In this document: positions 1 through 64,000 of the stretch, piece after piece | How positions within the stretch are numbered: the stretch's first letter is position 1 | Layout of the letters: each line of letters begins with the position of its first letter | From: Bradyrhizobium sp. WBOS07 | Lineage (GTDB): Bacteria > Pseudomonadota > Alphaproteobacteria > Rhizobiales > Xanthobacteraceae | DNA length: 64,000 nucleotides | Reading direction: 5' to 3' | NCBI RefSeq assembly: GCF_024585165.1 | Contig: NZ_CP029008.1 | Location: forward strand, 248,001 to 312,000 | The notes under the pieces: generated by a model | The model's input: the letters and a program-made list of their open reading frames with translations, nothing else | Database searches by the model: none | What the model was told of the DNA's origin: nothing | Program-made: the position numbers and the translations under genes

Positions 1-1
1 T

Positions 2-1120
2 CTCGACCGCATGGATGGTGTCGCGGAGGCCGTGCTCGCGGTGACGCGACGGGCCTATCCGACGCTGGAGATTCCGTTCCATGCGCGCTGGCGGCATTTT
101 GTGACCGGCGGCATCGACCGCTGGGCGCGGCTTGCCGACGCTGCATCGTGGCCGGACCGCGCGGCACGGGCGCGGGCCGAGTTTGATCTTGCCATCGTCA
201 GCGTGCTGCTCGACGCCGGCGCGGGCGCAGCGTGGCGATATCGCGATGCTGCCAGCGGCGCAAGCATCGGCCGATCCGAGGGACTTGCGATCGCGAGCCT
301 CGACATGTTCGCGGGCGGCCTGTTCTCGGGCGACGCCCGCGCGCCGTTCAGGGCCGATGCGGAGGTGCTGGCAAGACTGCCGCTGGCCTCCCTCACCCCC
401 GCCTTTCAGGTCAGCGATGCCAATCCGCTGCTCGGCCTCGAGGGACGCGTCGACCTGCTGCGGCGCCTGGGCACATTGACGGCGGAGCGCGCAGACGTGT
501 TCGGCCTGCGCGACACGCCACGGCCGGGCTGCCTGTTCGATCACATCGCGGCGCAGGCAAATGGCGGCACCGTTGCCGCGCCTGCGATCCTCGCCGCGGT
601 GCTGAACCAGCTCGGACCGATCTGGCCCTCGCGGCTCGAGCTTGGAGGCGTGCCGCTCGGCGATTGCTGGCGCCATCCCGCGCTCAGGGCCGACGACGCA
701 ACGGCGGGCCTCGTGCCGCTGCACAAGCTGTCGCAATGGCTGAGCTATTCGCTGATCGAGCCGCTGCAGCGCGCCGGTCTCGACGTCACCGAGATCGACG
801 GCCTGACCGGGCTGGCCGAATATCGCAATGGCGGCCTATTCGTCGATCACGGGGTGCTGCGCCTGCGCGATGGCGCCGATGCCGGGCGCGCGCATGCGGT
901 GGATTCGCTGCTGGTCGTGGAATGGCGGGCGCTGACGGTCGCACTGCTGGACCGGCTTGCCGATCTGGTTCGCGCCAAGCTCGGCCGCACGCCGCAGACC
1001 TTGCCGCTCGCCAGCATCCTGGAAGGCGGCACCTGGGCGGCCGGCCGCGCCATCGCTTTCGCCCGCCGTCCCGACGGCTCGCCGCCGCTCAAGGTGATCA
1101 GCGACGGCACGGTTTTCTAA
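2..1120 (+). CDS. urc4: URC4/urg3 family protein (DUF1688), 5' end outside window
   Basis: This resembles Urc4/Urg3 of the reductive-independent uracil catabolism (URC) pathway, whose biochemical role is not settled. The reading frame is open from the first bases, with Leu-Asp-Arg before the Met at 11, and family members run to about 400 residues or more, so the true start lies upstream; 372 residues are visible. The early block AYPTLEIPFHARWRHF and the late block VEWRALTVALLDRLADLVR are what I recognise. The next gene on the same strand encodes a uracil phosphoribosyltransferase; that enzyme is URC6 in yeast, which supports the assignment. The cytosolic protein has no signal peptide in the visible part. 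The family call is from recalled sequence, without a search. Confidence 0.82.
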   Translation, partial: LDRMDGVAEAVLAVTRRAYPTLEIPFHARWRHFVTGGIDRWARLADAASWPDRAARARAEFDLAIVSVLLDAGAGAAWRYRDAASGASIGRSEGLAIASLDMFAGGLFSGDARAPFRADAEVLARLPLASLTPAFQVSDANPLLGLEGRVDLLRRLGTLTAERADVFGLRDTPRPGCLFDHIAAQANGGTVAAPAILAAVLNQLGPIWPSRLELGGVPLGDCWRHPALRADDATAGLVPLHKLSQWLSYSLIEPLQRAGLDVTEIDGLTGLAEYRNGGLFVDHGVLRLRDGADAGRAHAVDSLLVVEWRALTVALLDRLADLVRAKLGRTPQTLPLASILEGGTWAAGRAIAFARRPDGSPPLKVISDGTVF

Positions 1121-1121
1121 A

Positions 1122-1313
1122 CCCTCTCCCCTTGTGGGAGAGGGTGGCTTCGCAAAGCGAAGCCGGGTGAGGGGTTCTCTCCGCGAATCCATCTCCCAGT
1201 GAAGTTCGCGGAGAGAACCCCTCATCCGGCGCCGTAGCCGAAGCTACGCTTCGGCGCTTTTGAGAACGGCGGCCTGAAGGCCGCCTATACCACCTTCTCC
1301 CACAAGGGGAGAA
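1122..1313. repeat. Palindromic intergenic repeat with a perfect 17-bp inverted repeat
   Basis: The whole urc4-upp spacer is a mosaic of hairpins. Arms at 1171-1187 and 1205-1221 are perfectly complementary over 17 bp around a 17-nt loop. Outer self-complementary pyrimidine/purine blocks begin near 1122 and end near 1313 (CTCTCCCCTTGTGGGAGAG type). This is the compact imperfect palindrome style common between genes in rhizobia. It may act as a transcript-processing or attenuation element between the two genes. Confidence 0.7.
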
Positions 1314-1329
1314 GGAAGAAAGGCATCCC

Positions 1330-1959
1330 ATGGAAGGCGTCACGATCGTCGATCATCCGCTGGTGCAGCACAAGCTGACCCTGGTGCGGGACAAGTCAAT
1401 CTCGACCAAATCGTTCAGGGAGTTGATCAAGGAGATCGGCATGCTGCTCTGCTACGAGGTGACGCGCGATCTGCCGCTCGCCGACACCGTGATCGAGACG
1501 CCGCTGGCGACGATGCATTCGGCCAAGATCGCCGGCAAGAAGCTGGTGTTCGTGCCGATGCTGCGGGCCGGCACGACCTTCGTCGACGGCATGATGGACC
1601 TGGTGCCGACCGCGCGCGTCGCCCATATCGGGCTCTACCGCGAGCCGCACAGCTTTGCCGCGGTCGAGTATTTCTTCAAATCGCCCTCCGACCTCAGCGA
1701 GCGCCTCGCCATCGTGGTGACGCCGGTGGTCGCGACCGCCAACACGGCCGTGGCCGCGATCGACCGGCTGAAGGAGCGCGGCGCCAGGGACATCCGCCTC
1801 GCCTGCCTGATCGCAGCCCCGGAAGGACTGGAGCGGTTACGCGGACTGCATCCCGACGTGCCGATCTGGACCGCGGCGGTGGACGAGGGTCTCGACGAGA
1901 ACGGCTTCATCCTGCCCGGCCTTGGCGATGCCGGCGACCGCGCCTACGGAACGCGATAG
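1330..1959 (+). CDS. upp: Uracil phosphoribosyltransferase, variant PRPP loop
   Basis: This enzyme would convert uracil and PRPP to UMP and pyrophosphate in the cytosol. Its 209 residues match the usual length, and the family blocks [13 protein letters not shown] near the start, [11 protein letters not shown] at 79-89 and the uracil-binding tail PGLGDAGDR at 196-204 are present. The PRPP-binding loop is odd: where E. coli Upp has DPMLATGGS, this protein has TPVVATANT at 131-139, losing the acidic residue and both glycines. The frame is intact and the rest is well conserved, so it does not look like a decaying copy. Lying directly after urc4, it is probably the URC-pathway enzyme rather than the general salvage enzyme; that role is inference. 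Confidence 0.9.
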
Positions 1960-1969
1960 GTCTCTCGGC

Positions 1970-1994
1970 GGCGTTCCACCCGTTTAGGAACGCC
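1970..1994 (+). terminator. Hairpin after upp, possible terminator
   Basis: GGCGTTCC at 1970-1977 pairs perfectly with GGAACGCC at 1987-1994 around a 9-nt loop, 11 bases past the upp stop. Only a short T run follows, so intrinsic termination is plausible but not certain. Confidence 0.45.
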
Positions 1995-2037
1995 TTCGAT
2001 CGCGCGCGGTTCTCCTGCTTTCAGGATGGAGAGCTCG

Positions 2038-2250
2038 ATGACCTATCAGGACAACGACCGCAGGGCCGACAGGGCGCGCCGCAACAGCCCGGTGGGCTGG
2101 GCGGTCGGCGCCATCTTCGTGATCGCCGTGGTCGCGGCCGTCTTCTTCTACAATGGACGCGAGTTCGGTCCCCAGACCACGACCTCGAATCCGAACACGG
2201 CGCCGAACGTCACCACCGGATCGAATCCGCCTGCTGCGCCGGCAAAGTGA
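2038..2250 (+). CDS. Small single-span membrane protein, unknown function
   Basis: A 70-residue protein with a charged N-terminus rich in Arg and Asp, one strong transmembrane segment at about residues 19-38 (WAVGAIFVIAVVAAVFFY core) and a low-complexity Thr/Asn/Pro tail that would face the periplasm. An in-frame ATG lies at 2026, but the ATG at 2038 is preceded by GGAG at 2029-2032 with suitable spacing, so I prefer it. It has no recognised domain. The layout resembles the 54-residue protein on the minus strand near 30.7 kb: polar N-terminus then a single span. It stands alone between the upp hairpin and a convergent protease gene. Confidence 0.7.
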   Translation: MTYQDNDRRADRARRNSPVGWAVGAIFVIAVVAAVFFYNGREFGPQTTTSNPNTAPNVTTGSNPPAAPAK

Positions 2251-2262
2251 TTGGCGGCCCGC

Positions 2263-3375
2263 TCACACCTTCCCGCTGCCGCAAATCAGCTTCAGCGACT
2301 GCCATTCCTTGTCCGTCAGCAGCGGCGGGCCGGAGGCCGGGCGATCTTCTTTGGTCATGCGGGCGAGGCGGTCCTCGGTCAGCGGGTGGCTGGCGAGGAT
2401 CGTCGTGAGCGTCGAGCCGCCCTCCTTGCCGGTGATGCGGAACATCAATTCGGCGGCGGGCTTCGGCGAGCGGCCGAGCTTGTGCATGACCTCGATCGCG
2501 AACGTGTCGGCGGCGGTCTCGGCCTCGCGCGAATAGGAGGCTTCGACCAGGCTGCGCGAGGCGAAGATCACCGCGGACGAGCCGGTGACGTCGCCAAACA
2601 AGAGGCCGATCAGGAACGAGGTGCCGCCGTTGTAGATCAGCCCGCGCATGTTGTCGTAATGCTTGAGATGACCGAGCTCGTGCGCGAGGATGCCGGCGAG
2701 CTCGTCGGGACTTTCGGCCTTGTCGAGCAGCCCCTTGAGCACGTAGACCTTGCCGCCCGGCAGCGCGAACGCGTTCGGCACCGAGGTCGGCAGCACCCCC
2801 GCGGTCATGGAATCGTCGTCGAGGCCGGCGGCATCGCGCAGGCGGTTGACGAGCTTGGTGAAGGCGGCCTTGCCGGCGGGATCTTCGCACGCATTGCGGC
2901 CGAAGATGGTCTTCACCTGCACTTCGGCGGCGTCGCCGATACGCCGTTCGACGGGTTTCGGCACCAGCGGCGCCAGACGGTCGGCGGCGAGCGGCACGCC
3001 GAACAAAACGACGCAGACGATCGAGACGGCGGCGGCCACCGACCAGCCGACGATCTTTGCGACACCGCGGCGCGAGGTCATGTGCTCGTCGAGCCGCATG
3101 CAGCGCGCCGTCACGTCGGCCGCAAGCACAGCGTCGCGGATTTCCAGCCGCGCCAATGGCGGCGCGGCGATGCACGCCAGGCGCAAGATGCCGGACGGAC
3201 TGTCGGCGCGGCGAATGTCGGCGTAAGCCCAGCGAACCGGCGCCCCGCCCTCCTCGGCGATCTCCAGCGCATCGCCGAACGTCAGTGTGACCTGCCGCCT
3301 GCGGCTCGACGTTCCGTCGAAGAAGATGGTCGGCTTCGCCGACTGCGCCGGCGCCGCGGCAAATGTTTCACTCAC
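2263..3375 (-). CDS. M48 family membrane-anchored zinc metalloprotease
   Basis: A membrane-tethered peptidase of the M48 (HtpX/Oma1-like) family, probably acting on damaged or misfolded envelope proteins. Of 370 residues, about 1-105 form a cytoplasmic region, 108-130 are hydrophobic, and the protease domain follows. HELGH at 232-236 supplies two zinc ligands and the catalytic Glu, and the downstream SREAETAAD block with Glu286 supplies the third ligand. The start is GTG at 3373-3375, three bases after the upstream DUF898 gene stops, so the two are surely co-transcribed. The DUF898 (YjgN)-M48 pairing is one I recognise from other proteobacteria. No substrate can be inferred. Confidence 0.88.
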   Translation of the reverse strand: MSETFAAAPAQSAKPTIFFDGTSSRRRQVTLTFGDALEIAEEGGAPVRWAYADIRRADSPSGILRLACIAAPPLARLEIRDAVLAADVTARCMRLDEHMTSRRGVAKIVGWSVAAAVSIVCVVLFGVPLAADRLAPLVPKPVERRIGDAAEVQVKTIFGRNACEDPAGKAAFTKLVNRLRDAAGLDDDSMTAGVLPTSVPNAFALPGGKVYVLKGLLDKAESPDELAGILAHELGHLKHYDNMRGLIYNGGTSFLIGLLFGDVTGSSAVIFASRSLVEASYSREAETAADTFAIEVMHKLGRSPKPAAELMFRITGKEGGSTLTTILASHPLTEDRLARMTKEDRPASGPPLLTDKEWQSLKLICGSGKV

Positions 3376-3378
3376 AGC

Positions 3379-4524
3379 CTAGAATCCCGCGACATCGAGC
3401 CCGTCGGCAAAACCTTCGCCGAGCGCGCTGGCAAGCTGGCCGCTGCCGCGCACGTCCGCCGCGGCCGCGATGTCGTGCACCGCAACGGTCTCGAGCACCT
3501 TGGCCCAGAGATCGCGCTGGAGATAGACCCGCATCACGATGTTGATCGCCAGCGCCAGGGCGAAATAGCCTGCTACCATCATCACCACCATGGGGATGCT
3601 CTTGGTGCCGTTGTCACCGGCGAAGATCTCCTCGGCCGGAACGCCGCTCAGCTGAACCAGCAGCAAGCCGCCGACGCCCATATAGGCAGCGAAGGCGACC
3701 GTGAGCAGCATCCACCAGCCGACCACCTTCCAGTACAAGCCGTAGAAGGCATCATGAGGCAGGTCCGAGGACAGGCTGACGCCGCCGATGCGGATGCCAT
3801 CGAGCCACCAGCGCCATTCGCGCGCCTTGAATTCGGCATAGACGAACGGCGCGAGCGGGAAGATCACGACCGCGATCGGGCTGAGCAGCCATAGCCACCA
3901 GGCGCGCTTGAAGAAGGTCCAGCCGTCACCTTCGAAATCGCCGCGCAGATCGCCGTAATGGCTGTGCTGCATCTTGTAGCGTTCGAGCGCGGCCTCGCGC
4001 CACGGCAGCGCCAGGCCGAGCGTCAGCAACACCAGCAGGCCCCAGGCCATGGCGCGGAACGCATAGGCCCAGCCCGAGCCGTCCATCCAGAACCGCACGC
4101 CGCGCCAGACCGTGCGCGTCAGCCGGTAGCGTCGCGCGCGAAAGATTGCGAACTGACCGAAGGCGTAGAATCCGATGAACAGCGGCACCGAGGCAAAGCC
4201 CTGCCAGCGCTCGAACTCGATGCCGATCAGGAAGTAGGCGAGGTAGATCGGCACCAGGATCGCGAGCGCGAACAGGAAGCCGACCAGAAGCTCCCTGGCC
4301 CGCCCGGTATATTCGGCGGCATCGCCGTCGATCGCAGTGTGCGCCCACAGATGACGGCGAATGTCGGTGACGAGCCAGAACCGGTAGAAGCCGAAGGTGA
4401 CGAGCTCCAGCATGGCACCCTTGGTGACCATTTTTCGGAAGTCGGAGCGGTGGCCGGAAAACTCGACCCGCGTCGGCGGCAGCGGCGGCGGAATGGGCTC
4501 GGAGCCGATCGGGGTCCATTGCAT
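3379..4524 (-). CDS. YjgN family (DUF898) inner-membrane protein
   Basis: A polytopic inner-membrane protein of the YjgN/DUF898 family, function unknown. The start used is the ATG at 4524 (MQWTPIGSEP), giving 381 residues; the frame extends to 4602 but the extra 26 residues look non-coding. After a proline-rich stretch comes the family-typical FSGHRSDFRKMVTKGAMLELVTFGFYRFWLVTDIRR region, shown here in part by GFYRFWLVTDIRRHLW, then about six hydrophobic segments and a repeated Tyr/Trp-rich half (FKAREWRWWLDGIRIGGV). It is the first gene of a two-gene operon with the M48 protease, which suggests envelope quality control, but that rests on context alone. Confidence 0.85.
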   Translation of the reverse strand: MQWTPIGSEPIPPPLPPTRVEFSGHRSDFRKMVTKGAMLELVTFGFYRFWLVTDIRRHLWAHTAIDGDAAEYTGRARELLVGFLFALAILVPIYLAYFLIGIEFERWQGFASVPLFIGFYAFGQFAIFRARRYRLTRTVWRGVRFWMDGSGWAYAFRAMAWGLLVLLTLGLALPWREAALERYKMQHSHYGDLRGDFEGDGWTFFKRAWWLWLLSPIAVVIFPLAPFVYAEFKAREWRWWLDGIRIGGVSLSSDLPHDAFYGLYWKVVGWWMLLTVAFAAYMGVGGLLLVQLSGVPAEEIFAGDNGTKSIPMVVMMVAGYFALALAINIVMRVYLQRDLWAKVLETVAVHDIAAAADVRGSGQLASALGEGFADGLDVAGF

Positions 4525-4824
4525 GTCGTTCACGGCGGCAACCTCGAGATGTCGGTCTATTCCAATCAAACTATAGATCAGAGATTGGTCGATCCCCAAC
4601 ACGGCCGGGTTCGATTTACCTCGATTCCAATCGGTTTCGGCACGATTTCACGACGAACGGTGTGCGGGGGATCACGCTAAGGAAGGTCCCGCGGCCCTCT
4701 CGCAAAAGTTGGATGTGGCAAAACTCTCCCTTGCTCCGGCGCAGACAACCGGCTGTAATTGCAAATCAAATACCGCAGCGCAGAATTCAACGAGAACGCG
4801 CGGTTCGTGCCAGGGAGAACGGTC
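4525..4824. other. Divergent intergenic region, nothing recognised
   Basis: About 300 bases separate the divergent DUF898 gene and the first P450. The part nearest the DUF898 gene is AT-richer than its surroundings, as promoters here tend to be, but I see no confident -35/-10 pair, inverted repeat or small gene. The P450 frame stays open back to a TTG at 4759, which I do not consider the start. Confidence 0.5.
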
Positions 4825-6087
4825 ATGCATGGGACCATGAGCGCGGCCAAGCTCGACGCATTGCGCGATCGCGCCAGTTCGTTGCCGCTGGAGCAATTCG
4901 ATCCGGGCGATCCTGAATTGTTCAGGACCGATACGTTCTGGGCCTATTTCGATCGCCTGCGCCGGGAAGACCCCGTGCATTATTGCAAGGACTCGATGTT
5001 CGGACCGTACTGGTCGGTAACCCGCTACAACGACATCATGGAGATCGAGACCAACCATTCGGTGTTCTCCTCGGCCTCCGCGCTCGGCGGCATCACCATC
5101 CGCGACATCGATCCGGACCTGCGCCGCGAGAGCTTCATCTCGATGGATCCGCCGCGTCATGCGGCGCAGCGCAAGACCGTGGCGCCGATGTTCACGCCGA
5201 CGCACCTCGACAATCTCGCGCTCAACATCCGCAAGCGCTCGGCCGAGTGCCTGGACAACCTGCCCCGCGGCGAGGTGTTCGACTGGGTCGACCGTGTCTC
5301 GATCGAGCTCACGACGCAGATGCTGGCGGTGCTGTTCGACTTTCCCTGGGAGGACCGCCGCAAGCTGACGCGCTGGTCCGACATCGCCACCACGATTCCC
5401 GGCCCCGACGGCCTCGTTGCCACCGAGGACGAGCGGATGGCCGAGCTGACGGAATGCGCGGCCTACTTCTCCCGGCTGTGGAAGGAGCGCAGCGAACAAC
5501 CGCCGAAGAGCGACCTGCTCTCGATGATGGCGCATGGCGCCGCGACGCGCGACATGGATGCAAAGAACTTCCTCGGCAATCTCATCCTTCTGATCGTCGG
5601 CGGCAACGACACCACGCGCAACACCATGTCGGGCTCGCTTCTCGCGCTGAGCCAGCATCCGGAGCAATATCGCAAGCTGCGCGAAAATCCCGCGCTGCTC
5701 GACAGTTTCGTCCCGGAGGTGATCCGCTGGCAGACGCCGCTGGCGCATATGCGCCGCACCGCGCTTTCCGACTTCGAGTTCCGCGGCAAGCAGATCAAGA
5801 AGGGTGACAAGGTCGTGATGTGGTACGTCTCGGGCAACCGCGACGAGGAGGCGATCGAAAAGCCCTACGATTTCATCATCGACCGCGCCCGCCCGCGCAC
5901 CCATCTGTCCTTCGGCTTCGGCATTCACCGCTGCGTGGGCTTGCGGCTTGCCGAACTCCAGCTCAAGATTATCTGGGAAGAGATCCTTGGGCGGTTCGAC
6001 CATATCGACGTGGTCGGCGAGCCCAAGCGGGTCTATTCGAGCTTCGTTAAGGGTTTGGAAGAGCTGCCGGTGAAGATTGCGGCTTAG
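4825..6087 (+). CDS. Cytochrome P450, CYP153-like
   Basis: A soluble bacterial P450 monooxygenase of 420 residues. The I-helix motif GGNDTTRN, the ExxR of the K-helix in EVIRWQTPLAHMRR and the haem-cysteine loop FGFGIHRCVG are all intact. Blocks such as FGPYWSVTRYNDIM, NHSVFSS, SIELTTQMLAVLFDFPWEDRR and VMWYVSGNRDEE closely resemble CYP153 enzymes, which hydroxylate the terminal carbon of alkanes and fatty acids; the actual substrate is not known. The start is ATG 4825 with GGGAG at 4812-4816; an in-frame TTG at 4759 is less likely. No ferredoxin or ferredoxin reductase gene lies nearby, so electrons must come from elsewhere. A close paralogue follows 65 bases downstream. Confidence 0.88.
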   Translation: MHGTMSAAKLDALRDRASSLPLEQFDPGDPELFRTDTFWAYFDRLRREDPVHYCKDSMFGPYWSVTRYNDIMEIETNHSVFSSASALGGITIRDIDPDLRRESFISMDPPRHAAQRKTVAPMFTPTHLDNLALNIRKRSAECLDNLPRGEVFDWVDRVSIELTTQMLAVLFDFPWEDRRKLTRWSDIATTIPGPDGLVATEDERMAELTECAAYFSRLWKERSEQPPKSDLLSMMAHGAATRDMDAKNFLGNLILLIVGGNDTTRNTMSGSLLALSQHPEQYRKLRENPALLDSFVPEVIRWQTPLAHMRRTALSDFEFRGKQIKKGDKVVMWYVSGNRDEEAIEKPYDFIIDRARPRTHLSFGFGIHRCVGLRLAELQLKIIWEEILGRFDHIDVVGEPKRVYSSFVKGLEELPVKIAA

Positions 6088-6096
6088 GACATCTCC

Positions 6097-6120
6097 CTCT
6101 CCCCGTTCTTGCGGGGAGAG
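6097..6120. repeat. Hairpin between tandem P450 genes
   Basis: CTCTCCCC at 6097-6104 pairs with GGGGAGAG at 6113-6120 around an 8-nt loop, ten bases after the first P450 stop. It is the same pyrimidine/purine hairpin type seen in other repeats of this window and may partly terminate or stabilise the transcript. Confidence 0.6.
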
Positions 6121-6152
6121 GCGAAGTGAAGAGAAACACTGGAGCCACGACG

Positions 6153-7427
6153 ATGAACATCCAAGCGCCGGTTAAGGTGGACAAGGCCGAACGCATGCGC
6201 AGGGCCCGCGAGGAGGCCTATGCGACGCCGCTGTCGCAATTCCATCCCGGCGCGCCCCGGCTGTTCCAGGACGACACGCTGTGGCCCTGGTTCGAGCGGC
6301 TGCGCAAGGAGGAGCCGGTGCATTACTGCACCAACGCGCCGATCGAGCCCTATTGGTCGGTGGTGAAGTACAACGACATCATGCATGTCGACACCAATCA
6401 CGGCATCTTCTCCTCGGATTCGACGCTCGGCGGCATCTCGATCCGAGACGTGCCGCAAGGCTACGACTGGCCGAGCTTCATCGCGATGGACCAGCCCAGG
6501 CATTCGGCGCAGCGCAAGACGGTGTCGCCGATGTTCACGCCGACGCATCTGGACGAGCTCGCCAAGCTGATCCGCCAGCGCTCGCAGACCGTGCTGGACA
6601 ATCTGCCGCGCAACGAGACCTTCAACTTCGTCGAGCGCGTCTCGATCGAGCTGACGACGCAGATGCTGGCGACCTTGTTCGACTTCCCCTGGGAGGAGCG
6701 GCGCAAGCTGACGCGCTGGTCGGACGTCTCGACCGCGCTGCCCAAGAGCGGCATCGTCGCCTCCGCCGAAGAGCGCCGCCGCGAGATGGACGAGTGCTAC
6801 GCCTACATGTCGAGGCTGTGGAACGAGCGCGTCAACTCGGAGCCGCGCAACGATCTGCTGTCGCTGATGGCCCATAACGACGCCACGCGCCACATGGATC
6901 CCGACAACCTCATGGGCAACATCATCCTGCTCATCGTCGGCGGCAACGACACCACGCGCAACACCATGACCGGCTCGGTGCTGGCGCTGAACGAGAACCC
7001 GGAGCAGTACGACAAGCTGCGCGCCAATCCGGAGCTGATCGACTCCATGGTGCCCGAGGTGATCCGCTGGCAGACGCCGCTGGCGCATATGCGGCGCACC
7101 GCGCTGGTGGACACCGAGATCGGCGGCAAGCCGATCCGCAAGGGCGACCGCGTCGTGATGTGGTACGTCTCCGGCAACCGCGACGAGGAGATGTTCGACA
7201 GGCCGAACGAGTTCATCATCGACCGTCCGCGCCCGCGCACCCATCTCTCCTTCGGCTTCGGCATCCACCGCTGCGTCGGCATGCGCCTCGCCGAGCTGCA
7301 GCTCAAGATCGTCTGGGAGGAGATGCTGAAGCGCTTCGACCGCATCGAGGTGGTCGGCGAGCCCAAGCGGATCTATTCCAGCTTCATCAAGGGCTATGAG
7401 ACGCTGCCGGTGCGGATTCCGGGGTAG
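6153..7427 (+). CDS. Cytochrome P450, CYP153-like (tandem paralogue)
   Basis: A second P450 of 424 residues, clearly duplicated from or with its upstream neighbour: both share GGNDTTRNTM, EVIRWQTPLAHMRRTAL, VMWYVSGNRDEE and FGFGIHRCVG. It carries all residues expected for haem binding and oxygen activation. The start is ATG 6153, with GGAG at 6141-6144; the frame is open from 6126. Differences concentrate in the N-terminal 30 residues and around the B-C loop region (VPQGYDWPSFIAMDQ versus DPDLRRESFISMDP), which in P450s often shapes the substrate pocket, so the two may differ in substrate. The function is inferred as omega-hydroxylation by likeness to CYP153. Confidence 0.88.
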   Translation: MNIQAPVKVDKAERMRRAREEAYATPLSQFHPGAPRLFQDDTLWPWFERLRKEEPVHYCTNAPIEPYWSVVKYNDIMHVDTNHGIFSSDSTLGGISIRDVPQGYDWPSFIAMDQPRHSAQRKTVSPMFTPTHLDELAKLIRQRSQTVLDNLPRNETFNFVERVSIELTTQMLATLFDFPWEERRKLTRWSDVSTALPKSGIVASAEERRREMDECYAYMSRLWNERVNSEPRNDLLSLMAHNDATRHMDPDNLMGNIILLIVGGNDTTRNTMTGSVLALNENPEQYDKLRANPELIDSMVPEVIRWQTPLAHMRRTALVDTEIGGKPIRKGDRVVMWYVSGNRDEEMFDRPNEFIIDRPRPRTHLSFGFGIHRCVGMRLAELQLKIVWEEMLKRFDRIEVVGEPKRIYSSFIKGYETLPVRIPG

Positions 7428-7737
7428 GCGCGCTACTACGAAGGCTTTGAAGTCAGGCTGCTTCATCACCCTCCGCTGTCATGCTCCGCGAAGGCGGAGC
7501 ATCCAGTACGCCGCAGCCTCTCGGTTCCAGCCGCGTCGCCTCTGGAATACTGGATTGCCCGCCCCTGTGCGCAATTGCGCACTAGGCGGGCAATGACACC
7601 GAGGGCGAGGCGAAGAGCGCATGGCCCCTGATGCACGGCAGGCTCCACACGCCTTCCGGCTATAAAATTCCGGCATGACAGCTCGCGCCAGATGCGAAGG
7701 CAAGTGGGCGCCTGACTGTTCTACGACATGGGCACAT
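7428..7737. other. Intergenic region holding one palindromic repeat
   Basis: The spacer between the second P450 and the convergent LysR gene holds one 120-bp palindromic element (7478-7597, listed separately). The remaining roughly 140 bases before the LysR stop show no gene, terminator with a T run, or other structure that I can support. Confidence 0.5.
7478..7597. repeat. Palindromic repeat, family B copy 1
   Basis: The element runs from GTCAT to ATGAC. Its left hairpin is GCTCCGCGAAGGCGGAGC and its right hairpin is GCCCGCC...GGCGGGC with a GCGCAATTGCGC core; inner borders read ATCCAGTA and TACTGGAT. The same plan is found at 35054-35154. It is typical of dispersed intergenic elements in bradyrhizobia. 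Confidence 0.7.
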
Positions 7738-8658
7738 CTAACTCAATTTGATGTCCCACACGCCGTCCTTGCGGCAGGCGGCGACTTCCTCGCGCAGGAG
7801 GGCCGTGACGGCGAGCGAGGCCGTCGAGACCGGCCGGTCGATCGGAGAAGCGAAAATGAGCTCGCGCGTCATCGGCTTCGAGACGGAAGCGGTTTCCAGC
7901 CGTCCCTCCGCGACCTCGCCATGGACCGAGGACGGCGGCAGCAGCGCGAAGCCGAGGCCCTCCTCGACGAGGCTCGTCAGCACGCGGAAGGAATCCGCCT
8001 CGAGCTGGACGTTGAGCTTGATCTTGCGCTGGGCGGCGGCGTGCTCGATCAGCGCGCGGAGGCCGTGGGAGTGAGAGGGCAGCACCAGCCGTTGCCGCAG
8101 CAGCCAGCCGACATCGACGCTCTTCTTGCGCGCCAACCCACAGCCGCGCGGCCCGACCGCGACGATGTTGTCGCGCCCGAGGCTCTCCACGTTGAGGTGC
8201 AGGTCGGCGGAGCGGCCGTAGAGGATGGCGAGGTCCATCTCGCCGCGATGCAGCCATTCGACCAGATGGCCGCTGTAGCTCTCGACGATGCGCAGCGAGA
8301 TGCCGGGAAACTTTTCGACGCAGCGCCGCGCAAAGCGCGCCGACAGCACGCAGCTGACGGTCGGAACGAGGCCGAGCACGACTTGGCCCGAAGGCGGCCC
8401 CTGGGACGACTGGATGTCGTCGCGGATCTGGTCGATCTGCCGCACGATGCCGGAGGTGCGCGCCAGCAGCAGCCGGCCGGCCTCGGTCAGCACCATGCCG
8501 CGGCCATTGCGGGTGAACAGTTCGGTGCGCAGCTCGTGTTCCAGCAGCTTGATCTGCCTGGAGAGCGCCGGCTGTGCCACGCGCAGCGTGTCGGACGCCT
8601 TGGACAGGCTGCCGAGCTCTGCCACGCAACTGAAGGTCCTGAGCTGCCGGAAATCCAT
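7738..8658 (-). CDS. LysR family transcriptional regulator
   Basis: A 306-residue LysR-type regulator with an N-terminal winged helix (MDFRQLRTFSCVAELGSLSK, helix-turn-helix around residues 18-37) followed by a periplasmic-binding-like effector domain. The start chosen is ATG 8658, which gives the canonical family N-terminus; 16 further upstream residues are open but atypical. The inducer-binding half contains PTVSCVLSARFARRCVEKFPG and resembles the NAC/Cbl-like subgroup. It is transcribed away from the acyl-CoA dehydrogenase/CoA-transferase/hydratase operon, and two inverted repeats lie in the 125-bp gap, so it probably controls that operon and itself. Confidence 0.88.
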   Translation of the reverse strand: MDFRQLRTFSCVAELGSLSKASDTLRVAQPALSRQIKLLEHELRTELFTRNGRGMVLTEAGRLLLARTSGIVRQIDQIRDDIQSSQGPPSGQVVLGLVPTVSCVLSARFARRCVEKFPGISLRIVESYSGHLVEWLHRGEMDLAILYGRSADLHLNVESLGRDNIVAVGPRGCGLARKKSVDVGWLLRQRLVLPSHSHGLRALIEHAAAQRKIKLNVQLEADSFRVLTSLVEEGLGFALLPPSSVHGEVAEGRLETASVSKPMTRELIFASPIDRPVSTASLAVTALLREEVAACRKDGVWDIKLS

Positions 8659-8689
8659 GCTTGCCAATCCTGGAAGGCTACTCCATACG

Positions 8690-8708
8690 CTATAGCAAAT
8701 GAGCATAG
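8690..8708. promoter_or_regulatory. Possible LysR operator, proximal palindrome
   Basis: CTATAGCAAATGAGCATAG is an imperfect palindrome (CTAT-GC arms) about 30 bases upstream of the LysR start. Its size and AT-rich arms fit LysR recognition sites. It was assigned by position and symmetry only. Confidence 0.4.
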
Positions 8709-8714
8709 GGGGCT

Positions 8715-8734
8715 GGCGTTGTTTTCACAACGCC
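8715..8734. promoter_or_regulatory. Perfect 8-bp inverted repeat in divergent promoter
   Basis: GGCGTTGT at 8715-8722 and ACAACGCC at 8727-8734 are exact inverted repeats with a TTTC centre, 49 bases before the acyl-CoA dehydrogenase start. It could be the activation-proximal LysR site, or an RNA hairpin in the leader. Confidence 0.4.
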
Positions 8735-8783
8735 TTGGGATCGGCCGGCGTTATCTTAACTGCCGCTACCAACGGGAAACGCC

Positions 8784-9953
8784 ATGAGCGATGAACACCA
8801 CACTGAAGATTACGCCGACATCCGCGACGCCGTCGCCAAGCTCTGCGCGCAGTTTCCCGGCGAATATTGGCGCAAGCTCGATCGCGAGATGGCCTACCCG
8901 AAGGCCTTCGTCGATGCGTTGACTGCGGCCGGCTATCTCTCGGTGCTGATCCCCGAGGAATATGGCGGCGCGGGCCTGAAGCTGTCGGCCGCGGCGGCGA
9001 TCCTCGAAGAGATCCAGCGTGCGGGCTGCAATGGCGGCGGTTGCCATGCCCAGATGTACACGATGGGTACCGTGCTGCGCCACGGCAACGCCGAGCAGAA
9101 GGCCAAGTACCTGCCGAAGATCGCGAGCGGCGAGTTGCGCCTGCAAGCCTTTGGCGTCACCGAGCCGACCAGCGGCACCGACACCTCCTCGCTGAAGACC
9201 TTCGCACGCAAGGACGGCAACGACAGCTACATCGTCAACGGCCAGAAGATCTGGACCAGCCGCGCCGAGCATTCCGACCTGATGGTGCTGCTGGCGCGCA
9301 CCACGCCGAAGGAGCAGGCCAAGAAGCGCACCGACGGCCTGTCGGTGTTCATCGTCGACATGCGCGAGGCCAAGAACAACGGCCTGGAGATCCGCCCGAT
9401 CCGCACCATGATGAACCACGCCACCACCGAAGTGTTCTTCACCGACATGAAGGTGCCGGCTGAGAACCTGATCGGCGAGGAAGGCAAGGGCTTTCGCTAC
9501 ATCCTCTCCGGCATGAACGCCGAGCGCATCCTGATCGCAGCCGAATGCGTCGGCGACGCCAAATGGTTCATCGCCAAGGCGACCAACTACGCCAAGGAGC
9601 GCAGCGTGTTCGGACGGCCGATCGGCCAGAACCAGGGAATCCAGTTTCCGATCGCCAAGGCCTACGCCTCGATGCGCGCGGCCGAGCTGATGGTGAAGGA
9701 AGCCACGCGGAAATATGAGGCTGGCCTGGACTGCGGCGCCGAGGCCAACATGGCCAAGATGCTGGCGGCGGACGCGTCCTGGGAAGCGGCGAATGCCTGC
9801 ATCCAGACCCATGGCGGCTTCGGCTTTGCCGAGGAATACGACGTCGAGCGCAAATTCCGCGAGACGCGGCTCTACCAGGTGGCGCCGATCTCGACCAACC
9901 TCGTGCTGTCCTTTGTCGCCGAGCACGTGCTCGGCATGCCGCGCTCGTATTGA
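8784..9953 (+). CDS. Acyl-CoA dehydrogenase family protein
   Basis: A flavoprotein of 389 residues with the acyl-CoA dehydrogenase fold: N-terminal helical domain (LIPEEYGGAGLK), middle beta domain (FGVTEPTSGTDTSSLKT, IVNGQKIWTSRAEHSD) and C-terminal helical domain (ERSVFGRPIGQNQGIQFPIAK, QTHGGFGFAEEYDVERKFRE). The usual catalytic-base block GTSE near the end is replaced by APISTN, so the base must sit elsewhere or the chemistry differs. It is the first gene of a three-gene operon with a CaiB-type CoA-transferase nine bases downstream. A homologous gene accompanies itaconate-degradation genes in Pseudomonas; the acyl-CoA substrate here is not known. Confidence 0.9.
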   Translation: MSDEHHTEDYADIRDAVAKLCAQFPGEYWRKLDREMAYPKAFVDALTAAGYLSVLIPEEYGGAGLKLSAAAAILEEIQRAGCNGGGCHAQMYTMGTVLRHGNAEQKAKYLPKIASGELRLQAFGVTEPTSGTDTSSLKTFARKDGNDSYIVNGQKIWTSRAEHSDLMVLLARTTPKEQAKKRTDGLSVFIVDMREAKNNGLEIRPIRTMMNHATTEVFFTDMKVPAENLIGEEGKGFRYILSGMNAERILIAAECVGDAKWFIAKATNYAKERSVFGRPIGQNQGIQFPIAKAYASMRAAELMVKEATRKYEAGLDCGAEANMAKMLAADASWEAANACIQTHGGFGFAEEYDVERKFRETRLYQVAPISTNLVLSFVAEHVLGMPRSY

Positions 9954-9962
9954 GGTCCGGCC

Positions 9963-11066
9963 ATGGGAGCACTTGACGGGATCAGGGTGATTGCGGTCGA
10001 GCAGGCGGTGGCGGCGCCGTTCTGCTCCTCGCGCCTGGCCGATGCCGGCGCCGAGGTGATTAAGATCGAGCGGCCCGAGGGCGATTTCGCCCGCGGCTAT
10101 GACGCGGCGGCCAAGGGCCAGAGCAGCTACTTCGTCTGGCTCAACCGCGGCAAGCAATCGGCGGTGGTCGATCTCACGACGACGGAAGGCCGCGCCGAGC
10201 TGGAGAAGCTGATCGCCGGCGCCGACGTGCTGATCCAGAACCTCAAGCCGGGCTCGATGGACAAGCTCGGCTTCTCCCGCGAGCGGCTGTTGAAGGACTA
10301 TCCGAAGCTGATCTCCTGCACCATCACCGGCTATGGCGACGAGGGTCCCTACGCGCATCGCAAGGCGTATGACCTGTTGATCCAGGCCGAGAGCGGGCTC
10401 GCCTCGATCACCGGCAATCCCGATGGCGCCTCGCGCGTCGGCATGTCGATCGTCGACGTCGCCACCGGCGCCACCGCGCATGCGGCGATCCTCGAGGCGC
10501 TGATCGCGCGCGGGCGCACCGGCAAGGGCGCCGATATTCGCATCTCCATGTTCGACGTGATGGCGGACTGGTGCACCGTGCCGCTGCTGAACTCCGAAGC
10601 GGGCAATCCGCCGAAGCGGATGGGCCTGCGCCATCCCTCGATCGCGCCCTACGGCGTGTTCACCTCGAAGGACGGCAAGGACATCCTGATCTCGATCCAG
10701 AGCGAGCGCGAGTGGAAGACGCTCTGCGCCAAGGTGCTGGATCAGCCCGATTTGCCGGCCGATCCCCGCGTCGCCAATATGGTCGAGCGCGTGCGCAACC
10801 GCGACTTCACCGACACGATTGTGGCGGAGGCTTTCGGCAGGATGACGCGTGACGAGTTGCTGAAGCGGCTGTCGGATGCCGACATTGCATTCGCCGAGGT
10901 CAACACCATGGCCGACCTCGCCAAGCATCCGCATCTGCGCCGCATCGAGGTGGACACGCCGCAGGGACGTGTCAGCTATCCCGCGCCGGCGCCGATCGTC
11001 GTCGGCGAGACGCGCAGCTATGGCGCCGTGCCCGCGATCGGCGAAAATCCGCAGTCCAAGAAGTAA
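9963..11066 (+). CDS. CaiB/BaiF (class III) CoA-transferase
   Basis: A 367-residue family III CoA-transferase that would move CoA between carboxylic acids through an enzyme-bound aspartyl anhydride; Asp165 in MSIVDVATGATAHAA is the probable catalytic residue. The N-terminal nucleotide-fold block VEQAVAAPFCSSRLADAGAEVIKIERPEGDFAR and the later YGDEGPYAHRKAYDLLIQA region (parts quoted) are family signatures. It is tightly packed between an acyl-CoA dehydrogenase and a MaoC-like hydratase. With these partners it resembles the itaconate or mesaconate CoA-transferases, for which succinyl-CoA is the usual donor; substrate assignment is inference. Confidence 0.88.
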   Translation: MGALDGIRVIAVEQAVAAPFCSSRLADAGAEVIKIERPEGDFARGYDAAAKGQSSYFVWLNRGKQSAVVDLTTTEGRAELEKLIAGADVLIQNLKPGSMDKLGFSRERLLKDYPKLISCTITGYGDEGPYAHRKAYDLLIQAESGLASITGNPDGASRVGMSIVDVATGATAHAAILEALIARGRTGKGADIRISMFDVMADWCTVPLLNSEAGNPPKRMGLRHPSIAPYGVFTSKDGKDILISIQSEREWKTLCAKVLDQPDLPADPRVANMVERVRNRDFTDTIVAEAFGRMTRDELLKRLSDADIAFAEVNTMADLAKHPHLRRIEVDTPQGRVSYPAPAPIVVGETRSYGAVPAIGENPQSKK

Positions 11067-11080
11067 CAGAGCGAGGCGTC

Positions 11081-11932
11081 ATGACCGAGAAGCTCGACAT
11101 CGATCATTTGCGGCAATGGATCGGCCGCAGCACGGAGGCGACCGACATCGTCACCGCGCAGCTCGTCATGGGCCTGCGCGCGACGCTGTTCCAGGACGTC
11201 GGCGAGCCCAGGAAGGGCGACGCCGCGCCGTTCACGGTGCATTGGTGCCTGGCGCAGCCGGTGTTTCCGATGTCGATGCTCGGCCCCGACGGCCACCCCA
11301 CCCGCGGCGGCTTCCTGCCGCCGGTGCCCCTGCCGCGCCGGATGTGGGCCGGCGGCGAGATCGAGTTCCTGCAGCCGCTGCGCGTCGGCGACGAATCGAC
11401 CCGGACCTCGCGCATCGCCGATGTGCAGGTGAAGTCAGGCTCCACCGGCACGCTGTGCTTCGTCTCGGTCGAGCACAGCATCTCTTCCCCGCGTGGCACC
11501 GCCATCCGCGAGCGGCAGGATATCGTCTATCGCGAGATGACCAGCAGCGCGCCGGCGGGCGCGAAGGCCCCGCCTCATCCGCCGAAGGCGCAGCACCGCG
11601 AGACCCATGTGTCGGATCCCGTGCTGCTGTTCCGCTATTCCGCCCTGACCTTCAACGGCCACCGCATCCATTACGACCGCGACTACGTCACCAAGGTCGA
11701 GGGTTATCCGGGCCTGATCTTCCACGGGCCGTTGCAGGCGGCGCTGATCATCGAGATGGCGGCGCGCTTGCGTGGCGGCAAGGCGCCGAAGAAGTTCACC
11801 TATCGCGGGCTGCAGCCGTTGTTCGAGGGCACGGAGTTCTCGGTCAACGCCAACGAGCTAGAGGCGGGCATGGAGCTGTGGACCGCGAACGCGGAGGGGC
11901 AGCCGACGATGAAGGGCACGGCGGTGTGGTAG
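11081..11932 (+). CDS. MaoC-like double-hotdog hydratase (itaconyl/mesaconyl-C4-CoA hydratase-like)
   Basis: A 283-residue hydratase of the FAS1-like/MaoC class. The N-terminal half starts MTEKLDIDHLRQWIGRS and carries an inactive hotdog with PVFPMSMLGPDGHP and the repeated LPRRMWAGGEIEFLQPLRVGD block; the C-terminal half has RYSALTFNGHRIHYDRDYV and GLIFHGPLQAALI, the substrate-proximal motif of this class, with an Asp/His pair. Relatives hydrate mesaconyl-C4-CoA or itaconyl-CoA to citramalyl-CoA. It ends the operon LysR/dehydrogenase/transferase/hydratase. A citramalyl-CoA lyase, which would complete that route, is absent from the window. Confidence 0.82.
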   Translation: MTEKLDIDHLRQWIGRSTEATDIVTAQLVMGLRATLFQDVGEPRKGDAAPFTVHWCLAQPVFPMSMLGPDGHPTRGGFLPPVPLPRRMWAGGEIEFLQPLRVGDESTRTSRIADVQVKSGSTGTLCFVSVEHSISSPRGTAIRERQDIVYREMTSSAPAGAKAPPHPPKAQHRETHVSDPVLLFRYSALTFNGHRIHYDRDYVTKVEGYPGLIFHGPLQAALIIEMAARLRGGKAPKKFTYRGLQPLFEGTEFSVNANELEAGMELWTANAEGQPTMKGTAVW

Positions 11933-11974
11933 CTCCGTCCGCATCGTTGCGAACAGCGATGTGGGAAGTTAGAC

Positions 11975-12078
11975 CCTCACCCTGAGGAGCGCGCCCTTCG
12001 CGCGCGTCTCGAAGGGCGAGGCCACCAGCCGGGCCTTCATCCTTCGAGACGCGCGAAGACGCGCTCCTCAGGATGAGG
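11975..12078. repeat. Long imperfect palindrome before benzoylformate decarboxylase
   Basis: CCTCACCCTGAGGAGCGCG at the left pairs imperfectly with CGCGCTCCTCAGGATGAGG at the right, with inner arms CGTCTCGAAGG and CCTTCGAGACG. This is another dispersed intergenic palindrome of the rhizobial type. It ends about 20 bases before the next start codon, overlapping its leader. Confidence 0.7.
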
Positions 12079-12099
12079 AACAAGAAGGGGACGGAAACC

Positions 12100-13722
12100 A
12101 TGGCCAAGAACGGCAAGACCGGCAGCAAGTCCGTCACCGTCAAGCAGGCGACGCTCGACCTCTTGCGCGGCTTCGGCATCGACCGGGTGTTCGGCAATCC
12201 CGGCTCGACCGAGCTGCCGTTCCTGTCCGACTGGCCCGACGACATCGACTACGTGCTGGCGCTGCAGGAGGCTTCCGCCGTCGGCATGGCCGACGGCTAC
12301 GCGCAGGCGACGCGGAATGCCGGCTTCGTCAATCTGCATTCGGCGGCCGGCGTCGGCAACGCGCTCGGCAACATCTATACTGCGCATCGCAACCAGACCC
12401 CGCTGGTGATCACTGCGGGTCAGCAGGCGCGCTCGATCCTGCCCTTGCAGGCGTTCCTCTACGCCGAACGCGCCTCGGAATTCCCGCGGCCTTACGTCAA
12501 ATACAGCGTCGAGCCGGCGCGGCCGGAGGACGTGCCGGCCGCGATCGCGCGGGCCTATTACACCGCGATGCAGCCGCCGTGCGGGCCGACCTTCGTGTCG
12601 ATCCCGATCGATGATTGGGCTCACGCCACCCCCCCCGTGGAAGCGCGCAAGGTCAGCCGCGAGATCGGCCCCGAGCCTGACGCGATGAAGGCGCTGGTTG
12701 CCGCGCTCGCCAGCGCAAAGCACCCTGCCCTCGTGGTCGGCCCCGGCGTCGACCGCGCCGGCGCGGTGGACCTCATGGTACGCGTGGCCGAGAAGGCCAA
12801 GGCCAGCGTCTGGGTCAGCCCGTTCTCGGCGCGCTGCTCCTTCCCCGAGCGCCACCCGCAATTCGCCGGCTTCCTGCACGCTTCGCCCGCGCAGCTGTCC
12901 GACGCGCTGCGCGCGCACGACCTCGTCGTCGTGATCGGCGCACCGGTGTTCACCTTCCATGTCGAGGGCCATGCCGCGATCTTCGACGGCGGCGCGACGA
13001 TCTTCCAGATCACGGACGATCCTGACGCGGCGGCGGTGACTCCGGTGGGCACCAGCATCATCGCCACGATGAAGCCGGCTCTCAGCCTGCTGCTTGACCT
13101 GCTCCCCGAGAGCAAGCGCACCACACCCAAGGGCCGCACGCTGCCGCCGGCGCCGCAGGCCGGCGATCCGCTGCCGGTCGAGTTCCTGCTGCATTCGCTG
13201 TCGCAGGCGATGCCGGACGGCGCCTCGCTCGTCGAGGAGGTGCCCTCGCACCGGCCGGCCATGCAGAAGTTTCTGCCCATGCCCGGCCAGGACAGTTTCT
13301 ACACCATGGCGAGCGGCGGCCTCGGCTATTCGCTGCCCGCCGCCGTCGGCATGGCGCTCGGCAAGCCGAAGCAGCGCACGGTGTGCCTGATCGGCGACGG
13401 CTCGGCGATGTATTCGATCCAGGCGCTATGGACCGCCGCGCAGCGCAACCTGCCGCTCACCATCGTCGTCATCAACAATTCCGGCTACGGCGCGATGCGC
13501 TCGTTCAGCCAGGTGATGCAGGTGCGGGGCGTGCCCGGGCTGGAGCTGCCGGGGATCGATTTCGTCCGGCTCGCCGAAGGCATGGGCTGCCATGCGGTGC
13601 GGGTGAGCAAGGCGACGGAGCTGGGCGAAGCGCTGAAGCACGGCATGGCGTTCGAGGGCACGAGCCTCGTCGAGGTCGTGGTGGATTCAGCGGTGCCGGT
13701 TCTGTACGGGCAGAAGCATTGA
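12100..13722 (+). CDS. mdlC: Benzoylformate decarboxylase-like ThDP enzyme
   Basis: A thiamine diphosphate-dependent decarboxylase of 540 residues, closest to benzoylformate decarboxylase, which turns benzoylformate into benzaldehyde and CO2 in mandelate breakdown. The signature VFGNPGSTELPFL contains the active-site Ser, NLHSAAGVGNALG the first His, and VFTFHVEG aligns with the second His region; the ThDP/Mg motif GDGSAMYSIQALWTAAQRN is intact. The ATG at 12100 is preceded by AAGGGG; nine residues upstream are open but unconvincing. No mandelate dehydrogenase or benzaldehyde dehydrogenase lies beside it. It follows the acyl-CoA operon on the same strand but is separated from it by a 167-bp repeat-bearing gap. 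Confidence 0.85.
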   Translation: MAKNGKTGSKSVTVKQATLDLLRGFGIDRVFGNPGSTELPFLSDWPDDIDYVLALQEASAVGMADGYAQATRNAGFVNLHSAAGVGNALGNIYTAHRNQTPLVITAGQQARSILPLQAFLYAERASEFPRPYVKYSVEPARPEDVPAAIARAYYTAMQPPCGPTFVSIPIDDWAHATPPVEARKVSREIGPEPDAMKALVAALASAKHPALVVGPGVDRAGAVDLMVRVAEKAKASVWVSPFSARCSFPERHPQFAGFLHASPAQLSDALRAHDLVVVIGAPVFTFHVEGHAAIFDGGATIFQITDDPDAAAVTPVGTSIIATMKPALSLLLDLLPESKRTTPKGRTLPPAPQAGDPLPVEFLLHSLSQAMPDGASLVEEVPSHRPAMQKFLPMPGQDSFYTMASGGLGYSLPAAVGMALGKPKQRTVCLIGDGSAMYSIQALWTAAQRNLPLTIVVINNSGYGAMRSFSQVMQVRGVPGLELPGIDFVRLAEGMGCHAVRVSKATELGEALKHGMAFEGTSLVEVVVDSAVPVLYGQKH

Positions 13723-13729
13723 GGCGCCG

Positions 13730-13813
13730 GTAGCCCGGATGGAGCGCAGCGCAATCCGGGTTCATGCCACAAGCGAGTCGGCCCCGGATTACGCTGCGCT
13801 CCATCCGGGCTAC
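13730..13813. repeat. Palindromic repeat, family C copy 1
   Basis: GTAGCCCGGATGGAGCGCAG opens the element and the exact complement closes it, 84 bp in all. A second copy is at 57076-57155. The TAGCCCGGATG...CATCCGGGCTA end is a recurrent intergenic palindrome in many proteobacteria. It lies between convergent genes and could serve as a bidirectional terminator. Confidence 0.8.
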
Positions 13814-13821
13814 GATCACTA

Positions 13822-14598
13822 CTACGACGCCAGAAATCCCCCGTCCGCCGCCAGCACGTGGCCAACTACGTAGGATGACGCATCCGACGACAGCCACACC
13901 ACGGCCTCCGCCACCTCCTCCGGACTCCCCATCCGCCGCAGCGGCAGGCCGGCGCTGACGGTTGCGACGTCGCCGACGCCGGCGCGCAGCATCATGTCGG
14001 TGACGACACGGCCGGGCGCGATGGCGTTGATGCGGATGCCGCGCGGGGCGTTCTCCAGCGCCACTGAACGCGTCAGCGAGATCGCGGCGGCCTTGGAGGC
14101 CGAATAGAGCGAGAAGCCGGGATTGGGATTGCGCACGCCGCTGACGGAGGCGTTGACCACGATGCTGCCGCGCCCCCGCGCCAGCATGACAGGCAATTGG
14201 TGGCGCAGGCACAGGAACAGCGCGCGGACATTGGTGTCGAACACGCTGTCGTAGATCTCGGTGCCCTGCTCCTCCAGCGGCGCGCGACGCTCCTGGAAGC
14301 CGGCATTGTTGAAGGCGACGTCGAGCCGACCGCAGCGTTCGACGGCGGTGCGGATCAGCCGTTCGACCTCGTCCTCGCGCGTGATGTCGGTCTTGAGCGC
14401 AATCGCCTCCGTGCCGAGCTCGCGGCACGAGGCGGCGGTCGCCGCGATCTCGGCCTCGCGCCGGCCGGCAACCAGGACCGCTTCGGCACCCTCGGATGCC
14501 ATCCGCAGCGCGGTGGCGCGGCCGATGCCGCTGCCGCCACCGGTGACCAGACAGACCTTGCCCTTCATTCGCTGACCTGCCGGCAAAGCTCCGCTCAT
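13822..14598 (-). CDS. SDR family oxidoreductase
   Basis: A short-chain dehydrogenase/reductase of 258 residues with the classical features: TGGGSGIGRA nucleotide-binding glycines, FNNAG, the catalytic Ser in VVNASVSG and the YSASK active site, then PGRVVTDM. The start is ATG 14598, which has GGAG six bases upstream; a second ATG at 14568 is possible. It is divergent from a MarR gene, and a perfect palindrome fills the shared control region, so MarR repression is likely. Most SDRs of this length use NAD(P)H on ketones or alcohols; the substrate cannot be read from sequence. Confidence 0.9.
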   Translation of the reverse strand: MSGALPAGQRMKGKVCLVTGGGSGIGRATALRMASEGAEAVLVAGRREAEIAATAASCRELGTEAIALKTDITREDEVERLIRTAVERCGRLDVAFNNAGFQERRAPLEEQGTEIYDSVFDTNVRALFLCLRHQLPVMLARGRGSIVVNASVSGVRNPNPGFSLYSASKAAAISLTRSVALENAPRGIRINAIAPGRVVTDMMLRAGVGDVATVSAGLPLRRMGSPEEVAEAVVWLSSDASSYVVGHVLAADGGFLAS

Positions 14599-14635
14599 GG
14601 TCCACTCCAAAACGCTTGCGCGCGCCGTTGCGCCC

Positions 14636-14660
14636 ATATAGTTGTATGATACAACTATAT
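14636..14660. promoter_or_regulatory. Perfect 25-bp palindrome, probable MarR operator
   Basis: The half-site ATATAGTTGTAT at 14636-14647 is exactly repeated in inverse at 14649-14660 around a single G. It lies 37 bases upstream of the SDR start and 14 bases upstream of the MarR start, so bound repressor would shut both genes. Twelve-base perfect arms by chance are very unlikely. Confidence 0.75.
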
Positions 14661-14674
14661 GCCGGGAGTCAAGG

Positions 14675-15130
14675 ATGACGGAGCTTGCGCTGATCGACGA
14701 CATCCGTGCCGCCTCGCGGTTGATGGTGCGCGAGCTCGGCTTCATGGATGCGACGGTGGCAGCGTCGGACTATCCGCCGTCCGCCGTCCACACCATCCTG
14801 GAGATCGGCATCCGCGGCCCCATGACCTCGGGCGAGCTCGGCGATTTCCTGCGTCTGGAGAAATCCAGCGTCAGCCGCCTGGTGCGCAAGTTGATCGATT
14901 GCGGCGAGCTGCGCGAGACACCGGACGAGACGGATGCACGCAGCAAGAGGCTTTCGCTCACCGCAAAGGGCCGGCGCACGCTGGAGGCGCTGCACGCCTT
15001 CGGCCGTCAGCAGGTACGCGGCGCGCTGGCGGCGCTGACGGACGCCGAGCAGCGCAAGGTGCGCGAGGGCATGATGCTCTACGCGCGGGCGCTGCGGGCG
15101 AGCCGGGTGGAGGATGAGGCGGCTGCCTAG
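14675..15130 (+). CDS. MarR family transcriptional regulator
   Basis: A 151-residue winged-helix regulator. The DNA-binding part contains GPMTSGELGDFLRLEKSSVS (helix-turn-helix about residues 48-70) and the wing DETDARSKRLSLTAKGRRTLEAL, a MarR hallmark. The ATG at 14675 has GGAG at 14664-14667. It starts just 14 bases after a perfect palindrome that it probably binds, giving autorepression plus control of the divergent SDR gene. Ligands for MarR proteins are typically small aromatic or oxidising compounds, but none is indicated here. Confidence 0.88.
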   Translation: MTELALIDDIRAASRLMVRELGFMDATVAASDYPPSAVHTILEIGIRGPMTSGELGDFLRLEKSSVSRLVRKLIDCGELRETPDETDARSKRLSLTAKGRRTLEALHAFGRQQVRGALAALTDAEQRKVREGMMLYARALRASRVEDEAAA

Positions 15131-15138
15131 TCACCGGT

Positions 15139-15273
15139 GTCGTCCCCGCGAAGGCGGGGACCCATACCGCGTGATTGATCGATCAGTGCAGGTATCAGTC
15201 CCGCGGTACGACACCATCAGTCTTCGCCAAACTTCTCCCTGTGGCTATGGGTCCCCGCCTTCGCGGGGACGAC
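15139..15273. repeat. Palindromic repeat, family A copy 1
   Basis: The left arm GTCGTCCCCGCGAAGGCGGG and its complement at the right end bound a 135-bp element. The interior contains GTCTTCGCCAAACTTCTCCC next to TGTGGCTATGG, which recurs in inverse in the element at 21625-21722. It lies between convergent genes. Confidence 0.75.
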
Positions 15274-15317
15274 AGCGAGTGTTTAGCGCGAGTGTGGCTC
15301 AAACGCGTGTTCCTTCC

Positions 15318-16112
15318 CTACTTCCCGAACTCTTCCCGCATCCTGGCCTGGATCTTGGCCATGCCACCGATCCAGCGGTCGTAATTCTCGGTCTTCTTGC
15401 GCATGTAGCCGAGCACCTGGGGGTGCGGCAAGATCAGGAAGGTTTCCTGCTCGAGGCCGGCGAGCACGTCTTTCGCCACCTGCTCCGGCGTCAGGTCGCC
15501 GTCGCCGGATTGCGGACCCTTGGGGATCGAGCGCAGCATGTTGGTGTCGACGCCCTGCGGGCAGAGGATCGAGACCTTGATGTTGTGGGCCTTGTGCGAG
15601 ATCGCGAGATTCTCGGCAAAGCCGACCGCGGCGTGCTTGGTCGTGGAATAAGCGGGGCTGCCGACCTGCGACAACAGCCCAGCGGCCGAGATGGTGTTGA
15701 GGAAATAGCCGCCGCCGCGCGCCTTCATGCGGGGCACGAGATGCCGCGCCGCATAGACATGCGCCATGACGTGGATCGCCCAGCTGCGCTGCCAGGGCTC
15801 GTCCGAGGCGCCGCCGGCATTCTCCGACATCGGATCGAAGCCGCCGCCGATGCCGGCATTGGAGCAGAACAAATCGATGGGACCGAACTGCCGTTCGGTT
15901 TCCTCGATGACGTGCGCGATGTCCTTCTCCTGCGCGACGTCGCATTTGAAGGCGGCGCCATCCACCATCGCGGCGACCGCCCTGGCATTGGCGGCGTCCA
16001 TGTCCGCGACGACGATCTTGGCCGCGCCCGCGTTATGAAACGCCTCGCACAGCGCCTTGCCGATGCCGTTTGCGCCGCCCGTGACGACCACGACCTTGCC
16101 GGTCACCTGCAT
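15318..16112 (-). CDS. SDR family oxidoreductase
   Basis: A 264-residue short-chain dehydrogenase/reductase. TGGANGIGKA binds the cofactor, ADMD follows at the end of beta-2 (an acidic residue there favours NAD), CSNAGIG is the NNAG variant, and SAAG with YSTTK gives the catalytic Ser-Tyr-Lys. The C-terminal region (PHPQVLGYMRKKTENYDRWI) is unlike the standard tail and resembles SDRs linked with acyl-CoA metabolism. It is not in an obvious operon: a repeat element lies downstream and the hemolysin-III gene, same strand, starts beyond a 66-bp gap. The substrate is unknown. Confidence 0.88.
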   Translation of the reverse strand: MQVTGKVVVVTGGANGIGKALCEAFHNAGAAKIVVADMDAANARAVAAMVDGAAFKCDVAQEKDIAHVIEETERQFGPIDLFCSNAGIGGGFDPMSENAGGASDEPWQRSWAIHVMAHVYAARHLVPRMKARGGGYFLNTISAAGLLSQVGSPAYSTTKHAAVGFAENLAISHKAHNIKVSILCPQGVDTNMLRSIPKGPQSGDGDLTPEQVAKDVLAGLEQETFLILPHPQVLGYMRKKTENYDRWIGGMAKIQARMREEFGK

Positions 16113-16178
16113 GCGACGTCTCCTCTTGTCTCATACCGCTTGACGCCGCGCGCACTTATTCCGCGGCGCGGGGCTTGC

Positions 16179-16874
16179 TCAGCTCAACACGAGGTCGAGC
16201 ACCGCGGTATAATGGCATGCCGCGCCGGCCAACACAAAGCCGTGCCAGATCGCATTCTGGAAGCGCAGCCGCCGCCAGGCGTGGAAGATCACGCCAAAAC
16301 TGTAGAGCAGTCCGCCGGCCAGGATGAAGCCCAGCGCCAGCGCCGGCAGCGCCCGGACCACGGCGTCGTAGAGCATCACCCCGCTCCAGCCCATCGCAAG
16401 ATAAATGCCGACCGAGACGCGGTCGAAGCGCCCGGGGTAGCAAAGCTTCAGCACGATTCCTGATATGGCCACGCACCAGACGCCGGCGAGCAGCACCAGC
16501 GCGAAGCCGCTGTCCTTCACCTCCAGGATGAACGGCGTGTAGGTCGCTGCGATCAGGAGATAGATCGCGGAATGGTCGAACCGGCGCAGCAGCCATTTGG
16601 CCGGCGACACCGGCCAGAGGTTATAGGTCGCCGACAGCACCAGCATCGAGAGCAGGCCGGCGATGTAGATCGAGACGCCGACGACGTCGGTCGCGTCGGC
16701 ATAGATCGCCGTCAGCACCACCAGCACGGTGGCCGCGACGATGCCGGCGAGCACTCCGATCGCGTGGACGACGCCGTCGGCGATGAGTTCGGCGCGGTCG
16801 TAGTGCCAGCCCATGGCGTCGGCCGCGGCGTGGACAGAGCTGGAGGCAAGCTGTTTCAGTTGGAAGACGGTCAT
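16179..16874 (-). CDS. Hemolysin III family (HlyIII/PAQR-like) membrane protein
   Basis: A seven-helix inner-membrane protein of 231 residues in the HlyIII/PAQR superfamily. The first helix is preceded by ELIADGVVHAIGV, the loop RFDHSAIYLLIAATYTPF carries the conserved Asp-His, and the C-terminal FQNAIWHGFVLAGAACHYTAV carries the two late histidines; together these form the metal site of the family. Eukaryotic relatives are ceramidase-like receptors; the bacterial role is unclear despite the name, and haemolysis should not be assumed. I use ATG 16874; a TTG four codons earlier is possible. It is divergent from ycjX. Confidence 0.88.
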   Translation of the reverse strand: MTVFQLKQLASSSVHAAADAMGWHYDRAELIADGVVHAIGVLAGIVAATVLVVLTAIYADATDVVGVSIYIAGLLSMLVLSATYNLWPVSPAKWLLRRFDHSAIYLLIAATYTPFILEVKDSGFALVLLAGVWCVAISGIVLKLCYPGRFDRVSVGIYLAMGWSGVMLYDAVVRALPALALGFILAGGLLYSFGVIFHAWRRLRFQNAIWHGFVLAGAACHYTAVLDLVLS

Positions 16875-17052
16875 GGCAATCCGCAAAAAGAGGTGATGCC
16901 CTCTGCTATGGGTGTTTCGGGATCGGCGCGTCGTTCAAACGGCTGATTCTCCGACAAAGGCGGTGGAAGTATGGAGCTTGATTTTCCTCACGCAATTGCC
17001 ACTTTTGTGAACGGCCGCACATTCCTCCCGCCCCGGATCCTCTAACGTTCAG

Positions 17053-18522
17053 ATGGCATTCAGTTTCCAGGATATGGTCGAAGAAGCGCGGCTGTCCGCG
17101 CAGGCGCTGATCGACTATGGCGAGCACTTCTTCAATCCGACGGTGCGGTTAGGCGTTACCGGCCTGTCGCGGGCGGGCAAGACCGTGTTCATCACCGCGC
17201 TGATCCACGGCCTCACCCGTGGCGGCCGGTTTCCGGTGTTCGAAGCCTATGCCTCGGGCCGGATCGCGCGGGCGCATCTGGCGCCGCAGCCCGACGATGC
17301 CGTGCCGCGCTTTGCCTATGAGAGCCATCTGCACGCGCTGGTCGAGGAGCGGCGCTGGCCGAACTCGACCGTCGACATCAGCGAGCTCCGGCTCGTGATC
17401 GAGTACCAGCGCCCGAACGGCGCCGACCGCACGCTGACGCTCGACATCGTCGACTATCCCGGCGAATGGCTGCTCGACCTGCCATTGCTGCAGAAGAGTT
17501 TCGAGCAATGGTCGGCGGAGAGCCTCGCCTTGTCGCGCGAGGCGCCGCGCGCGCATCTCGCCGGCGAATGGCACGCCCATCTCGCAACGCTCAAGCCCGA
17601 GGGGCGCGAGGACGAGCAGGCGACGCTCGCCGCTGCGAAGCTCTTTACCGATTATTTGCGCGCCTGCCGCGACGAGCGCTTCGCGATGAGCCTGCTGCCG
17701 CCCGGCCGCTTCCTGATGCCCGGCAATCTCGCAGGCTCCCCCGCGCTGACCTTCGCGCCGCTCGACGTGCCCATCGGCGGCCAGGCGGGCGAGGGATCGC
17801 TGTGGGCGATGATGGTGCGCCGTTATGAGGCCTACAAGGACGTCGTGGTGCGGCCGTTCTTCCGCGATCATTTTGCCCGGCTCGACCGCCAGATCGTGCT
17901 GGCCGATGCGCTGTCGGCGTTCAACTCCGGCCCCGAGGCGCTGCACGATCTCGAAGCCGCACTGGCCGGCATTCTCGATTGCTTCAACATCGGCCGCAGC
18001 ACCCTGCTCTCCAGCCTGTTCCGGCCGCGCATCGACCGCATCCTGTTCGCCGCCACCAAGGCAGACCATCTGCATCATTCCAGCCACGACCGGCTCGAGG
18101 CCGTGCTGCGCCGCGCCGTCTCGGGCGCGGTTGCGCGCGCGGAAAGCACCGGTGCCTCCATCGACGTGGTGGCGCTGGCCGCCGTGCGCGCCACGCGGGA
18201 AGCGCAGGTCGCGCGCGGCCGCGACAAATTGCCGTCGATCCTGGGAACGCCGGCCGCCGGCGAAAGCGCGGGCGGCGAGTTCTTCGACGGCAACACGGAA
18301 GTGGCAACCTTTCCGGGCGACCTGCCCTTGGACCCCGAGCCGCTGTTCAACGGTACGGATGCGTTCCGCGGCCTTGCGACCGAGGCTGCCGAGAGAAGCG
18401 ATTTCCGCTTCCTGCGCTTCCGTCCGCCAACACTCGAGCGGGACGGCACCGAGCCGCCGACGCTGCCACACATCCGCCTCGACCGCGCCCTGCAGTTCCT
18501 GATCGGAGACAAGCTCGCATGA
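17053..18522 (+). CDS. ycjX: YcjX family P-loop NTPase
   Basis: A 489-residue protein of the YcjX/DUF463 family, GTPase-like and linked with stress responses. The Walker A motif GLSRAGKT lies at residues 37-44 and the block TLDIVDYPGEWLLDLPLL is the Walker B/switch region with Asp and Pro-Gly-Glu. FDHLHHSSH-type residues appear as TKADHLHHSSHDRLE, where TKAD is the guanine-specificity NKxD-like motif. The stop overlaps the start of the next gene by four bases (ATGA), the usual ycjX-ycjF coupling. The E. coli pair belongs to the phage-shock-associated regulon; control here is not evident. Confidence 0.9.
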   Translation: MAFSFQDMVEEARLSAQALIDYGEHFFNPTVRLGVTGLSRAGKTVFITALIHGLTRGGRFPVFEAYASGRIARAHLAPQPDDAVPRFAYESHLHALVEERRWPNSTVDISELRLVIEYQRPNGADRTLTLDIVDYPGEWLLDLPLLQKSFEQWSAESLALSREAPRAHLAGEWHAHLATLKPEGREDEQATLAAAKLFTDYLRACRDERFAMSLLPPGRFLMPGNLAGSPALTFAPLDVPIGGQAGEGSLWAMMVRRYEAYKDVVVRPFFRDHFARLDRQIVLADALSAFNSGPEALHDLEAALAGILDCFNIGRSTLLSSLFRPRIDRILFAATKADHLHHSSHDRLEAVLRRAVSGAVARAESTGASIDVVALAAVRATREAQVARGRDKLPSILGTPAAGESAGGEFFDGNTEVATFPGDLPLDPEPLFNGTDAFRGLATEAAERSDFRFLRFRPPTLERDGTEPPTLPHIRLDRALQFLIGDKLA

Positions 18523-19547
18523 ACGACCGATCGAAGCCACGGCGGCCGGCGACGTTCCGGCTCGACGATCCCGGCGTCGTCGTCACCGAAGCCGACGAGA
18601 CGGCACGGCTCGGCCGCGCCACCATCCAGATCACGCCCGAGCACGATCCCCAGGCGCTGCCGGTGCCGATCGAGGCGGCGCGGCCGGCGCGGCGCGGCTT
18701 TCCCTGGGGCACGCTGTTCTGGTCGGGGCTTGCCGGGCTGACGCTGCTCGGCACCGGGCTCGCCGTGGTCCATCTGATCGAGGATCTGTTCGCGCGGAGC
18801 GAAACGCTCGGCTTCGTCGGCCTCGCTTTCGCCTCCGTCACCGCGCTGGCGCTGGCCGTGGTGATCGGACGCGAGGCGTTCGGCCTCGCGCGTCTTGCGA
18901 CGATCGAGAAACTGCACGAGCGCGCAGCGACCGTCCTTGCCAGCGACGACCGCAAGGAGAGCCGCGTCATCGTGCAGGATCTGCTCAAGATCGCGCACCA
19001 GAACCCGCAGCTGGCGCGCGCCCGCGCGACGCTGGAGAGCCATGCCGGCGAGATCATCGACGGCGCCGACATGATCCGGCTCGCCGAGCGCGAGTTGATG
19101 TCGCCGCTCGATGCGGAGGCGCGGCGGCTGGTGTCGTCGGCCGCGCAGAAGGTCTCGATCGTGACCGCGGTGAGCCCGCGCGCCGCGATCGACGTGCTGT
19201 TCGTGTTCGTCGCCGCGCTGCGCCTGATCCGCCAGCTCGCTTTTCTCTATGGCGGCCGCCCCGGCGCGCTCGGCATGATCCGCCTGCTGCGCCACGTCAT
19301 TGCCCATCTCGCCATCACCGGCGGCATGGCCGCGAGCGACAGCCTGGTGCAGCAGGTGCTCGGCCACGGCATCGCGGCGAAGCTGTCGCAGCGGCTCGGC
19401 GAAGGCGTGCTGAACGGCTTGCTGACGGCGCGGCTCGGCCTCGCCGCGATCGACGTCACGCGCCCGCTGCCGTTCGCCGCACTGCCGCCGCCGAAGCTGT
19501 CGGACCTGGCGAGCGATCTGCTGCGAAAGAAGGACGAGGAAGAGTAG
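18519..19547 (+). CDS. ycjF: YcjF family (TIGR01620) inner-membrane protein
   Basis: A 342-residue membrane protein that overlaps ycjX by four bases at 18519-18522 and so is translationally coupled to it. After a soluble N-terminus (RPATFRLDDPGVVV), two hydrophobic segments follow at roughly 65-85 and 100-120, then a helical domain, and a C-terminal region with more membrane-prone helices (AIDVLFVFVAALRLIRQLA; GALGMIRLLRHVIAHLAI). These are the DUF697-type features of the YcjF family. It probably anchors YcjX at the membrane; that is inferred from the conserved pairing, as no direct function is established. Confidence 0.88.
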   Translation: MNDRSKPRRPATFRLDDPGVVVTEADETARLGRATIQITPEHDPQALPVPIEAARPARRGFPWGTLFWSGLAGLTLLGTGLAVVHLIEDLFARSETLGFVGLAFASVTALALAVVIGREAFGLARLATIEKLHERAATVLASDDRKESRVIVQDLLKIAHQNPQLARARATLESHAGEIIDGADMIRLAERELMSPLDAEARRLVSSAAQKVSIVTAVSPRAAIDVLFVFVAALRLIRQLAFLYGGRPGALGMIRLLRHVIAHLAITGGMAASDSLVQQVLGHGIAAKLSQRLGEGVLNGLLTARLGLAAIDVTRPLPFAALPPPKLSDLASDLLRKKDEEE

Positions 19548-19919
19548 CCTCTCTCTTCGCCTCTTCGGGGAGAGGGAGAAGAGGGCTAGTATCGTAGGGT
19601 GGGCAAAGGCGCACTTGCGCCGTGCCCACCATCTCCCTCGATCGCAAAAGCTGCGTGGGCACGCTTCGCTTTGCCCACCCTGTACCCTTCTGGCGTTCGG
19701 AGGCCAGTCAGTTGGTGTAGGCTGGTCGGCCGGGCCGATCCGCCGGGAGCCGCCTTGCCCACCTGTGCCTTGAGCACCGACGTAGGACCCGCGCCCCAGC
19801 CGCTGTCCAGGATGCCATCGGCACCGGCGTAGCCGGCGCGAAGCGTCCTGGACTGCGGTGAGCACCGCGCTACCCTGGTTCACCAAGGCACGAAAGCTCT
19901 TGACCAAGGCTAGGAGGTC
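19548..19919. other. Intergenic region largely made of a repeat-bounded element
   Basis: The 372 bases between ycjF and the convergent glycosyltransferase consist almost wholly of the element at 19588-19929. A short CTCTCTTC...GAGAGG hairpin precedes it directly after the ycjF stop. Reading frames across the element exist on the minus strand but lack a convincing start or codon pattern, and I do not call a gene here. Confidence 0.5.
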
Positions 19920-19929
19920 CTACGATACT
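19588..19929. mobile_element. MITE-like element with 11-bp terminal inverted repeats
   Basis: AGTATCGTAGG at 19588-19598 is matched exactly in inverse by CCTACGATACT at 19919-19929; flanks GGGCT and GCCC extend the match with one gap. Inside, GGGTGGGCAAAG and CTTTGCCCACCC form a second inverted pair within the first 95 bases. No transposase is encoded. The right terminus supplies the stop codon of the adjacent glycosyltransferase gene. The mobile nature is inferred from structure; flanking target duplications were not found. Confidence 0.45.
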
Positions 19930-21566
19930 GCCCGTGTGGAGAGATCACCCCACCCCGCTCGCGCTGCGCGCGATCGACCCTCCCCCTCCAGGGGAGGGTA
20001 AGCGCCCGCCAGCACCTTCCACTGAAACAGCGGCGAGTCCTTCGGCGGCGACAGCTCCGGGGTCCAGCCGGAGAGCTTTTCGATCGCATAGGTGTCCATC
20101 ACGAGGCCGCGCCAGCGCCGCTCGACCTGACCGAGCTGTTCACGTTTCGCCGGAATGCTCTGCCACAGCGGCGAACGGTTGTCCGGCTCGCGGCCGACAT
20201 AGACGCCAGCGTGTCCCTTGATCCGGTCCATGCCGGGATCGGCGAAATCCTGGAAGCGGCCGCGCTCGTTGATCTCGATGACGGGCACGCGCCCCCTGAA
20301 CAGCCAGCGCATCATGGCGTAGGTGCGGTAGTCCGTGGTGGCGATCCAGGTCGCGCCGGTCTCGTCCAGCGCGGCCTGCGCGCGTGCGGCGACCTGCTCA
20401 TAGCCGGCCTCGGCACCGATGGGGTCGATCCTGCCGAGCAGATTCCACGGCGCGGCGACGTAATAGAGGAACACGATGACGACGAAGGCGATGCCGGAGA
20501 CGATGGCGGTCCTCGCCCAGAACAGCGACGATCTCAGCATGCGCGCCGACCAATCCTCCTTCATCATCGCCACGAGGTTCACGGCGGCCGCGGCGAAGCC
20601 GACCGGCCACATGAACATCGGCCAGGTATCGCCGACCCGCAGCGTGGTCGACTTCGCGAGGAAATACAGGAACGGCACCAGCACCGCAGTCGACAGCAGG
20701 ATCGCGACCGGCTCGCGCGTGCGATAGCCGCGCCACGCCGTCAGCACCAGCCCGGTCAGCACCACCGGCAGCATGACGAAGCCGACCAGGCCGAACTGCA
20801 GGCCGATGTAATCGCCGAGCGTCCGCAGCGAGATGCCGTAACTGGCGGTGGCGCGCACGCCCTGGAAACGAAACGAGGCCCAATCGTGCTGCGCGTTCCA
20901 GATCAGCACCGGCGAGAACACGAGGGTGGCAACCAGCACGGCGAGATAAGGATAGGGGCTGCGCAACCAGCGCCAGCGCCAATCCGGCACCAGCAGAAAG
21001 GCGGCGACCGCCGGCGCGAACATGATCGCGGTGAATTTCGACAGCATCGAGAGGCCGGCGAACAGGCCGGCCGCCAGCCACCAGCGTCCGTCGCCGCTCT
21101 GCGACAGCCGCACCAGCGACCACATCATCGCCACCGCAAACGGGATCATGGCGACATCGGGTGCGACCTTGGCCATCAGCAGGCCGTAATAGAGCGCGGC
21201 CTCGGGCATCAGCACCGCGAGCGCGATCGCGCGCACATCATGGGTGAGGCGGCGGACCATGTCGGCGAGCAACAGCTGCGTCAGCAGCATCGCGACGATG
21301 CCGCCGAAGCGGACACCGAGCGGCGTGTCGCCGAAGATCGCAGTGCCGAGGCGGATCAGCCAGGCGATGCCCGGAGGATGGTCGAGGAAGCTGAGCGCAC
21401 CCTCCTTCGACCAGGTCCAGTAATAGGCCTCGTCGGTACGCAGCTCGATCGCGGAAGCGTAGACGATGCGCAGCAGCGTCATCGCGGCGATGACGAGCAC
21501 GGCAACAAGGATGAGACGGCGTTGGGCACCGTCTGGCTTCACAGGGATATCGGCAGCGATCGTCAC
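19920..21566 (-). CDS. Glycosyltransferase family 39 (ArnT/PMT-like) membrane protein
   Basis: An integral-membrane glycosyltransferase of about 548 residues that would use a polyprenyl-phosphate sugar to modify lipid A or another envelope acceptor. TDEAYYWTWSKEGALSFLDH contains the acidic motif of the first periplasmic loop that is essential in GT39/GT83 enzymes, and HPPGIAWLIRLGTAIFGDTP follows; ten or more hydrophobic segments and a soluble C-terminal region complete it. I place the start at GTG 21566; upstream codons come from a palindromic repeat and are unlikely to be original. The last 25 or so residues (after LAGAYPP) are also repeat-derived and the stop lies in the neighbouring element's terminus, so the C-terminus has been rewritten. 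Confidence 0.82.
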   Translation of the reverse strand: MTIAADIPVKPDGAQRRLILVAVLVIAAMTLLRIVYASAIELRTDEAYYWTWSKEGALSFLDHPPGIAWLIRLGTAIFGDTPLGVRFGGIVAMLLTQLLLADMVRRLTHDVRAIALAVLMPEAALYYGLLMAKVAPDVAMIPFAVAMMWSLVRLSQSGDGRWWLAAGLFAGLSMLSKFTAIMFAPAVAAFLLVPDWRWRWLRSPYPYLAVLVATLVFSPVLIWNAQHDWASFRFQGVRATASYGISLRTLGDYIGLQFGLVGFVMLPVVLTGLVLTAWRGYRTREPVAILLSTAVLVPFLYFLAKSTTLRVGDTWPMFMWPVGFAAAAVNLVAMMKEDWSARMLRSSLFWARTAIVSGIAFVVIVFLYYVAAPWNLLGRIDPIGAEAGYEQVAARAQAALDETGATWIATTDYRTYAMMRWLFRGRVPVIEINERGRFQDFADPGMDRIKGHAGVYVGREPDNRSPLWQSIPAKREQLGQVERRWRGLVMDTYAIEKLSGWTPELSPPKDSPLFQWKVLAGAYPPLEGEGRSRAARAGWGDLSTRAVS

Positions 21567-21624
21567 GGCCGCGCTTTTCGCCAACCCGGGAGAGGGAGTC
21601 AATGCGGGGGGCCCCAACCCAGGT

Positions 21625-21722
21625 GTCGTCCCGGGCGAGCGAAGCGCGACCCGGGGATCCATAACCACAGGGAGGAGTTTGGCGAAGACCCGTGGTTGGG
21701 GGGCGCGCTTGTCCGGGACGAC
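21625..21722. repeat. Palindromic repeat, family A copy 2
   Basis: This 98-bp element starts GTCGTCCCGGGCGAGCGAAG and ends CTTGTCCGGGACGAC. Its interior ATAACCACAGGGAGGAGTTT followed by GGCGAAGAC is the inverse of the interior of the copy at 15139-15273. It occupies the region just upstream of the glycosyltransferase and extends its open frame. Confidence 0.75.
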
Positions 21723-21811
21723 AGTGAGGCTTGTCGCGCATGTGACCTGTCACCCCCGGGAATTAAACGCTAGGCTGGCCGTTCTGCTTTCCGAGCTGAT
21801 ACAACCGAATC

Positions 21812-23545
21812 ATGGTCACCGCTGCTGCACAGATGTCCGAACTCGTCCGCGCCACCAGCGTGCGGCAGGTGCGGCTCGTCTGCGGGGTGATCCTGTTCTG
21901 TTATGTGATCAGTCATTTCCTCAACCATGCGCTCGGCAATATCTCGGTCGAGGCCATGGAGGCCGGGGTCACCTACCACATCCTGTTCTGGCAGTTCCTG
22001 CCGGTCGCGATCGTGTTCTACACCGCCGCGCTGACGCATATGGGGCTCGGCATCTACGCGCTGTATCAGCGCCGCCAGTTCCGCTGGCGGACGACCGAGC
22101 CGCTGCAGCTCGCGCTGGGCTTGAGCATCCCTGCTCTGGTCATGGGCCACGTGGTCGGGGTGCGGCTCGGCTACACGCTGTACGATCACGAGAAGCTCTA
22201 CCCGCAAGAGCTCTATCTGTTCTTCGTCGCCGCTCCGGGCCGGCTCTGGCAGATGACGATCCTGCTCATGATCGCCTGGGTCCATGGCTGCATCGGCATC
22301 TATTTCTGGCTGCGCCTCAAACCGTTCTTCACGCGTGCCGCCCCCTATCTGCTCGCCGCCGCCGTGCTGATCCCGACACTGTCGCTGCTCGGCATCTACC
22401 AGGGCGGCCGCAGCGTCGCGCTCGAAGCCGAAGACGGCGAATGGCGCGCAAACAACCTCACCCGACGCCAGGTCGGCACCGCGGCCGAGGCCGCGACGCT
22501 CGATCGCATCACCGGCGGCTTCACCATCGCCTATTTCGGGCTGGTGGGCCTGGCGCTGGCGGCGCGCGGCGTGCGCGCCTGGCGGGAGCGGCGCGGCGGC
22601 GTGATCGCGCTGTCCTACGGCAACGGCAAGACGGTGCGGGTTCCCAAGGGCCTCTCGGTGCTGGAGGCGAGTCTGCGCCACAATCTGCCGCATGCCAGCG
22701 TCTGCGGCGGCCGGGCCCGCTGCTCGACCTGCCGCATCCGGATCATCGGCGATCATGCCACGCTGCCCGAGCCGTCGCAGCGCGAAGCCTTCGTGCTGAC
22801 GCGCGTCGGCACCAACGATCCCTCGATCAGGCTGGCCTGCCAGTTGCGGCCGACGTCGGACCTCTCCTTCTTCCAGCTCTTCACCCCGCAAGCGACGACG
22901 GCGACCGCGCACGCCTCGGCGCCGGCGAGCATCGGCCAGGAGCGCTATCTCGTCAGCCTGTTCGTGGACATGCGCGGCTCGACGCAGCTCGCCGAGAAAC
23001 GGCTGCCGTTCGACACCGTGTTCATCGTCAACCGCTTCCTCGGCGCGGTGTCGCAGGCCGTGATCGAGAATGGCGGCCAGCCGAACCAGTTCGTCGGCGA
23101 CGGCATGCTGGCACTGTTCGGGCTCACGGCCGATCCGCAAACCGCCTGCCGGCAGGCGCTGAAGGCGGCAAGCGGCATCGCCACCCAACTCGACGAGCTG
23201 AACCGGCTCCTGAGCCATGATCTGCGCCAGCCGATCCGCTTCGGCATCGGCATTCACGGCGGCGAGGTCATCATCGGCGACATCGGCTATCGCGATCACA
23301 TCGTCTTCACGGCGCTGGGCGATGCCGTCAACGTCGCCGCCCGCCTCCAGGACATGACCAAGACGCTGGCCTGCGAGGCCATCGTCTCGGACGAGATCAG
23401 CCGCAGCGCGGGCCTCCCCGACGATGCCTTGCCGCACCAGGAGGTCGCGATCCGCGGCCGCGACGAGCCGCTTGCCGTGCGGGTGGTGGCGGATGCAAGG
23501 GAGCTGGCCGCGCTGGTCGATCGCAGCCAGCGCGTCGCGGCGTGA
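21812..23545 (+). CDS. CyaC-like class III nucleotidyl cyclase with di-haem anchor and ferredoxin domain
   Basis: A 577-residue membrane cyclase built in three parts. Residues about 20-255 form six hydrophobic helices like the succinate dehydrogenase cytochrome b anchor, with His35, His39, His76, His112 and His158 available as haem ligands. Residues 263-350 are a [2Fe-2S] ferredoxin domain with Cys298, Cys304, Cys307 and Cys343. Residues 375-560 are a class III adenylate/guanylate cyclase domain with metal-binding Asp386 (LFVDMRGST) and Asp430 (VGDGMLALFG). Sinorhizobium CyaC has the same plan and answers to the quinone redox state, so this is probably a redox-sensing cAMP source. An ATG at 21833 is an alternative start. 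It stands alone, divergent from the glycosyltransferase. Confidence 0.87.
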   Translation: MVTAAAQMSELVRATSVRQVRLVCGVILFCYVISHFLNHALGNISVEAMEAGVTYHILFWQFLPVAIVFYTAALTHMGLGIYALYQRRQFRWRTTEPLQLALGLSIPALVMGHVVGVRLGYTLYDHEKLYPQELYLFFVAAPGRLWQMTILLMIAWVHGCIGIYFWLRLKPFFTRAAPYLLAAAVLIPTLSLLGIYQGGRSVALEAEDGEWRANNLTRRQVGTAAEAATLDRITGGFTIAYFGLVGLALAARGVRAWRERRGGVIALSYGNGKTVRVPKGLSVLEASLRHNLPHASVCGGRARCSTCRIRIIGDHATLPEPSQREAFVLTRVGTNDPSIRLACQLRPTSDLSFFQLFTPQATTATAHASAPASIGQERYLVSLFVDMRGSTQLAEKRLPFDTVFIVNRFLGAVSQAVIENGGQPNQFVGDGMLALFGLTADPQTACRQALKAASGIATQLDELNRLLSHDLRQPIRFGIGIHGGEVIIGDIGYRDHIVFTALGDAVNVAARLQDMTKTLACEAIVSDEISRSAGLPDDALPHQEVAIRGRDEPLAVRVVADARELAALVDRSQRVAA

Positions 23546-23802
23546 TGTCGCCTCTGCCCGCAAGCGGCAGCCAATCGCATATCAATGATACGGGGACTGA
23601 CGGCGCAGTCCTCCGTCATCTGACCGCGAAACGGGCAAAACCGGCAAAAGCGCCGCGAAGTTGAGCGGAATTCGGCGAAATGCCGATGTGGTTTGAGCTA
23701 CCAAGCCCGCCACATTCCGCGTATCCTGTTAGGACCGAACCGGCCGGTTGGCGGGGACTGGCGGTTCGGAGATTTCGGAGGAAGACCCGCGGAGAAGTCG
23801 TG

Positions 23803-24003
23803 ATGGCTAAAGGTACGGTCAAGTGGTTCAACCCGACGAAGGGTTATGGATTTATCCAGCCTGCGTCGGGAGGCAAGGATGTGTTCGTGCATATCTCGGC
23901 AGTGCAGAAGGCCGGTCTGTCGACCCTGAACGAGGGACAGACGGTGGAATACGAAGAGATCGCAAACCGGGGCAAGACTTCCGCAGAGAACCTCAAAGTA
24001 TAA
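23803..24003 (+). CDS. Cold-shock protein, CspA family
   Basis: A 66-residue single cold-shock domain that binds single-stranded RNA and DNA. It begins [20 protein letters not shown] with RNP1-type KGYGFIQ and RNP2-type VFVHISAV intact. The ATG at 23803 has GGAG at 23791-23794; the frame is open further upstream but that part is non-coding leader. The 257-bp upstream spacer is long enough for the structured 5' leader found in many csp mRNAs, though I see no specific thermosensor fold. A stem-loop follows the stop. Confidence 0.93.
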
Positions 24004-24022
24004 GCCCGCCAGCCTTTGCTGC

Positions 24023-24044
24023 CTCCCGGATCACCTTCCGGGAG
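24023..24044 (+). terminator. Stem-loop after cold-shock gene
   Basis: CTCCCGGA at 24023-24030 pairs with TCCGGGAG at 24037-24044 around six bases, with outer GCCCG/CGGGC pairing possible. The tail GCCAAGAAAATTT has few consecutive T residues, so termination is likely but imperfect. Confidence 0.5.
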
Positions 24045-24175
24045 CGGGCCAAGAAAATTTCAGAAGACGGCCAGTGCATTCGACGACAGGCGTTGCGATT
24101 GCACGAGGATAGCTATTTTTCCTGCGAAGACCGCTTGTTCGACGCCGCAGCAATGACAATCGCGACGACATTTCG

Positions 24176-24637
24176 TCAGCCCACCGGCAACGGTGCGTCG
24201 CGCTTGATCTCTTCCATCACCGCATAGGTCCGCGTCTCGCGCACGCCCGGCATCGACAGCAGGGTCTCGCCGAGGAAGCGTCGATAGGCGGACATGTCCG
24301 CAAGCCGCGCCTTCACAAGATAGTCGAAGCCGCCGGCAACCATGTGACACTCCAGCACCTCCGGCGCGAGCTTCACCGCGCGCGCGAACCGCTCGAAATT
24401 GTCGGGCGTGGTCTTGTCGAGCAGCACTTCGACGAACACCAGAAGGCCAAGGCCGAGCCGCTGCGGGTTGAGCCGCGCGCCGTAGCCCTCGACGAAGCCC
24501 TCGCGCTGCAGCCGCTTCAGCCGCTCGCCGATCGAGGTCGGCGACAGCCCGATGCGCTCGGCGAGGTCGACATTGGCGATCCGCCCATCCTCCTGCAAAA
24601 TCGAGAGGATTCTCCGGTCGATACGATCTAGTTCCAT
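24176..24637 (-). CDS. Lrp/AsnC family regulator, probable activator of putA
   Basis: A 153-residue Lrp/AsnC protein with an N-terminal helix-turn-helix (MELDRIDRRILSILQEDGRI; DLAERIGLSPTSIGERLKRL) and a C-terminal RAM effector domain (GLLVFVEVLLDKT; VAGGFDYLVKARLADMSAY). It is divergent from putA by about 110 bp and corresponds to PutR-type regulators that sense proline and activate putA. I use ATG 24637, which gives the family N-terminus; in-frame ATGs at 24652 and 24670 would overlap the inverted repeat thought to be its binding site. Its presence fits with PutA here lacking its own DNA-binding domain. Confidence 0.88.
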   Translation of the reverse strand: MELDRIDRRILSILQEDGRIANVDLAERIGLSPTSIGERLKRLQREGFVEGYGARLNPQRLGLGLLVFVEVLLDKTTPDNFERFARAVKLAPEVLECHMVAGGFDYLVKARLADMSAYRRFLGETLLSMPGVRETRTYAVMEEIKRDAPLPVG

Positions 24638-24649
24638 AGCTTCTGAGGT

Positions 24650-24685
24650 CATTTGCCTGTCAATCTTCATTTTCTAAGGCAAATG
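24650..24685. promoter_or_regulatory. Inverted repeat between putR-like gene and putA
   Basis: CATTTGCCT at 24650-24658 and AGGCAAATG at 24677-24685 are exact inverted repeats separated by 18 bases, so arm centres lie 27 bases apart. The site is AT-rich inside and lies in the divergent promoter, as expected for an Lrp-type operator controlling putA and the regulator. Confidence 0.55.
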
Positions 24686-24750
24686 CGCTAGAATGTCTAT
24701 CGAACTGCGGTCACGCGGGCCTTATCCTGAATTCAGCCACAGGACACGCC

Positions 24751-27700
24751 ATGCCGAACATCCCGCCTCCCTTTGCCGCCCCCTACGCGCCCGACGATGC
24801 CGAGCTCGCCGCGCAGCTGTTGCCGGCGTCGCATCTCTCCCCGCCGCAGGAGGCACGGATCGACCGGACCGCGACCCGGCTGATCGAGGCGATCCGCAAG
24901 CGCGACGACCGGCTCGCAGGTAATCTTGGCGGGGTCGAGGACATGCTGCGGGAGTTCGCGCTCTCGACCAAGGAGGGCCTCGCACTGATGGTGCTGGCCG
25001 AGGCACTGCTGCGCGTGCCCGACGCCCGCACCGCCGACCAGTTCATCGAGGACAAGCTCGGCGAGGGTGACTTCATCCACCACGAGACCAAGTCCACGGC
25101 CTTCCTGGTCAACGCCTCGGCCTGGGCGCTCGGGCTGTCGGCACGGGTGATCCAGCCCGGCGAGACGCCGGACGGCACCATCGGCCGCCTCGTCAAGCGA
25201 CTGGGTGCGCCGGCGGTACGCACCGCGACGCGCCAGGCGATGCGGCTGATGGGCAACCATTTCGTGCTGGGCGAGACCATCGAGCAGGCGCTGCAGCGGG
25301 CGCAGCCGCGCTCCGGCCAGAAGTCGCGCTATTCCTTCGACATGCTCGGTGAAGGCGCGCGCACGGCGGCCGACGCGACGCGCTATTTCGATGCCTATGC
25401 CAGCGCGATCGAAACCATCGGCAGGGCCGCAGGCACTCATTCCCTGCCCGACCGGCCCGGCATCTCGGTCAAGCTCTCGGCGCTGCATCCGCGCTTCGAG
25501 GCGATCAGCCGCGCGCGGGTGATGGCCGAGCTGGTGCCGCTGCTGCTCGATCTGGCGCAGCGTGCCAAGGCCCATGACCTCAACTTCACCGTCGATGCCG
25601 AGGAAGCCGACCGGCTCGAGCTGTCGCTCGACGTGATCGCGGCAACGCTCGCCAATGCCTCGCTCAAAGGCTGGGACGGATTTGGCCTTGCGATCCAGGC
25701 CTATCAGAAGCGCGCCGGCGCCGTGATCGACCACGTCGATGCACTCGCGCGCGCTCATGACCGCAAGCTGATGGTGCGCCTCGTCAAGGGTGCCTATTGG
25801 GACACCGAGATCAAGCGCGCGCAGGAGCGCGGGCTCATTGGCTATCCCGTGTTCACGCGCAAGGCGATGACCGACCTGAACTACGTTGCCTGCGCGACGA
25901 AGCTGCTGGCCCTGCGGCCGCGCATCTTCCCGCAATTCGCCACCCACAACGCGCTGACGGTCGCGACCGTGCTGGAGTTCGCCGCAGGCGGCGGAGGTTT
26001 CGAGTTCCAACGCCTGCACGGCATGGGCGAAGCGCTGTACGAGCAGCTCGCCAAGGATCAGCCCGACATCGCCTACCGCACCTATGCGCCGGTGGGCAGC
26101 CATCGCGACCTGCTGGCCTATCTGGTCCGGCGCCTGTTGGAGAACGGCGCCAACTCCTCCTTCGTGGCGCAGGCTGCCGATTATCGCGTGCCGGTGACCG
26201 CACTGCTGCAGCGTCCAGCGGATGCCATTGTCCGGCCGCAGGCGGCGGCTCATTCCAGGATTCCGTTGCCGGCCGACCTGTTCGCGCCGGAGCGGCGCAA
26301 TTCGCGCGGCGTCGAATTCGGCGCCCGCCTCGCGCTCGACCAATTGCTGGCCGACGTGAAGGCCGAGGCGGTGGACCTCGAGCCCATCGCTGACGCCACG
26401 CCGGATCAGACCGATGCGGCAGTCGCTGCGGCGCGCGGGGGCTTTGCCGCCTGGAGCCGGACGCCGGCGGCCACGCGCGCGGCGGCATTGGAGCAGGCGG
26501 CGCATCTGCTGGAAAGCCGCAGCGCCGGCTTCATCGCGCTGCTGCAAGCCGAGGGCGGCAAGACGCTGGACGATGCGCTCTCGGAGCTGCGGGAAGCTGC
26601 GGATTTCTGCCGCTATTATGCCGCGCAAGGCCGCAAGCTGTTCGGCCGGGAGACCGCGATGCCCGGCCCGACCGGCGAGAGCAATGCGCTCGCGATGCGC
26701 GGCCGCGGCGTCTTCGTCGCGATCTCGCCATGGAATTTCCCGCTGGCGATCTTCCTGGGTCAGGTCACGGCCGCGCTGATGGCCGGCAACGGCGTGGTGG
26801 CAAAGCCGGCCGAGCAGACGCCACGCATCGCGCGCGAAGCCGTAGCCCTGCTGCACGAGGCCGGCATCCCCAGAAGCGCGCTGCATCTCGTCACCGGCGA
26901 CGGCAAGATCGGCGCGATGCTGACGGCGCATCCTGACATCGCGGGCGTCGTCTTCACCGGCTCGACCGAGGTCGCCCGCCTGATCAACCGGACGCTCGCC
27001 GCCAAGGACGGGCCGATCGTGCCGCTGATCGCCGAGACCGGCGGCATCAACGCGATGATCGCCGATGCCACCGCGCTGCCCGAGCAGGTCGCCGACGACG
27101 TCGTCACCTCCGCGTTCCGTTCCGCCGGCCAGCGCTGCTCGGCGCTGCGTCTCCTGTTCGTGCAGGAGGACGTCGCCGACCGCATGATCGAGATGATCGC
27201 GGGCGCCGCGCGCGAACTGAAGATCGGCGATCCCTCCGATGTCGCGACCCATGTCGGCCCGGTGATCGACCTCGAGGCCAAGCAGAGGCTCGATGCGCAT
27301 GTCGCGCGGATGAAGAGCGAGGCGAAGCTGCACTTTGCAGGCGACGCACCGGAGGGCTGCTTCGTCGCGCCGCACATCTTCGAGCTCAGGGACGCCGGCC
27401 AGCTCACCGAGGAGGTCTTTGGCCCGATCCTGCATGTCGTGCGCTATCGTGCGGAACACCTCGCGCGCGTGCTGCAGGCGATCGAGCGCACCGGTTACGG
27501 GCTCACCCTCGGCATCCACTCCCGCATCGACGACACCGTCGAAGCCATCATCGATCGCGCTGAGATCGGCAACATCTATGTCAACCGCAACATGATCGGT
27601 GCCGTGGTCGGCGTGCAGCCGTTCGGCGGCAACGGCCTCTCTGGAACCGGCCCCAAGGCCGGCGGCCCGCATTACCTCGCGCGCTTCGCCACCGAGCAGA

Positions 27701-27762
27701 CGGTGACCATCAACACCGCTGCTGCCGGCGGCAATGCGGCGCTGCTTGCGGGCGAGGAGTGA
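24751..27762 (+). CDS. putA: Bifunctional proline dehydrogenase / P5C dehydrogenase
   Basis: PutA oxidises proline to glutamate in two steps: an FAD-dependent proline dehydrogenase passes electrons to the quinone pool, and an NAD-dependent aldehyde dehydrogenase oxidises the semialdehyde. The first half carries the barrel motifs MVRLVKGAYWD, FATHNALTV and YRTYAPVGSHRDLLAYLVRR; the second has FTGSTEVA, AETGG and the catalytic Cys796 in SAGQRCSALR. At 1003 residues it is the minimal type-A form known from Bradyrhizobium, without the N-terminal ribbon-helix-helix repressor of E. coli PutA. A separate Lrp-type regulator is divergent, which explains how it is controlled. Confidence 0.97.
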   Translation: MPNIPPPFAAPYAPDDAELAAQLLPASHLSPPQEARIDRTATRLIEAIRKRDDRLAGNLGGVEDMLREFALSTKEGLALMVLAEALLRVPDARTADQFIEDKLGEGDFIHHETKSTAFLVNASAWALGLSARVIQPGETPDGTIGRLVKRLGAPAVRTATRQAMRLMGNHFVLGETIEQALQRAQPRSGQKSRYSFDMLGEGARTAADATRYFDAYASAIETIGRAAGTHSLPDRPGISVKLSALHPRFEAISRARVMAELVPLLLDLAQRAKAHDLNFTVDAEEADRLELSLDVIAATLANASLKGWDGFGLAIQAYQKRAGAVIDHVDALARAHDRKLMVRLVKGAYWDTEIKRAQERGLIGYPVFTRKAMTDLNYVACATKLLALRPRIFPQFATHNALTVATVLEFAAGGGGFEFQRLHGMGEALYEQLAKDQPDIAYRTYAPVGSHRDLLAYLVRRLLENGANSSFVAQAADYRVPVTALLQRPADAIVRPQAAAHSRIPLPADLFAPERRNSRGVEFGARLALDQLLADVKAEAVDLEPIADATPDQTDAAVAAARGGFAAWSRTPAATRAAALEQAAHLLESRSAGFIALLQAEGGKTLDDALSELREAADFCRYYAAQGRKLFGRETAMPGPTGESNALAMRGRGVFVAISPWNFPLAIFLGQVTAALMAGNGVVAKPAEQTPRIAREAVALLHEAGIPRSALHLVTGDGKIGAMLTAHPDIAGVVFTGSTEVARLINRTLAAKDGPIVPLIAETGGINAMIADATALPEQVADDVVTSAFRSAGQRCSALRLLFVQEDVADRMIEMIAGAARELKIGDPSDVATHVGPVIDLEAKQRLDAHVARMKSEAKLHFAGDAPEGCFVAPHIFELRDAGQLTEEVFGPILHVVRYRAEHLARVLQAIERTGYGLTLGIHSRIDDTVEAIIDRAEIGNIYVNRNMIGAVVGVQPFGGNGLSGTGPKAGGPHYLARFATEQTVTINTAAAGGNAALLAGEE

Positions 27763-27879
27763 GGCCCTGCGCCGGGCGCCGTTGCATCCCGCGGAAACAT
27801 CGGTCTAATGGCTCCCACCACCGGCCCGCGCCAATTCCAGCGCGCGGGAAACGACCGAAGCCAAGGGAGCGACGCTGCG

Positions 27880-29085
27880 ATGGATAAGGGCATTTTTGCC
27901 GGCCTGAAGGTTCTGGACTGCGCGAGCTTCATCGCAGCGCCCGCGGCCGCGACCGTGCTGTCGGACTTCGGCGCCGACGTCATCAAGATCGAGCCGCCCG
28001 GCGCCGGCGACCCCTATCGCAACCTGCCGAACCTGCCGGGCTATCCGACCGGCGAGCACAATTTCGCCTGGCTGCTGGAGGCCCGCAACAAGAAGAGCAT
28101 CGCGCTCGACCTCGCCAAGCCCGAGGCGCAGGCCGTGCTGTACAAGCTGGCGGCGGAAGCCGACGTCTTCATCACCAACATGCCGCCGCCGGTGCGCGCC
28201 AAGCTCGGCATCACCTATGACCATCTCGCCCATCTCAACGACCGGCTGATCTACGCCTCCTTCACCGGCTATGGCGAGAAGGGCGAGGAGGCCAACAAGC
28301 CCGGCTTCGACAGCAACGCCTATTGGGCGCGCTCCGGCCTGATGGATCTGGTCCGCGCCGACACCGACACCACGCCGGCCCGCTCGGTCGCCGGCATGGG
28401 CGACCATCCCTGCGCCATGGCGTTCTACGGCGCCATCGTCACCGCGCTGTATCAGCGCGAGAAGACCGGCAAGGGCTCGCACGTCGCCTCCAACCTGATG
28501 GCGAACGGGGTGTGGGCCGCGAGCGTGCTGGCGCAGGCAAAACTCTGCGGCGCCAAGTTCGGCGAGCGGCGTCCGCGCGAGCGCGCGCTGAATGCGGTCG
28601 CCAACCACTACCAGTGCAAGGACGGCCGCTGGCTGATCCTGTCCCTGCTGAGCGAGGAGAAGCAGTTTCCGACGCTGGCCAAGTGCCTGGGGCGCGAGGA
28701 CCTGATCGCCGACCCCCGCTTTGCCACCAAGGCCGACCGCCACGCCCGCTCGGTCGAGCTGATCAGGATCTTTGACGAGACCTTTGCGACGAAGGACCTC
28801 GCCGAATGGCGCAAGATCCTCGACGGCAATGGCCTCGTGTTCGGTGTCGTCGCCGTTCTCGACGACATCCCGAACGACAAGCAGATGCTCGACAACGAGG
28901 TGCTGGTGCCGTTCGAGAACGACACCATGCTCACCATCAGCAGCCCGATCTGGATCGACGGCGCCAGGAAGGTGCAGCCGCGCAAGCCGCCCGCCGTCGG
29001 CGAGCACAGTGACGAGATCTTGCGCGGCGCGGGGTACGACGAGGCGGCGATCAAGCAGCTGCGGTCGAAGGGGGCGGTGGGATAG
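27880..29085 (+). CDS. CaiB/BaiF (class III) CoA-transferase
   Basis: A 401-residue family III CoA-transferase. The opening LKVLDCASFIAAPAAATVLSDFGADVIKIEPP (in part) is the class signature, and Asp175 in AGMGDHPCAMAFYGA is the likely catalytic residue. The start is ATG 27880; 24 upstream residues in frame have no support. It is a different subgroup from the CoA-transferase near 10 kb and stands as a single gene after putA, 117 bases past its stop, facing a convergent TetR gene with a 15-base gap. Substrates are not deducible; relatives act on alpha-methylacyl, carnitine or dicarboxylic acid CoA esters. Confidence 0.88.
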   Translation: MDKGIFAGLKVLDCASFIAAPAAATVLSDFGADVIKIEPPGAGDPYRNLPNLPGYPTGEHNFAWLLEARNKKSIALDLAKPEAQAVLYKLAAEADVFITNMPPPVRAKLGITYDHLAHLNDRLIYASFTGYGEKGEEANKPGFDSNAYWARSGLMDLVRADTDTTPARSVAGMGDHPCAMAFYGAIVTALYQREKTGKGSHVASNLMANGVWAASVLAQAKLCGAKFGERRPRERALNAVANHYQCKDGRWLILSLLSEEKQFPTLAKCLGREDLIADPRFATKADRHARSVELIRIFDETFATKDLAEWRKILDGNGLVFGVVAVLDDIPNDKQMLDNEVLVPFENDTMLTISSPIWIDGARKVQPRKPPAVGEHSDEILRGAGYDEAAIKQLRSKGAVG

Positions 29086-29100
29086 GCCGGCGCGCCGGCG

Positions 29101-29697
29101 TTACTTCCGCGCGATCAAGCCGCCCACCAAGTCCAACAGCTCCGCCTTCGCCTCGCGTCGGAAACCGGCTCTGGGCGTGGCGAGTTGGCGAAAGAGCAAG
29201 CCAATCAGCGCCGAGACGAACAACTCGGCGTGGCGGCGTGGGTTTGGTGACTTCGCAGCTTTCAGCGCAAGCTCCGCACTCTGCCGCCACGTGTCAAACC
29301 ACTCGGCGACCACGGGCCGATAGTGCTCTTGCCTAGCGGCGGCCAGGAAGGCCTCATAGCAGGCGATATGCGTCTCGGCTTCCGTGCTGATCTCGCGGAC
29401 GTAGAAATCGACCAGCGCGTCGATCCAGGCCTCCACCTCGAACGCCTTGTCCTGAAGGCTGAGAGCCAACGCACGCAGCCTCCCGATTTCGCGCGCCAGA
29501 GCGAACTGCAGGGCGGCCTCAATCAGCGCATCACGGGTTCCGAAATGATGCGTGACCGCACCGAGCGAGACCCTAGCCTCGGCCGCGACCGCGCGGTGGG
29601 TCACGCCGTCGAGCCCATGTCGCCCGATGATGCGCAGCGTTGCCTGCATCAGGGGGCGCTCGCGCTCGCCCGCCTCTGTTTTTGAATTCCTGCTCAT
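29101..29697 (-). CDS. TetR family transcriptional regulator
   Basis: A 198-residue TetR-type repressor. The N-terminal DNA-binding domain reads LMQATLRIIGRHGLDGVTHR then VAAEARVSLGAVTHHFGTRD, the standard helix-turn-helix; the rest is a helical ligand-binding domain. I use ATG 29697 (MSRNSKTEAG); an ATG four codons earlier is possible. It is divergent from a glutathione S-transferase gene and an exact inverted repeat lies between them, so it most likely represses both. A detoxification role is inferred from the GST partner. Confidence 0.88.
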   Translation of the reverse strand: MSRNSKTEAGERERPLMQATLRIIGRHGLDGVTHRAVAAEARVSLGAVTHHFGTRDALIEAALQFALAREIGRLRALALSLQDKAFEVEAWIDALVDFYVREISTEAETHIACYEAFLAAARQEHYRPVVAEWFDTWRQSAELALKAAKSPNPRRHAELFVSALIGLLFRQLATPRAGFRREAKAELLDLVGGLIARK

Positions 29698-29726
29698 CCG
29701 GCCCAGCATCCAGCTCTTGACCGATG

Positions 29727-29744
29727 ACAGAACAAATGTTCTGT
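29727..29744. promoter_or_regulatory. Palindromic operator between TetR and GST genes
   Basis: ACAGAACA at 29727-29734 and TGTTCTGT at 29737-29744 are exact inverted repeats around AA. The site lies 30 bases before the TetR start and 56 bases before the GST start, a typical TetR operator position and size. Confidence 0.65.
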
Positions 29745-29799
29745 TGTACGGATCATATGTAATATCGTTGTCCAGGCCCCCGAAGGCAAGGAGCGTTCA

Positions 29800-30447
29800 A
29801 TGCCCCGCTACCGCCTCCACTATTTCCCCGAGTCAGGCAACAGCTACAAGCTGGCACTGATGCTGACGCTCTGCGGCGAGACGTTCGAGCCGGTGTGGAC
29901 CGATTTTGCCGGCGGCGTCACGCGCGCGGCGGAATGGCGCCAGGCGGTGAACGAGATGGGCGAGATTCCCGTGCTCGAGATCGACGGCGCGAAGATGACG
30001 CAGACGGCGCCTCTCCTGCTCAAGCTCGCCGAGCGATATGGCCGCTTCGGCGCCGAGACCGAGAACGAAAACTTCGAGCTGCTGCGCTGGCTGTTCTGGG
30101 ACAACCACAAGCTCACCGGCTACATGGCGACCTATCGCTTCATGCGCGCCTTCACCGAGAAGAACGATCCGCAGGTGCTGAAGCATTTTCGCCGCCGGCT
30201 CGAGGATTTCCTCGGCATTCTCGACGGGCATCTTCAGCACAACGATTTCGCGATCGGTGCAAGGCCGACGGTGGCCGATATCTCGATGATGGCCTATCTG
30301 CATTACCCGAGCGACGAGCACGGCTTCGACTTTGCCACGAGCCATCCCGCCATCTACGCCTGGCTCGGCCGCATCGCCGCACTGCCCGGCTGGAAGCCAG
30401 CCTATGAGCTGCTGCCGGGCAAGCGGATGACGAATTACGCGAAATGA
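29800..30447 (+). CDS. Glutathione S-transferase
   Basis: A 215-residue GST with an N-terminal thioredoxin-like domain (YRLHYFPESGNSYKLALMLTL; GEIPVLEIDG with the cis-Pro; TQTAPLLLKLAERYG as the glutathione-binding segment) and a C-terminal helical domain carrying PTVADISMMAYLHYP, the conserved N-capping region. Ser or Tyr at positions 12-15 may activate the thiol. It is divergent from a TetR repressor with an operator between them. Its electrophile substrate is unknown. A palindromic repeat follows the stop. Confidence 0.9.
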   Translation: MPRYRLHYFPESGNSYKLALMLTLCGETFEPVWTDFAGGVTRAAEWRQAVNEMGEIPVLEIDGAKMTQTAPLLLKLAERYGRFGAETENENFELLRWLFWDNHKLTGYMATYRFMRAFTEKNDPQVLKHFRRRLEDFLGILDGHLQHNDFAIGARPTVADISMMAYLHYPSDEHGFDFATSHPAIYAWLGRIAALPGWKPAYELLPGKRMTNYAK

Positions 30448-30456
30448 GGGTCTCTT

Positions 30457-30587
30457 CTCCCTCTCCCCGCTTGCGGGGAGAGGGTTGGGGTGAGGGGGAG
30501 TCTCCACGGGGACGGTCACGGCGAGGCTCGCGGAGAGTCCCCTCACCCGCCGCGCTTTGCGCGTCGGCCTCTCCCCGCAAGCGGGGC
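30457..30587. repeat. Palindromic intergenic repeat after GST
   Basis: CTCTCCCCGCTTGCGGGGAG at 30461-30480 is a hairpin, and a related CTCTCCCCGCAAGCGGGG hairpin closes the element. The middle holds GGCGAGGCTCGCGGAGAG with CTCACCC/GGGTGAG complementarity. It shares its end hairpin type with the repeats near 1.1 kb and 6.1 kb. Confidence 0.65.
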
Positions 30588-30632
30588 CAGGCGAACCTCG
30601 CGGCTCGTTCCGAGACTCAGTCGACAGAGATC

Positions 30633-30797
30633 CTACCGCAGCGACAGCCAGCCGAGCGTGAACAGGATGCCGCCGACCACGACGGCCATCGCGATCGCCC
30701 AGACGCTGACGCGGGCGCTGCCGGCGACCTGCTTGGCTTCTTCGTTCTGCGCGATCTGGCGATTGCGCGCCTTGTTGGCGTTGCCCGTATCCGTCAT
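30633..30797 (-). CDS. Tiny single-span membrane protein (54 aa), unknown
   Basis: A 54-residue frame starting ATG 30797 and ending TAG 30633. The first 29 residues are polar (MTDTGNANKARNRQIAQNEE) and the rest forms one transmembrane segment, VWAIAMAVVVGGILFTLGWL, ending in SLR. The polar-then-hydrophobic design and the good codon usage support a real gene. It lies 23 bases downstream of the exported haem protein gene on the same strand, as the last gene of that transcript. No family is recognised. Confidence 0.6.
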   Translation of the reverse strand: MTDTGNANKARNRQIAQNEEAKQVAGSARVSVWAIAMAVVVGGILFTLGWLSLR

Positions 30798-30820
30798 GAA
30801 TCATCCAAATCGCTTGTTGG

Positions 30821-32344
30821 CTAACGCGTCTTGATGAAGCACATGCCGATGCGGCGCGAGGCCGCGGCGGCCTGACAGCTGAGACCGTTAGCACAGTTCC
30901 ATGACGTAAAACTCTTGTCTGGCGTTCCCGATCCCGCATCCGCAAGGGAACAATGCGCGCCCCAGCCGTCCTGATACTCGCTTCCGGCGAGCTCGCGGCT
31001 GCCGCGGGTCTGCGGCCGGCTGGCGAATCCGCGTGAGAAATCAGGACGTTTACCCGCGGCGAAGGCGGTCAGGATGTCGCGGCGACGCAGCTGATCGCCG
31101 ACGAAATGCGGCGAGGCCGGCACGATGGCCGCGTTGGACCGCTTGTCAGCGAGCCAGTCGACGCCAGGAAAATGGAAGCCGCCGATGCCGCGGGTCTGGT
31201 GGCATCCTGAGCAGGTGACGTCATTGAGACGACGCTGAAAGCCCGCGACCGAGCGGATGTTCTGCATGTCTCCGCGCGCGGCGGCCTGTTTCAGCGCACC
31301 GACCACGTCGTCATCGGTGAAGACCGGGTCGCCGCCCTCGCCGTTCTCCTCTCCTTGCACCATGCCAAACTCGGGCTGCAGCGCGGAAGCGTCGAGGCCG
31401 GCGGGCGTCGGCACCACCGCAGCCTTGGCCAGGAATCTTTCCGGGATCACCACCGTGCCGCGATCGAACTCGCGCAGATTCCCGGGTGTGAGCAGCCAGT
31501 GCTTGAAATCCAGCCGGAGCACATCGTCGGCGAGGATACGGTCGCGGTCGATCTGGTTCTCCAGCACCGCTTCCGCGAACGTCTTCGTCGCGGCGTCGTA
31601 CTTGAACACCTTGAGCAGATAGTCGGAGCGGAAATCGTGAAGCGCCGATTTCGGCGCGACGGAGACCTGGATGTTGGTCTCGATGCGGTCGAGCATGGCA
31701 TCGTCCCGGCCACCGATCAGCTCCTGCCAATTGCCGTTGTCGAGCCAGCGCCGCGCGATCTCGGCGCAGCTGACCGGCTTGCCGTTCCGCTCCGTCCGGC
31801 GCGCATCCCGCGCCTTCAGCACCAGATTGAACGTCATCGGCAGGCGGGTCGCGGGCTTGCCAGCGTCGAACCGCGCCAGCCGGTAGATCAGCCGGATCTC
31901 GCCGCAGGATTCTTCGGCGACATAGGCGCGGTCCATGCGATTGACGATGCCGGCCAGCACGAAGCGCGTGTCGGGCGATGTCAGATTTGCCCGATCGAAC
32001 AGCTGCACGTCGAAACCTTCGCCGGTGCCGATGGTCTCGGTCGGCCAAGCCGCCTTCTGCCTGGCGATGTAGCGCTCGAGCTCCGCGTCGATCGCGGGAG
32101 GAATCTCCCTGAGCTGCGGCAGCGCCGCGAACAGCCGGTCGGTCGTCAGCGGACCGTCCGCCTTGCGCTCAGGCGCCAGCAGGCGCGCGATCGTGAGGAC
32201 GTCGCCGTCGTCGAGCTTGCGCAACAGATCGGGATCGGTGATTGCCGTGCCGCGCAGCAGCTGTGCGGTCTCCGCAGCTGACGACGAGGCGACGCCGCCA
32301 AGCAACAAGGCAGCAGCAACGAGAATTCGCAGCGCGCGGCTCAT
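30821..32344 (-). CDS. Exported protein with one c-type haem site, unknown function
   Basis: A 507-residue protein with a clear Sec signal peptide (LRILVAAALLLGGVASSSAA). Residues to about 370 form a mixed domain without a motif I recognise. A CSGCH haem-c attachment site follows at about 377-381 (NDVTCSGCHQTRGIGGFHFP), and a Cys-rich C-terminus (HCSLAD, SWNCANGLSCQ, MCFIKTR) may form disulfides. It is therefore probably a periplasmic electron carrier or oxidoreductase, loosely like di-haem or cytochrome-associated proteins, but I cannot name a family. The next gene upstream has its own terminator, so this is transcribed separately. Confidence 0.75.
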   Translation of the reverse strand: MSRALRILVAAALLLGGVASSSAAETAQLLRGTAITDPDLLRKLDDGDVLTIARLLAPERKADGPLTTDRLFAALPQLREIPPAIDAELERYIARQKAAWPTETIGTGEGFDVQLFDRANLTSPDTRFVLAGIVNRMDRAYVAEESCGEIRLIYRLARFDAGKPATRLPMTFNLVLKARDARRTERNGKPVSCAEIARRWLDNGNWQELIGGRDDAMLDRIETNIQVSVAPKSALHDFRSDYLLKVFKYDAATKTFAEAVLENQIDRDRILADDVLRLDFKHWLLTPGNLREFDRGTVVIPERFLAKAAVVPTPAGLDASALQPEFGMVQGEENGEGGDPVFTDDDVVGALKQAAARGDMQNIRSVAGFQRRLNDVTCSGCHQTRGIGGFHFPGVDWLADKRSNAAIVPASPHFVGDQLRRRDILTAFAAGKRPDFSRGFASRPQTRGSRELAGSEYQDGWGAHCSLADAGSGTPDKSFTSWNCANGLSCQAAAASRRIGMCFIKTR

Positions 32345-32381
32345 GCCTTAGGTAACACCGCGCCGGGATGCCTATTCAAGC

Positions 32382-32413
32382 AAAAAGGCGCCTCACATGC
32401 TGGTGAAGCGCCT
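32382..32413 (-). terminator. Rho-independent terminator
   Basis: Read on the minus strand, AGGCGCTTCAC pairs with GTGAGGCGCCT (one G-T pair) around CAGCAT, and the stem runs straight into TTTTTG. It follows the coiled-coil membrane protein gene by about 24 bases. This is the best intrinsic terminator in the window. Confidence 0.85.
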
Positions 32414-32436
32414 CTTCGAACTCGGATATCGGACGC

Positions 32437-33423
32437 TCAGCGTGCGACGATCAGCCCCTTGCTGGTGACGACCACCCAGCGGCCGTCCTGGCGGCGGATC
32501 GCATCGACGCGGCCGACGCCGGGGATGGGGTCGCCGGGATAGACTTCGTAGAGGCCGTCGCGGCCCTCGATCAGCGCGCCGCCATTGCCGGCGTTGCGCA
32601 GCCGCCAGCCTTCGACCGTCGGCAGACGGCCGACCTCGGGCTTGGGAGCGGCAGCCACCGGGGCCGCTGCGGCGGCGGTCGCAACCTGGGTCGGCGCGAC
32701 CGAGCCGGTGATCTCCTTCGCGGGCGCCGCAGCTGCGGCAGCCTGCGCGGGCGCGGCGGGCGGCGTGACACGCAGCTTGTCGACCGCTTCCGACAGCTTT
32801 GCGATCCTGGCGAGCGGCTCGGCCTGCGCCTTCTCGAGCTTGTCGAGACGGTCGTTGGCGCGATTGAACTGGCTGAGACCCGTCTTCGAGCTGTGCTCGA
32901 CATTGGCCTTGAGCGCGACGAGATCGGCATCGATCCGCGCGACCGAAGCATCGAGCGCGCTGGTATCGGTGACCTGCACCGGTGCCTGGGCGGGGCTTGC
33001 GAAATGCATCATGCCGGCGGTTGCGAGCGCGCCGCTGATCGCGCCGACACCGGCTGCGATCGCCACCACCGCGGCCATCGCCGACAGGCGCCGCTTGCCG
33101 CCGGCCTCGCGCGGCTCGTCCGCCTTCACATGCGGAGCAAAATCCTCGCGGTCCCAGCTGCGCTCCGAGGGCGCCATGACGATCAGCTTGCCGGACTTCG
33201 GCTCCGGCTTGCTCTCGGCTTTGGGCTCGACCCTGGCTTCGATCTTCGGCACCTCGATCTTCGGTGGCTCGACCTTCACCGGGTCGGGCTTCGGCGGCGC
33301 CTCGTGGTCGGGCGCGATCGAGGGGGCGTCGATCCCGGCAGCCTCGACAGCCCGCGGCACGGTCGTCCCGGCTTCGACGACGCTGTTGTCCTGGGCAGCC
33401 TGCTCAGCCATTGGTTCGCTCAC
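32437..33423 (-). CDS. Proline/alanine-rich single-span membrane protein, unknown
   Basis: A 328-residue protein with a charged, Pro/Lys/Glu-rich cytoplasmic N-terminus (PPKIEVPKIEARVEPKAESK), one transmembrane segment at about 112-137 (LSAMAAVVAIAAGVGAISGA), a coiled-coil of about 50 residues (DASVARIDADLVALKANVEH), an Ala-rich linker and a C-terminal domain of about 60 residues (GWRLRNAGNGGALIEGRDGL; YEVYPGDPIPGVGRVDAIRR). The last domain looks like a small beta fold. The architecture suggests a periplasm-facing structural or cell-envelope protein. It has its own terminator; no named family is recognised. Confidence 0.7.
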   Translation of the reverse strand: MSEPMAEQAAQDNSVVEAGTTVPRAVEAAGIDAPSIAPDHEAPPKPDPVKVEPPKIEVPKIEARVEPKAESKPEPKSGKLIVMAPSERSWDREDFAPHVKADEPREAGGKRRLSAMAAVVAIAAGVGAISGALATAGMMHFASPAQAPVQVTDTSALDASVARIDADLVALKANVEHSSKTGLSQFNRANDRLDKLEKAQAEPLARIAKLSEAVDKLRVTPPAAPAQAAAAAAPAKEITGSVAPTQVATAAAAAPVAAAPKPEVGRLPTVEGWRLRNAGNGGALIEGRDGLYEVYPGDPIPGVGRVDAIRRQDGRWVVVTSKGLIVAR

Positions 33424-33661
33424 GGTTCAAATACTCCGCTCTGGATTGACCTTTTGGTAACTTTCATTGCTTGCGAAATCCTTACCTTGGGACCCGCTTA
33501 CCGAAGTTTTAGGAAATTATCCGGGGCCGAATTAGGCCGGGAAGAAGGAACCGGTGTGGCGGGCGTGAAACAATTTGTAACCGGGGCAAGATGAACGGCC
33601 GCGGAATGAAGCTACGCGCCGGCGATAGATCGAGCGCCCGCTCTAGCCACATCACAGTCCG

Positions 33662-34159
33662 TCACATCACGACCGGCGCATCCGGCAGCTCGTTGGCAGG
33701 CGACGCCTGCGGCGGAAAATGCCGCGCCAGTTCGCGCGACACTGCTTCGATGCCGCCGATGACGCCGCGCTCGAATTGGCCGGAGGCGAACTCCGACTCC
33801 ATGGCGTGACAGATGCTCTCCCAGCCCGCCGCGCCCACCTTCGCGTCGATGCCACGATCGGCGATGATCTCGACGTCGCGATCGGCGAGCAGGAGATAGA
33901 TCAGGACGCCGTTGTTGTGCGCGGTGTCCCAGATGCGGAAGTGCGAGAACACGTCGAGCGCACGCGCCCGCGCCGGCTGGTTGCGGAACAGCGGCACGCC
34001 GTCGAGCGCGCCTTCGACCACGAAACGAACCTGGCCGGAATGGGTGGCTTCGCCGCGCCTGACCGCCTGCTCGATGCGGGCGAGGACGTCTGGCGGAAAG
34101 ATCTGCCTTGCCCGCCAATGATACTGCACGAGATGTCTGGCAATGCGCTTGATGCTCAT
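33662..34159 (-). CDS. TPM domain protein (DUF477), cytoplasmic
   Basis: A 165-residue protein containing one TPM domain: RIEQAVRRGEATHSGQVRFV, LDVFSHFRIWDTAHNNGVLIYLLLADRDVEIIADRGI (in part). It lacks the signal peptide and glycine-rich tail of its neighbour. The ATG at 34159 (MSIKRIARHL) is chosen; the longer frame would overlap the neighbour's glycine tail. It starts five bases after the larger TPM gene ends and completes a lemA-TPM-TPM operon. TPM domains have been linked with photosystem repair in plants and phosphatase activity; the bacterial role is unsettled. Confidence 0.82.
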   Translation of the reverse strand: MSIKRIARHLVQYHWRARQIFPPDVLARIEQAVRRGEATHSGQVRFVVEGALDGVPLFRNQPARARALDVFSHFRIWDTAHNNGVLIYLLLADRDVEIIADRGIDAKVGAAGWESICHAMESEFASGQFERGVIGGIEAVSRELARHFPPQASPANELPDAPVVM

Positions 34160-34164
34160 GACCG

Positions 34165-35058
34165 CTACCAGCTCCCCGAGGCGCCGCCGCCGCCAAAACT
34201 GCCCCCGCCGCCGCTGAACCCGCCGCTGCTCGACGATCCGCTGCTCCAGCCGCCTCCCGACGAGCCGCTCGACCAAGAGCCGCCGCGCGAGCGTCCGGTG
34301 CCCGGCGTGATCGCCGAAAACAGATCGGCGATGAAACCGATGATGAAGCCGAGCACGCCGACGGCGGCGGCGAGCGCGGCGGAGCCGAGGATGACCCAGG
34401 TCACCGCCGCAATGATGCCCCCGGTCACCAGTGATCCGAGCAGCCGTCCCAGGATCGCCCGGAAGAAGCCGCCCACGCCGATCGAGGCAAACAGCGCCAC
34501 GGCAAACACCGGCACGAGGTCGTCCAGATTGTGGGCGAAGTTCGCGGTGCGCGAGGGAGACGGCAAGGGCTCTCCTTCGATCACCCGCATCATGCGGTCG
34601 ACGCCATCGGAGATGCCGCCGGCGAAATCGCCTGCCCTGAACTTCGGCGTGATGACCTCATCGATGATCCGCCGCGACGTGACGTCGGTCAGAGCGCCTT
34701 CGAGGCCGTAACCGACCTCGATGCGCAGCTGCCGGTCGCTCTTGGCGACGACGAGGATCGCGCCATCGTCGACCTTCTTGCGGCCGATCTTCCAGGCCTC
34801 GGCGACCCGGATCGAGAATTGCTCGATCGTCTCCGGCTGCGTGGTCGGCACGATCAGGACGGCGATCTGGCTGCCCTTGCGGCTCTCGAAGTCCTGCAGC
34901 TTCTGCGACAGCGCGGCGATGTCGCTGCTGGAGAGCGTGTCGGTCTCATCGACCACGCGGCCGGTGAGCTCCGGGACGGCGACGTCGGCGGAGGCGGGGA
35001 GCGCGAAGACGAAGAAGAGCGCGATGACCACCATCGCCCGCAACAAGCTCGGTGTCAT
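34165..35058 (-). CDS. TPM domain membrane protein, YgcG family
   Basis: A 297-residue exported TPM protein. A signal peptide (LLRAMVVIALFFVFALPASA) is followed by the TPM domain (VPELTGRVVDETDTLSSSDI; RQLRIEVGYGLEGALTDVTS), then hydrophobic segments near 190-240, and a tail of Ser/Gly repeats (GGSWSSGSSGGGWSSGSSSS). This matches YgcG-type proteins usually encoded with LemA. The start is uncertain: ATG 35058 is part of the terminal GTCAT of a palindromic repeat and has no clear ribosome site, while ATG 35034 would give a shorter signal peptide. The frame is open to 35175 only through the repeat. Confidence 0.85.
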   Translation of the reverse strand: MTPSLLRAMVVIALFFVFALPASADVAVPELTGRVVDETDTLSSSDIAALSQKLQDFESRKGSQIAVLIVPTTQPETIEQFSIRVAEAWKIGRKKVDDGAILVVAKSDRQLRIEVGYGLEGALTDVTSRRIIDEVITPKFRAGDFAGGISDGVDRMMRVIEGEPLPSPSRTANFAHNLDDLVPVFAVALFASIGVGGFFRAILGRLLGSLVTGGIIAAVTWVILGSAALAAAVGVLGFIIGFIADLFSAITPGTGRSRGGSWSSGSSGGGWSSGSSSSGGFSGGGGSFGGGGASGSW

Positions 35059-35154
35059 CGCCCGCGAAGGCGGGCGATCCAGTATTCGAGCGGCCGCAGT
35101 GCTTGAACCGTGGAGCCGCGGCGTACTGGATTCCCCGCCTTCGCGGGGAATGAC
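35054..35154. repeat. Palindromic repeat, family B copy 2, in lemA-ygcG junction
   Basis: The element runs from GTCAT to ATGAC with hairpins ATCGCCCGCGAAGGCGGGCG and TTCCCCGCCTTCGCGGGGAA, and inner borders ATCCAGTA and TACTGGAT. It matches the plan of the copy at 7478-7597. Its left terminus includes the probable start codon of the TPM gene, and it fills nearly all of the space between that gene and lemA. Confidence 0.75.
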
Positions 35155-35190
35155 GGCGGAGTGTGGGACGCGCATCTGAGTCGAACGCGC

Positions 35191-35799
35191 TTACTTCGAC
35201 GGCGCGGGAGCGGTGTTAAAATCCACCTTCGGCGCGGTCGAGATCGCCTTCTCGTTCTCGACCGAGAAGTTCGGCTTCTCCTTGTAGCCGAACACCATCG
35301 CGGTGAGGTTGCTCGGGAAGGAGCGGATGGTGACGTTGTAATCCTGCACCGACTTGATGTAGCGGTTGCGCGCTACCGTGATGCGGTTCTCGGTCCCCTC
35401 CAGCTGCGACATCAAATCCTTGAACAGGGCGTCGGACTTCAGCTGCGGATAGTTCTCGGTCACGACCAGCAGCCGCGACAGCGCGCTGGAAAGCTCGCCC
35501 TGGGCCGCCTGGAACTTCTGGAAGGCGGCGGGATCGTTCAGCACCTCGGGCGTCGCCTGGATGCTGCCGACCTTGGCGCGGGCGTTGGTGACGCCGAGCA
35601 GCACGTCCTTCTCCTGCTGCGCAAAGCCCTTCACCGAGTTGACGAGATTGGGCACGAGGTCGGCACGGCGCTGATACTGGTTCACGACCTCGGACCAGGC
35701 GGCCTTGATCTGCTCGTCCTCGCTCTGGATCGCGTTGTAGCCGCAATTGGTGAGGCTTAGCGAGGCCAGCGCCGCCAGCACGGTGAGGATCTTGCGCAT
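35191..35799 (-). CDS. lemA: LemA family lipoprotein
   Basis: A 202-residue LemA protein. The signal peptide ends in LTNC, a lipobox that would be lipidated at Cys19, placing the protein at a membrane face. The helical LemA core is clear: QIKAAWSEVVNQYQRRADLV, PNLVNSVKGFAQQEKDVL, NYPQLKSDALFKDLMSQLEG and ENRITVARNRYIKSVQDYN. It leads an operon with two TPM-domain genes, a widely conserved association whose job is not known. A repeat hairpin after its stop may separate its translation level from that of the TPM genes. Confidence 0.92.
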   Translation of the reverse strand: MRKILTVLAALASLSLTNCGYNAIQSEDEQIKAAWSEVVNQYQRRADLVPNLVNSVKGFAQQEKDVLLGVTNARAKVGSIQATPEVLNDPAAFQKFQAAQGELSSALSRLLVVTENYPQLKSDALFKDLMSQLEGTENRITVARNRYIKSVQDYNVTIRSFPSNLTAMVFGYKEKPNFSVENEKAISTAPKVDFNTAPAPSK

Positions 35800-36033
35800 T
35801 AAATTTCTCCCGGTGGAATCTGGCGCAAACTACCAGATGAGACCCGCAAGACGCCAGCATCCCAACGTCATTCCGGGGCGATGCGCAGCATCGAGCCCGG
35901 AATCTCGAGATTTCGCTTCGCGCCCCGGATTGATGGCATGGATGAGCGCGCCGACTGACGCAAGCCTCTTGCCTCGCACAGGCCGACATAGTCAACTCCC
36001 CGCAACAAGACGAAAATCGTCAGAGGGAACGCG

Positions 36034-36885
36034 ATGACCTCGTTCGAGACCATCCTCGTGGAGCGGCCCGAGCCTGATATCACCCGGGTCGTGATGAACA
36101 GGCCCGAGGCGCGCAACGCGCAGAACCTGCAGATGACCTACGACCTCAACGCCGCCTTCGACGCGGCGGTGCAGGACGATGCGGTCAAGGTCATCATTCT
36201 CGCCGGCAGCGGCCCGCACTTCTCCTCCGGCCACGATTTGCGCCCCGGCGGCAAGAATGTGGCCGGCGTCGATTTCCCGCCGATCGGAAATTGGGGCGGT
36301 TTTGCCGAGCCGAACGCCCATGGCCGCTTCGCGCGCGAGCAGGAAATCTATCTCCAGATCACCCGGCGCTGGCGCAATCTGGCGAAACCCACCATCGCCG
36401 AGGTACATGGCAAGTGCATCGCCGGCGGGCTGATGCTGGCCTGGGCCTGCGATCTCATCGTCGCCAGCGACGACGCGCAATTCTGCGACCCCGTCGTCAC
36501 CATGGGCGTCTGCGGCGTCGAATGGTTCGTGCATCCCTGGGAGCTGGGCCCGCGCAAGGCCAAGGAATTCCTGTTCACCGCCGACAATTGGAGCGCGCAG
36601 GAGGCGCACCAGCTCGGCATGGTCAACCAGGTCGTGCCGCGCGCGGAACTCTCATTGCGCGTGCTGGAGCTGGCGCGCAGGATTTCGACAAAGCCGTCCT
36701 TCGCGCTAAAGATGACCAAGGAAGCCGTCAACCGCTCGGTCGACGTGATGGGCCAGCCCGCCGCGATCGACCAGGCCTTCGCGCTGCATCAGCTCTGCCA
36801 TGCCCACAATCTTCAGGAGTTCGGCATGATCGTCGATCCGTCCGGCCTGCATCCCTCCGTGCGCAAGCCGGCTGCGGCGGAGTAG
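36034..36885 (+). CDS. Enoyl-CoA hydratase/isomerase family protein
   Basis: A 283-residue crotonase-fold protein. The oxyanion-hole regions FSSGHDLRPGG and EVHGKCIAGGLMLAWACDLI are intact, but where hydratases have the Pro-Glu catalytic pair this protein has DPVVTMGVCGVEW, so the first catalytic Glu appears to be Val; a Glu in KAKEFLFTAD may keep the second. It may thus be an isomerase, thioesterase or other crotonase rather than a true hydratase. The long N-terminal insertion GGKNVAGVDFPPIGNWGGFA is also unusual. It starts a run of three genes with two acyl-CoA dehydrogenases, the first only five bases away. Confidence 0.82.
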   Translation: MTSFETILVERPEPDITRVVMNRPEARNAQNLQMTYDLNAAFDAAVQDDAVKVIILAGSGPHFSSGHDLRPGGKNVAGVDFPPIGNWGGFAEPNAHGRFAREQEIYLQITRRWRNLAKPTIAEVHGKCIAGGLMLAWACDLIVASDDAQFCDPVVTMGVCGVEWFVHPWELGPRKAKEFLFTADNWSAQEAHQLGMVNQVVPRAELSLRVLELARRISTKPSFALKMTKEAVNRSVDVMGQPAAIDQAFALHQLCHAHNLQEFGMIVDPSGLHPSVRKPAAAE

Positions 36886-36890
36886 ACAAC

Positions 36891-38030
36891 ATGGATCTCA
36901 ATCTCAGTGACGAGCAGAAGCTGCTGCGCGACAGCGCGGAGCGCTTCGTGGCCGGGAGCTACGATGCCGCTCACCGCCGCAGGATGGCGAACGATCCGCT
37001 CGGCTTCAGCCCCGCGGTGTGGAAGCAGTTCGCCGAGCTTGGCTGGCTGGCGCTGCCGTTGCCCGAGGAATTCGACGGGCTCGGCGGCGGCGCGGTCGAG
37101 ATCGGCATTTTGATGGAGGCCTTCGGCCGCGGGCTGGTGTCGGAGCCCTATCTGGCGACCGTGGTGCTGGGCGCCGGGCTGATCGCCAGATGCGGCAGCC
37201 ATGATCAGAAGCAATCGAGCCTGCCCAAGGTCGCGGACGGATCACTGAAGCTTGCGTTCGCGCATTCCGAGCGGGCGGCACGGTTCGACCTCGCCAAGGT
37301 CGCGACATCGGCGACCAAGACGGCGCAGGGCTGGCGCCTGTCCGGCAGCAAGATCGCGGTGCTCGACGGCCATGCCGCCGACGAGATCATCGTCTCCGCG
37401 CTCATGCACGACCATCATGGCCCTTCGGGACGGATCGGCCTGTTCGCGATGCCGGCAACCGCGCCGGGCCTTGCGATCTCCGACTACGCGCGCCTCGGCG
37501 GCGGGCGCGCCTGCAACATCGAGCTGTCCGACGTGCAACTGCCCGAAGACGCCCTGCTCGGCGCCGGCCACGACGCGCTGCCGGCGATCGAATGGGCCGT
37601 CGATCGCGCCCTGGCCGCGCTCGGTGCCGAAGCCGTCGGCATCATGCAGACGCTGCTCGACACCACGCTCGAATACACCAAGATCCGGAAGCAGTTCGGC
37701 CGGCCGCTCTCGGCCAACCAGGTGATCCGCCACCGGCTCGCCGACATGGCCATGCAGGTCGACGAGGCGCGCTCGATGGCGCTGCGCGCCGCGCTGAAGG
37801 TGGACGCTGCGCCGACCGAGCGCGCCCGGGCGGCGTCGGGCGCGAAGGCGAAGATCGGCAGATGCGCCCGCTTCGTCGGCGAGCAGTCGATCCAGCTTCA
37901 TGGCGGCATGGGCGTCACCGAGGAGCTGGAGGTCGGCGCCTATTTCAAGCGCCTCGTCGCCTTCGACACGCTGTTCGGCGGCAGCGCGCATCACTATGCC
38001 CGCCACGCCGAACTCGGCCGCAAGGCCTGA
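36891..38030 (+). CDS. Acyl-CoA dehydrogenase, PimD-like small subunit
   Basis: A 379-residue acyl-CoA dehydrogenase resembling the small subunit of pimeloyl-CoA dehydrogenase (PimD) of Rhodopseudomonas. MDLNLSDEQKLLRDSAERFV opens it; YTKIRKQFGRPLSANQVIRH and SIQLHGGMGVTEELEVGAYF are the C-terminal domain signatures, and FKRLVAFDTLFGGSAHH matches the small-subunit tail. The ATG at 36891 lies five bases after the upstream hydratase-like gene; a much longer frame upstream is a shadow of that gene. The following gene encodes a large-subunit-like partner, so a heteromeric enzyme acting on a dicarboxylyl- or long-chain acyl-CoA is likely. Confidence 0.87.
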   Translation: MDLNLSDEQKLLRDSAERFVAGSYDAAHRRRMANDPLGFSPAVWKQFAELGWLALPLPEEFDGLGGGAVEIGILMEAFGRGLVSEPYLATVVLGAGLIARCGSHDQKQSSLPKVADGSLKLAFAHSERAARFDLAKVATSATKTAQGWRLSGSKIAVLDGHAADEIIVSALMHDHHGPSGRIGLFAMPATAPGLAISDYARLGGGRACNIELSDVQLPEDALLGAGHDALPAIEWAVDRALAALGAEAVGIMQTLLDTTLEYTKIRKQFGRPLSANQVIRHRLADMAMQVDEARSMALRAALKVDAAPTERARAASGAKAKIGRCARFVGEQSIQLHGGMGVTEELEVGAYFKRLVAFDTLFGGSAHHYARHAELGRKA

Positions 38031-38044
38031 CACCGGAGAGCCTC

Positions 38045-39241
38045 ATGGACCTCAGTTTCAATGCCGAGGAGCGCGCCTTCCAGAGTGAGGTGCGCAGCTT
38101 CATTGCCAGGAATCTCACCGAGGAGATGAAGCGCGCGACCGCGCTGACGCCGTCGGTGTTCTCCGACCCCGATATCGGCAAGGCGTGGCAGCGCGCGCTG
38201 CACGCCCAGGGCTGGGGCGCGCCGGGCTGGCCGGTCGAATATGGCGGGCCGGGCTGGACCCCGGCGCAACGCTGGATCTTCGAGACCGAATGCGCGCGGG
38301 CCGGCGTCCCCAATGTCAACGTGATGGGCGTGAAGATGGTCGGGCCCGTCATCATCGGCTTCGGCTCGCCGGAGCAGAAGAATTTCTACCTGCCGCGGAT
38401 TCTCTCCGGCGAGGATTATTGGTGCCAGGGCTATTCCGAGCCGGGCTCGGGCTCCGACCTCGCCTCCCTGAAGACGCGCGCCGTGCGCAACGGCGACGAT
38501 TACATCATCAACGGCACCAAGATCTGGACCACGCACGCGCACCATGCCAACCGCATGTTCGCGCTGGTGCGCACCAGCGACGGTCCCAGGCAGCAGGACG
38601 GCATCAGCTTCATCCTGATCGACATGAAGACGCCGGGCATCACCACCCGTCCCATTCTCACCATCGGCGGCGACCACGAGGTCAACCAGGTGTTCTTCGA
38701 CGACGTCCGCGTGCCCGCCGCCAACCGCGTCGGCGAGGAAGGCAAAGGCTGGACCTACGGCAAATATCTGCTGGAGTTCGAGCGCGGCGCGGGCATCGCC
38801 TCGGCCAAGCTGCGCGAGGGCTTGAGGGCGATCGCGGACCTTGCCGAGTCGGACCTGACCGGACGCGCCATCGACAGCCCAGACATCGCAACGCGCATCT
38901 CCGAGGTCGAAGTCGACATCGACGCGCTGGAGATGACCGAGCTGCGCGTGCTCTCGGCGCTGCAGACCGGGCAAAATCCCGGCGCGGTGTCCTCGATCCT
39001 GAAGCTGCGCAACAGCGAGATCCGCCAGGCCGTCACGCGGCTCGGCGCCGACGTGATCGGCCACGACGCGCTTGCCGTCGAGCCGATGCGCCCGCTCTAC
39101 AAGCTCAACCACGAGCCTGTTATCCCCGAGGAGATGCTGACGATGGTGCCGGAATATCTCAACGGCCGCGCCTACACCATCTTCGGCGGCACCTCGGAGA
39201 TCCAGCGCGACATCATCGCGAAGATGGTGCTGGGGATTTAG
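38045..39241 (+). CDS. Acyl-CoA dehydrogenase, PimC-like large subunit
   Basis: A 398-residue acyl-CoA dehydrogenase resembling the large subunit of pimeloyl-CoA dehydrogenase. It has [40 protein letters not shown] for flavin and substrate binding, [20 protein letters not shown], and the C-terminal [15 protein letters not shown]. The start is ATG 38045, 14 bases after the previous gene. With the small-subunit gene and a crotonase upstream it would form a beta-oxidation module. The pim operon of Rhodopseudomonas also includes a thiolase and CoA ligase, absent here, so this is a partial or specialised set. Confidence 0.87.
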
Positions 39242-39265
39242 CTCGGCTGCCCCAACACACTCGGT

Positions 39266-39411
39266 GTCGTCCCGGACAAGCGCAAGCGCAGATCCGGGAC
39301 CCATAGCCACAGGGAGATGTGGTTACGGGGACTCGGAGTTACCAGCTTCGCGCCACAACAACGCCTGTGGTTATGGGTCCCGGGCTCGCGCTCTGCGCGC
39401 CCCGGGACGAC
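39266..39411. repeat. Palindromic repeat, family A copy 3
   Basis: The 146-bp element begins GTCGTCCCGGACAAGCGCAA and ends GCGCCCCGGGACGAC, with ACCCATAGCCACAGGGAGA inside and TGTGGTTATGGGTCCC near the right arm. These inner blocks are shared with the copies near 15.2 and 21.7 kb. It lies between convergent genes. Confidence 0.75.
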
Positions 39412-39445
39412 ACTTGCGTGTGTGGTGGCAGCCCGCGCGACAACG

Positions 39446-41770
39446 CTACCCCGCAGCCTTCGCGTCCCGGATCGCCTGCCACACCTTCTGCGGCGTCAGC
39501 GGCGTGTTGAGCTGGGTGATGCCGAGCTCGGCGAGCGCGTCCATCACGCCGTTGGTGACGCAGGGCGGCCCGCCGATGGCGCCGGATTCGCCGCAGCCCT
39601 TGGCGCCGAGCGGATTGGTGCGGCAGGGCGCGGAATCATCCAGCGTCACCACGATCGGCGGCACGTCGTCGGCGCGGGGGATGCAATAGTCCTGATAGCT
39701 CGCGGTCAGCAGCTGGCCGTCGGCGTCGTAGGACACGCCTTCATACAGCGCCTGGCCGATGCCTTGCGCCACGCCGCCATGGATCTGCCCGGTGACCAGC
39801 ATCGGGTTCACGGCGACGCCGACGTCGTCGACCGTGGTGTAGCGCACGACCTTGGAGACGCCGGTCTCGGGGTCGATCTCGACCTCGCAGATATGGGTGC
39901 CGTTCGGCCAGCTCGGACCGTCCACCTCGCCCTCGGAATCGACGCTGAGCTTGGCGCCGCTCTCCTTCTCGGCGAGATCGAACAGGCTGATGCGGCGGTC
40001 GGTGCCGACCACCGTGAGCATGCCGCCCTGATATTCGATGTCCTCGATCGAGGTTTCCAGCACGTTGGCGGCCTTCTCGCGCGCCTTCTGGATCAGGTCA
40101 TTCGACGAGACCGCGACCGCGGTTCCGCCGACGAACAGCGAGCGCGAGCCGACGCTGCCAAAACCCGTGGCGAGATCGGTGTCGCCCTGGACGACGTCGA
40201 TCTTGTCCATGGGGATGCCGAGCGTGTCGGAGATCATCTGGGTGTAGGTGGTCTGCAGTCCCTGCCCCATCGCCATGGTGCCGGAATGCAGCACGACCCG
40301 CCCTTGCGAGGTCGCTTGCAACGTGACCTTTTCGGTATGCGCGCGGCCGCCGGTCCATTCGATGTAGGAGGTGAGCCCGCGGCCGTAGAGCAGGCCCTTC
40401 TTTTTCGCCGCCTTCTTGCGCACGGCAAAGCCGTCCCAGTCGGCGAGCTTCACCGCGCGGTCGAGCATGTGGGCGAAGGCGCCGGAATCGTAGACCTGGC
40501 CGGCGGCATTGGTGTAGGGCAGCTGCGCCGGCTTGATGTAATTGGCCTTGCGGATCGCGCGCGGATCCATGCCGATTTTTCGCGCGGCGGCATCGAACAA
40601 GCGTTCGACGATGAACACCGCCTCGGGGCGGCCGGCGCCGCGATAGGCGCCGACCGGTGCGGTGTGGGTCATCACCGACTGCACCTCGAAATGCACCAGC
40701 GGCAGATCGTAGACCCCGGTCTGTACGAAGGGGCCGAGCACCAGCGGGATGATGTTGGCCGCGCCCGAGGAATAGGCGCCGGTGCAGCCGATCGACTTGA
40801 CGCGATAGGCCAGCACCTTGCCCTTCTCATCCAGCGCGAAAGACGCCGTCGAGGTGAGATCGCGGCCATGGGTGCCGCCGACGAACTCGTCGGTGCGGTC
40901 GCCGCGCCAACGGATCTTCTTGTTCAGCTTGGTTGCGGCATAGGCGACGATGCCGTCTTCCGGATAGAGGTTGGTCTTCTGGCCGAAGCCGCCGCCGATG
41001 TCACCGACCAGGACGCGGACGCTGTCCTTGGGACGCTTGAGCACCGCTTCCGCCAGCACGTCGCGGGTCGAGGCCGGCGTCTGCGACTGCACGTGCAGCA
41101 GCAGGCGTCCGGTCTTCTTGTCGATCTCCGCGATGGTCGAGCGCGGCTCCATCGCGGAAGGCACCAGGCGCTGGCTGACCAGATCGAGCTCGACAACATG
41201 CGCCGCCTTGGCGAACGCCTCGTCCACCTTGGCAGCATCGCCGTAAGACATGGCGCCGACGATGTTGTCGGGCGCCTCAGGCCACACCACGGGCGCGCCG
41301 GGCTTGACGGCCTCGACCGGGTCGACCACCGCGGGCAGCACGTCGTACTCGATCACGATCGCTTCGGCCGCGCTCTGCGCCTCCACACGCGAGGACGCCA
41401 CCACCGCGGCGACGGCCTCGCCGGCATAGCGCACAACCTCATGGGCCAGCAGCCGGCGCGGCGGCACCGTCATCGGCTTACCGTCTGGGCGCTTGAAGAT
41501 GTTCAGGGTCGGGATCGCGCCGATGTCGTCCTTGACGAGATCGGCGCCGGTATAGATGGCGGTGACGCCAGGCATCGCGGCTGCGGCGCCGGTGTCGATC
41601 GAGACGATCCTGGCGTGGGCGTGCGGCGAGCGCAGCACGTGCAACCACAGCGCGCCGTCGGCCGGCTTGTCGTCGATGAACTGTCCCTTCCCGGTGAGCA
41701 GCCGCTGGTCCTCCAAACGCTTGACGGGCTGCCCCGCTCCGAAACGCAAATTGCCGGGAAGAATGTTCAT
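39446..41770 (-). CDS. Xanthine dehydrogenase-family molybdopterin-binding subunit (form II CoxL-like)
   Basis: A 774-residue large subunit of a molybdenum hydroxylase. [20 protein letters not shown] and [14 protein letters not shown] bind the cofactor, [10 protein letters not shown] marks the form II CoxL-like group, and Glu728 in [10 protein letters not shown] is the catalytic base. True CO dehydrogenases carry AYRCSFR instead, so CO oxidation is not expected; relatives hydroxylate aldehydes, purines or N-heterocycles. The FAD and [2Fe-2S] subunits that normally accompany this chain are absent on both sides, so it must borrow partners from elsewhere or act alone. A palindrome lies just upstream. 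Confidence 0.88.
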
Positions 41771-41785
41771 TCCGCTGTGTCCTCG

Positions 41786-41823
41786 AAATCCGCAAAAACG
41801 ACCGCGGCGGTTTTAGCGGATTT
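41786..41823. promoter_or_regulatory. Palindrome upstream of molybdenum hydroxylase gene
   Basis: AAATCCGC at 41786-41793 and GCGGATTT at 41816-41823 are exact inverted repeats; the symmetry continues inward for four more bases with one mismatch (AAAA...TTTA). It sits 15-53 bases upstream of the start codon, consistent with an operator. No regulator gene is adjacent. Confidence 0.45.
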
Positions 41824-41900
41824 TGCGGGCCAGACAACCGAGCCCCGGCACATCTGCAATGCGCCTCCGAACCCCTTGCGGCTGCTTGCGGATCGGCCGG

Positions 41901-43007
41901 CTAGGACCTGTCGATATCGATGATGCCTACATCCACATCACGGCTGTCCGAGCCGCGTTTGACCGTGAGCCGGACGGTCTTCCCCGCCCCGGCCTGCTCC
42001 AGCGCGTCGGTCAGGTCGGAGAGGCGCCGCACCGGCTTGCCTTCGGCCGCGGTGATGATGTCTCCGACAGCTCCTGTCGAAAAGTTGACGCCGCGAATCC
42101 CCGCCCGCTCGGCCGGGCTGCCGGGGGCCGTCCGCACCACGATCACGCCCTCGACGCCGAGCCGGGTGGAAACATCCTCGCCGGCGGCCACGATGCCGAT
42201 GCCGGGCGTCGGCACCCGGCCGCTGCGGATGAGTTCGGGGACGATCCGGTTCACGACGTCGACCGGCACCGCGAAGCCGATGCCGGCGTTCGAGCCGGAC
42301 GGCGATATGATCGCGGTCGTGACGCCGATCAAACGCCCGGCGGAATCCAGCAAGGGACCGCCTGAATTGCCGGGGTTGATCGCGGCATCAGTCTGGATGA
42401 CGTTGGCGATCTCCCGGCCGCCATGGGTCGGAAGCCTGCGCTTGAGCGCGCTGATGATGCCGGAGGTCATCGATTGATCCAGCCCGAACGGATTGCCGAT
42501 CGCAAAGGCGGCTTGGCCGACCTTCAGGTCGCTCGAGCTGCCGAGTCCCACCGGCGCCGGCAGCTCTCGCACGCTGCGGATCCGCAGCACCGCGAGATCG
42601 TAGTTGGGAGCCCTGCCGACGAGGTCCACCTGCGCGACCTCTCCCGACGCAAAGCGCACGGCGATCTCGCTGCCATTGGCGACGACGTGATTGTTCGTCA
42701 CGAGATGACCCTCGCGGTCCCAGACGAAGCCCGTGCCGGACGCGCCGCCGCCACCCTGGCCTTCGTCGCCCATGAGAGGACTGGCGGCCGATTTCACGGC
42801 GACCTGAACGACCGAGGGCGACACGCGCTCGAAGATGTCGATGGTCGCCTTTTCGCCATCCGACAGCGGCCCGCGCTGCTCGATGGCGCGCGCGGACGGC
42901 GCCGCCCACGGGACATAGGAGATCGGAACATGCAGGATCTTCGCGGCCGTGACGGCGAGCAGCAGGGCGGCGAAGGCTGCCGCGGCAATCGCATAGCGAC
43001 GGTTCAT
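41901..43007 (-). CDS. S1C serine protease, DegP/HtrA-like with one PDZ domain
   Basis: A 368-residue membrane-anchored trypsin-like protease for the periplasm. An N-terminal signal anchor (AAAAFAALLLAVTAAKILHV) precedes the protease domain with the full triad: His107 in VTNNHVVA, Asp137 in NYDLAVLRI and Ser215 in NPGNSGGPLL. A PDZ domain follows (GVIVVRTAPGSPAERAGIRG; VGDIITAAEGKPVRRLSDLT). A glycine-rich loop at 82-92 lies before the barrel. It probably degrades misfolded envelope proteins or acts as DegS-like sensor. It is a single gene; a second, catalytically dead relative lies near 46.9 kb. Confidence 0.92.
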   Translation of the reverse strand: MNRRYAIAAAAFAALLLAVTAAKILHVPISYVPWAAPSARAIEQRGPLSDGEKATIDIFERVSPSVVQVAVKSAASPLMGDEGQGGGGASGTGFVWDREGHLVTNNHVVANGSEIAVRFASGEVAQVDLVGRAPNYDLAVLRIRSVRELPAPVGLGSSSDLKVGQAAFAIGNPFGLDQSMTSGIISALKRRLPTHGGREIANVIQTDAAINPGNSGGPLLDSAGRLIGVTTAIISPSGSNAGIGFAVPVDVVNRIVPELIRSGRVPTPGIGIVAAGEDVSTRLGVEGVIVVRTAPGSPAERAGIRGVNFSTGAVGDIITAAEGKPVRRLSDLTDALEQAGAGKTVRLTVKRGSDSRDVDVGIIDIDRS

Positions 43008-43172
43008 AAGTGATCACCGTATCTTGTGCTGGATGCGGGCTCTGAGGTGCACATGCGTGGGCGACAGAGGTCGCTCACGCGGCAACGCCGCAAGCGCACG
43101 GAAGTTTCTCTGTCAGGTAAGAGCCATTTTGCTCCCGACAGGTCGCCGGGGCAAATTGCCGCGTGGCAAACG

Positions 43173-44069
43173 CTAGGTCAGCTCGCGCAAAGCCGTCTCC
43201 ACGACCTTGCGCGCCTCGGCGGTCAGCGGTGCCTGCGGCGGCACGGGGTCGCCGACATCGTAGCCCTGGATCGCGAGCCCGGCCTTGATGCAGGCGGCGA
43301 GGTTGAAGCGCGCGAAGGCTTCGTTGATGCGCCACAGCCTGCGCTGGAGCACCATCGCCTCGCTCCAGCGACCGGCCTTGCAGAGCGCGTAGAGCGCAAC
43401 GCTCTGGCGCGGAATGATGCAGGCCGGGCCCGCCATCCAGCCGAGGCCGCCGATCAGCATCACCGCGGCCGGGATATGGGCGGAGGCCGAGAACACCCGC
43501 AAGGCATCCCCGCAGCGGTTCATGATCGAGAGCAGCCGACCGGTGTTGGTCGAGGCGTCTTTGATGTAGCCGATGCGCGGATGCTCGGCGAGGCGCGCGA
43601 TGGTGTCGAGGGTGAGATCGGAGCGCTGGAATTGCGGGTTGGTGTAGATGACGACGGGAATGTCGACGGCATCCGCAATGGCGCGGAAATAGGATTCGAC
43701 CTGGGCATCGGCAAGCGGGAAATAGGCTTCCAGGATCGCGAGGATGCCGTCGGCCCCAGACTTCTGGTAGGCCTTCGCCTGCGCCACCGCGTCCGCCGTC
43801 GAGGTCGAGGCGACGCCGGCGATCACCGGCACGCGGCCCTTGGCGGCCTCGATCGTGGACTGCACGACAGAGGCGCGTTGGGCGGCATTGAGATAGGCGA
43901 ACTCGCCGGTCGAGCCCAGCGGCGTCAACCCGTGCACGCCGGCGCCGATCAGGTCGTCGCAAAGCCTGCCGAGGACTTCGGTGCGCACATTGCCGCCGGC
44001 ATCGACGGGCGAGACGAGATAGGGGAAGACGCCGTGGAATCCGGGCATGTCGGTCGATGGTCCAAGCAT
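43173..44069 (-). CDS. Dihydrodipicolinate synthase family (DapA-like) aldolase
   Basis: A 298-residue Schiff-base lyase of the DapA/NanA family. [17 protein letters not shown] binds the keto-acid carboxylate, the Tyr in [10 protein letters not shown] and the Lys in [10 protein letters not shown] are catalytic. It lacks the conserved Thr-Thr of true lysine-pathway DapA (Ser-Thr here), so a catabolic sugar-acid or hydroxyproline-type aldolase is more likely. I use ATG 44069; an ATG at 44048 is possible, and the frame is open to 44183 without support. It is divergent from a diguanylate cyclase gene. No pathway partners are adjacent. Confidence 0.85.
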
Positions 44070-44224
44070 CGGGGCCCGCCAAAGACCCCGTTGATTGCTG
44101 CTAACATGTGAGGAAATCGCCAGCAAGGCGGGCATTGACCAGTTCTTAAGGATGTTGCGAACTAGCCATGATGCCGCGCCCATCGCCCTACTCCGTATTA
44201 GGGAGTGATGACGATGGTGCCCGC

Positions 44225-45361
44225 ATGCCTCTCACAATGCTGTCCAGGTATCTGCATCCCGATCCGCGCATCCGGCGCGAGCTCGTCGATCTCCTGTACA
44301 CGTCATTGCCGCAAGTGTCCGCCATCGGCGTGACATCCGTAACGGGCGCCGTGGCGCTGACGGCCATGAGCGGTGACATAGGCTATGCCGTCATTTCGGG
44401 ATTAATCTTCATCACCGCGGCCGCCCGCGTCTATTCCCTGCTTCGCTACAAATCTCGCGCCACGCAATTGTCGGACGCAGACGTGGTTCGCTGGGAGCGG
44501 CTCTATGGCGCCGGCGCGTCGGCATTCGGCCTTGCGCTAGGCCTGCTCTCCTATCGTGCGCTCGAACTCGACGACGACCCAGGCGCGTGGATCGCGTTCG
44601 GCCTCTCGATGTCGTTCTGCGTCGGCATGGTCTCGCGCGCCGCGATCCGCCCCTGGATCATCCTGAACACGGCCGCCATCCTCCTGCTGCCGACGATCGT
44701 CGGCGGCCTGCTCCGACCCGAATTCGCCTACAAGATCGGCGCGATCATGCTGGCGTTCTTCTGGCTGACCCTGCGCGAGGCCTCCAAGCATCTGTCTGCC
44801 GCGTTCGTCGAACGCGTCGAGGCCAAGCATCGGCTGGCGCGGCAGGCCACGCACGACTTTCTCACGGGATTGCCGAACCGCGCCGCGTTCTTCCAGGCCC
44901 TGGCCGAGACGCGGAGCGATTTCGCGATCGTCGCCATCGATCTCGACGGCTTCAAGCCCATCAACGACCGTCACGGCCATCAGGCCGGCGACGATCTGCT
45001 GCGCCAAGTGGCCGAGCGGCTGGCGTCGTGCGTCGGCAACACCGGCATCGCGGCACGCTTTGGCGGCGACGAATTCATGATGCTCAGACCTGTCAGGGCC
45101 GGCGAAGCCGGTCGTGAGGAGGCGTTCGCGCTGGCGCGTCAGGCCATTGGCGAGCTGTCGATGCCGTTCCTGCTGACGGACATTCCGGTCTGCATTGGCG
45201 CAAGCGCCGGCATTCTCGTCAGTACCGGGACCATCACTGCGGGCTCGGCCTCGCAATTGCTGGAACGGGTCGATCGTGCGCTCTATACGGCAAAGCGTGC
45301 GGGAGGCGGACGTTGCGTCTGGTCGGACGAATACGCCGGCGTCCAGCGCGCGGCAGGCTGA
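44225..45361 (+). CDS. Membrane diguanylate cyclase (GGDEF)
   Basis: A 378-residue membrane protein that would make cyclic di-GMP. About six hydrophobic segments occupy residues 30-185, followed by a short linker and a GGDEF domain starting at [16 protein letters not shown] with [20 protein letters not shown] and the intact active site [10 protein letters not shown]. The RxxD inhibitory site five residues before it is missing (GNTG instead), so product inhibition of the usual type is not expected. There is no EAL domain. The start is ATG 44225; a GGGAG lies further upstream than ideal. It ends seven bases from the convergent VOC gene. Confidence 0.9.
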
Positions 45362-45368
45362 ACAACTA

Positions 45369-46334
45369 TCAAACCTTGAGCAAGCGTATCCGCGTGCCCC
45401 AGGGATCGACCGCCTCCAGGCCACCCGCTAGCGCCGTGACCTTCGCGCCGGCCTTGCGCAGGCGCTGCTCCTGGGCGGCGAGAATGTCCGGCTTTTCCGT
45501 CACGAGCGAGAACCAGGCAAGGCCGGTCGTCTGATCGTCGCGCTGGCCCGCGCCCTGGCTCTGCCAGACGTTGATGCCGAGGTGATGATGATAGCGGCCG
45601 GACGACAGGAACGCCGCGCCGCTGCGGCTGCGGGTGGGATCGAGACCGATCGCGCCATGATAGAAATTGCCAGCCTGCGCGAGATCGCCGACCCGCAGAT
45701 GCATGTGACCGATGCGCAGGCCCTCGGGTGCCCCGGCATAATCGGGCACGCGCGGATTGGTTAGCGACAGCAGGTCAGGAATGTCGAGCTCGTCGGCCGC
45801 CATCTTCACGCTGCCCTCGCTCCACTGCCATTGCGAGGGATCGCGATCGGCATAGACCTCGATGCCGTTGCCTTCGGGATCGTCGAGATAGACGGATTCG
45901 CTGACGAGGTGATCGGCAAAGCCCGACAGCTTCACGCGGTGCGAGGCGGCGTGGACCAGCCAGCGCGCCAGGTCCTTGCGGGTCGGCATCAGGAAGGCGG
46001 TGTGATAGAGGCCGGCGGCGTTGCGCGGCTCGATCGCCGCATCGGGCCGGACCTCCAACACCACCAGCGTGACGCCAGCCGTGCCAAGCCTTGCCGCAGT
46101 CGCCGACCGCTCCATCACGGTGAGGCCGATCACATCGCGATAATAATCCGCGATCGTGTCGAGGTGCTTCACCCGCAGCGTCACCATGCCAACCCGCAAC
46201 GGCGTGCGGCTGGCATAGGTCGGCCCGCCGCCCTGCGGCGTGCCCTCGGCGCGCGCCGCAGCTGCGGCGGCCGCCGCAAGCGAGGTGGCGCCGGCGAGTT
46301 GCAGCAGGGTGCGGCGGGTGAGGTCGACAATCAT
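45369..46334 (-). CDS. VOC family (glyoxalase/extradiol dioxygenase-like) protein with Tat signal
   Basis: A 321-residue protein with a twin-arginine signal (LTRRTLLQLAGATSLAAAAA), so it is probably exported folded. Two vicinal-oxygen-chelate modules follow: VGMVTLRVKHLDTIADYYRD with NAAGLYHTAFLMP, and IGHMHLRVGDLAQAGNFYHG with RYHHHLGINVWQS. His residues in these motifs and Glu in GNGIEVYADRD form a likely metal site, as in catechol 2,3-dioxygenase-like proteins of Bacillus CatE type. Export of such an enzyme is unusual. It may be a secreted glyoxalase or dioxygenase; the substrate is unknown. Confidence 0.82.
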   Translation of the reverse strand: MIVDLTRRTLLQLAGATSLAAAAAAAARAEGTPQGGGPTYASRTPLRVGMVTLRVKHLDTIADYYRDVIGLTVMERSATAARLGTAGVTLVVLEVRPDAAIEPRNAAGLYHTAFLMPTRKDLARWLVHAASHRVKLSGFADHLVSESVYLDDPEGNGIEVYADRDPSQWQWSEGSVKMAADELDIPDLLSLTNPRVPDYAGAPEGLRIGHMHLRVGDLAQAGNFYHGAIGLDPTRSRSGAAFLSSGRYHHHLGINVWQSQGAGQRDDQTTGLAWFSLVTEKPDILAAQEQRLRKAGAKVTALAGGLEAVDPWGTRIRLLKV

Positions 46335-46517
46335 GACGGCTCGCAATTGTTGGGGCCACGGGGCGTAATTCCGGGATTGCTACACGTTCCCGTGAGGCCC
46401 TCCCAATCACATGTTCGTCGGCCATTGTCTTGACGAGGCCGTCCCTGTCCTGGCCACCCGGCCAGTTTCGCAATTCCCCGCGACATCCCAGATTGAGGGC
46501 AGTCACAGGAGCACGCC

Positions 46518-47384
46518 ATGACCGATCCCAGCCCCCTGTCGTCACTGTCATCCGCCCTCGCGGACGTGGTGGCGCGCACCGCACCCTCGATCGTCTCCGT
46601 GCGCTCGCATCGCTTTCGCTCGACCGGCTTCGTCTGGAAGAGCGGCCTGATCGTCACCGCGGACGAGGCGCTGGCCGACGAGGGCGAGGTCGAGATCGGC
46701 CTGCCGGACGGCCGCACGAGCCCAGCCACGATCGCCGGCCGCGACCACACCACCGACATCGCGCTGCTGCGCGCCGACATCGCTCCGAACCCGGCCAAGC
46801 TCGCGGCAATTGTCCCGCCGCTGGGCGCATTGGCGATCGTGGTCGCCACCAACCGCGACACGCCGAGCGCGGCGCTCGGAATGGTGTCGGCCTCCGGCAA
46901 GAGCTGGCGCTCTCTGCGCGGCGGCGAGATCGATGCGCGGATCGAGCTCGACGTCCGCCTGCGCGACAGCCAGCAGGGCGGCCTTGCGCTCGATGCCTCG
47001 GGACAAGCCTTCGGCATGGCGGTGCTCGGCCCGCGGCGCGTGCTGGTGATCCCGACGGCGACGATCGAGCGGGTCGCCTCCCAGCTGGAGGCGCGCGGCC
47101 GCATCGCGCGCGGCTATCTCGGCCTCGGACTGCAGCCGGTGCGGCTCGACGACGGCGTCGGCGCGATGGTGATGCATGTCGACAAGGCCGGACCGTCGGC
47201 CGCGGCCGGCATCCGTCAGGGCGACGTGATCGTCGCGGTCAACGGCCAGAAGCTGTCCGGCGTGCGCGCGCTGTCGCGGACGCTTGGACCTTCGAGCGTC
47301 GGCACGGTGATCGATCTCGCGGCGCGCCGCGGCGGCGAGCCGGCCGGCTTCAAGGTCACGGTCGGCGAGAGGCCGGAGACGTGA
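46518..47384 (+). CDS. S1C protease-like PDZ protein lacking catalytic His and Ser
   Basis: A 288-residue HtrA-like protein that appears dead as a protease. Aligned with the active relative near 42.5 kb, the catalytic His of TNNHVV becomes Glu50 (TADEAL) and the Ser of GNSGGP becomes Gln153 (SQQGGL), while Asp80 (TTDIALLR) is kept. The barrel and a C-terminal PDZ domain (GAMVMHVDKAGPSAAAGIRQ; GDVIVAVNGQKLSGVRAL) remain well formed. It has no signal peptide, so it should be cytoplasmic. Its stop overlaps the start of a LuxR-type gene by four bases, so both are made together; a sensor or scaffold role is inferred. Confidence 0.85.
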   Translation: MTDPSPLSSLSSALADVVARTAPSIVSVRSHRFRSTGFVWKSGLIVTADEALADEGEVEIGLPDGRTSPATIAGRDHTTDIALLRADIAPNPAKLAAIVPPLGALAIVVATNRDTPSAALGMVSASGKSWRSLRGGEIDARIELDVRLRDSQQGGLALDASGQAFGMAVLGPRRVLVIPTATIERVASQLEARGRIARGYLGLGLQPVRLDDGVGAMVMHVDKAGPSAAAGIRQGDVIVAVNGQKLSGVRALSRTLGPSSVGTVIDLAARRGGEPAGFKVTVGERPET

Positions 47385-47752
47385 GTGAGGACAGCTCCCC
47401 GGAGATCGTGCTGTCCCTGGAGATCGACGATCCCGCGCTCGCCGACCGCCTGGCGAAGCTGCTCGGCAACGTCCCGGGGCTGCGCCTTGCCGCGCCCGGC
47501 GAAGCTGCCGCGGCGACGATCGTCGCGCGCGATCCGCGCATCATGCCTGATGACATCGCACTGACGCAGCGCGAGCTCGACGTGCTGGCGCTGATGGCGG
47601 AGGGTGCCTCCAACAAGATGATCGCGCGCCGGCTCGGCATCTCCGTGCACACCGTCAAGTTCCATGTCGGCTCGCTGCTCGACAAGCTCGATGCCACCGG
47701 CCGCACCGATGCGGTGGCTCACGCCGCCCGTCGCGGCGTGATCGAGCTGTAG
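47381..47752 (+). CDS. Small LuxR-type HTH regulator
   Basis: A 123-residue protein starting at GTG 47381, overlapping the pseudo-protease stop as GTGA, so it is translationally coupled. Residues 60-120 form a LuxR/NarL helix-turn-helix: LTQRELDVLALMAEGASNKM then IARRLGISVHTVKFHVGSLL. The first 50 residues look like a remnant or fragment of a receiver-like fold (IVLSLEIDDPALADRLAKLL) without phosphorylatable Asp, so it is not a standard response regulator. It may be controlled by the coupled PDZ protein; a longer frame upstream is only a shadow of that gene. Confidence 0.85.
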   Translation: MSEDSSPEIVLSLEIDDPALADRLAKLLGNVPGLRLAAPGEAAAATIVARDPRIMPDDIALTQRELDVLALMAEGASNKMIARRLGISVHTVKFHVGSLLDKLDATGRTDAVAHAARRGVIEL

Positions 47753-47773
47753 GATCGGCGCGCACTCAGGCGA

Positions 47774-48616
47774 TCACGGCGCCTTCGCGGCCTGAATGCG
47801 CGCTTTCAGGGCTGCGGCGCCGACCGCGCCGGGGATCACGCTGTCACCGACGACATAGCCGGGCGTTCCGTTGATGCCGAGCGCTGAGGCGAGGCGCATG
47901 TTCTGCTGCAAGGCCTCGCTCACCTCGGCGCTGGCCGCATTCTTCTCGATCTCCCCGGCGTTGAAGCCGAGATCGGCAGCGACCGCAAGCGCCGCGGCAC
48001 GATCGACCCGGCCCTGCGTCGCCATCAGGCGGCGATGAAACTCGAGCGTTTCGGCGGCGCTGGGATGATGCATCTGCAGCGCGATCGCGACCTTGGCGGC
48101 TTCGACGGAGTCGGGGCCCAGGATCGGGAGCCCCTTGAGCACGATGCGTACGTTCGGCTCGTCGGCGATCAGCGCCAGCGTGTCGCCCAGGGCCTTGCGA
48201 CAATAGCCGCAGTTGAAGTCGTAGAACTCGACCAAAGTGCGGGCGCCTTCGGCGGCGCCGAGGGTCGTCTGCAGCGGCGCGGTGTACAGCGCCTTGGCGT
48301 TGTCACTGATCACCTGCCTGATGTTGCCCGCCGCAGGCGTCGGGGCGGTCTGCGCGGTGGCGTTGCGCTTGGCAATGAGGGCCACGAGCGCATTGCGCAC
48401 CGCCTCGGGGTGATCGGCCAGGTATTTTTCGATTGCCGGGCCGAGGGCTTCCGGGTGCGCGGCGAGATATTGCTGGATGGCCTCGTCGACGTCCCTACGT
48501 TGCATCTCTGCGTACGCCGTGCTCGGCACCGCAATTGCGGCAGCGACGAATATGCCCAGCGCGGCTCCGTGGAGCCGGTGTAACGCAAGCCTTGGTCTGT
48601 CGATCATTGTTGGCAT
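47774..48616 (-). CDS. DsbA/ScsC-like periplasmic thiol:disulfide oxidoreductase
   Basis: A 280-residue exported thioredoxin-fold protein. A signal peptide ends near residue 37. Residues 47-73 hold a duplicated helical motif, IQQYLAAHPE then IEKYLADHPE, as in the N-terminal oligomerisation stalk of ScsC and Com1-type proteins. The active site FYDFNCGYCRKAL has CxxC at 136-139 and the cis-Pro loop is NGTPGYVVGD. ATG 48616 has GGAGG nine bases upstream; longer frames are spurious. Its start is 34 bases after an 845-residue cysteine-rich protein on the same strand, making it the last gene of that operon. ScsC relatives are isomerases, suiting disulfide-dense clients. Confidence 0.9.
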   Translation of the reverse strand: MPTMIDRPRLALHRLHGAALGIFVAAAIAVPSTAYAEMQRRDVDEAIQQYLAAHPEALGPAIEKYLADHPEAVRNALVALIAKRNATAQTAPTPAAGNIRQVISDNAKALYTAPLQTTLGAAEGARTLVEFYDFNCGYCRKALGDTLALIADEPNVRIVLKGLPILGPDSVEAAKVAIALQMHHPSAAETLEFHRRLMATQGRVDRAAALAVAADLGFNAGEIEKNAASAEVSEALQQNMRLASALGINGTPGYVVGDSVIPGAVGAAALKARIQAAKAP

Positions 48617-48650
48617 TGCCGAATTCCTCCACTTACCTCTCAAGAGCATC

Positions 48651-51188
48651 CTAGCGCTCCCGTTGCCGCACAGGCGGCACAACGCGGCCGGGCTGAAGCG
48701 GCGCAACCCGGCTAGGCTGAGGCGGCGCAACTCGGCGAGGTCCGGCCGGCAAGCAGCGTTTCCCAAACGGCCCTGGGACGGTTCCGGCCGGACAGCTGAT
48801 CGGACGGCTCGTAGAAGGCTCACGTTCTCCAGGCGCCTTCGGCTTCGACGGACGCGGCACGGGAACGGGCGAAGGCTTGACCGGCACAGGCTTCGGCGTG
48901 CGCGCCACGCAGGTGCCCTTGTCGTCACGCGTTTCGCCTGCCGCGCAGGGTTCCTGCGGCGAAAACTTCTTGCCGCTCTGTGCGACACACTGCGAGCGAT
49001 CGTTCGGATTGACCGGGGCAGGACAGCACTCGCCGCTCGACGTCAGGTTTCCGGCCGCGCAGCACTTTCCCGCCGCGGTTGGCACATAGCCGGCGGCACA
49101 ACAAAGCGAGATCTTCGGAATCTTGAACTTCGGTTGGCATTGTGTTCCGTCGGCGCTCGGAGTCTGGCCGACCGGACAGCACACACCTTTCGAGGTCGCC
49201 TGGCTCTTCAGGCAACATTTGCCCGCGATCTTCACGTAACCCGGCGAACAGCAGTCCAGACATATCCCGCCCGGAATCTTGGGAATGAATTGCTGACACT
49301 TGCCGTTGACCAGAGCACCCGCGCAGCAAAGCTGGGCCCCGCCCGAGCCGGTATAGATGCGATCGTTCTCGCAGCACTCGTGGTTGGGACCGATCGCCGT
49401 TTGCGTCGTTCCGCACATCGGCTTGCCGATGTCGGTCGAGGGATTGCCGCAAGCGCCGCCGGGCCGAAGATCGACCGCTGAACAGCACTTGCCGTTGACC
49501 AGAGTCTCGGACTTTGCGCAGTCCGAGGCACAGGCGCCGTTGCTCCACACTTGATTGATCGGGCATACGGGCTTGCCCCCGGGGCCGCACACATGGGTCT
49601 GACAGGCCCGGAAGCTCGGCGGCGGCGGCGGCAGCGGCACGCCGACGGGGCGCAAGCCCGGCAGAAGTTGCGCCGGCTGTTCGGCGCAGGTGCGCAGGAT
49701 GGCGATGTCTCCCAGATGTCCCCGTGCGGACAGATCCGGCGGCGCGTCGGCATAGTCGATGAAATAGCTGAGCCGCGGCGGCGCGTCGTCACGGCGGATG
49801 CGCCAGGCCGGATTCCCCTGCAGCCCGTCGACTGCAAGCATATCGCTCTGACCGATCTGTGTGACGAGCTTGGGATCGGTGGCGTGCCGCAACTGCTCTC
49901 CGGTGGTCCAGACGAAGCCGCCGCAGGAGCGCGGATTGATGTTGCCGTGCTGGTCGTAGTCGTAACCGATGGCGACGCCGCCATTGTCGTTGCGGAACGT
50001 CTCGGGGAAGCCCACCGCATATTCGTCCGGCACGGCCTGCCAGATCGGCTGCTTTGCCTCCGTGGCGCCGATCACCGTATAGCGCAGCACGCGGCCGATC
50101 GACGGCACCGACAGCGCTTCGAAATCCTGGGCGCCGGTCGGCGCCGGCCGCTCGGCGAGATACATCCGCCCTGCGTCATCGAAGGTGATGCGCGATATCT
50201 CGGTGGCGCCGGCCGCGAGCGGCGCCGCCACCTCGATCCTGATGTCCGGGCCGAACGAACCATCGGCGTTGAGGCCGACCGACCAGATCCGCGATCCCTC
50301 GGCGACCGCGTAGTAGAGACGATGATCGCGCACCGCGAGGCCGAACACCCGCCGTCCCGGCTCTGCGTAGCCCCAGGTCTGGGGCCGCGCACTGTCGAAT
50401 TGCGGGCTGGTCAGATTGATGCCGGGCCCGGCAGCTGCCGGCAAGGGCGCAATCCCGACGGCGGCGGTGCCGGTTGTGCCGTGATCGTAGACGCCGAGAT
50501 CAGCGCCATTCATGCCGAAACGATGGATGAGACCCGTCTCGCGGTCGGCGACGAGCAGCGACTTCGTAGCGGGATCGTAGGCCAGTCCGCCGAGCGCTGC
50601 GCCCGAGTTCGCCCTTCCGGCGGTGACGACATTCGCAAACAGCTTCACCTCGCCGGTAAGGCCGTTGATCTTCCAGATCGACCCGGGCCCGCCTCCGGGT
50701 CCCCACTGCGCCGGCATGAAAGCCGCACCGTTTGTCCCGAACCTGACGTGCTGCGGCTTGCCATCGCTTCCGGGCGCAACGATCGACAGCCCGTAGGCCG
50801 AGGTTGCCGCGGCATAGATGTTGGCGGGCGATTGGTCGTCCAAGGCGACGCCGAATACCTGCCCGATCCATTTCGCGCTCACTGTGAAGGGCTTTGGCGC
50901 TCCGACGAGTTGCGCCTCCGGTGGACCGCCCATACGGCTGAGATCGACGACGCGCAGCGAGGGTCCGTCGGGATTGATGAACGAGCGCGCATCGGCGTCC
51001 TGACCGGGCTCGATCTCGAAGGGCCGGAGCCCGCCGGAGAAGCCAGTGACCACGGCCTGGCCGGGCGCATAAATGCCGCGCGGCGCCTGGGCCGAGGCCG
51101 CGCTGCTCATCGTTAGAACCAGGCCCGCTGCGATGGCGATGCAGCGCATCGCTGAGACGACGAACGATTTGTGTGAGCGAGGCTTCAT
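48651..51188 (-). CDS. Exported beta-propeller-like protein with Cys-Cys-rich C-terminus
   Basis: An 845-residue secreted protein, family not recognised. A signal peptide ends at about residue 34 (TMSSAASAQA). Residues 35-490 are a repetitive beta-rich domain with short repeats such as GGLAYDPATKSLLVADRETG and ITFDDAGRMYLAERP, which look like propeller blades. Residues 500-812 contain about 34 cysteines, nine of them in Cys-Cys pairs, in modules of the form KCC-x-n-CCPVGQTPSADGTQC. The tail is Pro/Arg-rich. It starts 12 bases after the stop of another cysteine-rich exported protein and is followed by a DsbA-like gene. Surface attachment or matrix function is plausible but unproven. Confidence 0.75.
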   Translation of the reverse strand: MKPRSHKSFVVSAMRCIAIAAGLVLTMSSAASAQAPRGIYAPGQAVVTGFSGGLRPFEIEPGQDADARSFINPDGPSLRVVDLSRMGGPPEAQLVGAPKPFTVSAKWIGQVFGVALDDQSPANIYAAATSAYGLSIVAPGSDGKPQHVRFGTNGAAFMPAQWGPGGGPGSIWKINGLTGEVKLFANVVTAGRANSGAALGGLAYDPATKSLLVADRETGLIHRFGMNGADLGVYDHGTTGTAAVGIAPLPAAAGPGINLTSPQFDSARPQTWGYAEPGRRVFGLAVRDHRLYYAVAEGSRIWSVGLNADGSFGPDIRIEVAAPLAAGATEISRITFDDAGRMYLAERPAPTGAQDFEALSVPSIGRVLRYTVIGATEAKQPIWQAVPDEYAVGFPETFRNDNGGVAIGYDYDQHGNINPRSCGGFVWTTGEQLRHATDPKLVTQIGQSDMLAVDGLQGNPAWRIRRDDAPPRLSYFIDYADAPPDLSARGHLGDIAILRTCAEQPAQLLPGLRPVGVPLPPPPPSFRACQTHVCGPGGKPVCPINQVWSNGACASDCAKSETLVNGKCCSAVDLRPGGACGNPSTDIGKPMCGTTQTAIGPNHECCENDRIYTGSGGAQLCCAGALVNGKCQQFIPKIPGGICLDCCSPGYVKIAGKCCLKSQATSKGVCCPVGQTPSADGTQCQPKFKIPKISLCCAAGYVPTAAGKCCAAGNLTSSGECCPAPVNPNDRSQCVAQSGKKFSPQEPCAAGETRDDKGTCVARTPKPVPVKPSPVPVPRPSKPKAPGEREPSTSRPISCPAGTVPGPFGKRCLPAGPRRVAPPQPSRVAPLQPGRVVPPVRQRER

Positions 51189-51200
51189 GATTGCAGCCCC

Positions 51201-52382
51201 TCACTTCACGATTGGCTTCGGCACGCAGGTGCCGCTGTTCGAATCGGGTATCGTCCCTGGCGGGCAGCATTGCCCGCAGGTCGTCATCTGCGCCGGGTTG
51301 CAGCAGCTGCCGTCGAACGCCATGCCCTGGGTCGGATCCGCGCACGGCTTCACGCATTCGCCGCTCTGGCCGATGCGTATCTGTCCCGCAGGACATGCCG
51401 GCGGCGGGCACATGCCGAACGGCGCGAAGCCGAGATTTGCCGGCTGATTCGTGTTGTCGCAGAGGCACTGCGACAGGCCACTCGGCAGGATCGGGCCGGG
51501 ATGCGTCTGGCGATCCGGATTATCGGCTTCATACGGACAATCGCAGGCGAACAGCCAGCGATGCACGTCGGTCCCTGGATTTGGCACCTCATGCCAAGCC
51601 GGGACCATCGGCTTGGGACAGAAGCAGGATTGGACAGGGTCGCAGCCGGTATTCTCCTGCGTCGGCGGCAGCCAGATGGCCAGTGTTCCGTCCGGCGTGT
51701 CCGCTTTCGCGACCGTCGGGATGTTGTCGCCGTATCCGCACTTCTGCCAGTTCGGATTGCAATTGGAGATGGAGCTGTACGGGATGCAGGCCGGATCCTT
51801 CATCTGGTCGAAGTGACCCATGGGTTGGCAATGCTTGACGTCGACCGACCCGCAATAAGCCTTCTGCGGCGGCGGCCGCGTGCAGTTGCACCCAATCCCC
51901 AACCCGCCGCACAGCAAATCCTGAGCGCATTCGCCGAGGTCGAAACCAATGGAATTCGTGCTCTGCTCGGTTTCGCAGGAGCATTTCGCGATCTTTTGAG
52001 CCGAGCTGTTCTCCTTCAGCTTCTTGTAGATGTCGGCCGGAATGGAGCTGCCGAATATCGCCTGCAGCTTGTCGGCGATCACGTCGCCGGAGCCCGTCGC
52101 CTGTGCGCAAAACTGATCGACGAGGTCTTGTCCCTTGCCCGTGTCCGAGCCCTGGATCGCCACGCCGGCGAGGGCCAGATCCAGCGCGATCGCGATGTCG
52201 CAGTTTGTCTCGCTGTCAGAACAGAGCGACTCGCAATCATATGTTGCCTTGAGCGTGCCGTAGAAAGACTTGGCGAGATCCTCGAGGCTGCACCCCGCGC
52301 GCGCCGGTGACGCGAGCAGCAGCATCGCGGCGACGACCACCGCACTATACCTTCGCCAGCCGGCTGGAAATTCGATGCGCAT
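51201..52382 (-). CDS. Exported cysteine-rich protein, unknown family
   Basis: A 393-residue protein with a signal peptide (YSAVVVAAMLLLASPARA) and about 33 cysteines spread over the whole mature chain. The first 130 residues are helical with a CxxxC-type pattern (YDCESLCSDSETNC); the middle has CSCE, GCNCTRPPP, CFCPKP and CDCP motifs; the end repeats the CCPPGTIPDSNSGTC module that its downstream neighbour also carries (CCPVGQTPSADGTQC). ATG 52382 has a GGGGGGA ribosome site. It is the first gene of a three-gene operon ending in a DsbA/ScsC-like oxidoreductase. No enzyme motif is visible; a structural, adhesive or toxin-like role are all open. Confidence 0.75.
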   Translation of the reverse strand: MRIEFPAGWRRYSAVVVAAMLLLASPARAGCSLEDLAKSFYGTLKATYDCESLCSDSETNCDIAIALDLALAGVAIQGSDTGKGQDLVDQFCAQATGSGDVIADKLQAIFGSSIPADIYKKLKENSSAQKIAKCSCETEQSTNSIGFDLGECAQDLLCGGLGIGCNCTRPPPQKAYCGSVDVKHCQPMGHFDQMKDPACIPYSSISNCNPNWQKCGYGDNIPTVAKADTPDGTLAIWLPPTQENTGCDPVQSCFCPKPMVPAWHEVPNPGTDVHRWLFACDCPYEADNPDRQTHPGPILPSGLSQCLCDNTNQPANLGFAPFGMCPPPACPAGQIRIGQSGECVKPCADPTQGMAFDGSCCNPAQMTTCGQCCPPGTIPDSNSGTCVPKPIVK

Positions 52383-52705
52383 CGTCCCCCCGCAATCTGA
52401 GGCAGCAAGATTGCGGTCGAAGGCTAGGCCGATCCGCCTCGGCCCATATTGAGGTGGCTCAATGACCCCGCGATATCGAGACGTCGATCGGCATCAACGC
52501 ACCTCCACTCTAGCTCCTGGGCGACGGAAACCGTAGCTGCACATCAGTCCCGGCCCGTTGTCCCCCAGCGCGCTCTCCGCACCGTGGAGGCGCGCGCGAC
52601 GGCGGCGACGAGCTGAGGCCAAATCCATTGCGCGGCGGGCGACGTTGTCGCCGACCTGCAATGACGACGTGGATGGAGGTTGGCCTATGTCGGGCTGCTC
52701 GGCTG
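52383..52705. other. Intergenic region, nothing recognised
   Basis: This 323-base gap separates tex from the cysteine-rich operon, all on the minus strand, and must hold the operon's promoter. The bases next to the operon start are somewhat AT-richer (GGCCCATATTGAGG at about 52440-52453). Open frames on the minus strand are extensions of tex-shadow frames with poor residue composition. I see no terminator or repeat that I can defend. Confidence 0.5.
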
Positions 52706-55045
52706 CTACACCCGCTTGCCGCCGTTCTTCTCGGCCGCGCGGCGCAAGGCTTCGGCGAGGGCGCCCCCGCCGGAAGAGGACTCCTGCTTGCGCGGGGCCG
52801 ACGAGGTCATGCGCGAAGGGTTGCGTGCGCCGTTGTCGCGCTGCATGCCGGGGGCATCCTTCTTGGGCCCGACCTCGTCGTCGAGGCGCAGCGTCAGGGA
52901 GATGCGCTTGCGCGCGACCTCGAAGTCCAGCACCTTGACCTTGACGATGTCGCCGGGCTTGACCACCTCGCGCGGATCCTTGATGTAGGTTTTGGACATC
53001 GCCGAAATGTGCACGAGGCCGTCCTGGTGCACGCCGATGTCGACGAAGGCCCCGAACGCGGCGACGTTGGTGACGGTGCCTTCGAGGATCATGCCCTTCT
53101 TGAGGTGCTTGATCTCCTCGACGCCCTCCTTGAACACTGCGGCCTTGAACGCCGGACGCGGGTCGCGTCCCGGCTTTTCCAGCTCGCGCAGGATGTCGGT
53201 GACGGTCGGCAAACCAAAGGTCTCGTCGACGAAATCCTTCGGCTTCAAGGTGCGCACGATCTCGCTCGAGCCGATCAGCGCCTTGATGTCGCTCTTGGTG
53301 GCCGCGAGGATGCGGCGCACCACCGGATAGGCTTCCGGATGCACGCCGGAAGCATCGAGCGGGTCCTCGCCGCCGAGGATGCGCAGGAAGCCTGCGCACT
53401 GCTCGAACGCCTTGGGCCCGAGCCGCGGCACGTCCTTCAGCGCCTTGCGCGACTTGAAGGGGCCGTTGGCGTCGCGGTGCGCCACGATGCTCTGCGCCAG
53501 ACCTGAGCCGACGCCCGACACGCGCGCCAGCAGCGGTGCGGACGCGGTGTTGACGTCGACGCCGACGGCGTTCACGCAATCCTCGACCACGGCATCGAGC
53601 GACTTGGCGAGCTTGGCCTGGCCGAGATCGTGCTGATACTGGCCGACGCCGATCGCCTTGGGCTCGATCTTGACGAGTTCGGCGAGCGGATCCTGCAAGC
53701 GACGCGCGATCGACACCGCGCCGCGCAGCGTGACGTCGAGATCAGGCAATTCCTCGGAGGCGAAGGCGGAGGCCGAATAGACCGACGCGCCGGCTTCGGA
53801 CACCACGATCTTGGACATCTTCAGCTCGGCGAGCCCCTTGACCAGCTCGGTCGCGAGCTTGTCGGTCTCGCGCGAAGCGGTGCCGTTGCCGATCGCGATC
53901 AGCTCGACCTTGTGCTTCATCGCCAGGCGCCCAAGCGTCGCCAGGGACTCGTTCCACTGCCGCTGCGGCTCGTGCGGATAGATCACGCCAGTATCGACCA
54001 CCTTGCCGGTCGCATCGACCACCGCGACCTTGACGCCGGTGCGGTAGCCGGGATCGAGCCCCATGGTGACGCGGGTCCCGGCTGGCGCCGCCAGCAGCAG
54101 GTCGCGCAGGTTGGAGGCGAACACGCGCACGGCTTCGGTCTCGGCCGCGTTCCACAGCCGCATGCGAAGATCGATGTTCAGATGCACCTGGATCTTGGTG
54201 CGCCAGGCCCAGCGCACGGTATCGACCAGCCAGCGGTCGCCGGGGCGCTTGAGGTCGGCGATGCCGAACCGCTTCATGATCTTCAATTCATAGGCGCTGG
54301 GCACGCCCGGCGGCGGCGCCTCGGCCTCGGCCTGAATTTGCAGGTCGAGGATCTCTTCCTTCTCGCCGCGGAACATCGCGAGGATGCGATGCGAGGGCAG
54401 CTTGGTCAGCGGCTCGGAGAAGTCGAAATAGTCGGCGAACTTCTCGCCCTCGGTCTTCTTGCCGTCGCGCACCTTGGAGGCCATGCGCGCGTTGGTCCAC
54501 ATCTCCTCGCGCAATGCGCCGATCAGGTCGGCGTCCTCGTCGAAACGCTCGACCAGGATGGCACGGGCGCCGTCGAGCGCAGCGGCGGCATCGGCAACGC
54601 CCTTCTCGGCATTGATGAAGCCTTCGGCCACGATCTTCGGATCGTTGCCGGGTTCGGCGAGCAGTTGATTGGCGAGCGGCTCGAGGCCCGCTTCCTTGGC
54701 GATCTCCGCCTTGGTGCGGCGCTTCGGCTTGAACGGCAGATAGATGTCTTCGAGGCGCGCCTTGCTGTCGGCAGCCATGATCGAGGCTTCGAGCGCAGCA
54801 TCAAGCTTGCCCTGCTCGCGGACCGATTCGAGGATGGCCTTGCGGCGGTCCTCGAGCTCGCGCAGGTAGACCAGACGCTCCTCCAGGGTGCGCAATTGCG
54901 CGTCGTCGAGCGCACCGGTCGCTTCCTTGCGGTAGCGCGCGATGAAGGGAACCGTGGCGCCGCCGTCGAGCAGCGTCACCGCCGCCTCGACCTGCTCGCT
55001 GCGGACCCCAAGCTCCTGCGCAATTTTCTGGTTGATATTTGCCAC
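52706..55045 (-). CDS. tex: Tex family RNA-binding transcriptional accessory protein
   Basis: A 779-residue cytosolic protein of the Tex/Spt6-like family, which binds nucleic acids and influences transcription and fitness. It begins [20 protein letters not shown] and has the helical N-terminal region ([19 protein letters not shown]), an RNase H-like YqgF domain ([36 protein letters not shown]), a helix-hairpin-helix pair ([20 protein letters not shown]), and a C-terminal S1 domain ([29 protein letters not shown]). The extra C-terminal tail of about 50 residues is Arg/Ser/Gly-rich and disordered. It is a single gene. Confidence 0.96.
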
Positions 55046-55581
55046 GCGAGATTCCCTCTATCCAAGCCCGTGGTGCGGCGGCGAAGCACCGCCACGGGAC
55101 GCCGCTTATGGACCAACCGGGGCTGATTCATCAAGGTACGGCGGAGGGCCGTCGACAAGGGATTTTTTCTCGAACCGATGCGATCTCGCCACATTCGTGG
55201 GGAGGCGCGTGACTGCTGCTGCGCTGCGTCCGGGGCACGAGCGGAGCGTGCGCCTGCTCTCTCCGCGCCGTCATTGCGAGCGAAGCGAAGCAGTCCAGAG
55301 TCTTTCCACGGAGAGATTCTGGATTGCTTTCGTCGCAACGGCCCCTCGCAATGACGGAATATGAGACAGCACTTGGTTCTTCGACTTCCGCCATCATTCG
55401 TCGCAACCCGGCCGGCGATGGCAGCGAATGTGTGGCTGCAATTCTCGCACCGCTGCCGGATTGAGACGGCGCCCCCGCGACCCCTCCGCCCCGCGCAACC
55501 CTGCCCCTCGCGCCGGCTCAGTTGATTCAGGCCCTCCCTTGCGAAAAAGCTGGCGGCACACCTTGAGGGGATTTGGATTTC
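55046..55581. other. Long intergenic region with one palindromic repeat
   Basis: The 536 bases between the divergent tex and amidase genes contain a palindromic element at 55269-55356 (listed separately). The part next to tex includes GTGGTGCGGCGGCGAAGCACCGCCAC, a loose hairpin quoted here only by position 55070-55096. From 55360 to the amidase start I see no gene, repeat or terminator; both promoters presumably lie in the region. Confidence 0.5.
55269..55356. repeat. Palindromic intergenic repeat
   Basis: CGTCATTGCGAG at 55269-55280 is matched in inverse by CTCGCAATGACG at 55345-55356. Inner blocks GCGAAGCAGTCCAGAGTC and GATTCTGGATTGCTTTCGTC pair imperfectly. The 88-bp unit is a recurrent type between genes in bradyrhizobia. 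Confidence 0.75.
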
Positions 55582-57051
55582 ATGACGTTGCCGATGAGCT
55601 GGAGTGAATGGGCGCAGCACGATGGCGTCGCGCTGGCGGGCCGCGTCCGCAAGGGCGAGCTGACGGCGAAGGATCTGGCGCGCCAGGCTGCCGCGGGCGT
55701 CGCCAAGGTCAATCCGGCGCTCTCGGGCGTGGTCGAGCTGTTCGAGGACGTGATCGCCGATCCCACCAAGGACGGCGCCAATCTCGCAGGTCCGTTCGCC
55801 GGCCTGCCCTTCCTGATGAAGGATCTCGGGCCGACTATGAAGGGCCGGCTGCAGGAGATGGGCTCGCTGCTGATGCGCGGCAATCGCGCCGCTGCCGATA
55901 CGTTCCTCACCGGTAAATTCCGCCAGGCCGGCCTCAACCTGATCGGACGCACCACGACGCCGGAATTCGGCGTGTGCTCTTCGGCCGACAACCCGGCCGT
56001 CTATGTCACGCGCAATCCCTGGAATACCGACTACACCACCTGCGGCTCGTCCGCGGGCAGCGCCGCGATGGTTGCCGCCGGCGTGGTGCCGATCGCGCAC
56101 GCGACCGACGGCGGCGGCTCGATCCGCATTCCCGCCGGCGTCAACGGCAATATCGGCCTGAAAGTCTCGCGCGGCGTGTTCTCGCTGGCGCCGCACATGT
56201 CGGACCTGACCGGCCTCGTCTCGATCCAGGGCTGCCAGTCGCGCAGCGTACGCGACACCGCCGCCTTCGTCGATCATGCGAGGGGACCTGCGCCCGGCGA
56301 GTTCATGCCGTTCTGGACCACGGCGCAGCCTTATTCGGAGATGATCAAGCGAGATCCCGGCAAGCTGCGCATCGCGCTTTCGCACAGCTGGGGCGACTAC
56401 ACCGCGACGCCCGAGATCGCCGCCGAGCTGGAGAAGGCCGGCCGCTTCCTCGAAGGCCTCGGCCATCACGTCGATCATGCGCTGCCCGAGCTCGACTTCC
56501 GCGCCGCCTTCGCCGCGCAGACCACCTGCTACATCTCGAACTTCGCGGTGGTGATCTCCAACATGCTCGCCGCGCGCGGGCTGGAAAAGCCGCCGGAAGA
56601 TCTGATCGAGCCGATGAACATCCGGATCTGGGAGGCCGGCCGCCACACCAGCTTCGCCGAGCGCGCGAAGATGCAGGGCGTGTTCAACACCACCTCGCGC
56701 GGCTTCGGCGCCTTCTTCGAGCAGTGGGACGTGATCCTGACGCCGATCACCGCGCTGCCGACGCCGAAGGTCGGCACCAGGGAATATCTCACCATCGCCG
56801 ACAATCCCGATGTGCTGGACTGGTTCGGCAATCTCTGGCGCTTCTTCGCCTTCACGCCGCTCGCCAATCTCTGCGGCATGCCGGCGATCTCGATGCCGAT
56901 GGCAACGCAGGACCGTGGCCTGCCGCTCGGCATCCAGGCCATCGCCAAGCAGGCCAATGACGGCCTGCTGCTGCAACTCGCCGCCCAGATCGAGCGCGCG
57001 CTCGACGGCAAGTGGAACGGTGGCAGGAAGCCGAAGGTGCATGTCAGCTGA
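55582..57051 (+). CDS. Amidase signature family protein
   Basis: A 489-residue amidase-signature hydrolase that would cleave a carboxylic amide to acid and ammonia. The Ser-cisSer-Lys triad is visible: Lys in PFLMKDLGPTMKG, the Gly/Ser-rich signature TTCGSSAGSAAMVAAGVVPI, and the nucleophile in DGGGSIRIPAGVNG. The C-terminal NLCGMPAISMPMATQDRGLP is also typical. I use ATG 55582 (MTLPMSW); a TTG three codons upstream is possible. Members of this length include indoleacetamide hydrolases, 6-aminohexanoate dimer hydrolases and general amidases, and I cannot choose. It is not part of an evident operon. Confidence 0.9.
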   Translation: MTLPMSWSEWAQHDGVALAGRVRKGELTAKDLARQAAAGVAKVNPALSGVVELFEDVIADPTKDGANLAGPFAGLPFLMKDLGPTMKGRLQEMGSLLMRGNRAAADTFLTGKFRQAGLNLIGRTTTPEFGVCSSADNPAVYVTRNPWNTDYTTCGSSAGSAAMVAAGVVPIAHATDGGGSIRIPAGVNGNIGLKVSRGVFSLAPHMSDLTGLVSIQGCQSRSVRDTAAFVDHARGPAPGEFMPFWTTAQPYSEMIKRDPGKLRIALSHSWGDYTATPEIAAELEKAGRFLEGLGHHVDHALPELDFRAAFAAQTTCYISNFAVVISNMLAARGLEKPPEDLIEPMNIRIWEAGRHTSFAERAKMQGVFNTTSRGFGAFFEQWDVILTPITALPTPKVGTREYLTIADNPDVLDWFGNLWRFFAFTPLANLCGMPAISMPMATQDRGLPLGIQAIAKQANDGLLLQLAAQIERALDGKWNGGRKPKVHVS

Positions 57052-57075
57052 GGCGGAGCCGTTCCGCGCCGCTTG

Positions 57076-57155
57076 GTAGCCCGGATGGAGCGCAGCGCAA
57101 TCCGGGGCGCGGCGGCGAAGACTCCCGGATTTCGCTTTCGCTCCATCCGGGCTAC
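57076..57155. repeat. Palindromic repeat, family C copy 2
   Basis: The 80-bp element begins GTAGCCCGGATGGAGCGCAG and ends CGCTCCATCCGGGCTAC; the interior differs from the copy at 13730-13813. It separates the convergent amidase and the small unknown gene, where it may terminate both. Confidence 0.8.
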
Positions 57156-57174
57156 GCGCTCCAAAAATGCTATC

Positions 57175-57495
57175 TCAGTTCTTCACCGCCGGGATTTCCT
57201 CCGCCATCGGCTGCTTCTGGCCCTGCTGGTACATCGCCAGCGCCTTGTCGAGCGCTTCGCGCAGCGCCAGCGCCGCGGCGACGCTGCAACGCAGGTGCGC
57301 GGTCTGGACCACGTCGACCCTGACGGCGGCGCCGACCGGCATCAACAGGTTCGCGGCGAGCTCGATCTGGATCGCGCCGTTGTGATGGCCGAAGCAGGAC
57401 GCGCCGTCGAAATAGACGATCGGCGCCCGCTCCGCGCTGGAGCTCGATATGGTGACGGGCCCCTGATTGGCGGCGGGCGTTTCGGGGTCGGCCAT
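57175..57495 (-). CDS. Conserved-looking small protein, unknown function
   Basis: A 106-residue soluble protein from ATG 57495, which has AAGGAG seven bases upstream; the longer frame lacks support. After a disordered start it has a compact domain: IVYFDGASCFGHHNGAIQIE, then VRVDVVQTAHLRCSVAAALA and a C-terminal helix LREALDKALAMYQQGQ. The pattern of strands followed by an amphipathic helix resembles small DUF3467-like proteins, but I cannot confirm a family. It is divergent from a thioesterase gene across 140 bp. Confidence 0.65.
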   Translation of the reverse strand: MADPETPAANQGPVTISSSSAERAPIVYFDGASCFGHHNGAIQIELAANLLMPVGAAVRVDVVQTAHLRCSVAAALALREALDKALAMYQQGQKQPMAEEIPAVKN

Positions 57496-57635
57496 GGGCG
57501 CTCCTTGCAGTTCGTTGGCGTACGAAGCGCCCACCATCGGCGCTTCGGCCCGCTCTGTCGAGGCCAAACCGCCTGCGGTGCGGGGATCCATCCGGGGCTT
57601 TTGCGCGGCGCCCGACACTGGTCTAGAACGTCCCC

Positions 57636-58544
57636 ATGAGCACCACACCGACCACGCTCCCGTTCGAGGAACTCGCCGAGGCCGTCAAGGGTCGCCGCTC
57701 CGACTACGGCCATATCAGCGGGCTCCAGCTCGACCGCTTCGCGCCGGCCGAAGCCTGGTCGAGCCTGCCCTATCGGCCCGTCTTCGTCGGCGACACCGAG
57801 ACCGGGGTGCTGCATGGCGGCGTCGTCACCGCGATGCTGGACGAGAGCTGCGGCATGGCGGTGCAGCTTGCGCTCGACGGTACGCGCGCGATCGCGACGC
57901 TCGACCTGCGCATCGACTACCAGAAGCCGGCGACGCCAGGCCTCGACATCAAGGCGCATTCGGTCTGCTACCGCACCACGCGCTCGATCGCCTTCGTGCG
58001 CTCCACCGCCTATCAGGACTCGGAAGACGATCCGGTCGCGACCGCGACCGCCTGCTTCATGATCGGCGCCAACCGTACCAACATGCTTGCCGATCGCCAG
58101 ATGGATGCACGCAGCATCCCGGTGCTGGAGGCGCCGGAGGATCCGGACGGGCCGTTCGCGCGCAGCCCGTTCGCGCGCGCACTCGGCATCCGGGTCAATG
58201 ACGACGGCACGCTGACGATGCCGTTCTCGCCACAGATCATCGGCAACCCGATCCTGCCTGCGATCCACGGCGGCATGACCGGCGCCTTCCTCGAGACTAC
58301 GGCCGTCACCGGCGTCGCGCGCGAGCTCGGTACCGCCGCGCTGCCCAGGCCGATCGGCCTCACCGTCAATTACCTCCGATCGGGGCGCGCGATCGATACG
58401 TTTGCCAACGTCTCGATCGTGAAGCAGGGCCGGCGTATCGTCGCCTTCGAGGCGCGCGCATGGCAGGACGATGCGGCGAAGCCGATCGCCACCGCCTTCG
58501 GTCATTTCATGCTGCGTCCGACGCCGGGAAGTGACGACGAATGA
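57636..58544 (+). CDS. Double-hotdog acyl-CoA thioesterase (PaaI-like)
   Basis: A 302-residue protein with two hotdog domains in tandem, each with the PaaI-type HGG motif: GVLHGGVVTAMLDESCGMAV at about 57-76 and PAIHGGMTGAFLETTAVTGV at about 209-228. Glu or Asp in the following helix (LDES, LETT) is the usual catalytic residue, so both domains may be active. It probably hydrolyses an acyl-CoA to free acid and CoA in the cytosol. It stands alone between a small divergent gene and a membrane protein gene 67 bases downstream. Confidence 0.86.
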   Translation: MSTTPTTLPFEELAEAVKGRRSDYGHISGLQLDRFAPAEAWSSLPYRPVFVGDTETGVLHGGVVTAMLDESCGMAVQLALDGTRAIATLDLRIDYQKPATPGLDIKAHSVCYRTTRSIAFVRSTAYQDSEDDPVATATACFMIGANRTNMLADRQMDARSIPVLEAPEDPDGPFARSPFARALGIRVNDDGTLTMPFSPQIIGNPILPAIHGGMTGAFLETTAVTGVARELGTAALPRPIGLTVNYLRSGRAIDTFANVSIVKQGRRIVAFEARAWQDDAAKPIATAFGHFMLRPTPGSDDE

Positions 58545-58611
58545 ACGCATTTTAACTTGACGGCCGCGGCTGCGGCCACAACGATAGCGCGTCACCGCGA
58601 GAGGTATTGGA

Positions 58612-58974
58612 TTGCGGCATCCGCTCGACATCGTCGCCATGTTCGCCGCACTCTGGCTGCTCGCCTCGATGATGCTCGACGCGGTGACGCCGAAGGAGCT
58701 GACCGCGATCATGTTCGCGGCCGCGATCGGTCCCGCGATATTCATCACCGCCGTGTTGTACTACCTGCGCTGTCCGCGAACGGACTTCGCGGTGATGTTC
58801 GCGGCGCTCTGGCTGATCTCGGACATCGCGATCGCCTTCGTCTCGTCGGAGGTTTTGCCGCATTTCCTGATCGTGCTCGGCTTCGTGCCGGCGCTGGTGG
58901 TCGGCGGCGTGCTGCATTGGCAGACCTTCACCTCTCCCCGACCGGGAGAGGGTGAACCAAGTCGCATCAGCTGA
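58612..58974 (+). CDS. Small polytopic membrane protein, unknown
   Basis: A 120-residue protein with about four hydrophobic segments; MFAALWLLASMMLD and MFAALWLISDIAIA are an internal duplication of a two-helix unit. The likely start is TTG 58612, with GAGAGG at 58599-58604; an ATG at 58639 would give 111 residues. The last dozen residues (FTSPRPGEGEPSRIS) are read from a CTCTCCCC...GGGAGAG hairpin, so the C-terminus has been altered by a repeat insertion. It is convergent with poxB, stops two bases before it, and has no recognised family. Confidence 0.65.
   Translation: MRHPLDIVAMFAALWLLASMMLDAVTPKELTAIMFAAAIGPAIFITAVLYYLRCPRTDFAVMFAALWLISDIAIAFVSSEVLPHFLIVLGFVPALVVGGVLHWQTFTSPRPGEGEPSRIS
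58932..58950. repeat. Hairpin at the end of the small membrane protein gene
   Basis: CTCTCCC and GGGAGAG pair around CGACC. It is of the same hairpin type as those near 1.1, 6.1 and 30.5 kb. It lies inside the coding end of one gene and just past the stop of the convergent poxB, where it may act as a terminator. Confidence 0.55.
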
Positions 58975-58976
58975 GA

Positions 58977-60713
58977 TCAGCGCGGCAGCAGATTCGTCTT
59001 CGCAAGATCCAGCACCTCGTCGCCGCGGCCGTTCATCACCGCGCGCAAGACCCAGAGGCTGAAGCCCTTGACCTGCTCGGCGGTGATGGTCGGCGGCATC
59101 GACAGCTCCTGCTTGGCGGTGACGACGTCGAGCAAAGCCGGCCCGTCATGCGCCAGCATCTCCTTGACCGCACCGGGAAGCTCGCCCGGATCCTCGACGC
59201 GTTTGGCAAAGATCCCCATCGCACGCGCCATCGCCGCGAAATCTGGATTCTTCAGGTCGACATTGGTGTCGACGAAGCCGGCCGCCTTCATCTCCAGCGC
59301 GACGAAGCCGAGCACGCCGTTGTTGAAGACGACCACCTTCACCGGCAGCTTCTCCTGCGTCAGCGTGATCAGGTCGCCCATCAGCATGGTGAAGCCGCCG
59401 TCGCCGGAAAGCGAGATGACCTGCCGGCCGGGCTGCGAGGCTTGCGCGCCGATCGCCTGCGGCATCGCGTTGGCCATCGAGCCGTGCACGAAGGAACCGA
59501 TCAGCCGGCGGCGGCCGTTCATGTCGAGATAGCGCGCGGCCCACACCGTCGGCGTGCCGACATCGGCGGTGAACACCGCGTCGCCAGAGGCATGGTCGCT
59601 GATGACCTTGGCGAGGTATTGCGGATGGATCGGCTTGCTCCCTGGCGTGCCCCTGGCGAGCGAGTCCAGGCCCTCGCGCGCCTTCTTGTAGTGCGCGACG
59701 GCGTCGTCGAGATGCCTGCGCTGCGTCTTCGATTTCAAGAGCGGCAGCAGGGCCTCGATGGTGAGCCTGACGTCGCCGACAAGGCCGAGATCGATCTTGC
59801 AGCGGCGGCCAAGGTTCTCCGGGCGGATGTCGATCTGCGCAATCTGGCAGTCGGTCGGGAAGAACTGCTTGTAAGGAAAATCGGTGCCGAGCATCACCAA
59901 CGTGTCGCAGGCGTGCATGGCGGCATAGCCCGAGGAGAAGCCGATGAAGCCGGTCATGCCGACGTCGTAGGGATTGTCGTACTCGACGTGCTCCTTGCCG
60001 CCCAGCGCATGCACGATCGGGCTCTTCAGCGCCTCGGCGAGCTGCATCAGGGGCGCATGCGCGCCGGCACAGCCGCGGCCGCAGAACAGGGTGACGCGCT
60101 CGGCACCGTTGAGGAGATCGGCGAGCGCGTTGAGCTCATCGGCCTGCGGCACCACCTTCGGCGCCACCACGCCAAGGCCGCGCGTCGTCGACAGCGCGCG
60201 CTTCGGCGGGCTGCGGAATGCGACATCGCCGGGCATGGCGACCACGGCGACGCCGCGCAGGCCCACCGCCGCGCGGATCGCGTTCTCCAGCACGAAAGGA
60301 AGCTGGCTGGGGTCGGACACCAGCTCGCAATAATGGCTGCATTCGCGGAACAGGTTCTGCGGATGCGTCTCCTGGAAATAGCCGCCGCCGATCTCGGCGG
60401 TCGGGATCTGCGCCGCGATCGCCAGCACGGGCACGCGGCTGCGATGCGCGTCGAACAGCCCGTTGATCAGATGCAGATTGCCGGGACCGCAGGAGCCCGC
60501 GCACACCGCGAGGCTGCCGGTCATCTCGGCTTCGCCGGCGGCGGCGAAGGCTGCGACCTCCTCGTGGCGAACATGGACCCATTCGATCGTGCCGCGGCGG
60601 CGCAGCGCTTCGGTCAGCGCGTTCAGGCTGTCGCCGACGATGCCATAGATGCGCTTGACGCCGGCCTGCTCGAGCGTTGCCACGAACAGATCGGCCACGT
60701 TGTTGATCGCCAT
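58977..60713 (-). CDS. poxB: Pyruvate dehydrogenase (quinone)-like ThDP flavoenzyme
   Basis: A 578-residue enzyme like PoxB, which oxidatively decarboxylates pyruvate to acetate and CO2 and feeds electrons to the quinone pool at the inner membrane. The N-terminal ThDP domain has [20 protein letters not shown] and the catalytic Glu in [39 protein letters not shown] follows; the C-terminal domain has [20 protein letters not shown] with a downstream Asn-Asn metal ligand. ATG 60713 ([10 protein letters not shown]) is used; eight upstream residues are open. It is a single gene. Related acetolactate synthases are less likely because the FAD/quinone-type sequence [17 protein letters not shown] fits PoxB. 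Confidence 0.87.
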
Positions 60714-60819
60714 GTCGTCTCCTGCTGCGCCGGTCACACTGCGCGATGCCTCAACATCGGCATTGCGGCAATATGAAGCACAATAGGCGGTGACGGGTTC
60801 ACAGCTGGTTTATTGCGGC

Positions 60820-61452
60820 TCAGCCTTTCGCAGTCGCCCGATCGTAGGCTTCGACCGTCGCCTTGGCACGCGCGGCGACATCGGCGGCGCTCATGCCGGG
60901 CTTGTAGAGGCTGGAGCCGAGCCCGAACGCGGTCACGCCGCCCTTGATGTACTCGGCAAAATTCTGGTCGGAGACGCCGCCGACGGCGGCGATCATCACG
61001 CCCGAGGGCAGCACGGCGCGGATCGCGGCGATGCCGGCGGCCCCTAATACGCTCGCCGGAAAGAATTTCAGGCCCGACGCGCCGGAGCGCGCGGCAAGCA
61101 GCGCCTCGGTCGGGGAAAACACGCCGGGCAGCGTGACCATGGCATATTGATGTGCACGCACCAGCACCTGCGTGTCCACGTTCGGCGAGACCATCAGCCT
61201 GCCGCCGACGTCGTTGAGGCGATCGACATCCGCGGTGGACAGCACCGTGCCGGCGCCGATCAACACGCCTGACGGCGCCTGCCTCACCGCCGTTGCGATG
61301 GAGCGGAACGGATCGGGCGAATTCAGCGGGATCTCGATCGCGGTCAAGCCGGCTTCGATCAGCACGCCGACGACGGCCTCGGTCTCCTCGGGCTTGACGC
61401 CGCGCAAGATCGCCACCAGCGGCCGCTTCATCGACGGAAAGGCAACGCTCAT
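60820..61452 (-). CDS. dgoA: 2-dehydro-3-deoxy-6-phosphogalactonate aldolase
   Basis: A 210-residue class I aldolase of the KDPG/KDPGal family that splits the 6-phosphogalactonate derivative into pyruvate and glyceraldehyde 3-phosphate. Catalytic Glu lies in AIEIPLNSPDP and the Schiff-base Lys in SGLKFFPASVLG. AAVGGVSDQNFAEYIKGG binds phosphate. ATG 61452 has AAGGA eight bases upstream. It starts 13 bases after dgoK ends, and the two form the lower part of the De Ley-Doudoroff galactonate pathway. Galactonate dehydratase and the transporter are not in the window. Confidence 0.92.
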   Translation of the reverse strand: MSVAFPSMKRPLVAILRGVKPEETEAVVGVLIEAGLTAIEIPLNSPDPFRSIATAVRQAPSGVLIGAGTVLSTADVDRLNDVGGRLMVSPNVDTQVLVRAHQYAMVTLPGVFSPTEALLAARSGASGLKFFPASVLGAAGIAAIRAVLPSGVMIAAVGGVSDQNFAEYIKGGVTAFGLGSSLYKPGMSAADVAARAKATVEAYDRATAKG

Positions 61453-61465
61453 CTCGAGTATCCTT

Positions 61466-62380
61466 CTATTTCGTCCAGATCGCAGCAGCCGCCATCGACA
61501 GGCCGCGGCGGACGGCTTCATCCGCATCGACCGGCTGCACCGCGACCGACAGCGCATCGAAGGCTTGCCGGTACAGCATCGCAAGCCGGCCCGAGGCAAT
61601 CAGCGCAACACCGGCTTGCGGCACCGCGCCGGAGAGGCCGGCGGCCAGCTCGGCGCCGATCAGCGTGCCCGACAGCGTCTCGCGCGCCGCAGCCGGCGTG
61701 CCACCGAACAACAGTTGGCGCGAGCGCGCCGTGAACAGGAGATTCGCGGCGAAGGCGGGCGCCGCGTACGCGGCCTTGACCGCGGCCTTGAGGCTCGCGA
61801 CATCCTCGGCCTCGTCGGCGCCCGCGATCGCGAGCGACAGGATGGTCTCGCGCGCGATGACGCCGAACAGCTCGCCGGTCATGAAAGTGGAGAAGCGTTC
61901 GACGATGCCGCCCCTGACGCGCACCCACTTCGAATGCGTGCCGGGCATGCAGACCAGCGCCTCGCCCACCGCATCGAGGCCGAGCGCGCCGAGCAGCTGC
62001 GTTTCCTCGCCGCGCATGACGTCGGGCGCGGCTGCATCGCGCTGGGCGATGCCGGGCAGGATGCGGATGTCGCGCGCCTGTCCGGGCACGCGCACGGCCT
62101 GATTCAGGACGGCGGAAAGCGGCGCCGGCGTGTCGACATAGCCGGCCTCGACCCAGCCGGTCTTGGCGCCGGCCATGCCGCAGACGAGAACCGGCAGATG
62201 ATCCGGCGCCTCGACCGCCGCGAGATGCGATTGCAGCACCGCGGGAAAGCCGGTCTTGGCGGCGGCCAGCATGCCTTCATCGCTGCGGCGTTCGGCCAGC
62301 ACCTGGCCGGCACGATCGACCAGCCACAGGCGAAAACTGCTGGTGCCCCAGTCCACCGCGACATAAGCGGGTTCGGTCAT
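61466..62380 (-). CDS. dgoK: 2-dehydro-3-deoxygalactonokinase
   Basis: A 304-residue DgoK kinase that phosphorylates 2-dehydro-3-deoxygalactonate with ATP. The N-terminal AVDWGTSSFRLWLVD is the phosphate-1 motif of the sugar-kinase fold, CGMAGAKTGWVEAGYV and RGEETQLLGAL are DgoK-specific, and PGTHSKWVRV with FMTGELFGV are further hallmarks. ATG 62380 (MTEPAYVAV) is used. It heads the dgoK-dgoA operon. Tandem 19-bp repeats and an inverted GTCTC/GAGAC pair lie just upstream, so a local regulator probably binds there; no regulator gene is in the window. Confidence 0.93.
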   Translation of the reverse strand: MTEPAYVAVDWGTSSFRLWLVDRAGQVLAERRSDEGMLAAAKTGFPAVLQSHLAAVEAPDHLPVLVCGMAGAKTGWVEAGYVDTPAPLSAVLNQAVRVPGQARDIRILPGIAQRDAAAPDVMRGEETQLLGALGLDAVGEALVCMPGTHSKWVRVRGGIVERFSTFMTGELFGVIARETILSLAIAGADEAEDVASLKAAVKAAYAAPAFAANLLFTARSRQLLFGGTPAAARETLSGTLIGAELAAGLSGAVPQAGVALIASGRLAMLYRQAFDALSVAVQPVDADEAVRRGLSMAAAAIWTK

Positions 62381-62406
62381 GCGAAACTGCCCTCGTCCAC
62401 GGTCAG

Positions 62407-62444
62407 GTTCTTGTCTCATCTACAAGTTCTTGTCTCACCTGCAA
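62407..62444. promoter_or_regulatory. Two 19-bp tandem repeats upstream of dgoK
   Basis: GTTCTTGTCTCATCTACAA at 62407-62425 is followed directly by GTTCTTGTCTCACCTGCAA at 62426-62444, with two differences. Within the pair, CTTGT and ACAAG also form an inverted repeat, and GTCTC...GAGAC follows at about 62451-62468. The site is 27 bases upstream of dgoK and is a likely activator or repressor binding site. It could equally serve the divergent monooxygenase gene. Confidence 0.55.
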
Positions 62445-62631
62445 GACGACGTCTCGCGACAATGAGACGATCTCGTGCGGGCCTTGATCGAGATACCGGC
62501 TATTGAGCGGGCAAACCAGCCCTTTCTCTCCAATTCGAGCCTCCATGGCGCTGGCACAGCGCTTGCTGAAGCCTCTCCGCTCAACTCCGTCAACGCGCGA
62601 CAAGACGCGTCAACATCAGATGAGGAAACCC

Positions 62632-63729
62632 ATGGAGATCGGCTATTTCACGATGCCTTCGCATCCGCCGGAGTGCGGCCTGAAGGAAGGACACGATTGG
62701 GATCTGCAGGTCCTGCGCTGGCTCGACGAGCTCGGCTATCAGGAAGCCTGGATCGGCGAGCATCACACCGCGCCCTGGGAACCCAATCCCACGCCCGACC
62801 TCTTGATCGCGCAGGCGCTGATGCAGACCAAGAAGCTTCGCATCGGACCGGGCGGCTTCCTGTTGCCCTATCATCACCCGGCCGAGCTCGCCAACCGCGT
62901 CGCCATGCTCGACCATCTCTCCGAGGGCCGGCTCAATTTCGGCGTCGCCGCATCCGGCCTGCCGAGCGACTGGGCAATGTTCAACGTCGACGGCATGAGC
63001 GGGCAGAACCGCGACATGACGCGCGAGGCGCTGGAGATCATCCTGAAGATGTGGAGCGATCCCGCGCCCTGGACCTACAAAGGCAAGTTCTGGACGGTCT
63101 CCAAGCCGGACACGATGTTCGACTTCCTCAAGCCGCACATCAAGCCGCTGCAGGCACCGCATCCGCCGATCGGCGTCGCCGGGCTGTCGAAGAACTCGGA
63201 CACGCTGAAGCTCGCCGGCGAGCGCGGCTTCATCCCGATGAGCCTCAACCTCAACCCGGCCTATGTCTCCAGCCATTGGGACTCGGTCGAGATCGGGGCC
63301 GCCAAGACCGGGCGCAAGCCAAACCGGCAGGACTGGCGGCTGGTACGCGAGGTGTTCGTTGCCGATACCGATGAAGAGGCCTGGAAGCTCTCGACCGGCG
63401 ACATGATGGGCCGGATGATGAGCGAGTACTTCCTGCCGCTGCTCGGCCATTTCGGCTTCAAGGACTATCTGAAGCACGCGCCCGACGTGCCCGACAGCGA
63501 CGTCACGGTCGAATATTGCGCCAAGCGGAACTGGATCGTCGGCTCGCCCGCGACGGTCGCCGAGAAGATCGAGAAGATCTACGACGAGGTCGGCGGCTTC
63601 GGCGTGCTCTGCGTGTTCGGCTTCGATTACAAGCACAAGCCGGAAGCCTGGCACCACTCGCTTTCGCTGCTGAAGAACGAGGTGATGCCGCGCCTTACGC
63701 ATCTCGGCTCGGCGAAGAAGGCGGCTTGA
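62632..63729 (+). CDS. LLM-class flavin-dependent monooxygenase
   Basis: A 365-residue luciferase-like monooxygenase that uses reduced flavin and oxygen. MEIGYFTMPSHPPECG opens the TIM barrel; EAWIGEHHTAPWEPNPTPDL is the flavin-pocket region, GPGGFLLPYHHPAELANRVA and GVAASGLPSDWAMFNVDG are further LLM features, and IVGSPATVAEKIEKIYDEVG is the typical late helix. ATG 62632 has GAGG six bases upstream; the frame is open to 62503. A flavin reductase gene starts 57 bases downstream and would provide reduced FMN, so the two likely form a two-component oxygenase. Its substrate is unknown. Confidence 0.88.
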   Translation: MEIGYFTMPSHPPECGLKEGHDWDLQVLRWLDELGYQEAWIGEHHTAPWEPNPTPDLLIAQALMQTKKLRIGPGGFLLPYHHPAELANRVAMLDHLSEGRLNFGVAASGLPSDWAMFNVDGMSGQNRDMTREALEIILKMWSDPAPWTYKGKFWTVSKPDTMFDFLKPHIKPLQAPHPPIGVAGLSKNSDTLKLAGERGFIPMSLNLNPAYVSSHWDSVEIGAAKTGRKPNRQDWRLVREVFVADTDEEAWKLSTGDMMGRMMSEYFLPLLGHFGFKDYLKHAPDVPDSDVTVEYCAKRNWIVGSPATVAEKIEKIYDEVGGFGVLCVFGFDYKHKPEAWHHSLSLLKNEVMPRLTHLGSAKKAA

Positions 63730-63786
63730 CGCATCGCGGGTGCGGCGCGATCGTGCCGCACCCGCATTCATTTCGGAGATGTCGGC

Positions 63787-64000
63787 GTGACGGTCGATGC
63801 CAAGGACTTCAAGCAGGCGATGCGCCAATGCGCAGGCGCGGTGGCACTGGTGACGGTGGGGGCCGAGCACGGCAAGCGCACCGGGCTGACGGTGACCTCG
63901 GCCTGCTCGCTGTCGGACAATCCGCCCTCGCTGATCGTCTGCGTCAACCGCAATGCCAGCGCCCATGCGCGCATCCGCGAGGAAGGCGCGTTTGCGATCA
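63787..64000 (+). CDS. Flavin reductase family protein, cut by window end
   Basis: The first 71 residues of a flavin reductase (NAD(P)H:FMN oxidoreductase) of the HpaC/ActVB type. It begins TVDAKDFKQAMRQCAGAVAL and continues with HGKRTGLTVTSACSLSDNPP and SLIVCVNRNASAH, the family's flavin-binding segment. The start is GTG 63787, with GGAG at 63775-63778; an upstream ATG at 63779 is in another frame and stops at once. It follows the LLM monooxygenase and probably supplies it with reduced flavin. The rest of the gene lies outside the window. Confidence 0.85.
   Translation, partial: MTVDAKDFKQAMRQCAGAVALVTVGAEHGKRTGLTVTSACSLSDNPPSLIVCVNRNASAHARIREEGAFAI

Follow-up and report, generated by a model that had tools for sequence, protein, structure and literature searches.

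The window, a 64,000-nucleotide stretch of a 6.73-Mb single-contig genome (G000:C1:248001-312000), carries three genes arranged head to tail on the minus strand in the order A, B, C. Gene A (51201..52382) is separated from gene B (48651..51188) by 12 bases (51201/51188), and B from gene C (47774..48616) by 34 bases (48651/48616) when C is taken to start at the ATG at 48616, the start that also defines its 280-residue length. The closely spaced minus-strand trio of the original prediction is thus present. A 404-residue open reading frame with its end at 47774 reads C as longer than it is. A search for promoter-like sites, with 0.5 expected by chance, found none, so the case for co-transcription rests on spacing. 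The trio is neighboured by Tex, a trypsin/PDZ protease gene and a regulator-like frame; the stretch at 46518-47752 holds the protease gene and then a frame that, judged by eye, ends in a LuxR-type helix-turn-helix. Our literature search found no publication on this operon.

Gene A encodes a 393-residue protein with a signal peptide that, as read from the sequence, ends in ...SPARA|GC. It models as a helical N-terminal domain (about residues 33-160) followed by a Cys-rich C-terminal part related to that of B, and the mature chain holds 33 cysteines, the number originally reported. Across 69 homologues, 31 cysteine columns are filled in at least half of the sequences, 29 of these in at least 90%. 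Neither Pfam nor NCBIfam has a match to the protein at E up to 1, and its nearest named relatives come from a Bradyrhizobiaceae MAG (92%) and Bradyrhizobium nitroreducens (89%). The residues before Cys31 depart from the lipobox consensus: A itself has Arg at -3, and the alignment of its homologues has Asp at -1 in P0047 and P0060 and extra residues in P0066 and P0067.

Gene B encodes 845 residues: a propeller (about 40-501) leads into a Cys-rich rod, and the end is rich in Pro and Arg. The propeller-like domain proposed earlier is borne out by residues 40-501, which model as a YWTD/NHL-like propeller; the tail is modelled with modest confidence. The whole sequence contains 36 cysteines, 35 once one in the signal peptide is removed, so the earlier figure of 34 applies to part of the protein only; all nine reported Cys-Cys pairs can be counted in it. 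In an alignment of 55 homologues, 27 columns hold cysteine in at least 90% of the sequences; like the conserved columns of A, this speaks against chance as the source of the cysteine density. No Pfam family matches B at E up to 1, and NCBIfam returns a single 13-bit match, far under its cut-off. Pfam repeat models do not pick out the propeller either, matching few of the 55 homologues (NHL in 3, SBBP in 2, DUF6923 in 4; best E 0.0015). B differs from YWTD/LDL-receptor-type and NHL/SMP-30 propellers in sequence, at 10-16% identity among the matches listed, and in its tail modules, which match no EGF model above cut-off. Pfam models of EGF, TIL and EB cysteine modules give nothing above cut-off in the tails of either A or B, with sub-threshold Ephrin_rec_like, EB and TIL matches in relatives, and the PADLOC anti-phage models match none of A, B or C at E up to 0.01. 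Homology of A or B to a family with an unrelated role did not turn up in the libraries searched, and the original prediction holds in this respect. The end of B (48654-48722) is rich in Pro and has Arg at its close, a feature of several homologue tails too.

More remote propeller proteins show other architectures. At L125, L126 and L128, such proteins or their neighbours carry DUF11 repeats, with DUF5979 also in L125 and L126; at L126 this is one 2034-residue frame. Proteins with DUF11/DUF5979 repeats are of surface type, and the propeller may perhaps underlie a larger group of surface proteins that includes these loci, although B of the window itself lacks such repeats. A further remote subfamily of five proteins (L202, L204, L205, L206 and L207; 31-34% identity) has exactly seven cysteines each, an odd number, with neither a Cys-rich tail nor an A gene.

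Of 60 relatives' genomes, 3 contain A, and across the order a profile of A matches 5 of 397 genomes (own genome counted in both); these counts are lower bounds, because up to four candidates per genome were scored in the order-wide search and genome G436 of the family was later found to hold an A-like gene that the A sequence matches at only 25%. The B profile, with up to two candidates scored per genome, matches 49 of 391 family genomes at E 1e-30, and protein searches gave 68 homologues of A and 633 of B, 120 of the latter listed. Co-occurrence of the three genes in other genomes, run as a refutation test, left the original prediction unrefuted: A and B stay adjacent even where identity in A falls to about 25%, and 11 of the 16 complete A-B loci have C after B (its frame carries a stop at one of these, L061). 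Its absence at the other five (L049, L050, L051, L053 and L055) makes C a frequent but not obligate partner, and other Dsb enzymes can presumably serve there.

Near relatives have the operon placed after Tex and ahead of the protease gene. Among 15 genomes of the genus without the operon at this place, nine have the regulator and the protease within 10 kb downstream of Tex; at L224 a gap of 20 bases separates the Tex match from the regulator match, and G006, one of the 15, has a distant A-B pair elsewhere. The operon thus has the look of an accessory element inserted into conserved surroundings.

The cysteine counts of A and B show a largely consistent parity once an alignment has been used to trim the signal peptides. 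Of 69 A homologues, 66 have an odd number in the mature chain (P0002, P0030 and the 281-residue P0058 are even). All 21 A copies at loci are odd as well, 18 by a script count and three (L050, L051 and L054) as read from printed sequences. Mature B is odd in all 55 aligned homologues, with totals from 35 to 51, and in 118 of the 120 listed of 633 homologues; the even pair are short records, 659 and 529 residues long. An odd count leaves one cysteine over in each mature chain.

This parity separates B genes by their neighbours. We examined 45 B frames at loci and kept 35 complete ones, dropping five cut by an end and five fragments of loci already counted. All 16 complete B genes with A upstream are odd despite changing cysteine totals (35 to 69), whereas all 19 complete stand-alone ones are even (8 to 80). 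An upstream frame was counted as A only if it had at least 29 cysteines; frames of 18-19 cysteines near the stand-alone genes at L058, L125, L186 and L062 were taken for shadow frames, and the gene at L128, followed after 3 bases by a 26-cysteine frame, may itself be broken. Seven further stand-alone genes are also even (six rows of this added set were dropped as cut or fragments, and L194 overlaps a 21-cysteine frame), giving 26 of 26 at 38-53% identity. Including the five remote seven-cysteine proteins, the contrast is 16 of 16 odd among A-linked genes versus 5 of 31 among stand-alone ones, which takes the Fisher value, with relatedness ignored throughout, from 6.0e-12 to 1.4e-8. In the B tree the A-linked genes form one clade (100/99), so the odd state and the A partner represent one evolutionary event. 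Single-protein relatives beside C are even in all three cases, with 60 and 58 cysteines by script and 48 in L189, where one of the 49 printed cysteines lies upstream of the likely start.

The variable cysteine columns of B co-occur as pairs, nine of them at phi 1.00, and columns 54-61 and 212-226 of A co-occur at 0.95. Such paired gains and losses indicate that the cysteines are in disulfides; lineage contributes to the signal too, since B columns 534-643, unlikely partners, co-occur at phi 0.93. Cys-rich proteins can also bind metals, and this general capacity speaks for a metal-binding role of the cysteines in place of disulfides, as does copper(I) binding by the Caulobacter enzyme CcScsC, described in a passage of PMC8900818. 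We regard such a role as very improbable, given the signal peptides, the paired gains and losses, the adjoining gene for a thiol-disulfide enzyme and the fact that no match to A or B is a metal-binding family.

The simplest use of the two leftover cysteines would be a single disulfide between A and B. Parity by itself does not identify the partner: both chains are odd, so A-A and B-B homodimers or free thiols would fit as well, with C still acting as an isomerase, and the five remote propeller proteins are odd without any A. In the closer group, however, an odd B accompanies an adjoining A, and the evenness of all 26 stand-alone relatives and all three single-protein systems argues against homodimers or free thiols, which we consider unlikely. 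Two loci, L001 (3482-5982) and L047 (6487-8966), have a tandem A pair with one B, the second A being about 50% identical to A of the window; every A copy there is odd, as is the single B. Pairing of A with A would suit this arrangement, and B may alternatively choose between A variants.

For the A-B disulfide, the most likely site would be a module that the two chains share. The original prediction noted a common cysteine module, and the profiles of A and B do align over the last ~75 residues of A (E 3.8e-7, 33% identity). In A, a seven-cysteine hairpin module spans residues 347-393 (51204..51344, minus strand; Cys347, 360, 361, 369, 372, 373 and 386), and its Cys369 is an extra cysteine that is invariant (69/69). 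The second seven-cysteine hairpin block of B covers residues ~695-734 (48987..49106, minus strand; Cys696, 697, 709, 710, 721, 722 and 734). A-linked B genes have a leading CC in this block; among the 19 printed stand-alone relatives, nine fit the pattern of the block but have just one copy, which a single Cys leads, and ten match none. From a hairpin reading of the spacing, our best guesses for the unpaired residues are Cys369 in A and, in the second CC-led block, Cys696 in B.

Gene C encodes an exported protein with an ScsC-type thioredoxin fold and two cysteines in its 280-residue form. The DSBA-like thioredoxin domain PF01323 matches at E 5.7e-24 (85.4 bits, cut-off 25.6), and alignment to solved ScsC-like chains places the CGYC active-site motif and a Thr before the conserved Pro (NGTPGYVV). 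Both the CGYC and the duplicated stalk claimed at the outset are in the sequence, the latter as two YLxxHPE units in the N-terminal stalk. C matches chain 7rgv at E 3.4e-30 and 4xvw (PmScsC) at E 5.4e-23, the match covering part of the stalk only. The passages available from PMC8900818 and PMC5524982 describe CcScsC as trimeric through N-terminal helices that bend at His22-Pro23; these residues are the HP of YLLEHPE in 7rgv, which contains the linker given for CcScsC in a passage of PMC8900818. C thus resembles the trimeric ScsC isomerases of Caulobacter (CcScsC) and Proteus (PmScsC) in its DSBA-like domain, CXXC, Thr-Pro and N-terminal helix with an HP bend, and it most likely acts as a trimeric isomerase, as the match of its stalk and catalytic part to solved chains suggests. 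It differs from them in having two stalk units, where 7rgv has one in the aligned stretch, and in being a putative isomerase that sits with Cys-rich exported proteins and outside an scs operon. Its neighbours, A, B, Tex, the protease and the regulator-like frame, are not those of scsABCD, which speaks against an scs operon and not against ScsC-like action.

The same genome encodes a second ScsC (G000:C1:2835796), 41% identical to C, and has 9 matches to PF01323 and 3 to DsbD_TM. ScsC-like matches occur in all 22 genomes probed, which were chosen for A or B. Those encoded beside B have two YLxxHPE units (L061 is cut) and the others examined have one; the exceptions away from B are L086 of G602 and the cut L093. 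In the C tree, 18 single-stalk rows split off (95/97), leaving on the other side 11 operon rows together with L086 and L093, the latter at a contig start, so that the label 'beside B' requires two changes and not one. At L118 (6734-8949) and L122 (6380-8588), a single-stalk ScsC gene directly adjoins a gene whose sequence has an M48-like HExxH motif.

The double stalk is tied to Cys-dense genes. A search with C alone at E 1e-54 matched 83 of 391 family genomes, and the link was tested on 106 distinct C homologues: 14 with two units, 89 with one and three without a unit by pattern (L178; L061, a broken C beside a 69-cysteine frame; and L120, cut by a contig start). For frames read stop to stop on the same strand, one with at least 24 cysteines lies within 3.5 kb at 13 of the 14 double-stalk loci and at none of the 89 single-stalk loci, where the largest has 19 (Fisher 1.3e-15, relatedness ignored); flanks of at least 1 kb on both sides are available at 81 of the 89. 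The fourteenth double-stalk gene (L119, the same gene as L086) adjoins a truncated A-domain frame, and its contig ends 495 bases away. Two of the 14 loci (L005 and L001) came from searches with A as query, and eight further ones adjoin B genes that earlier searches with A or B had turned up. Of the 13, three (L116, L117 and L152/L189) are in genomes without a B match at 1e-30 and have different Cys-dense proteins with signal-like starts; the partner at L116 has an A-like head (27% over 137 residues), and L152, added after the idea had formed, fits the link. At L117, two small Cys-containing frames with signal-like starts (9884-10231 and 12732-13196) flank the 58-cysteine protein beside the double-stalk C.

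C therefore belongs to a double-stalk class tied to Cys-dense genes, unlike the single-stalk ScsC of each genome. The link, which extends to three partners other than B, argues against the view of C as just one more ScsC, with a possible role in copper stress, whose place downstream is accidental. Such an undedicated C would account for its absence at 5 of 16 A-B loci, and other members of the 9 PF01323 matches could fold A and B, but we find this explanation improbable. The original prediction of an exported structure with a dedicated folding catalyst is supported by the class link and weakened by those five loci, which leave the catalyst a frequent partner and not a required one.

An enzyme devoted to one exported structure has a counterpart in Salmonella, where BcfH, an operon-dedicated Dsb-like enzyme, is encoded in the bcf fimbrial operon; there too an extra thioredoxin-fold enzyme is co-encoded with an exported structure. 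The libraries searched gave no fimbrial or other named family for A and B, which also differ from the bcf system in carrying far more cysteines. BcfH is described in a passage of PMC8900818 as a trimer with both oxidase and isomerase activity.

We consider it fairly probable that A and B are exported and disulfide-bonded, that they are joined by one A-B disulfide and that C is their isomerase. Signal peptides read from the sequence would take both proteins to the periplasm, where they would become fully disulfide-bonded, A with a helical head and B with a propeller head, each followed by small Cys-hairpin modules. C would be a periplasmic, trimeric ScsC-type isomerase whose extra helix-bend unit lengthens the trimerization arm, and its co-encoding would allow mispairings among the 68 cysteines to be reshuffled to the correct ones. 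The final place of the A-B complex would probably be at the outer membrane or outside it, where it would serve in binding or adhesion. More tentatively, and falling somewhat short of probable in our view, the product may be an exported LDL-receptor-like complex, in which propeller and helical chains saturated with disulfides are held by one inter-chain bond and a longer-stalked trimeric isomerase has evolved as the dedicated assembly enzyme.

Which proteins trimeric bacterial disulfide isomerases act on in nature is still being asked, and a passage on PmScsC names the identification of specific substrates as a key question (PMC5524982). In this operon, the enzyme and its substrates seem to be encoded together. 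The 68 cysteines make a demanding test case for an isomerase, and the double stalk is a variant, provided by nature, in which the effect of stalk length on isomerase action can be studied; taken as a rule, the stalk link predicts a Cys-dense neighbour almost always. The parity contrast yields a sharp and cheap prediction, one A-B disulfide, and if the LDL-receptor-like reading is true, cysteine parity across genomes would predict a covalent partner ahead of experiment.
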